From: a virus
DNA: 23,991 nucleotides
IMG/VR virus record: IMGVR_UViG_3300022602_000424
Coordinates: 1 to 23,991 of that record
Reading direction: 5' to 3' (one strand)
Made by a program: the position numbers and the translations under genes. Positions 1 to 23,991 of this stretch are shown here, one piece after another. Positions within the stretch are counted from its first letter, which is position 1, and each line of letters starts with the position of its first letter. The notes beneath the pieces are model-generated. The model had not been told where the DNA came from, ran no database searches, and worked only from the letters and a program-made list of their open reading frames with translations.

Positions 1-1
1 T

Positions 2-265
2 TACAAGCATTTAAAAAATATTGGCTATAAAACATTTGATGGATTAATAGATGAAAGTTTTGATACAATAGCGGATAATAAAAAAAGAGTAGAAGCGTTT
101 GCCCAATCTGTTGAAAATTTATGTAATTCAGATTTAGTTGAATTTTTAAAAAAAGCAAAGCCTATATGTGAATATAACAGAGAAGTGTTTATGACAAACA
201 CAGCAAAAATACATTTACAAAATCATGCATCTTTGTCAGATTTTATTATTAAAATAGGGGGATAG
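2..265 (+). CDS. 3' end of an unidentified plus-strand phage gene (partial)
   Basis: An open frame enters from the left edge and runs 87 codons to a TAG. The visible C-terminal part contains GYKTFDGLIDESFD followed by an acidic/basic helical stretch. I recall similar GYKTF-x(3)-IDESYD motifs from uncharacterised phage and algal-virus proteins found near glycosyltransferases, but I cannot assign a function from this fragment. It is noticeably more AT-rich than the ATPase gene it faces. The stop codon lies inside the left arm of a strong hairpin, and the gene converges with the minus-strand ATPase. The N-terminus and any domain lie outside the window. Confidence 0.75.
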   Translation, partial: YKHLKNIGYKTFDGLIDESFDTIADNKKRVEAFAQSVENLCNSDLVEFLKKAKPICEYNREVFMTNTAKIHLQNHASLSDFIIKIGG

Positions 266-283
266 TTGCGGCTATCCCCCTAT
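254..283. terminator. Bidirectional hairpin terminator between convergent genes
   Basis: ATAGGGGGATAG and CTATCCCCCTAT form a perfect 12-bp stem with a 6-base loop. On the minus strand the stem is followed by TTTT, so it best fits a terminator for the ATPase gene. On the plus strand no T-run follows. The left arm contains the TAG stop of the plus-strand gene. A second weaker hairpin (CTCGCCC at 286-292 pairing with GGGCGAG at 312-318, 19-base loop) lies between this stem and the ATPase stop codon. Confidence 0.8.
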
Positions 284-320
284 AACTCGCCCTCACTGAT
301 GGAGAACGATGGGGCGAGGA

Positions 321-1448
321 TTAGTCACGCACGGCAGCGAGGATATAATCGCCGTTCTTTGCATGATATTCCTTGTAGTTCTTCATCTTGCTAGTCTTCA
401 TCGGCATCTTGTAGTTACGAAGAATAGTAGCAAGCATCATGACTTGCAATTCCGTATCCATGTTATCAAGGAAGAAGCGGAACACATTGTCAAGTTCCTC
501 GTGCCACTCATTGTTGTCCGCATCCTTCATGCGCTCGCCACCACGCTTGTCAAACGAGTCCTTCAACTCATAGCAGCAAGATACGGTGAGCGAATACTTT
601 GCGCCGATATCCTTGGCTTTAAGTTCCTTCACCTTGCCAGACAAGATGTCAGAAGGATTAGGCATCTGCGAAGCAACCTTACGGTGTGCAGCAAACTTGA
701 GTGCAACACCTTCGCCAACCGTACCAGACACAAGATCGTTAAGTTCGGTATCGTTAAGGTCTTCTTGCAGCAACTCGCTGACGAACGACCACGAACGAGG
801 CGTAGCAAACGATGCACCGCTTGAGCGAGGATCAAAGTTGAACAGATCGTTCTTGTTGCAAGTCACATATGCAACCACGTCAGGATTGATAGCATGGTTG
901 ATAGCCCAATCATTCCACGACTCAAAGTCAACACGCAAGTTCAAGTGAACAAAGCGGTTAGCAAGCGGCGAAGGCATACGATACACAACACCACGATCAG
1001 TGTCACGGTTACCAGCGGCAACGATAACAACATTGTCAGGAAGTTCGTAAGTACCAACACGACGATTAAGAACCAACTGGTATGCAGCAGCCTGAGTTGC
1101 AGGAGCGGCAGAGTTCATTTCGTCAAGGAACAGGAACACCACAGGATACTGTGCAGCTTCTTCCTTAGAAGGAAGATCAGGCGGAGCATTCCACATGGCA
1201 TTACCAACGGTAGGATTGTAGTAGAGTACGCCCTTCAAATCGGAAGGGTCCATGAGTGCAAGACGCAAGTCATACAACTTACCACCCATGCTTTCGCAAA
1301 GGTCTGCAACCAGTTCGGACTTGCCGATGCCAGGTGCACCCCAAAGGAACACAGGACGCTTGCGACGAGCGCAAACCATGACCTCACGCTTTGCAGCAGC
1401 AAGGGTAACAGTACGCACTTCGGAAAGTGCTTCATTCGGTTTAGCCAT
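321..1448 (-). CDS. MoxR-type AAA+ ATPase
   Basis: This is a 375-residue AAA_5/MoxR-like ATPase. Walker A is GAPGIGKS (37-44), Walker B is VVFLFLDE (103-110), sensor 1 lies in VIVAAGN (140-146), and PLANRF (161-166) supplies the arginine-finger segment. Family members are chaperone-like ATPases that usually remodel a target together with a VWA-domain partner. No VWA gene is visible here, though one could lie outside the window. The ATG is preceded by a TGATGGAG Shine-Dalgarno element and a sigma70-type promoter cassette, so it is probably transcribed early on its own. The C-terminal third (about 200-375) has no motif I recognise. The family call is secure; the target is unknown. Confidence 0.88.
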   Translation of the reverse strand: MAKPNEALSEVRTVTLAAAKREVMVCARRKRPVFLWGAPGIGKSELVADLCESMGGKLYDLRLALMDPSDLKGVLYYNPTVGNAMWNAPPDLPSKEEAAQYPVVFLFLDEMNSAAPATQAAAYQLVLNRRVGTYELPDNVVIVAAGNRDTDRGVVYRMPSPLANRFVHLNLRVDFESWNDWAINHAINPDVVAYVTCNKNDLFNFDPRSSGASFATPRSWSFVSELLQEDLNDTELNDLVSGTVGEGVALKFAAHRKVASQMPNPSDILSGKVKELKAKDIGAKYSLTVSCCYELKDSFDKRGGERMKDADNNEWHEELDNVFRFFLDNMDTELQVMMLATILRNYKMPMKTSKMKNYKEYHAKNGDYILAAVRD

Positions 1449-1478
1449 TTTGTTTCTCCATCAGTTGACTATAATATT

Positions 1479-1506
1479 AATATAACAGATTATTTGTAGT
1501 TGTCAA
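1479..1506 (-). promoter_or_regulatory. Promoter cassette for the MoxR-type ATPase
   Basis: On the minus strand TTGACA is followed by 16 bp and TATATT. The -10 box continues into the self-complementary ATATTAATAT. The leader then reads ATAGTCAACTGATGGAG up to the ATG, a form shared with the promoters of the 2551-2721 and 6699-7025 genes. Confidence 0.85.
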
Positions 1507-1523
1507 GCACTTTTTTACAGTGC
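1507..1523. other. Small stem-loop spanning the stop codon next to the -35 box
   Basis: GCACT and AGTGC pair around a 7-base loop. The structure covers the stop codon of the 1515-1841 gene and abuts the TTGACA of the next promoter. It has no long T-run, so termination would be weak. Confidence 0.4.
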
Positions 1524-1841
1524 ACCCGTCCAACGGATGCAATCAAGTTTACCTTCAAGAACATTGCCACGAGCAAAGTTCATAGCAGGAGCCTTCCAAG
1601 AGGCAGGCTTCAAGATATCGCCAGCACGAAACTTGCCACCATCCTTCTTAACCACAAAGGAATGCACCGAATTACGCTGAACAATTTTGAAATACTTGCT
1701 GCCTTCCTCAATACGGAGTGAGGCATTATATTCTTCAATCATCTTGGCGACGATTGGATCACTGGTGCGATTGCCATTCCAAGCAAGATAATCGGCTTTT
1801 GACTTTTCAATGATAGCGGCGATACCAGATTGCATATCCAT
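1515..1841 (-). CDS. Small conserved phage protein of unknown function
   Basis: This 108-residue soluble protein has a helical N-terminal half (1-50). A probable beta-rich C-terminal half contains the segments KYFKIVQRNSVHSFV and LKPASWKAPAMNFARGN. I recall the 'W-K-A-P-A-x-N-F-A-R-G-N' pattern from uncharacterised proteins of T4-like and other aquatic phages, but know no function. It has its own promoter cassette (-35 at 1893-1898) and a CGGAG Shine-Dalgarno element 5' of the ATG. Its stop codon sits in the stem-loop next to the ATPase promoter. It is probably an early accessory protein. Confidence 0.8.
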   Translation of the reverse strand: MDMQSGIAAIIEKSKADYLAWNGNRTSDPIVAKMIEEYNASLRIEEGSKYFKIVQRNSVHSFVVKKDGGKFRAGDILKPASWKAPAMNFARGNVLEGKLDCIRWTGAL

Positions 1842-1870
1842 GGGAAATCTCCGTTGCTGTTTATATTATA

Positions 1871-1898
1871 ACAATAACACAGAATTAAGGTATGTCAA
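1871..1898 (-). promoter_or_regulatory. Promoter cassette for the 1515-1841 gene
   Basis: TTGACA is followed by 16 bp and TATTGT on the minus strand. A better -10-like TATAAT occurs slightly downstream but with poor spacing. The -35 box contains the TGA stop codon of the gene upstream (1895-2149). The flank AAAAAGTGC before TTGACA recurs at two other cassettes. Confidence 0.65.
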
Positions 1899-2149
1899 GC
1901 ACTTTTTGGTTTATTTAACATCATTTCTTTTATAATAAATTTGGCAATATTTAACTGCTGACGGATAAATTCATCTACATTTGGGGACGGAATTGATGAA
2001 TTTTTTCTATCCATCATTTCCTGACAATCGGAAAGGATACTCATGACAACCATTTCCACGCCAATCACTTTGGCAGAGAGGCTGTTGATATATTGGTCAC
2101 GGATATCGGCTCTGGACATGCCGTAGCAGATTTGTTCAGATTGCGTCAT
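1895..2149 (-). CDS. Small helical phage protein of unknown function
   Basis: This 84-residue protein is predicted by eye to be mostly helical. It has a Met-rich middle (VIGVEMVVMSILSDCQEMM) and a basic tail. No family is recognised. It has a clear GGAGAG Shine-Dalgarno element before its ATG and its own promoter cassette. The final residues KPKSA and the stop are encoded by the promoter flank of the next gene. That flank matches other cassettes in other frames, so the C-terminus may have been set by insertion of the cassette. Confidence 0.75.
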   Translation of the reverse strand: MTQSEQICYGMSRADIRDQYINSLSAKVIGVEMVVMSILSDCQEMMDRKNSSIPSPNVDEFIRQQLNIAKFIIKEMMLNKPKSA

Positions 2150-2176
2150 GTGTATCTCTCCATTGCTTATATTACT

Positions 2177-2204
2177 AATATAACACAGAATTAGAGGCGG
2201 TCAA
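2177..2204 (-). promoter_or_regulatory. Promoter cassette for the 1895-2149 gene, with a perfect 17-bp dyad
   Basis: TTGACC is followed by 16 bp and TATATT on the minus strand. TTATATTAGTAATATAA, a perfect palindrome around one central base, covers the -10 box and the likely start site. GCAATGGAG follows as the leader. The same dyad occurs at the 2215-2493 gene. Confidence 0.82.
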
Positions 2205-2214
2205 GCACTTTTTA

Positions 2215-2493
2215 TCAGATAATTGAACCATCGTGGTAAAGACGGTTAAACTCACGAATAGCAAAATAGTTAATTCGCTTACCAGTTTTAGTAGGAACCT
2301 TACCGCCTGTGGCAATACCATATTGGCGACCACGCTCATAGCACCACTGTGCGGCACCGTGAGAAGCAGTTTCCCACTTGTCATAATCAGGGTCAAATGG
2401 GCGACCAGCTACCGCATCTTGTACACCTTTGGTAAAATAACGGTTATGGAGGATAGTGGAAATCTTAGCCTTACGGGTGCTTACTTGTGCCAT
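2215..2493 (-). CDS. RMF-like small protein (possible ribosome modulation factor homologue)
   Basis: This 92-residue protein has an N-terminal F-x2-KGVQDAVAGR segment (20-31) and a later QWCYERGRQYG segment (49-59). E. coli RMF, as I recall it, has RGYQAGIAGR and then QWLGGWREA at a similar distance, so the spacing and several residues match. RMF dimerises 70S ribosomes into inactive 100S particles. If the likeness is real, the phage protein may bind ribosomes or mimic RMF. The C-terminal basic extension (60-92) is extra. It has its own promoter cassette and a TGGAG Shine-Dalgarno element. The homology rests on short motifs, so the functional call is tentative. Confidence 0.5.
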   Translation of the reverse strand: MAQVSTRKAKISTILHNRYFTKGVQDAVAGRPFDPDYDKWETASHGAAQWCYERGRQYGIATGGKVPTKTGKRINYFAIREFNRLYHDGSII

Positions 2494-2519
2494 TTCGCCG
2501 CTCCATTGCTTATATTACT

Positions 2520-2547
2520 AATATACCACAGATTTAAAGGCTGTCAA
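2520..2547 (-). promoter_or_regulatory. Promoter cassette for the RMF-like gene
   Basis: TTGACA, 16 bp and TATATT on the minus strand, with TAGTAATATAA completing a near-copy of the 17-bp dyad seen at 2171-2187 (one arm begins GTATATTA instead of TTATATTA). The GCAATGGAG leader is identical to that of the 1895-2149 and 3420-3539 genes. Confidence 0.85.
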
Positions 2548-2564
2548 GGGTTATTTTTTAACCC
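2548..2564. terminator. Stem-loop abutting the -35 box of the RMF-like gene
   Basis: GGGTTA and TAACCC pair around a five-T loop. The hairpin spans the stop codon of the 2551-2721 gene and touches the next TTGACA. This stem-loop-plus-promoter arrangement resembles the mobile early-promoter/stem-loop (PeSL) cassettes described in T4-type phages. Termination strength is uncertain because no T-run follows the stem. Confidence 0.5.
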
Positions 2565-2721
2565 CGTCTGTGAGACCAATTGCCACACATTCGTTAGGAA
2601 ATTTACCCCACATTTCCGTGATAAGAGCAGCACGGGATTCCTCAATGCCAGGAATTTCAGCAATTTCGCTAAGGGTGATGATTTCTTCAACATACTGAGA
2701 AAATGACCAAGAATTGCGCAT
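2551..2721 (-). CDS. Very small phage protein of unknown function
   Basis: I place the start at the ATG of MRNSWSF, giving 56 residues. The in-frame TTG/ATG codons further upstream fall in the TGATGGAG ribosome-binding site and leader shared with other genes, so they are unlikely starts. The protein is acidic and helical (SFSQYVEEIITLSEIAEI), with no recognised family. It has its own promoter cassette. Its TAA stop is inside the stem-loop adjacent to the next promoter. Confidence 0.65.
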   Translation of the reverse strand: MRNSWSFSQYVEEIITLSEIAEIPGIEESRAALITEMWGKFPNECVAIGLTDGVKK

Positions 2722-2752
2722 CGCCGTGCTCTCCATCAATTGACTATAACTT

Positions 2753-2780
2753 AATATAACATGGATTTAAAGGTTGTCAA
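2753..2780 (-). promoter_or_regulatory. Promoter cassette for the 2551-2721 gene
   Basis: TTGACA, 16 bp and TATATT on the minus strand. The leader TTATAGTCAATTGATGGAG matches the leaders of the MoxR and 6699-7025 genes. The TGA stop of the 2777-3427 gene lies inside the TTGACA. Confidence 0.82.
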
Positions 2781-3427
2781 GCATCTTTTTTGATCCGCAC
2801 ATAGTGCAGACGGGTCTGGTTATTGTCATCGTGCTTGTGAACACGGGCTGTCAAATTAATGACAATTCCACGCTCCAATTTCTCGCTAAGAGGAAAACAT
2901 ACGAGACAATTGGCAGCGGTAGTGATAGCAGTATGATACCACTTGTTATAATTGGCACTATACACCGCCGATTTAACGGTAACTTCTTCAAGAATATTGT
3001 CGCCAATCTGACCAATATGGCGGCTATTTTCTGCCATAATACGAATTTCATCCTTGGCTTTTTCACGCCCGACAGCGTTGGCATAGGAGTTTGGAACGCT
3101 GGCAACCAGTGCCAAAGTTTTGAAATCCTTTTTGTTAATCTGCTTTTGTTCGGTCAACAGAACCAAATTTCTCCAATAATCATGAAGAGTGCCAGCAACA
3201 AGTTCAATCATCTTGCTATCAAGATAATCAAGAATTTCATCAGCAATGCTGTCATCTTGAGGCAAAGTGGTAAAATTTACCATCTCTGGATTGAGAAATT
3301 CACGCATGAGAACGCCATTTGCCAATTCACCTTCTTTGGCATCATAACGCTTGATATACTTGCCGTTAATGCGCTGAGCAGCTACTGCGGCAGACATGGC
3401 ATCTTTGAGAGAAATGGTATCAGTCAT
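2777..3427 (-). CDS. Phage protein of unknown function
   Basis: The start is set at MTDTISLKDAM (216 residues) because AGGAAA lies nine bases upstream of that ATG. A longer reading would run back through the ArfA-like gene. The start overlaps the end of that gene by 8 bases in another frame. The protein is soluble and mixed alpha/beta, with a hydrophilic middle (TEQKQINKKDF) and a Cys-containing segment (AANCLVCFP) near residue 180. I recognise no domain. A near-consensus sigma70 promoter inside the upstream small gene could drive it separately. Its stop codon is part of the -35 box of the following promoter. Confidence 0.78.
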   Translation of the reverse strand: MTDTISLKDAMSAAVAAQRINGKYIKRYDAKEGELANGVLMREFLNPEMVNFTTLPQDDSIADEILDYLDSKMIELVAGTLHDYWRNLVLLTEQKQINKKDFKTLALVASVPNSYANAVGREKAKDEIRIMAENSRHIGQIGDNILEEVTVKSAVYSANYNKWYHTAITTAANCLVCFPLSEKLERGIVINLTARVHKHDDNNQTRLHYVRIKKDA

Positions 3428-3539
3428 TGCTAGTTTCCTTTTGCTTCTTACGATTATAACTGCCTTTGCCTTTTTTGGCAAGAACTATTCGCTGACGATA
3501 CAGCGGTTTCGCTAATTCTCTTGCTTCTGCGCTGCGCAT
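3420..3539 (-). CDS. ArfA-like alternative ribosome-rescue factor (39 residues)
   Basis: A small gene with a strong promoter cassette and the leader GCAATGGAGAAAGGCA before its ATG. The product is basic and contains ELAKPLYRQRIV followed by KKGKGSYNRKK. E. coli ArfA has the corresponding PLFRQRVEKNKKGKGSY-x-RK core. In ArfA this segment binds in the mRNA channel of stalled ribosomes and recruits RF2. The phage version ends soon after the basic motif, roughly where functional, truncated host ArfA would. It lacks the hydrophobic C-terminal tail that makes full-length ArfA unstable. It could rescue ribosomes stalled on degraded mRNA late in infection. The motif match is strong; activity is inferred. 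Confidence 0.78.
   Translation of the reverse strand: MRSAEARELAKPLYRQRIVLAKKGKGSYNRKKQKETSND
3453..3481 (-). promoter_or_regulatory. Near-consensus sigma70 promoter inside the ArfA-like gene
   Basis: On the minus strand TTGCCA is followed by exactly 17 bp and a perfect TATAAT. It lies within the codons for LAKKGKGSYN and about 25 bp upstream of the start of the 2777-3427 gene. Part of the sequence is constrained by the KKGKGSY motif, so a chance match is possible. TTGCC-AAAAAA-GGCAA in the same place could also form a 5-bp hairpin. Confidence 0.55.
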
Positions 3540-3565
3540 TGCCTTTCTCCATTGCTTATATTTTG

Positions 3566-3593
3566 AATATAACATGGATTATATATCTGTCAA
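3566..3593 (-). promoter_or_regulatory. Promoter cassette for the ArfA-like gene
   Basis: TTGACA, 16 bp and TATATT on the minus strand. TTATATT-CAA-AATATAA is a 7-bp-arm dyad with a three-base centre over the -10 box. The TGA stop of the 3590-3970 gene lies within TTGACA. Confidence 0.83.
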
Positions 3594-3970
3594 GACATAT
3601 TTTTAATAGCTTGCCCTAGATTTCCATCGCATAGTTCTAGCATCATTCCAAGTTCGCTATCCATTAAGAATAACTCGCCTTTGCTCATTTGATAAAACCA
3701 AGGTGAATTATGAAAACGATCCATTAGTACCAATTCTTGACCGTTTATCTGATACTTTTTTCTATCAATATTATGTTGATGAAATTTATAACCAGCGTTA
3801 CGCATTAGATCAAATGCTGTATTATTAAGTCTAAAACCAAAGTTCTTATTGTTATTATACCAATAAAGAATAAAGATATTTTTCTGATTTATATGTGGAA
3901 TGAACGCATCTTCGCCATGTGCTAAATGATATAATTCATGCGTCCATTCGGTTTTTGACTTTTGTGTCAT
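3590..3970 (-). CDS. Unknown phage protein
   Basis: A 126-residue protein rich in Asn and aromatic residues (ILYWYNNNKNFGFRLNN, residues 34-50). It begins with a polar segment containing HELYHLAHGED, which is reminiscent of, but not, a zinc-peptidase HExxH motif (it reads HELYH: three residues between the two His, with Glu second). The spacing is therefore consistent with HExxH, but no third ligand or fold could be judged. The start overlaps the previous stop as ATGA, so it is translationally coupled to 3967-4260. More AT-rich than the flanking genes. Function unknown. Confidence 0.7.
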   Translation of the reverse strand: MTQKSKTEWTHELYHLAHGEDAFIPHINQKNIFILYWYNNNKNFGFRLNNTAFDLMRNAGYKFHQHNIDRKKYQINGQELVLMDRFHNSPWFYQMSKGELFLMDSELGMMLELCDGNLGQAIKNMS

Positions 3971-4260
3971 TTTGTAGGATAAACAGCAGCGCCACTGTTT
4001 AATAACACGACACTAAAACGAGTTGTTTTGAATTGCGTGTTAAGTTTTTTGCAAAGGTTGATTGCATGACCTGGGTTTGAGAAACTGCTTTTCTTATATT
4101 TTGGTCCACCATATTGTGCCAACATAGAAGTAGTTTTAAGATTTACAGGTTTATTATCCAAGAAAATTGCCCAAATACCTTCGCTAGCCAAAACTTGTTC
4201 TGACTTATATGTTTGTTTATTAGTTATTTCTAATAATACTTGAGGCTTTGGTCTTGACAT
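3967..4260 (-). CDS. Unknown small basic phage protein
   Basis: A 97-residue basic protein, probably mixed alpha/beta. It has a YGGPKYKKSSFSNPGHA segment near the middle and an amphipathic AINLCKKLNTQF helix before a hydrophobic strand (FSVVLLNSGAAVY). No family is recognised. The ribosome-binding site is weak. It is coupled by ATGA overlap to the 3590-3970 gene, and together they form a two-gene unit. An ACTAAATA element at 4280-4287, similar to the T4/cyanophage late -10 motif, lies about 20 bases upstream. Confidence 0.7.
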   Translation of the reverse strand: MSRPKPQVLLEITNKQTYKSEQVLASEGIWAIFLDNKPVNLKTTSMLAQYGGPKYKKSSFSNPGHAINLCKKLNTQFKTTRFSVVLLNSGAAVYPTK

Positions 4261-4273
4261 AATTGAATATTCG

Positions 4274-4302
4274 CTAAATTATTTAGTCTGTTAAAAACAG
4301 GC
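4274..4302. repeat. Palindrome and stem-loop between two gene units
   Basis: CTAAATTATTTAG (4274-4286) is a perfect 13-bp palindrome. Directly beside it GTCTGTT-AAA-AACAGGC forms a 5-bp Watson-Crick stem extended by one G-T and one G-C pair. The stem-loop follows the stop codon of the 4303-4527 gene. It may act as a weak terminator plus a late-type promoter (ACTAAATA on the minus strand) for the 3967-4260 gene. Confidence 0.4.
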
Positions 4303-4527
4303 TTAAAATTTATCTCCCACCAATTCTATTTCAAGAACGCTAGAATTTGCCAAATTTTCTTCTAATTCTGCATTTTTGTTTTCAAGTTGCAAAACATAAG
4401 CCAGAACATCAGTAAGTTCTCTGGTAACATTAGCAATAGTTTCTTTATCAAACACTAATCCATTGCCAACAACATTCTGACCGCGATTGATAAATTCTCT
4501 AATATGATGGGTATTAGGCGGTCTCAT
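4303..4527 (-). CDS. Small coiled-coil phage protein
   Basis: A 74-residue acidic protein whose second half (about 30-62) is a likely coiled coil: leucines recur at heptad spacing through VTRELTDVLAYVLQLENKNAELEENL. The start overlaps the end of the 4514-4993 gene by 14 bases, so it belongs to the same operon as RNase H. No family is recognised. Confidence 0.72.
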   Translation of the reverse strand: MRPPNTHHIREFINRGQNVVGNGLVFDKETIANVTRELTDVLAYVLQLENKNAELEENLANSSVLEIELVGDKF

Positions 4528-4993
4528 TGTTCATGATCCTTAGTCGTTCTTGCTGTTCTAACTTGGTCTTAAACGGACCTTCATACTCATAGCGTTGAAG
4601 TGTAATCAACTTTGGAGTAAACTCTGGAACATAAGTTTTGTTATATTTTATGGCATAATAACCAGCACAGAAATAAGAACTGCTCTTATCATTCTTAGTA
4701 TAAATTGGAAGTTTAAGCTTTACATTCCATAGAATATTATGCGGCGTATGATTAGTAGGAAAATCATAAACAGTATTTTCAACTGAGGGTTTTGCTTCGC
4801 GAGAGCGACGAACAAATGTAATTCCCTTTTCTGCAACCATTTGTTGCATATCTGGAAATACTTCTACACTATCATCAACCGTGCAGCGAACGCCACTGGT
4901 GGTCTGCGCAATGTTTCCAATGCGTTCGCCTTTGTCGTTTTCAATAACCCAAAAACGATTTTCTACAATATTTTTAGCCTTGAGTTTTGTCAT
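4514..4993 (-). CDS. Conserved T4-like phage protein of unknown function
   Basis: A 159-residue protein. The N-terminal half (about 10-65) begins RFWVIENDKGERIGNI and looks like a small beta-rich domain. The C-terminal half carries VYDFPTNHTPHN, LKLPIYTKNDKSSSYFCAGY and a KLITLQRYEYEGPFKT segment. I recall this pattern from uncharacterised proteins conserved in marine T4-like phages, but know no function. It overlaps its neighbours on both sides (20 and 14 bases), within the run that starts with RNase H. That places it among replication-phase genes. Confidence 0.8.
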   Translation of the reverse strand: MTKLKAKNIVENRFWVIENDKGERIGNIAQTTSGVRCTVDDSVEVFPDMQQMVAEKGITFVRRSREAKPSVENTVYDFPTNHTPHNILWNVKLKLPIYTKNDKSSSYFCAGYYAIKYNKTYVPEFTPKLITLQRYEYEGPFKTKLEQQERLRIMNNETA

Positions 4994-5186
4994 CTTTAAT
5001 CTTTCCTTCGATCATATCCATAAGTGAATTATATTCACTCCGAACTTCAATGAATGATGTCCAACCAATCGAGGCAACAATATCCATTAAAACACGGTCG
5101 TTATCAATATTCCAGTATTCATAAATCTCAAATAGAAATACACCAAGAACTGCCCATGGAAAGTATTTTACAAAAAAATTACGCAT
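4974..5186 (-). CDS. Small membrane protein with one N-terminal transmembrane segment
   Basis: A 70-residue protein. Residues 5-24 (FVKYFPWAVLGVFLFEIYEY) form one hydrophobic segment after a positively charged MRNFFVK start. This suggests an N-in inner-membrane anchor with an acidic soluble tail. The start overlaps the RNase H stop by 8 bases and a good AAAGGAT Shine-Dalgarno element precedes it. It is co-transcribed with RNase H. Function unknown. Confidence 0.7.
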   Translation of the reverse strand: MRNFFVKYFPWAVLGVFLFEIYEYWNIDNDRVLMDIVASIGWTSFIEVRSEYNSLMDMIEGKIKDDKTQG

Positions 5187-6180
5187 GTGTGGTATCCTTT
5201 ACAAGTGATTTGCCAAGAACTTCGGCAAGTGGTTGCACATTTTCACTAAGACGAACTAGTTCATATTTGCCACAGAACTTCATAAGATGAGTGCCAATCT
5301 GTGACTTAGACTTGGGTTCAATTGCAAGCAATGCCTCATCAATCGCATTGCGAATATCTTCTGGCTGAGCAGTCAAATCAACTAGAACACGGTTTTCTTC
5401 ATAACGATCAAGCACACGGTGCTCTACATTATTATGGTCAACCCAACGCTGTAACATCATATTATTCCATGCCCAACCACGCTTATCACGGTCAGCATAA
5501 GCCTCAACGAGACCAACTTTCTTGGTGCTGCCCTTAGTGCGAACGCCAGGATATGCAGTCATAATATGGTCAGTAGGATCGCCACGCATGCACTTTTCAA
5601 ATAGCACAAACTTGGGATCGCCTACCGTCTTGTGTTCGTTGGTCTTTTTATCTTTAACTGGTTTGCCATTGTCATCATAATAACCAGTAGTTGTGATATA
5701 ATGATTGCTTAACCCATTATAAATGGTTACCTTGTCACTAAGCAACTGATGAAAGTCGCTATCATTGGATAGGATAATATGTTCATCATTAGGATGCAAC
5801 GCAGTCCAACGAGCAATGATATCGTCAGCTTCTGCTCGTGCAACCTTGATTACACTGCAATTAGAGCGTTCGTTCATCCAGTTGGTAAACTCTTCGTATA
5901 CTGCCCAAAACTCTGCATCTTCTTCTGCTTCACGAACACTCATTTTGGCTTTAATATCAGCACGGTTTGCTTTATACGAACCAGTATGATCCTTGCGCCA
6001 TGAACGACTTTCAAGGGCAAAGATAACATGATCTGGCTTATACTGACGTTGCATCTTCATAATTGAATTGAACATAATATGCAATGCCAATCCAATCTTT
6101 TGCCAAGTGTCAGCGCCACGTGGTGTGCTATGGCGAGCACGTGCAAACAGATTTGCTGTGTCTACAAGAAGATATTTCAT
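5179..6180 (-). CDS. rnh: T4-type RNase H / 5'-3' exonuclease
   Basis: This 333-residue protein of the FEN-1/T4 RNase H family removes RNA primers and adjacent DNA from lagging-strand fragments. It acts with the phage clamp and polymerase. MKYLLVDTANLFARARH gives the N-terminal catalytic Asp (D7). Further acidic ligands are in ARAEADDI (114-121) and SNDSDF (138-143). A helix-3-turn-helix segment follows RGDPTDHI around residue 204-230. T4 RNase H has 305 residues, so length fits. The start is fixed by the conserved N-terminus. It has no Shine-Dalgarno element, and its promoter -10 box ends only about 7 bases before the ATG, so the mRNA may be leaderless. Confidence 0.93.
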   Translation of the reverse strand: MKYLLVDTANLFARARHSTPRGADTWQKIGLALHIMFNSIMKMQRQYKPDHVIFALESRSWRKDHTGSYKANRADIKAKMSVREAEEDAEFWAVYEEFTNWMNERSNCSVIKVARAEADDIIARWTALHPNDEHIILSNDSDFHQLLSDKVTIYNGLSNHYITTTGYYDDNGKPVKDKKTNEHKTVGDPKFVLFEKCMRGDPTDHIMTAYPGVRTKGSTKKVGLVEAYADRDKRGWAWNNMMLQRWVDHNNVEHRVLDRYEENRVLVDLTAQPEDIRNAIDEALLAIEPKSKSQIGTHLMKFCGKYELVRLSENVQPLAEVLGKSLVKDTTHA

Positions 6181-6186
6181 AATATT

Positions 6187-6215
6187 AATATAATCTCTTA
6201 TTGGGGATTTGTCAA
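6187..6215 (-). promoter_or_regulatory. Promoter for RNase H, very close to the start codon
   Basis: TTGACA, 17 bp and TATATT on the minus strand, then AATATT and the ATG. The predicted transcription start falls at or within a base or two of the start codon. This cassette lacks the GGAG leader found in the others. Confidence 0.82.
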
Positions 6216-6218
6216 GGG

Positions 6219-6689
6219 TTATTTGAATTCGGTCTTGCCGTTTCCTAAATCCGTGCGAGTAACATAACGGTTACTTCCATCCATGTTTGGTGGATTTTGT
6301 GCATTGGAATTGATGATATTTCGTGCTACATCATTAAGCCACGCATCTACGAGGTCTTCGGGATTAATTCCGCGATAGTTATTTGCTCGCAGCATTTCGA
6401 TAAATTCTGCGTTCCAATCAAGTTCCATACTGCCCATGCTTGGGTTTTGTGGATCAAAGTCAAAACCAATTACATTTACACGAGGTTCTTCCTTTTTCGA
6501 TTCTTCGATTTTTTTAGGTTCCTCGACAACCTTCTTCACTCGTGGTTTGCGAGGTTTCTTAGGTTTTGGTTCACTGCTAGTTTGAGTAGAGGCTGGTGGT
6601 GCGCTTTCTGCAATTACAGTAGAGGCGTCGGCGTCTTTGTTAATTTCGATCTTGGTATTCTTACCAAGTAGTTTGTCGAGTAATCCCAT
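6219..6689 (-). CDS. Conserved phage protein with a Lys/Pro-rich linker
   Basis: A 156-residue protein in three parts. An N-terminal MGLLDKLLGK amphipathic segment is followed by a low-complexity Lys/Pro/Glu-rich linker (about 35-72). The C-terminal domain (about 73-145) contains VIGFDFDPQNPSMGSMELDWN and an acidic INPEDLVDAWLNDVARNI helix. I recall the 'D-F-D-x-x-N-P-S-x-G-x-x-E-L-D-W-N' pattern from uncharacterised proteins of marine T4-like phages. The linker suggests tethering of the C-terminal domain to something bound by the N-terminal helix. It lies just upstream of the RNase H promoter. Function unknown. Confidence 0.8.
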   Translation of the reverse strand: MGLLDKLLGKNTKIEINKDADASTVIAESAPPASTQTSSEPKPKKPRKPRVKKVVEEPKKIEESKKEEPRVNVIGFDFDPQNPSMGSMELDWNAEFIEMLRANNYRGINPEDLVDAWLNDVARNIINSNAQNPPNMDGSNRYVTRTDLGNGKTEFK

Positions 6690-6698
6690 TTTATACCT

Positions 6699-7025
6699 TT
6701 ATTGTTGCCAGCATTGGCGTTGGCGACCTGCGAAATTACCCCATGCATCATACATAGGAACCCAACGACAGAATGTCTGTGGGTAATATTGTGGCTGTGG
6801 GTAATATTGTGGTTGTGGGTAATACTGCTGTTGGTTCTGCTGTGCCATGCCGCCTAGAATACCACCAACAATCAAACCACCAACAAGGGGAGCAACCCAA
6901 TCGCCACCACCACCACCGCCATATCCAGGACGAGGACCATGATGGTAACGCCAGTCATCGGCATTGGCCGCTGTTGCGGTAATTAATGTTGCGGTTGCAA
7001 GTAAGATAGCTAGGGTCTTGCGCAT
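6699..7025 (-). CDS. Exported glycine-zipper protein
   Basis: A 108-residue protein with a classical signal peptide: MRK, a hydrophobic stretch and a likely signal peptidase I site after TAANA (residue 22). Next comes a Gly-rich region and a glycine-zipper segment (PLVGGLIVGGILGGMAQQ, about 46-63). Then three YYPQPQ repeats lead into a Cys-containing aromatic tail (C86 and C105). The mature protein probably inserts in or attaches to the host envelope. It has a full early promoter cassette, so it is likely made soon after infection. Possible roles include changing envelope receptivity, for example superinfection exclusion, but that is speculation. It may derive from a host envelope protein. 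Confidence 0.75.
   Translation of the reverse strand: MRKTLAILLATATLITATAANADDWRYHHGPRPGYGGGGGGDWVAPLVGGLIVGGILGGMAQQNQQQYYPQPQYYPQPQYYPQTFCRWVPMYDAWGNFAGRQRQCWQQ
6777..6830. repeat. Three tandem 18-bp repeats encoding YYPQPQ
   Basis: CTGTGGGTAATATTGTGG occurs twice in perfect tandem and a third, diverged copy follows. Each unit encodes six residues of the exported glycine-zipper protein. Repeats like this can change copy number by slippage. Confidence 0.85.
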
Positions 7026-7050
7026 AGTAGTTCTCCAATTGACTATAACT

Positions 7051-7078
7051 AATATAACATATTTATTGGTCTTGTCAA
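7051..7078 (-). promoter_or_regulatory. Promoter cassette for the exported glycine-zipper protein
   Basis: TTGACA, 16 bp and TATATT on the minus strand. The leader AGTTATAGTCAATTGGAG is shared with the MoxR and 2551-2721 genes. AATAACCC precedes the -35 box, as it does at two other cassettes. Confidence 0.84.
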
Positions 7079-7087
7079 GGGTTATTT

Positions 7088-7309
7088 TTAATGTAAGGGG
7101 TGTTCAGCTTCGTATTTTTTAATGATTTCTAGGGCATCTGGGACCAAAACCATGTATATTTGCTCTGCATCGGCAGGTGCTTCACATTGCAAGTATTCAT
7201 AGATTTCCGTTGCGGGAATTACGGCACGACCAGCATAGGTCTGATCACGGATGTACTTTAACATCAAATATTCTACTTCTTCATCCGTTATATCAAGGTC
7301 TGGTTCCAT
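7088..7309 (-). CDS. Small acidic phage protein of unknown function
   Basis: A 73-residue acidic, helical protein (EEVEYLMLKYIRDQ early on). A GAGGAAG Shine-Dalgarno element lies before the ATG, inside the end of the preceding gene (17-base overlap). It is the last gene of the overlapping run that starts at 8995. No family is recognised. The helical pattern, with an ATEIYEYLQCE segment, could be a small winged-helix-like fold, but nothing supports DNA binding directly. Confidence 0.7.
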   Translation of the reverse strand: MEPDLDITDEEVEYLMLKYIRDQTYAGRAVIPATEIYEYLQCEAPADAEQIYMVLVPDALEIIKKYEAEHPLH

Positions 7310-7556
7310 TTTCTTCCTCGTATATCATTGATAGCAGAACTATATAATGGTCCCAAGCTTCTGCAAGTGCTGGATGCTGCTGTTGGAGTTTTGCCTGATC
7401 ACGCCACGGAACCCTAAAAAATGCATCATCGGGATCAATATTTCCCATCGTCAAAAAATCTTTTATTTTTTTGACACGGTTAAATTCAAACTCTCGCCAA
7501 CCAGCACTATCACGAGGAATTACACGACCTGTATCGTATTCAAAATCTTCGTTCAT
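7293..7556 (-). CDS. Small phage protein of unknown function
   Basis: An 87-residue protein with a mixed-charge N-terminal part and a helical second half (DQAKLQQQHPALAEAWDHYIVLL). The start codon shares a base with the previous stop (TAATG), so translation is probably coupled. No family is recognised. It belongs to the 7088-8995 operon. Confidence 0.7.
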   Translation of the reverse strand: MNEDFEYDTGRVIPRDSAGWREFEFNRVKKIKDFLTMGNIDPDDAFFRVPWRDQAKLQQQHPALAEAWDHYIVLLSMIYEEENGTRP

Positions 7557-7855
7557 TATCTACTACTTAGTATGTACTGAACGATGACTTCACTTAAACG
7601 CTGTCCCAAGTCTTCACCATCATTGATAACATGAAGTTCAGTAAGGTTACGATCTTTGCGATCATCATACCGATGAAACTCTACAATGTAACCACCATTA
7701 GCAACATGAAGTTTCATATTGATACCATCGGCACTAATTCTATCTGAACTACTCATTCCTACTGGTTTCAAATGTATCAAATTATTTTCTTCATGTGCTG
7801 CTTCCCAAGCCCGCTTTGCTTGCTTTTGAAACCATTTATCAAACCAGCGCATCAT
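7556..7855 (-). CDS. Conserved small phage protein of unknown function
   Basis: A 99-residue protein. After a basic aromatic N-terminus (MMRWFDKWFQKQAKRAW) comes a compact beta-type domain (about 37-99): INMKLHVANGGYIVEFHRYDD, then LTELHVINDGEDLGQRLSEVI. I recall the combination of a 'GGYIVE' strand and an 'L-x-V-I-x-D-x-x-D-L-G' strand from uncharacterised proteins of marine T4-like phages. ATGA overlap couples it to the cupin gene. Function unknown. Confidence 0.78.
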   Translation of the reverse strand: MMRWFDKWFQKQAKRAWEAAHEENNLIHLKPVGMSSSDRISADGINMKLHVANGGYIVEFHRYDDRKDRNLTELHVINDGEDLGQRLSEVIVQYILSSR

Positions 7856-8199
7856 TGGAACCGCCTTTCAATATCATCTTCTTCACATGCTTCGCCATAT
7901 TGAGTTTCAATAATAACTAATGGCTCTTTGCCAATGTTTACAACTTGGTGCCAATGTCCAACGGGAATAGTAAAGGTATCATTCTCTTGTAAAATTGTAG
8001 TTTTATCATTTTCCATAATATCATTATTGTTATGGATCATACGAGCAACACCGCTTTGGATTACCCAAAATTCATTGCGTTTGCTATGTTTTTGATAACT
8101 CAAACAATGGCTTGGTTTTACAACAAGTTCTTTTACTTTTACATTTCCAGAATTATAAATGACACGGAAATGTCCCCAAATTCTTTCTTCACTAATCAT
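7852..8199 (-). CDS. Mannose-6-phosphate-isomerase-type cupin
   Basis: A 115-residue single-domain cupin resembling the C-terminal isomerase domain of type II phosphomannose isomerases. The family signature is visible as WGHFRVI (8-14), LSYQKHSKRNEFW (33-45, H38 and E43) and IPVGHWHQVVN (78-88, H82 and H84). The end is QYGEACEEDDIERR. Metal-binding His/Glu positions are present. Related domains interconvert fructose-6-phosphate and mannose-6-phosphate, feeding sugar-nucleotide synthesis. The phage copy may supply surface-sugar modification or act as a metal-binding cupin with another substrate. It overlaps both neighbours (8 and 4 bases) in the 7.1-9.0 kb operon. Confidence 0.85.
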   Translation of the reverse strand: MISEERIWGHFRVIYNSGNVKVKELVVKPSHCLSYQKHSKRNEFWVIQSGVARMIHNNNDIMENDKTTILQENDTFTIPVGHWHQVVNIGKEPLVIIETQYGEACEEDDIERRFQ

Positions 8200-8497
8200 T
8201 ATACTTCTCTCTTTGCATAGGTAGCTTCATTGCAGCAAATGCCGCCGCTTCATTATTATTAAATTGTATATGAACCCTGTCTAAACCGCAAGTTAAAAAT
8301 GAAAAATCTTCGCCATATTTGTATCCTGCTTCGCCCATAGCATTGCAGATAATACAAGCGGCTTCTACATCCTGATAGTTGGCGTTTAGTGCGCCACCTT
8401 CTACATAATCACCAGGGTCAATCATATAACCATTTGATACTGATCGCTGTGTGAGTGCTTTACTTGGAAATTCAAGTATGAGAGGTTTGTTTAACAT
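8192..8497 (-). CDS. Small phage protein, likely paralogue of the upstream neighbour
   Basis: A 101-residue protein of unknown function. Its C-terminal half reads GYKYGEDFSFLT, then VHIQFNNNEAAAF. The gene just upstream has GLRNGQDYVFLQ, then LPVMFANEENVSF, at the same spacing, suggesting a tandem duplication. The N-terminal half differs, so the shared part may be a small domain joined to different partners. It overlaps that gene by 26 bases and the cupin gene by 8. Confidence 0.72.
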   Translation of the reverse strand: MLNKPLILEFPSKALTQRSVSNGYMIDPGDYVEGGALNANYQDVEAACIICNAMGEAGYKYGEDFSFLTCGLDRVHIQFNNNEAAAFAAMKLPMQREKYND

Positions 8498-8762
8498 GCA
8501 TATGCCAACATAAAAAACTTACATTCTCTTCATTTGCAAACATAACAGGCAATTCTTGACCATTATCAAGTTGAAGAAAAACATAATCTTGACCGTTACG
8601 CAATCCATGCTGGTTAAACATATCTTTTAATTGTTGCATTGCTATATTGCGTTTATTCCACAGCCCGTATCTAGGGGTGTTTTTTAATTTTGCAAGTGGA
8701 AATCTTGCAATTTTATTTTCATCTTTGTTATAAAATGAAACATCTAAGTTTGGCACTGGCAA
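8472..8762 (-). CDS. Small phage protein, likely paralogue of the downstream neighbour
   Basis: A 96-residue protein with a basic N-terminal half and a C-terminal half (about 52-90) like that of the next gene: G-x3-G-x-D-(Y/F)-x-F-L, a variable loop, then (V/I)-x-F-x-N-(E/N)-E. The middle helix IAMQQLKDMFNQHG precedes the shared part in both proteins, where it aligns with a helix ending NAMGEAG. Function unknown. It lies 11 bases after the 8774-8995 gene. Confidence 0.72.
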   Translation of the reverse strand: MPVPNLDVSFYNKDENKIARFPLAKLKNTPRYGLWNKRNIAMQQLKDMFNQHGLRNGQDYVFLQLDNGQELPVMFANEENVSFLCWHMHVKQTSHT

Positions 8763-8773
8763 TAGTCCGTTAA

Positions 8774-8995
8774 TTACTGAACAGTTCCAAACGACTTCTC
8801 AACGTTAAGTCGTTCATCAATATCCCAGTTATTGGGAATCTTCTCACCACGGCGCACTCGTTCAAACTGCGAATACGCATGGGTACTACGCTTATAAAGG
8901 TCTGCCTCATTGAAGGCAAAGCCATATTCTACACAAAAAGCCTTGAAATTTTCAAGGTCGTTAAAAACACGATTTACATTTGAATTACGAATCAT
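8774..8995 (-). CDS. Small phage protein of unknown function, first gene of an operon
   Basis: A 73-residue basic protein with F-x-N-D-L-E-N-F-x-A-F-C followed by EADLYKRSTHAYSQFERVRRG. I recall small phage proteins with the same spacing of 'F-C-x-E-x-G' and 'E-x-x-L-Y' but no function. It is the first gene after a consensus-like promoter in the end of the upstream gene, and leads the overlapping run down to 7088. AAGAG acts as a modest Shine-Dalgarno element. Confidence 0.72.
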   Translation of the reverse strand: MIRNSNVNRVFNDLENFKAFCVEYGFAFNEADLYKRSTHAYSQFERVRRGEKIPNNWDIDERLNVEKSFGTVQ

Positions 8996-9054
8996 TTGTT
9001 TTCTCTTTTATTAGAGGTTAATATTAATATGGACTTGCCAGTGCCATAGTTTTT

Positions 9055-9083
9055 ATATTAGTCTACTTTTTTGTTATTGTCAA
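9055..9083 (-). promoter_or_regulatory. Sigma70-type promoter for the 7.1-9.0 kb operon
   Basis: TTGACA, 17 bp and TAATAT on the minus strand. The promoter lies at the 3' end of the 9058-9351 gene, overlapping its last codons. It lacks the dyad and leader of the 1.4-7.1 kb cassettes. The leader to the 8995 start is about 50 bases. Confidence 0.75.
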
Positions 9084-9351
9084 GTAATTTGTTATAATGA
9101 TTGATAGCTTCTTGAAGTTTATTCACGCTTTCACGAGATAATAATACATCATCCCACATCAACTCTGCCCCAAAGATATACTTTAATGCTATCCAACAAC
9201 GATTTAAAAATGATCTCCAATTACGAGCCTGAACATCAATAATAAAATCTGGTGGCAATTCATCCCAATTTAATACCGTGACACGAACAACATGCTCTGG
9301 TATAGAACACTCGCATTCTAGATATACAATTTTATCTTTGGGGTCTAACAT
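9058..9351 (-). CDS. Unknown phage protein next to the sliding clamp
   Basis: A 97-residue acidic protein with a beta-rich first half (KIVYLECECSIPEHVVRVTVL) and a Trp/aromatic-rich middle (NWRSFLNRCWIALKYIFG). It ends in a helix rich in Asn and Lys. Small proteins with an R-x-W-x-x-A-x-K-Y-x-F-G segment are familiar to me from aquatic phages, without a known role. AAGAGG Shine-Dalgarno element. It follows the clamp gene after 10 bases and is probably transcribed with it. Confidence 0.75.
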   Translation of the reverse strand: MLDPKDKIVYLECECSIPEHVVRVTVLNWDELPPDFIIDVQARNWRSFLNRCWIALKYIFGAELMWDDVLLSRESVNKLQEAINHYNKLLDNNKKVD

Positions 9352-9361
9352 TTTTTGCCTC

Positions 9362-10090
9362 TTATGAATTTGCTGGAATTAAGTATTCATACTTAATCAA
9401 ACCGCTATCTACGGTGATCTTAGCTACGCCATCATCACTGAACTGGATGCTCTTGTCGCCTTGTAGATTAAGAATTGAAATGAAAAGATTAACGGGCCAT
9501 GACCATCCCTTAGTCAAGGTTCCCGTTACTTCACTCTGGAATACAAAGTTACCAGCATGAGTTGAAACATCACCAAAGAAGAACTTTAAGTTTGTTCCTT
9601 CTGTCTTGGCAACGAATGATTTTTCTTCACTATTTGCCTGTGCTTGAAACTTCAATCGCTGAATGTTGGCGACACTTGGTTCCATTGTAATGTTCCAATT
9701 TGCGCCACGAAACTTAACAGTCTTCAATTTCTCGTTAATAACTTCGGTAGTCATAAAACGATAATCATTCTTAAAGTCGCCGCCTGCGTTTTCAAAATGA
9801 ATACTGGTAGGAGAACTTACACCATTGCGTTGATCACGCTTGATTTCAATAGTAGCATCTTTTGCATATTCTGGAATATTAAGAATAGTGTTCAACTTGC
9901 TCAAATTTGGCATACCAAACACGCCAGCGAAATCTGGATTTACTTCATTGAACTTGGCGTTCAAGATAACCTTACGATCTTCGCTAACACTTTCAATCTT
10001 GGTTTCAGTAGCATCGCCAGTAATCTTGACGATATCAATCGCACCAGTGGAAAGCGTATGATGAATAATATCTGTTAGAAAGTCTTTCAT
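9362..10090 (-). CDS. DNA polymerase sliding clamp (T4 gp45 type)
   Basis: A 242-residue sliding clamp; T4 gp45 has 228. The protein forms a ring on DNA that holds the phage polymerase, and in T4 it also activates late transcription. Recognisable parts are the N-terminal FLTDIIHHTLSTGAIDIVKI helix/strand, the GVFGMPNLSKLNTILNIPEY segment (57-76), and a C-terminal strand IKYEYLIPANS. The gene has its own sigma70-type promoter and an AAAGGAAAA Shine-Dalgarno element. The methyltransferase-like gene and DNA polymerase lie immediately upstream. The call rests on overall pattern and gene order and is firm. Confidence 0.9.
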   Translation of the reverse strand: MKDFLTDIIHHTLSTGAIDIVKITGDATETKIESVSEDRKVILNAKFNEVNPDFAGVFGMPNLSKLNTILNIPEYAKDATIEIKRDQRNGVSSPTSIHFENAGGDFKNDYRFMTTEVINEKLKTVKFRGANWNITMEPSVANIQRLKFQAQANSEEKSFVAKTEGTNLKFFFGDVSTHAGNFVFQSEVTGTLTKGWSWPVNLFISILNLQGDKSIQFSDDGVAKITVDSGLIKYEYLIPANS

Positions 10091-10111
10091 TGATTTTTTC
10101 CTTTGTTGATT

Positions 10112-10140
10112 ATACTATCAAATTTTAGATTAGCTGTCAA
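10112..10140 (-). promoter_or_regulatory. Sigma70-type promoter for the sliding clamp
   Basis: TTGACA, 17 bp and TAGTAT on the minus strand, with the -35 box inside the last codons of the methyltransferase-like gene. The leader is about 15-20 bases and carries AAAGGAAAA. This lets the clamp be made in excess of the polymerase. Confidence 0.8.
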
Positions 10141-10969
10141 TAATTTCTGCCCATGCACCACTGATTTTATTTCGTGGTAATGGCTCAGCATTGCCTTTTT
10201 GCATCACGATATAACTGCTTCGCACAGGTTGCAGATTATAATTTACTAATACAAACCCAAGTTTTTCTAATTCAGCAATTATAAAATGATAATCTAAGCA
10301 ACTATATTGATAATTTATTGATGCAACTTGCGCCCATGGTTGATCATATGGCATAAAGTTAAACACAAACTTTCCGCCATCATATAAGAGTTTATGAACT
10401 TGGTTTCCAATTTCAATGATATAATCTTCATTTGCTGAGAAAAATTCGTTAAAACAATATACTAAACCAAAACTATCATATGGTAAATCAATAACATTGT
10501 TATCTGCTATTTCATATTTTCTTAATCTGCGTGTTGCATAAAATTCATTATTAAGCGAAGCAGATGCATCTATGCAGATATCCATATATCGGTCAGCAAT
10601 ATAAAGTGGCTCTGATGCAACTACATATGGCAAAAACTGTCCTATGCCTGGAAATAATTCTAATGCTGGTATATTATTGCCAATATAAGGCGCAAGGATA
10701 CCAGATAATTTCTCAATATCATATTCATTAAAAAAGTTTGCTTTAACAAATTCTTTTCTTGTTTCTAAGGTTTGATTTTTTAGTTTCAGCATCCTTACGC
10801 TGTTTAAATCTTTGAAAATCGTTCGTTGTTGTTCTAATTGATCTTCTAAATTTTTAACAAGTTTATCATAATAATCGGCTGCTTCCCCGAAGATATCAGC
10901 TTGTTCACGAAATCTTCTCTCGGCAAGCTTTAAGTTGTTAAGATGAAACTGAGTTTCAAATATATCCAT
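10130..10969 (-). CDS. Methyltransferase-like protein with a coiled-coil N-terminus
   Basis: A 279-residue protein. Residues 10-75 are a charged helix with coiled-coil character. A Rossmann-type methyltransferase region follows: motif I is ELFPGIGQF (104-112), the next acidic strand is YIADRYMD (123-130), and DLPYDSFGLVYCFNEF (161-176) fits motifs III-IV. The motif I Gly pattern is intact, so SAM binding is plausible. The substrate is unknown; resemblance is to small-molecule or protein methyltransferases rather than DNA enzymes, as no N/DPPY motif is seen. It starts one base into the polymerase stop (TAATG), so it is coupled to the polymerase, an unusual position for such a gene. Confidence 0.7.
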   Translation of the reverse strand: MDIFETQFHLNNLKLAERRFREQADIFGEAADYYDKLVKNLEDQLEQQRTIFKDLNSVRMLKLKNQTLETRKEFVKANFFNEYDIEKLSGILAPYIGNNIPALELFPGIGQFLPYVVASEPLYIADRYMDICIDASASLNNEFYATRRLRKYEIADNNVIDLPYDSFGLVYCFNEFFSANEDYIIEIGNQVHKLLYDGGKFVFNFMPYDQPWAQVASINYQYSCLDYHFIIAELEKLGFVLVNYNLQPVRSSYIVMQKGNAEPLPRNKISGAWAEIIDS

Positions 10970-13629
10970 TATTCAATCTCAAACAAACTGGTAAAGGTAT
11001 TGGTGATATTAGTTGCATTAGTAATATCCCAGTCCAACACATGAAGTAGATTGTCTACCTTCTGCGTCACGATAGTATCTTCCATCTTTTGCTGAGCAAA
11101 TGGCATATCCTTGAACCATTGTGGAATACGAGATTCATCGGTTGGATAGCCAATACTGGTTAATCCAAGTGGATTATCTTTTAACTTACATACAATGGTC
11201 TTCATGCCATCAGTAATCTCAATTGAACGAGAATCGCTGTACATTCTACGGAGATTATTCCAGTTAATCGCCGCACGAACGTGACCTGGCATATTAGCAC
11301 GACCTTGCTTCTTTTCTAACGCACCATAATAAGTTAGCTTATTGACTCGCTTTGGAGTTCCCTTTTCCCAACTAGGTAGGTTTTTAAAAGTATACTTGAA
11401 CTCACGCACTTCTTCAATAATTTGTGCACGATCTGCTCCATCCAAAACTTTTTTAAGAATGTCGCTTAGAAAATCTTGCACAATCTTTGGAGTATCGCTT
11501 CGTTTAAGGTCAAGTCCCATTGCCTTGACCTTGCCTGTCTTGCCTTCAATATCAAGACGTTTGTTTTCAAGATCATAGATAAGAACAGCATATCGCTTCT
11601 TAGTAATAAACAATCCACGAGAAGCTACAAGTTCACGACCGCCCTTAATGATAGCGCCAAGTTCTGGTGTAGTGTGAAATGCTTCATACATGAACTTTGG
11701 AAAGGTCAGATTGACCTGTTCACCAATAGAATCATATAATTGAACGCAGATTTCCTTGTTCCATTCCATACGACCTGCGGCAACCTCGCCTTTAATAGCT
11801 GGCCATGCAGAAAAGTAAACAGAATCGGTATCGCCATAGATAATGCTTTCGCCAACATGATCATATGTTCCCATAATCAATTGATTAACGGTGGCATCCA
11901 TATGCTTTGCAATCGTGCGACCGCATAAGGTGGTGCTTTGACCGATGCGTTGGTCAAAGAAGCGACACCCTGCATTGAGAATAGCGCCATAAAGCGAGTT
12001 CAAGTTAATCTTTTTAACCAACTGCCGCTTATCCCAGAACGCAATCTCTTTTGCATCCTTGGCATCTTTCTTCTTGGCTTGTAGTTCTTTACGCTCACTA
12101 TACCAACGCTCTAACAAACTTGGAATAATGCCCTGATGTTCAAGGTTAAAGATAGTACCATTGGCACTCAATGCCCACGGAGCATAGTTGTCAAAAATCA
12201 TATCATGGATTTCAGCAGCACTGTAAACTTCGCTTTTGCCATTTGTCCAATCAATGGTAATTTCTACGCCAATATCACGGCGCATAACTGCTTCATATTC
12301 TAGGGAAGCAAATAATCCTTCCCATGCAGCAGCAATGCTTTTACCTTCATCAAGTTTGGTGGCAAGATGGGCATCTGTCATAATAGGACGCAATTGACCA
12401 ACAATTGTTTCTGGCCCCATGTTAAGAGCACGAATAACAGATGGATACAGTGAGTTAATATCAATTGCGCCAATCCAATCATGCAATCCTTTCTTAGGAT
12501 ATGCAACATAAGCACCAGCAACCTGAGTATTGATTTCATCACTGCGTGGACGACGATTGGGAACTACCATGCCACGACGATGTGCTTCATTGATAATTGC
12601 CTGATCTGTCACCGCTACTGCGCCCATAGTTGTTTGCAGCAACACTGTATTATCGTGAGCAATTTCGTTTGCCAGGTCAAGAAACCGCAGTTTCTTATCT
12701 AGTTTATTAAGAAGTGCAACGTCCTGACGAGAGTATTCTAAAAATGTTTCATAATCACGGTTATACAACTGGTCAAGAGAACCTTCATAGGCAGTCTTGC
12801 GCTCATTCAATTCATATTCACCGATAGCATCAAGACTATAAGAGTGACGCTCTTCATAGGTATACTTTTGATACAACAACATATAATCTAGATGAACACG
12901 ACCTACCAAGTCAAATGTCTTGCTCATCTTGCCATACTTTTCATATTCGCGTTCTTTTGGATATTGATCCCATAAGCAGAAACGACGAGTATCATCCTTG
13001 CTCAATACACGAGCAACACGATTAACAGTATACGGAATATCGAATCCTTCACTGTTCCATCCACTCAATACATCTGCGTCATCAATAAGTTCTAAAAAGG
13101 TAAGAAGTAAATCACTTTCCTTTTCAAAGATAAAAGTGTTTTCAAACTTGGCTGCAACTGCATTTGCCTCATCCATAGTCATGGTCTTTGGAGGCAGTGC
13201 AAGCGTAATTAACTGATCCATCCAGTCAAGATATACTGTGATAGCAGTAATCTTGGTGAATGGATCATCGGGGGTGCTGTATCCACGGACACTATCAAAG
13301 TCCGTCTCAATATCGAAAAAAGCTGTTTGTAGCTGTGGCGAATCTTTGCCTAGATAGTTTTCTGCTAAACAACGAAATGTTTGGTTTACATCTGCCTCAA
13401 ATAATTGTTTACCGCTATGTATTGAAAGTTCTTTACGAAAATCACGGCCACTGCGGCAACTTACACGACGAACAGGAGTATCATAGATACTCTTGAAACT
13501 CCCGTTCTCGTCTGCATAATAGAATACATAATTTATCGGATAGTCTTTATAGATGCGTTTACCATCTACTCGTTCTACAACGAATACTTTTTCGTTCTTT
13601 CGGTCAAGTAGTGCATCTACATAAGCCAT
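10969..13629 (-). CDS. Family B DNA polymerase (T4 gp43 type)
   Basis: An 886-residue replicative polymerase; T4 gp43 has 898. Proofreading motifs: FFDIETDFD (104-112, D106/E108), SGWNSEGFDIPY (189-200, D198) and YSRQDVALL (299-307, D303). Polymerase motifs: DINSLYPS (390-397), KKINLNSLYGA (539-549) and YGDTDSVYF (598-606, D600/D602), then TKKRY (676-680). The extreme C-terminus, SLFEIE, fits a clamp-binding tail. All catalytic residues are present, so both activities should work. It lies three bases after the DsbA-like gene and overlaps the methyltransferase-like gene by one base. Confidence 0.97.
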   Translation of the reverse strand: MAYVDALLDRKNEKVFVVERVDGKRIYKDYPINYVFYYADENGSFKSIYDTPVRRVSCRSGRDFRKELSIHSGKQLFEADVNQTFRCLAENYLGKDSPQLQTAFFDIETDFDSVRGYSTPDDPFTKITAITVYLDWMDQLITLALPPKTMTMDEANAVAAKFENTFIFEKESDLLLTFLELIDDADVLSGWNSEGFDIPYTVNRVARVLSKDDTRRFCLWDQYPKEREYEKYGKMSKTFDLVGRVHLDYMLLYQKYTYEERHSYSLDAIGEYELNERKTAYEGSLDQLYNRDYETFLEYSRQDVALLNKLDKKLRFLDLANEIAHDNTVLLQTTMGAVAVTDQAIINEAHRRGMVVPNRRPRSDEINTQVAGAYVAYPKKGLHDWIGAIDINSLYPSVIRALNMGPETIVGQLRPIMTDAHLATKLDEGKSIAAAWEGLFASLEYEAVMRRDIGVEITIDWTNGKSEVYSAAEIHDMIFDNYAPWALSANGTIFNLEHQGIIPSLLERWYSERKELQAKKKDAKDAKEIAFWDKRQLVKKINLNSLYGAILNAGCRFFDQRIGQSTTLCGRTIAKHMDATVNQLIMGTYDHVGESIIYGDTDSVYFSAWPAIKGEVAAGRMEWNKEICVQLYDSIGEQVNLTFPKFMYEAFHTTPELGAIIKGGRELVASRGLFITKKRYAVLIYDLENKRLDIEGKTGKVKAMGLDLKRSDTPKIVQDFLSDILKKVLDGADRAQIIEEVREFKYTFKNLPSWEKGTPKRVNKLTYYGALEKKQGRANMPGHVRAAINWNNLRRMYSDSRSIEITDGMKTIVCKLKDNPLGLTSIGYPTDESRIPQWFKDMPFAQQKMEDTIVTQKVDNLLHVLDWDITNATNITNTFTSLFEIE

Positions 13630-13632
13630 CGA

Positions 13633-13899
13633 TTATTCATTATCCAAGTTGTTAGTGCTATTCAAGATGCTTTCAATGATATCAAGGTCTTCACGAGCCT
13701 TGTCAAAGTCACGCTTCTGTGCCATCTTAATTGCCTTTTTAAGGATAGATGGCTTAATATTCATTTCTTCTGCGATAGCACTAATGGTATCATTAAGTCC
13801 ACCTGTTAATACTTCTACCTCAGTCATCACTGAGATACTTTCTGTCATCAATTGTTTAAGTTTTGTGCGTTCCTCTGCACTAAAATTCCTAGTCGCCAC
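13633..13899 (-). CDS. DsbA-like small DNA-binding protein
   Basis: An 88-residue helical protein with the order of T4 DsbA (89 residues), a double-stranded DNA-binding protein near late promoters. The central part is LNDTISAIAEEMNIKPSILKKAI, then an acidic DFDKAREDLDIIESIL tail. In T4 and related phages this gene type accompanies replication/late-transcription genes, which fits its position just before DNA polymerase. The start is GTG, six bases after a strong AGGAG. No Met codon occurs in frame near the start. The match is by pattern and length, so moderate confidence. Confidence 0.65.
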   Translation of the reverse strand: MATRNFSAEERTKLKQLMTESISVMTEVEVLTGGLNDTISAIAEEMNIKPSILKKAIKMAQKRDFDKAREDLDIIESILNSTNNLDNE

Positions 13900-14338
13900 T
13901 TTTTTCTCCTTGCTTGTAAAGTTCTAATAAGGTTTGGTATTGTTCATAAGCATCCTTTAACGTAGGATACTTTTCTGTGAAATATGGATCATCTGCGATA
14001 ATCATCATCTTATCTGCAATCATCATAACAGTTTTATATAATTTATCAAGATTTATTTCGTTGTGATTAGTTTTAATAATTGCATCACCTTTATCAACTG
14101 GCGTAATTTGCAATTCTCTACCAAGAATTGATACTGATGGATTTCCAGTAGTACCCCAACTCATGGAACTGCTATTTGATAGATATCCAGAACCACCGTT
14201 ACCACCACCGCCAGCAATTCCGATTGAATAAGAAGTTGAACCAGCGGCACCAATGGGAGGTGTATATGTAGTTGAGCCAGCGGAACCAATTGTAGTATAA
14301 ACTATATTAGATTGATTTGGGACGATGTTGACGGTCAT
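13889..14338 (-). CDS. Phage protein with a Gly/Ser/Thr-rich N-terminus
   Basis: A 149-residue protein. The N-terminal half (1-65) is a low-complexity Gly/Ser/Thr-rich tract. The C-terminal half (95-140) is helical, with LDKLYKTVMMIADKMMIIADD and KYPTLKDAYEQYQTLLEL. That helical part resembles a segment I recall in uncharacterised proteins of T4-like aquatic phages. It overlaps the DsbA-like gene by 11 bases. No Shine-Dalgarno element is visible before the ATG. The composition suggests a virion-associated protein, but this is not shown. Confidence 0.75.
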   Translation of the reverse strand: MTVNIVPNQSNIVYTTIGSAGSTTYTPPIGAAGSTSYSIGIAGGGGNGGSGYLSNSSSMSWGTTGNPSVSILGRELQITPVDKGDAIIKTNHNEINLDKLYKTVMMIADKMMIIADDPYFTEKYPTLKDAYEQYQTLLELYKQGEKSGD

Positions 14339-14389
14339 GCTATTAATATATTACTATTATTGGTATTTGTCTATATAAAAGAGAAGTTA

Positions 14390-14932
14390 TTATACAGACT
14401 TTGGACGATTTGCCCGATCTTTTTTAAGTTTTTTTGCATAATCATCTGGAATCATGCGGTATTTTGCAATAAACGCATTATGCAATTCTTTTGGATCAAT
14501 ATGGAAATCTACTGATATTCCACGCATAAGTTCATCGATGCTTGCATAATCAATCTTTTCTATTTCATCAAGTTGACTTGCTAATCTTGCAACTGCATTC
14601 TTCAAATTAGTATCATTTGTTCTATCAATGATTTTGTCATATTTCCATCTGGCCGCAAGCAATCCCCTCGCACCTGCACTAACTGGTTGGCGACCTTGAA
14701 TACCTACGCTCATTGCTGCTTCGGTTACTTTGCCATCGGCACGAAGTTGTGGTGGCAACCCTAATTTTGTTGTACGATTGCCAAATTTAGCAGCTTGTTT
14801 TTGTGTTTCACCTGGATGAATATCAACAGTTAACGCATTGGCATATCGTGGGTCTTTTGCCATCTTTTTATTAGCAGGCACTACACCTACACCAGCCGCT
14901 TCGTCAAGGTCAAACAATTCAGTTAATAACAT
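14390..14932 (-). CDS. Putative internal head protein with a capsid-targeting-like N-terminus
   Basis: A 180-residue basic protein of unknown function. It begins MLLTELFDLDEAAG. The helix ends in L-D-E|A, which fits the recognition rule for T4-type prohead protease (Leu/Ile-x-Glu before Ala/Gly), and short leaders of this kind target T4 internal proteins into the head. A second site of the type V-T-E|A occurs at residue 71. The C-terminus is basic (YAKKLKKDRANRPK). The start codon directly follows the stop of the 14933-15784 gene. Virion role inferred from leader and context, not seen directly. Confidence 0.68.
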   Translation of the reverse strand: MLLTELFDLDEAAGVGVVPANKKMAKDPRYANALTVDIHPGETQKQAAKFGNRTTKLGLPPQLRADGKVTEAAMSVGIQGRQPVSAGARGLLAARWKYDKIIDRTNDTNLKNAVARLASQLDEIEKIDYASIDELMRGISVDFHIDPKELHNAFIAKYRMIPDDYAKKLKKDRANRPKSV

Positions 14933-15784
14933 TTACCAAGCCCTACAAGACCAATATCTTGCGGTCGTTCTATCTTTTGCTGTTTTACAATTGTGTCTGG
15001 CTCTAAAAGATTTTCTGCGTTTTGGATTGTTTTTCTTAATACGCATATTAGGGTCACCAAAATTTACTTTAATCACCTTGCCTGTTTTTGGATTTTTTAC
15101 GTAAACTTTTTTCTTTTTAACATCGCCTTGCATTGGTTTCCCAAGTGGAACTTTACGTCCATGATATTCTGCTTCTGCTACGATTGATTCATATAAATCA
15201 TCCATCCAAAAACGAATTTCTTTGCCATTCTTGTTTAACACAATATCATCATCGTCTTCATCAATATCCCAGCCCATGTTGCTTAACATCTTGACGGCGT
15301 GTGCATGTTTTCCTTCATCACCGTGCCACCACATCTTTGCCAAACGTTTTAAAGTTTGCATGTTGTTTTGAAGAGAAACCACTTCGCCTTCGTCAACACT
15401 TTCGCCCCAATCTTTCTTGTCACCATTTTCATGATAACCTTTGGTATATGCTTCAATTTCATGAGGATCAGTTAATTTTTGTTGTTCATGTCCGCCATGA
15501 TCGGTTGGGATTAACTTATGCGGCTTATGTGAACGACCATAATAAGAATCAGCACGACCACGATCATATGGTGAACCATGCTTGTGTTCAACATCATCAA
15601 GGCTTTCTAATACCTTAAACAATTTTTCATCACCAAGCAGAGTGATACTATCGCCACTCATTTCCATAATTTCGGTATCTACTTCTAGAACATTACCAAA
15701 TTCTAAGAATACACCGTCACCAATACTTGGACGGTCTTCGCTTATTGCAGTAAGTTTTTCAATTAAAGAACGCATATCACTCAT
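14933..15784 (-). CDS. Putative virion protein ending in a conserved basic Cys/Trp-rich module
   Basis: A 283-residue protein. N-terminal leader-like helix (SLIEKLTAISE|D), acidic/His-rich middle (60-130), a helical WWHGDEGKHAHAVKML region (152-167), then E-S-I-V-A-E|A at residue 204. After that site the C-terminal 79 residues are strongly basic: KKKKVYVKNPKTGKVIKV, then NPKRRKSFRARHNC and ARYWSCRAW. The 'K-S-F-R-A-R-H-x-C … A-R-Y-W-S-C' module recurs at the ends of many aquatic phage proteins I know of; its role is unknown. Cys266 and Cys280 could form a disulfide or bind metal. A possible late promoter lies just upstream. Confidence 0.78.
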   Translation of the reverse strand: MSDMRSLIEKLTAISEDRPSIGDGVFLEFGNVLEVDTEIMEMSGDSITLLGDEKLFKVLESLDDVEHKHGSPYDRGRADSYYGRSHKPHKLIPTDHGGHEQQKLTDPHEIEAYTKGYHENGDKKDWGESVDEGEVVSLQNNMQTLKRLAKMWWHGDEGKHAHAVKMLSNMGWDIDEDDDDIVLNKNGKEIRFWMDDLYESIVAEAEYHGRKVPLGKPMQGDVKKKKVYVKNPKTGKVIKVNFGDPNMRIKKNNPKRRKSFRARHNCKTAKDRTTARYWSCRAW

Positions 15785-15803
15785 GTTATAAATCCTATCA
15801 TAT

Positions 15804-15811
15804 TATTTAGA
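15804..15811 (-). promoter_or_regulatory. Possible late-type promoter (TCTAAATA)
   Basis: On the minus strand TCTAAATA lies about 20 bases before the ATG of the 14933-15784 gene. T4 late promoters use TATAAATA at -10 and related cyanophage promoters tolerate changes in the first bases. It is within the 3' end of the radical SAM gene. Short motif, so only a candidate. Confidence 0.3.
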
Positions 15812-17045
15812 CGATTAAGTATGGAAACAGTGAACGCCAATCGGTTTTGCGACGGCGATCTAACTCATCAAGATACGCATGAAGTTGTGTAATTTTATCA
15901 TTATCTTGCTTACAATTAGCTTCCAACATCTTTTGTAATCCCTTTATTCTTTCTACCAATTCAGCAGATTCATCACTATTGCCTTGCATTAATTTTATCA
16001 CATCTTCCAGATCATTTTCCCAAAGCGAATAATCAAATATTTTTGGATTTTGAAATTCTTGCCCTTGTACTATTTCAAATGAATGGTGAATTTGCCTATT
16101 GCCACTATATTTTTTTATTTTTTTAATTAATTCTGGCATAGTTTTAATAGTCATGCATGTAATAGTAGAATTTATATTCAAATACAACCATTTCTCATCT
16201 TGCTCAGCAGCATATTTTAGGTATTCTTCTAGTAATTCTAGATTTAAACCACTGCGAACATATTCTTGTTCTGATCCCCAACAATCTACACTGCAAGTTA
16301 AATCAAGGCGTCCAATCTTTTTAGCATCATACAATTCTTTGAATGTATCAACATACTTGTAAAAGTATTTTCTTGGAGCATTGAAATTGCTAACAATGTT
16401 TAATTGTAAAAATGGATTAGGATTGTCATTGATTATTTGAATAATATCATTCAATAACTTGTGCTGTATGAATGTTTCACCACCAAGTAAATTTAAACGC
16501 TGCAAATCTTTAATGTTTGCTCGTAACCATACTAGGAACTTCTGATATAGTTCTTCTTTGAATGGCGAATGATATGGTTTAGGACGATCTTTGCCAATAT
16601 ACCTATCATTTTCTGCTTCTATTTTACTGCTGCATCTATCGCTACAATAGATGCAAGCTAGATTACACTCATTTGTATAATAAACTTCGACAACCTTTGG
16701 AGTAACATTGGTTGCCTGCTTATCTTTTTTAAGTTCTTTTGGGGTATAACCGCCTATGCTATTATAATGCATACGATCACTATAACCGCCTGCATTTTCT
16801 ATTTCTTTACAATAGTTACAGCGATTATTATCAGGCCATTTGCCTTGCAACATTCGTTCACGATCACTGATTTTTTGCGGAAGATTGTGAAAATTGTCAA
16901 AGTTATCTGGTGTTAAATCTAGTTTTTCTACTCTAAAACAACTAGCGGTTTTGGCATAGTCTAACCATACAGTGCTCCATGCCCATTTGCTTTGACAAGC
17001 GGTTGCTGTATTAATAGGAAATTTTTGCCACCAAAAATTGGTCAT
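15807..17045 (-). CDS. Radical SAM enzyme with an N-terminal twitch-type domain
   Basis: A 412-residue radical SAM protein. CNLACIYC (127-134) supplies the CxxxCxxC motif for the 4Fe-4S cluster, and LGGE (187-190) follows as the SAM-contact motif. Before the barrel, Cys17, Cys36 and the CNYC pair (76, 79) fit a twitch/SPASM-like auxiliary cluster site placed N-terminally. The order C-x2-KW … WP-x3-RCNYCKEIE is typical of phage 'twitch domain-containing radical SAM' proteins. Reaction and substrate are unknown; SPASM/twitch enzymes often modify peptides. It sits between two genes for Cys-rich basic proteins, on the same strand, with 7 bases to the upstream gene. Confidence 0.88.
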   Translation of the reverse strand: MTNFWWQKFPINTATACQSKWAWSTVWLDYAKTASCFRVEKLDLTPDNFDNFHNLPQKISDRERMLQGKWPDNNRCNYCKEIENAGGYSDRMHYNSIGGYTPKELKKDKQATNVTPKVVEVYYTNECNLACIYCSDRCSSKIEAENDRYIGKDRPKPYHSPFKEELYQKFLVWLRANIKDLQRLNLLGGETFIQHKLLNDIIQIINDNPNPFLQLNIVSNFNAPRKYFYKYVDTFKELYDAKKIGRLDLTCSVDCWGSEQEYVRSGLNLELLEEYLKYAAEQDEKWLYLNINSTITCMTIKTMPELIKKIKKYSGNRQIHHSFEIVQGQEFQNPKIFDYSLWENDLEDVIKLMQGNSDESAELVERIKGLQKMLEANCKQDNDKITQLHAYLDELDRRRKTDWRSLFPYLIV

Positions 17046-17052
17046 ATAGTAG

Positions 17053-17493
17053 TTATGATTTTGGTTTTGTGCTCACATGAATTGGTGCTTTGCCAGTTCC
17101 GCCACTATCTTTTCCGCTGCGTCCTGCTGCACTTTGTGCTTTGCGTTTACGAGTTGTAGCACTCTTTTTTTCTGCCGCACTCATGCTCTTTGCTTTCTTT
17201 GCTGGCACACACTTAGCATAACCACGCTTGCTGCCACTTGTGCCGCATGGTGGATGCTTTCCGCCAACTTTCTTGCCAATGTTTACCCACTTTTCTTTGA
17301 ACCACTTGCGCAGTCCGCCACTGTATGCTTCTGGTATAATAAGATTGCCACATTCCGCACAATAGTCAAGTTCTTCGTTTACGGGAACGCAATTAGGAAC
17401 TACTCGGCCATTTTTCTTTTTGCTACCTACTCGCTTATAACCAGTCCAGCAGGCTTCGCCAAGTATTTCTTTTGCAATCACTTGCCTCTCCAA
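17053..17493 (-). CDS. Small basic Cys-rich phage protein (DUF5872-like)
   Basis: A 146-residue, strongly basic protein with seven Cys. The leader MERQVIAKEILGE|ACW ends in an L-G-E|A site. Next come a GYKRVGSKKKNGRVVPNCVP module (19-38), a possible zinc site CAECGN (45-50), and GLRKWFKEKWVNIGKK followed by PCGTSGSKRGYAKCVP. The WFKEKWV … PCG … KCVP block matches my memory of DUF5872-type proteins of phages and large viruses. A Lys/Arg/Ser-rich tail follows. This composition suits nucleic-acid binding or an internal head protein. It overlaps the 17478-19853 gene by 16 bases and precedes the radical SAM gene. Confidence 0.78.
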   Translation of the reverse strand: MERQVIAKEILGEACWTGYKRVGSKKKNGRVVPNCVPVNEELDYCAECGNLIIPEAYSGGLRKWFKEKWVNIGKKVGGKHPPCGTSGSKRGYAKCVPAKKAKSMSAAEKKSATTRKRKAQSAAGRSGKDSGGTGKAPIHVSTKPKS

Positions 17494-19853
17494 CCACCGC
17501 CGTGTTCTTTATACCATTTTGAAGCATAACCATTTGCATACGCACTTGGATAAACATCATATTTTGCACGAGCCGCTGCTTTTGCACGACTCCATAATGC
17601 TGGATTAGTTGGCTTTGGACCTTTTTTCTTTGCAGCTTCATTCATATCATCGTGTGCAGCACTGCCAACGATTTCATTATAGTTGTCCATGCAAAGATAA
17701 TCATGATGTTTGGATAGTTCAATCATCTTTTCAGCAACATCATGCAAATCTTCGTCAATCTTTGCATCTTCACGAGCATATTCCATCATGCGAAGTAGTA
17801 GTGGAATATCCATACTGACTGTATCAGTCTTGTCGGCTTCCATTACACTTTCATCATGTTTTGGCTTCTTGCCGCGCTTTTTCATATTGATGGCAATAGC
17901 TGCTTGCTGCGCTGGGCTGCTTGCTTCGTTTAGTAATTCAGTATCATATAGATAGAATGAATTATCATTTTCTTCTAGAACTGTATAACCTAGTTGCTTC
18001 CAAGTAATACCAACTGCTTCAAGAAGAGCATTGATAGCATTAATCTGCCATGCTTCCATATGTTGACCAGTTTTTACACGCTGAATTGCATTAGCAGCAA
18101 AGCCTGGTTCAAGTTTTGCGCCTTTAAGAACTGCTTGAACGCTTTGAACAGCATTATTCCATTCTGGATAATTTTGACGATCAGCCATAAAGTTAACAAG
18201 TTCTTTTGTAAGAGCAAACTTTTGGTTAGGAGGTGCTTTATTAAGAGAAGCAGCTACATTACGAACATAATCATTAAGACCTTGTTGTGTTTGTTGCTGT
18301 GCTTTTGTTGCTGCTTGAACTTTTGCTTGGTTTGATGGAGCAGCAGCTTGTGCAGCACCTTGCTGTGGTTGCGCAGCGGCTTGTGGAGCAGCGCCAGCGG
18401 TTGGCACAGGGATTCCCTTACTACTAAATGCGCTAGCAATAGTTGCATCATCGACGCCTTGCTTCTTTAAGAATGCGTAAACTACTGCGCTATCTGCGCC
18501 ACGAGGTTTTCCACTATAACTATGACCTGGACCATTGGTCCATGCTTTCATAAGTTTGTCAGTAGTATATTTTTGAGTCATGTTTTTACCAAACTTACGA
18601 ATGGTATCCATGAATCCAGCTTCTTCAATTGCTCCAAAGATACTATCAACTGCACCTTCGCGCAGAACAACACTGTTCATGCGTTTTAGTTCTTCACTTA
18701 GAACCCAAGCAGCAATTGTTCCGTCCTTGTCAATATTTTCGGATAGCTTTGCAGAACCTTTTGGCTGATAACCATCACTCCATTTATCTTGCATAAGTGT
18801 TTTTGGAATTACTAGGTTCATGCCTGGTTTAATCAAGTTTGGATTCTTTAATAATCCTGGATATTGCTTTGCATTTGCTTTTACAACTGCATCTAGCTTT
18901 TCTTTCCAATTTTCTTTTGGATCAATGCCCATCTTTTGTAGGATGCCCCAGATACCTTTGCTGTCAGCATTTGTTACTTGGTGAATTGTTCCTACGCCAC
19001 GACCTAACATGCCTGCCTGTTGATCGGGTGATAATGCATTGCCAGCACCACCGAACGCATCATTTGGATTTTGAACAGGCATAGTAGCAGAGCCACTTGG
19101 GTTAGCATCAAAATCATCTAGATTAGAAACAGCGCCTCTATAAACCTGCGTAGGAGCAGGAGAGCCACGCAAATAACTTGCTAATTCACGACCAAGACCA
19201 GCAGCGCCAGCAGTAACACCGCCCTTAATCATGGCAGCACTTAGCTTATCGCCTTGTAATAGACGATCTGTCATTTTTAACAAACCCAAAACTGCAACAG
19301 GAGCAGCGCCACCAGTTGCTAAACCAACGCTTGCAACAAGAGCACCATATAAAAGATTTTGAATAATTGGATGTTTTTTGGCAAGTGCACGATATGCATA
19401 AACATGCTTAGCAACACCTTGATCGCCGCCAGTTGCATCTTTTAATTTTGTAGTTAAGTTATCAAAAGCATTATCAAAATCTTTTACTGGACCTAAATTA
19501 CCAATCTTAGAAATAATTCCCTGATAAGCATTGTTTATAGCACTTGCAGCCTTGCCAACGCCACTAGCTGCCGCACCAGCAGCCTTGCCAACGCCACTAG
19601 CTGCCGCACCAGCACCACTTGCTGCTGCACTTGCTGCTTTACCAACACCACCAGCTACTTTGCCAGCAACTGTTTTTTGCCCAGTAGTCCCACCTTCAAT
19701 ATTAGTAAACAGATCAGTGATTTGATCAACAGTAAGATTAGCTTCTGCAAGAATTTTACCAGCATTTCGCCATTCATTAAAAATAACTTTATCTTCGGTA
19801 AGAAGAGTTGATTCAAAAAGTATATCTTCGGTTAGTATGCTAGACATTCTCAT
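17478..19853 (-). CDS. Large putative virion protein with multiple prohead-protease-like sites
   Basis: A 791-residue protein. Order: leader with L-T-E|D (E20) and L-A-E|A (E37); Ala/Gly-rich repeats (65-105); a hydrophobic segment (165-192) with membrane character; a LysM-like stretch (about 286-350) ending in LIKPGMNLVIP; L-R-E|G (E399); an Ala/Gln-rich linker (485-525); L-N-E|A (E643), V-M-E|A (E672) and M-N-E|A (E739); and a basic C-terminal module (TNPALWSRAKAAARAKYDVYP, then KWYKEHGGGWR). That last module recurs in aquatic phage proteins. The pattern suggests a processed internal or ejected virion protein. It overlaps its downstream neighbour by 16 bases. Exact role unknown. Confidence 0.78.
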   Translation of the reverse strand: MRMSSILTEDILFESTLLTEDKVIFNEWRNAGKILAEANLTVDQITDLFTNIEGGTTGQKTVAGKVAGGVGKAASAAASGAGAAASGVGKAAGAAASGVGKAASAINNAYQGIISKIGNLGPVKDFDNAFDNLTTKLKDATGGDQGVAKHVYAYRALAKKHPIIQNLLYGALVASVGLATGGAAPVAVLGLLKMTDRLLQGDKLSAAMIKGGVTAGAAGLGRELASYLRGSPAPTQVYRGAVSNLDDFDANPSGSATMPVQNPNDAFGGAGNALSPDQQAGMLGRGVGTIHQVTNADSKGIWGILQKMGIDPKENWKEKLDAVVKANAKQYPGLLKNPNLIKPGMNLVIPKTLMQDKWSDGYQPKGSAKLSENIDKDGTIAAWVLSEELKRMNSVVLREGAVDSIFGAIEEAGFMDTIRKFGKNMTQKYTTDKLMKAWTNGPGHSYSGKPRGADSAVVYAFLKKQGVDDATIASAFSSKGIPVPTAGAAPQAAAQPQQGAAQAAAPSNQAKVQAATKAQQQTQQGLNDYVRNVAASLNKAPPNQKFALTKELVNFMADRQNYPEWNNAVQSVQAVLKGAKLEPGFAANAIQRVKTGQHMEAWQINAINALLEAVGITWKQLGYTVLEENDNSFYLYDTELLNEASSPAQQAAIAINMKKRGKKPKHDESVMEADKTDTVSMDIPLLLRMMEYAREDAKIDEDLHDVAEKMIELSKHHDYLCMDNYNEIVGSAAHDDMNEAAKKKGPKPTNPALWSRAKAAARAKYDVYPSAYANGYASKWYKEHGGGWRGK
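19546..19611. repeat. Perfect 33-bp tandem duplication in the large virion-type gene
   Basis: Two exact copies of a 33-base unit (19546-19578 and 19579-19611), with a diverged third copy after them, encode 11-residue GAAASGVGKAA-type repeats. The exactness implies recent duplication or selection on the repeat. Confidence 0.9.
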
Positions 19854-19854
19854 A

Positions 19855-20772
19855 TTAGTTGCTTCCTACCATTTTGTTACCTGGTTTACCTTTATCAGTG
19901 CCTTTCCAATAACCAGTAAATTTTGGACCACTTGGTTGCTTTTCAGCATCACTCATTGCACTTTCTGTTTTCTTTTTTTTCTTCTTTGGAGAATAAGTTC
20001 CGCCAAATAGCGAACCAACGCTGCTGCTTCCTGCTCCGCCGTTAATAGCACCAACTGCCATACCGCCAGCACTACTTGCGCCAGCACTTGCACTTTCACC
20101 AATCACATGAAAACCTTGCTGTTGCTTGCTTTTAACTTGTGCAGATGGAACCATAACTGGTTGACCCTGAACATTGCCATTGGTATCAACCTTTGCCATC
20201 TTAACCATGCCTGGTGTTTGTGTTATGCCAGGTGCTTTTGGTGGTGTGCCAGGTGTTTGTTGTGTCTGTTGGGTCGGTGATGCAGGTGGTGTTCCAACTA
20301 CCTGAGTTTCTGCTTCTTGCATTTCTTCTGGATAACGCATTTCATAATCCATATAATCAAATATAGATTCAATATAATCAGCAGCACGAGTTAGCTTGCG
20401 TTGAACCCAACCTTCAAGCCCTCTGTTTTCATCAACATTTTTTAAAATTTCATGCAACATAATTGCAAGTTTAGCAGTGCGATATAGTTCTGCACGAGCC
20501 ATATGAACTTCGTTATCACGAGGTTCTTCATTATATGATGGCATCATCTGACCGTTTGGTGCTTCCTGACCAACGATTTCACATCCACATTCTTCAATGC
20601 TATTGGCATCTTCTGGAAGTTTAATCATATAACGACCAGGATGAGCAGTAGCTAATGTTCCGTTAAAACTTTCAGCAAGTCTAGTTGCTTCGTTATAGTT
20701 TGTGATTACTGGTTTGCCATTCTTGGCAAGAATCTTTCCGTAAACATTCGTATCTTTAAGTTCATAATTCAT
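19855..20772 (-). CDS. Conserved T4-like phage protein, probably virion-associated
   Basis: A 305-residue protein. A helical domain at about 88-145 (VHMARAELYRTAKLAIMLHE, then GWVQRKLTRAADYIESIFDY) resembles a domain widespread in structural-region proteins of marine T4-like phages. Before it is a beta-rich N-terminal part with CGC (63-65). After it come a Pro/Thr/Gln-rich linker (160-190), a Gly/Ser/Ala-rich stretch, a run of six Lys, and a terminal KFTGYWKGTDKGKPGNKMVG module also recalled from other phages. M-Q-E|A (E153) and I-G-E|S (E226) are protease-like sites. AGGAT Shine-Dalgarno element. It directly precedes the large virion-type gene. Confidence 0.78.
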   Translation of the reverse strand: MNYELKDTNVYGKILAKNGKPVITNYNEATRLAESFNGTLATAHPGRYMIKLPEDANSIEECGCEIVGQEAPNGQMMPSYNEEPRDNEVHMARAELYRTAKLAIMLHEILKNVDENRGLEGWVQRKLTRAADYIESIFDYMDYEMRYPEEMQEAETQVVGTPPASPTQQTQQTPGTPPKAPGITQTPGMVKMAKVDTNGNVQGQPVMVPSAQVKSKQQQGFHVIGESASAGASSAGGMAVGAINGGAGSSSVGSLFGGTYSPKKKKKKTESAMSDAEKQPSGPKFTGYWKGTDKGKPGNKMVGSN

Positions 20773-20777
20773 GATGG

Positions 20778-21140
20778 TTATCCTGAATTATTTATGTATT
20801 CCACAATAATTATTTTAGTAAATTCATCTTGATAAGTTCCCCAATGTTTATCAATCATCAAGGTTATACCATTAATTTTTGCTTCTTTAATAAAACATTT
20901 TTTTCTACTAATATTATGCAAAAGTATAAAATATTTTTTATTATTGGCAACAAATAAGAAATTTTCAATAATTTTTTGTGATAAATCTAAAATAGGCAAA
21001 GACCGTTCTGATATCAGTTGAGCGTTATTCGTAAATGAATAATTCGTGTCTTCTGATAGGTATAGTCTATACGCTATTTCTTCTTCGCCATAGTCATAGG
21101 TCTCTGGTTCTATTTCTAATTGTATATGATATTCATTCAT
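20778..21140 (-). CDS. Unknown AT-rich phage gene
   Basis: A 120-residue protein, predicted beta-rich, acidic at the N-terminus (EIEPETYDYGEEEIAYRLYL) and ending in a hydrophobic strand (KIIIVEYINNSG). The ATG at 21140 is preferred; an in-frame TTG lies one codon upstream. It overlaps the preceding stop by 8 bases (ATGAATGA), so it is coupled. Clearly more AT-rich than the neighbouring structural genes, which may mean recent acquisition. No family is recognised. Confidence 0.7.
   Translation of the reverse strand: MNEYHIQLEIEPETYDYGEEEIAYRLYLSEDTNYSFTNNAQLISERSLPILDLSQKIIENFLFVANNKKYFILLHNISRKKCFIKEAKINGITLMIDKHWGTYQDEFTKIIIVEYINNSG
20789..20796 (-). promoter_or_regulatory. Possible late-type promoter (CATAAATA)
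   Basis: CATAAATA on the minus strand, about 17 bases before the ATG of the 19855-20772 gene, with AGGAT between. It differs from the T4 late motif TATAAATA only at the first base. It could drive the run of structural-type genes from 20.8 to 13.9 kb. Confidence 0.42.
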
Positions 21141-21408
21141 CAATAATCGCTTGAAGTTCCTTTAATAATTTATCTTCTTGGAACTTGGCTTCACGATTGT
21201 ATGAATTTTTAATTTTGTTTATTTTTGCGTTAAATCGGCGTATATCGCTGCGAGTGAGTTTTTTATTCTTCTTAGTAAGAAATTGTATTGCTTGGCTTTT
21301 AATGTTTGTAGATTGGATTTGTAGATTGCTGTTTATCTGGTACTCTTCCCAAACCTGAACAATTTGTTCCCATTGTGATTGGGCAAGAGGTGTAGTTTCG
21401 TCAAACAT
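21133..21408 (-). CDS. Small basic helical phage protein
   Basis: A 91-residue helical protein. The middle is strongly basic (LTKKNKKLTRSDIRRFNAKINKIKNSY) and could bind nucleic acid. The ends are acidic. A strong GAGGAGAG Shine-Dalgarno element precedes the ATG. It lies 13 bases after the nucleotidase gene and is coupled to the 20778-21140 gene. No family is recognised. Confidence 0.72.
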   Translation of the reverse strand: MFDETTPLAQSQWEQIVQVWEEYQINSNLQIQSTNIKSQAIQFLTKKNKKLTRSDIRRFNAKINKIKNSYNREAKFQEDKLLKELQAIIDE

Positions 21409-21421
21409 TTAACTCTCCTCA

Positions 21422-21934
21422 TTAGTCGTATCTCCCCAACTTTGCAAGACTGGTTAACTGTCTTGCAATTGAAGGATAATTTTGATCATCATATTTGATG
21501 CCAATTCCGCCAGAACTTTGCCAACTGTTGACATTTCTTCCATAATCATCAACGAGGATGCATGGGTTGCCGCCTAGTGTAGCAAACTCTGCTTTGTTGT
21601 GTGTAAGTTCAATATGCTTAGGTGGCATATCACTGAAATGCATACCAACCCAAGCTAGCTTGCCTGGTTCGCTGCGTGGATCGCCTGTTAATGGCGTTGA
21701 GCAAATATAATAACTGCCAAATTCTTTAATAACATGCCTGACCAATTCACGAGCATGTGGAAGAAGTGGAAGATTAGTCCAAAATGTAGGATGTTCTCGT
21801 ACCAGTTGCAGTTTTGCTTCTGGATTATCAATATCTTTATAGTGGTCTTTGCCATCAAGCTTTGCCCACTCACCGAAAAAGTCAGCGAGAACTCCATCTA
21901 AATCAAGGTAAACTCTGAACTTCTGATTAGCCAT
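21422..21934 (-). CDS. 5'(3')-deoxyribonucleotidase of the HAD superfamily
   Basis: A 170-residue protein of the NT5C-type nucleotidase family. It dephosphorylates (deoxy)nucleoside monophosphates and may tune nucleotide pools. Motif I is DLDGVLADF (11-19, nucleophile D11 and D13), motif II is ICST (77-80), a Lys follows in PGKLAW (K92), and motif IV is LVDDYGRN (127-134). All catalytic positions are present. The start is set at MANQKFRVYL because an upstream in-frame ATG would lie within the promoter. A sigma70-type promoter lies 33 bases upstream, divergent from the plus-strand island. Confidence 0.87.
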   Translation of the reverse strand: MANQKFRVYLDLDGVLADFFGEWAKLDGKDHYKDIDNPEAKLQLVREHPTFWTNLPLLPHARELVRHVIKEFGSYYICSTPLTGDPRSEPGKLAWVGMHFSDMPPKHIELTHNKAEFATLGGNPCILVDDYGRNVNSWQSSGGIGIKYDDQNYPSIARQLTSLAKLGRYD

Positions 21935-21966
21935 ATGATATTTATCCCTATTATTTCCGATACCTA

Positions 21967-21994
21967 ATAGTATCATAACCTGTGGATAAGTCAA
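21967..21994 (-). promoter_or_regulatory. Promoter for the nucleotidase gene, with an operator-like dyad
   Basis: TTGACT, 16 bp and TACTAT on the minus strand. GATAC and GTATC (21959-21963 and 21970-21974) form an inverted repeat over the -10 box. The downstream TATTAGGTAT closely resembles TATAAGGTAT after the divergent plus-strand promoter. Confidence 0.72.
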
Positions 21995-22008
21995 GCCTTA
22001 TTTTTTCC

Positions 22009-22036
22009 TTGACAGATGGCGCTTTTGTGCTAGTAT
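22009..22036 (+). promoter_or_regulatory. Promoter for the plus-strand two-gene island
   Basis: TTGACA, 16 bp and TAGTAT on the plus strand. Its -35 box is 14 bp from that of the divergent nucleotidase promoter. The predicted start falls in AGGTATAAATA. Confidence 0.8.
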
Positions 22037-22040
22037 AAGG

Positions 22041-22048
22041 TATAAATA
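22041..22048 (+). promoter_or_regulatory. T4-type late promoter motif (TATAAATA)
   Basis: A perfect TATAAATA lies 16 bases before the ATG of the 22064-22249 gene and just after the early-type promoter. Together they could keep the island expressed throughout infection. A single 8-base match in AT-rich DNA may be chance. Confidence 0.5.
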
Positions 22049-22063
22049 TTACAGGAGTTTCCA

Positions 22064-22249
22064 ATGCGTATCAAGGAAGTTATTCCTACAAATGAAGATT
22101 TTTCTGGTCAATTTGTGACCACTGCTGATCCTGTTATTTCTCAGGAAGATACTGCTCGCGTCCTTGCTGTCAAAGAATCCGATTTTAGCGAACCTATGAG
22201 CGGCGATGAACTCGTTGAACACATGAAATCTGTTCTTGGAATGCAATAA
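22064..22249 (+). CDS. Small acidic protein, possible antitoxin
   Basis: A 61-residue acidic protein (MRIKEVIPTNEDFSGQF, then an ESDFSEPMSGDELVEHMKSVLG C-terminal helix). A good ACAGGAG Shine-Dalgarno element. Its stop overlaps the next start (TAATG). Size, charge, order and coupling fit an antitoxin that binds the following protein, but no antitoxin family motif or clear DNA-binding domain is visible. It is one of only two complete plus-strand genes in the window. Confidence 0.65.
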   Translation: MRIKEVIPTNEDFSGQFVTTADPVISQEDTARVLAVKESDFSEPMSGDELVEHMKSVLGMQ

Positions 22250-22608
22250 TGGCAACAGTTTTTAGAACATGTGGGCTATTTGATGATACTCTAAAATCAC
22301 ATGGCAGTGCCGTTCTAAAAGCATTTATTGATTTTAAGAAAACCAAAGAAATCAATGCCATGACTCCGTTTGGCAGTAAAGATCGTCCATTTGCTGGCGA
22401 TGGTCCATTTGGCATGATGAAGCCACGCCTTATACATGCTGGCATGACTAAAGACATTAGTTTATTTTATTATATCTCAGGTCAAAATCCACAAGTTATT
22501 AGTTTACTTGGTTTCTTTACCCATGATGAAAGCGGTATTGGTCAACCTTCTAAGCCTGCTATTCAAAAAGCATTGGTTAAAAAGTTTGGCAATCAAGAAA
22601 TGAAGTAA
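22249..22608 (+). CDS. Possible RelE/ParE-type toxin-like protein
   Basis: A 119-residue basic protein. Pattern: VFRTCGLFDDTL … FIDFKKTKEINAMTPFG, then PRLIHAGMTKDISLFYYISG, VISLLGFFTHDESGIGQP and a basic C-terminal helix. A similar 'H-A-x-L-T-x-D-I-S-x-x-Y … G-x-F-x-H-x-x-x-G-x-G-Q-P' arrangement occurs in small phage/bacterial proteins that I believe share the RelE-like toxin fold. RelE-type toxins cut mRNA on the ribosome. Catalytic residues cannot be assigned with certainty. The stop codon abuts the stop of the minus-strand gene (TAATTA), with no terminator between. Call tentative. Confidence 0.5.
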   Translation: MATVFRTCGLFDDTLKSHGSAVLKAFIDFKKTKEINAMTPFGSKDRPFAGDGPFGMMKPRLIHAGMTKDISLFYYISGQNPQVISLLGFFTHDESGIGQPSKPAIQKALVKKFGNQEMK

Positions 22609-23991
22609 TTACGATAGCTGTCTTACTGTCCAACCAGTTCCCAACGAACTACTATAATTAATTGTAAAATAACTTGTCGCATTTTGATAGTTATTGAATG
22701 CTGCTGCATCCGTTAACTGCTCACCATCGCCACTATACAATGCATAATTACCTCTGCCACCAGGATTTGCAATTCTAGGTGTGTTATTAGTTACACTAAT
22801 ATTGGGATCATTTGCCCAATCTGGCGTAGGTTCAGCAGCAGGTTGATTTACAATAGGTTCGCCTGGTCCCATATAGAACAATTCTTGTTCATCAGTATTT
22901 GGCGCAATTGTATATAACGCAATACCACGCAATCCACCAATAGTTCCGCCCCAACGCATTACTGTGCTATATGCTCGTTGGAAATTATTAGCAAATTCTA
23001 TTGCCGCTTGTTGGGTAGACGCACCGAATCTATGAATTTCTCTACCATCATCGGTATATTTTATAACATATCGTACTGGGCGTTGATCGCCACTTGCGGT
23101 GCCTTGTGCAGTCTGTGTGGCTGTTGGTGGCAGTGATGGAGCACGATCTTCGCCTCTACTGGTAATGCGCATAACATCATCACGCAAGTATTGTAAGGAA
23201 GATTCATCTAATAGTTGAACATTAAAACGATCTGCTCGCAAGCCCTTTACGCCCCAATGTTTTTCAGCCGCAGGAGCAGCCATCTTTATTATTTCACTTT
23301 GATATGTTGAATACATTTCAACCTGTGGAATAAACACTATTGTTTTACTGTCCATCTCATTAGGATTTGTAGAATAGTATTGAACACGAACCATGCTATA
23401 ACCAGGATAGCGTAGACTTACATCAGCGAGTGGCATCTGACGGTCATGGGCAAACTTTACTGCTGCCTCAATCATGTCATATGGTGCAGTGCCGTTGATT
23501 TTTACTACTTGTTCGCCGTCTTCATTTTCCAAGAAACCATCAACTGGGCCACTGCCTATCGGTGCAATAGGCTTACGACGCTCTTGTGCACTGCGTAATT
23601 CTCTAACAAGTTGTTCTTTGTCAATAGCACCAGCAGTATATTTTGCAAATAGCTGCATCGTGTTATCTTTTTCACCAATGCCAGAACTAACAAACTTATA
23701 CAATTTCTTTTGATATTCTTGCTTTGAATCTTCACTGTCAGCGGCTGCTGCCATAACACGAACATAGCGCAACATAGTCTTGCGGATTTCTTCATATTGC
23801 TCAAAGTAATTACCACCAGCACTACGGAACTCAATATAGTTTGACTTGATGTTTACACTTACGTAACGGTCACCACGAGGAACCAATAGTTTATTGATTT
23901 CTTTTTTAGCAATATCTTCTAATCCACCACGCATCTTATCAAGGATTGCTGGTACATTCTTTTTGGCATTTCTACCACGCACTTCACGCTT
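22609..23991 (-). CDS. Large phage protein, 5' end outside the window; weakly amidoligase-like
   Basis: The frame is open to the right edge, giving at least 460 residues; an internal GTG at 23982 is not needed as start. Near the left end of the visible part is YVSVNIKSNYIEFRSAGG, then EEIRKTMLRYVRVMAAAAD and EYQKKLYKFV. The 'H/N-x-E-F-R-x-x-G-G … T-M-L-R-Y' run recalls the end of phage proteins annotated as putative amidoligases (COOH-NH2 ligases), whose catalytic part would lie outside the window. Middle and C-terminal parts contain linkers and two repeated-looking domains (RYVIKYTDDGREIHRFG, about 300-335; NYALYSGDGEQLTDAAAF, about 415-432). Function unconfirmed. Confidence 0.6.
   Translation of the reverse strand, partial: KREVRGRNAKKNVPAILDKMRGGLEDIAKKEINKLLVPRGDRYVSVNIKSNYIEFRSAGGNYFEQYEEIRKTMLRYVRVMAAAADSEDSKQEYQKKLYKFVSSGIGEKDNTMQLFAKYTAGAIDKEQLVRELRSAQERRKPIAPIGSGPVDGFLENEDGEQVVKINGTAPYDMIEAAVKFAHDRQMPLADVSLRYPGYSMVRVQYYSTNPNEMDSKTIVFIPQVEMYSTYQSEIIKMAAPAAEKHWGVKGLRADRFNVQLLDESSLQYLRDDVMRITSRGEDRAPSLPPTATQTAQGTASGDQRPVRYVIKYTDDGREIHRFGASTQQAAIEFANNFQRAYSTVMRWGGTIGGLRGIALYTIAPNTDEQELFYMGPGEPIVNQPAAEPTPDWANDPNISVTNNTPRIANPGGRGNYALYSGDGEQLTDAAAFNNYQNATSYFTINYSSSLGTGWTVRQLS

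What the first reader, a model, noticed from the sequence alone, without database searches (positions are those of the whole stretch)
22009..22608. Plus-strand two-gene island resembling a toxin-antitoxin pair
Amid minus-strand genes, a 61-residue acidic protein and a 119-residue basic RelE-like candidate are coupled by TAATG. They have their own consensus promoter and a perfect T4 late motif. The downstream stop abuts the converging gene's stop with no spacer. Such an island could be a mobile defence or superinfection-exclusion unit, or a phage-coded mRNA cutter.
Basis: partly seen in the sequence, partly recalled or inferred. Interest (0 to 1): 0.55.

Follow-up and report, generated by a model that had tools for sequence, protein, structure and literature searches.

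The report
Phage toxin-antitoxin-like gene pair
A fragment of a T4-like phage carries a small two-gene cassette whose second protein has the fold of bacterial mRNA-cutting toxins and whose first is its probable inhibitor; the pair recurs in related phages, is sometimes fused into one protein, and may ride inside the virus particle.

Summary
p1 (61 aa, pI 4.3) and p2 (119 aa, pI 9.6) overlap by TAATG and are real genes. I found the unit in 20 virus records including the window: 18 as adjacent genes, 2 as one-ORF fusions with different junctions. p2 matches no family above cut-off, but an AlphaFold2 model (pLDDT 79) is of the RelE superfamily, nearest YafQ and the H. pylori YafQ-like toxins (Z about 10). 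Positions equivalent to YafQ D67 and H87 are invariant; other YafQ active-site positions are not. Best reading: a new, diverged RelE/YafQ-type toxin-antitoxin pair under an early (sigma-70-like) and a T4-late-like promoter, in a variable slot (one relative has a clean empty site, others hold homing endonucleases). Toxicity and neutralisation are untested. Unexpected: p1 begins with a leader that I find on 43 of 389 protein families in these phages (1.2 expected) and that resembles the T4 capsid-targeting sequence; both fusions keep it. A bolder reading stays open: p1 carries the RelE-like protein into the phage head for injection. Against it, the window's p1 lacks the expected protease site, and leader genes are not enriched behind late motifs.

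The parts
22009..22036 (+). sigma-70-like promoter, TTGACA-16-TAGTAT
   Evidence: 10 of 12, TG before second hexamer; TTGACA box kept at >=10/12 in 15 of 20 records
22041..22048 (+). T4-late-like motif TATAAATA
   Evidence: TAAATA before p1 in 19 of 20 records
22053..22057 (+). ribosome-binding site AGGAG
   Evidence: read from sequence
22064..22249 (+). p1, 61 aa acidic protein, probable antitoxin/partner
   Evidence: homologue adjacent to p2 in all 18 two-gene records and at the N-terminus of both fusions
22064..22081 (+). N-terminal leader MRIKEV of p1, resembling a capsid-targeting leader
   Evidence: columns 1-6 of p1 73% pairwise identical, 7-22 only 32%
22247..22251 (+). TAATG stop/start overlap of p1 and p2
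   Evidence: TAATG in 13 of 18 two-gene records
22249..22608 (+). p2, 119 aa basic protein of RelE-superfamily fold
22435..22455 (+). HAGMTKD, residues 63-69 of p2 (H63, A64, D69 invariant; aligns with DAHVEPD of YafQ)
22510..22548 (+). GFFTHDESGIGQP motif, residues 88-100 of p2; H92 aligns with the catalytic His of YafQ-type toxins
22609..23982 (-). converging large gene (cluster C4, at least 457 aa, cut by window end); stop abuts p2 stop (TAATTA)
21422..21934 (-). diverging NT5C-type deoxynucleotidase gene, the other border of the slot

Best explanation
p1-p2 is a phage-borne toxin-antitoxin-like module of a new, diverged RelE/YafQ-type family. p2 is probably an RNase of the RelE superfamily that acts in the ribosomal A site; p1 is the acidic partner that binds and restrains it as the two are made from coupled cistrons. 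The cassette is read from a host-type (early) and a T4-type late promoter and is gained or lost as a unit in a variable slot. Its most likely role is control of translation or of host/competitor mRNA during infection. Shown: gene pair, conservation, fold, promoter motifs, linkage, empty site. Inferred: RNA cutting, binding and neutralisation by p1, timing, benefit to the phage.
For: Fold: AF2 model of p2 (pLDDT 79.2, pTM 0.75); Foldseek PDB top rows are DinJ-YafQ and other RelE/YoeB toxins, best E 4.7e-4, TMt 0.70; VIA Z 10.3, rmsd 2.0, 87 aligned to H. pylori toxin 4ltt, and Z 10.0, rmsd 2.1, 86 aligned to YafQ 4ml0; a second model from another family member gives Z 10.6, rmsd 1.7, 88 aligned to V. 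cholerae YafQ. Sequence: Pfam YafQ_toxin is the only family hit, in 4 of 16 members, best E 0.018, below cut-off; hhalign pairs HAGMTKD with DAHVEPD of E. coli YafQ, P 0.0082 against 0.18 for RelE. D69 and H92, equivalents of YafQ D67 and H87, are invariant in 16 of 16; these residues are needed for YafQ toxicity (PMC6529426, passages). Partner: p1 in all 18 two-gene records, fused to p2 in 2 others; opposite charges.
Against: No curated family is reached. YafQ H50, H63 and F91 equivalents are not kept in the window (R46, G65, G96), and R83 of YafQ falls on G88, so activity is uncertain. p1 shows no DNA-binding domain and no similarity to DinJ or RelB. Two single-chain fusions fit poorly with a toxin released by loss of its antitoxin. 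No toxicity data.
Confidence: 0.6

Rival explanations
1. Virion cargo: p1 is an adaptor whose N-terminus targets it, with p2 bound or fused, to the phage prohead; [quoted passage not shown]
For: p1 starts with M[KR][IV]xE[VI] in 18 of 18 two-gene records, and MKISEV or MRIFDV starts the two fusions. That leader pattern is on 43 of 389 families of these phages against 1.2 expected and in 36 of 42 hand-picked examples is followed by [ILVMF]xE at residues 7-12. T4 packs small basic proteins by a roughly 10-residue N-terminal leader that gp21 removes (PMC9026906, passages). The same slot in relatives holds a 54-aa basic protein starting MRAHEFITE. p1 columns 1-6 are 73% identical, 7-22 only 32%.
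Against: The window's p1 has no [ILVMF]xE ending within residues 6-18, and in the other nine p1 forms the site lies mostly at 13-17 instead of 7-12. Leader-bearing ORFs are not enriched behind TAAATA once p1 and NT5C are left out (16 of 157 against 57 of 648, Fisher P 0.64). That the leader is a capsid-targeting sequence is inference from resemblance. p2 itself has no leader.
Confidence: 0.2
2. Catalytically weak or dead RelE fold used as a decoy: p2 occupies host antitoxins or the ribosomal A site without cutting, blocking host toxin-antitoxin defence.
For: Loss of the YafQ H50/H63/F91 and R83 equivalents in the window; p1 has no visible DNA-binding part.
Against: Purifying selection with 19 invariant columns, among them H63, D69, Y74, H92 and D93, looks like an active site.
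Confidence: 0.12
3. Superinfection exclusion or inter-phage defence island.
For: Variable slot, own promoters, presence/absence among close relatives.
Against: No direct evidence; PADLOC gives no hit at E up to 10.
Confidence: 0.1

Closest known systems
DinJ-YafQ (E. coli) and HP0892/HP0894-type YafQ-like toxins
   Same: Fold of p2; order partner first, toxin second; aligned DAH-D and catalytic His region
   Different: Pfam YafQ_toxin cut-off not reached (15.8 against 30 bits at best); only part of the YafQ active site kept; C-terminal extension GxGQP...; p1 unlike DinJ
RelBE and YoeB-YefM
   Same: RelE-superfamily fold
   Different: No sequence similarity to RelE or RelB
T4 internal proteins and Alt (capsid-targeted, injected)
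   Same: Late-type promoter motif, small basic protein, capsid-targeting-like N-terminus on p1 and both fusions
   Different: Leader sits on the partner, not on p2; protease site not in the usual place; packaging not shown
Unnamed viral protein A0A8D4GM25 in BFVD
   Same: 41% identity, TM 0.84/0.86, E 1.6e-12 to the p2 model
   Different: No name or context available here

Membership tests
RelE/ParE superfamily (fold) | RelE-type alpha/beta fold | tested here: met
   (predicted models)
YafQ family (Pfam PF15738) | score above the curated cut-off | tested here: not met
   window p2 no hit; best member 15.8 against 30 bits; 4 of 16 members hit at all
YafQ family | active-site residues H50, D61, H63, D67, H87, F91 | tested here: not met
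   D67 and H87 equivalents kept in 16 of 16; H63 equivalent is G in the window group and H in the distant group; H50, D61, F91 equivalents replaced in the window (H87, F91 by offset from it)
Type II toxin-antitoxin system | adjacent or overlapping antitoxin and toxin genes | tested here: met
   18 of 20 records as two genes, 2 of 20 fused
Type II toxin-antitoxin system | toxin harmful alone, neutralised by partner | not testable with these tools
   needs expression tests
Type II toxin-antitoxin system | antitoxin with DNA-binding domain, autoregulation | tested here: inconclusive
   no family hit for p1; no match to DinJ or RelB; such domains are not universal
T4-type capsid-targeted internal protein | N-terminal capsid-targeting leader | tested here: inconclusive
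   leader pattern present, function inferred
T4-type capsid-targeted internal protein | prohead-protease site after the leader | tested here: not met
   no [ILVMF]xE ending within residues 6-18 of window p1; present at 8-17 in 9 of 9 other p1 forms listed
T4-type capsid-targeted internal protein | present in virions | not testable with these tools
   needs virion proteomics

The most novel reading that the evidence does not exclude
A virion-delivered RelE: the acidic partner p1 doubles as antitoxin and capsid-targeting adaptor, so that a T4-like phage packs a restrained mRNA-cutting toxin in its head and injects it into the next host, using a leader shared by dozens of unrelated proteins in these phages as a general loading tag.
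Probability: 0.2. Interest if true: 0.85.

Novelty: new variant of a known kind. Interest (0 to 1): 0.52.

Why it matters
It adds an unannotated branch of RelE-fold proteins that I found only in environmental virus records, with natural toxin-partner fusions that are hard to square with addiction and so ask what phage toxin-antitoxin pairs are for. If p1 is also a loading tag, virion proteomics of one cultured relative would test whether lytic phages inject RelE-type toxins, and the shared leader would give a sequence handle for predicting head cargo across environmental T4-like phages.

Tried and rejected
Family searches of window p1 and p2 in Pfam, PHROGs, NCBIfam and PADLOC at E up to 10: none. 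PDB sequence search with p2: none. Phage records by tblastn with p2 of the window, L047 and L135: none, except a weak 28% match (E 0.08) in Xanthomonas phage records, not pursued. Plasmids: only E above 1 or none. Two scans of 84,980 species genomes with p2 profiles: no relative; these need exact short peptides, so distant relatives are not excluded.

The p1 profile scored ETV6 SAM-domain chains at E 6.7e-5: rejected, because the score comes from repeated copies in fusion constructs, single stretches reach only 7 bits, and single-domain ETV6 chains score E about 0.1.

Chance overlap of two open frames: rejected by homologues and dN/dS. Intrinsic terminator after p2: none found. The second AF2 job was meant to show p1 docked on p2; p1 came out low-confidence (pLDDT 36-56) as three helices and the tool gives no contacts, so nothing is concluded about the interface. 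A first family clustering chained 472 ORFs into one family and was replaced by stricter criteria. The link 'leader implies late promoter' was tested and failed (P 0.64).

Full report
The window is a complete 23,991-base virus record, a linear fragment. Its DNA polymerase is of the T4 superfamily; the nearest described relatives are mostly large phages at 44-48% identity. A T4-type gp23 capsid gene occurs in 2 of 19 related records, one from each branch of the pair's family, and the window's polymerase is found at 76-97% identity in 9 of 19. All are fragments, so absences say little. The host and the habitat are unknown to me.

Observation. Every stated feature is present at the stated place. 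The single T4-late octamer is no more than chance in itself (1 found, 2.28 expected), but 6 of 8 TAAATA in the window lie 4-34 nt before an ORF start, and TAAATA precedes p1 in 19 of 20 records.

Spread. Searches in viral contigs gave 19 records besides the window; several are near-duplicates (L039/L035, L041/L042, L043/L044, L135/L136). Eighteen of the 20 carry p1 and p2 as neighbours: TAATG overlap in 13, abutting or ATGA overlap in 2 (L040, L131), and a stop plus three bases in the same frame in 3 (L047, L135, L136). Two carry one open frame with p1-like and p2-like parts, L046 and L134; they lost different pieces, so they look independent. No record with p2 lacked a p1 part. Relatives were sought only in viral contigs, species genomes, phages and plasmids; none turned up outside viral contigs apart from one unnamed viral protein in a structure library.

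Locus. In the window's group the pair lies between a large gene (C4) and an NT5C-type nucleotidase gene. Of 80 NT5C loci examined (the best 80 of 175), 10 hold p1-p2. Eighteen loci show both C4 and NT5C: 8 with the pair between, 10 without. In L072 the site is clean: the C4 stop, TTA, one A, then the NT5C promoter region, against about 0.6 kb with the pair in the window. Other occupants of the slot are homing endonucleases (L057, L058, L052; PHROG 314, E 4e-27 to 9e-11), a 54-aa basic protein and larger unknowns. In L026 and the distant group the surroundings differ. This supports gain and loss as a unit; how it moves is not known.

What p2 is. No family model is reached. The model from 11 sequences matches almost only RelE-superfamily toxins; a model from L135 agrees with higher confidence in the p2 part. 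The tool warns that Z under 8 may mean little; the top rows stand at 10 and cover 84-90 of about 90 residues. The alignment to E. coli YafQ pairs H63-A64-G65 with D61-A62-H63 and D69 with D67; the alignment of a distant member to HP0892 pairs the His of THDE with the His of the toxin's HSEL motif. YafQ needs H50, H63, D67, H87 and F91 (PMC6529426 and PMC7584586, passages). p2 keeps two of these five in all 16 members and a third in the distant group. I take activity as likely, not certain.

What p1 is. It is small, acidic, and made just before p2: the pattern of an antitoxin. It has a conserved six-residue start, a variable stretch and a conserved rest (73, 32 and 50% mean pairwise identity). 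The start matches a pattern that I find on 43 of 389 protein families of 92 contigs (shuffle mean 1.2, maximum 4), often followed by [ILVMF]xE (36 of 42 examples picked by hand). T4 loads internal proteins into its head through such a short N-terminal leader, removed by the protease gp21, and injects them (PMC9026906, passages; PMC5694885, passages). The resemblance is mine and untested; the listings of paper searches on this topic or on phage RelE pairs showed no title about this family or about such leaders outside T4 and the giant phages, which is weak evidence of novelty since few of those papers were opened.

Mechanism. Most likely p1 and p2 form a complex as they are made, p2 being a ribosome-dependent RNase held by p1, produced from early and late promoters to adjust host or phage mRNA use. 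The fusions show that p1 and p2 parts work, or are tolerated, in one chain, which is odd for an addiction pair; one solution is that p1 also places p2 somewhere, for instance in the head. The window's p1 lacks a canonical protease site, which could mean targeting without processing, or no targeting at all.

Verdict. A real, selected, new family of RelE/YafQ-fold pairs in T4-like phages; ordinary in kind as a toxin-antitoxin-like module, unusual in its promoters, fusions and leader.

Noticed in passing
92 T4-like contigs (window, L036-L048, L053-L127, L131, L134, L136): Shared N-terminal leader M[KR][ILV]x[ED][ILVM], usually followed by [IL]xE, on 43 of 389 unrelated protein families (1.2 expected), including nucleotidyltransferase-like proteins and NT5C; looks like a capsid-targeting sequence.
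   Followed up: partly
same 92 contigs: Distance from TAAATA to the start codon is bimodal: 51 of 179 at 4-5 nt, most others 14-28 nt; the close class would give nearly leaderless late mRNAs.
   Followed up: no
NT5C gene 21422-21934 and orthologues in L039, L040, L060, L072: NT5C has the MRIxEV-type leader in some relatives and not in the window, so the leader is gained or lost on a conserved enzyme.
   Followed up: partly
L057:3227-3901, L058:2598-3194, L052:3554-4327: Homing endonucleases inserted at different sides of the p1-p2 pair in the C4-NT5C slot.
   Followed up: partly
L049:4162-4326 and homologues: 54-aa basic protein starting MRAHEFITE, coupled to the C4 stop; a candidate T4-like internal protein.
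   Followed up: no
22609-23982 (C4) and L044: C4 is a family of very unequal length, up to 2286 aa in L044, function unknown.
   Followed up: no
L134:4576-7848: 1090-aa protein with an Amidoligase_2 hit (E 2.6e-7) and a leader-like start, directly before the p1-p2 fusion.
   Followed up: no
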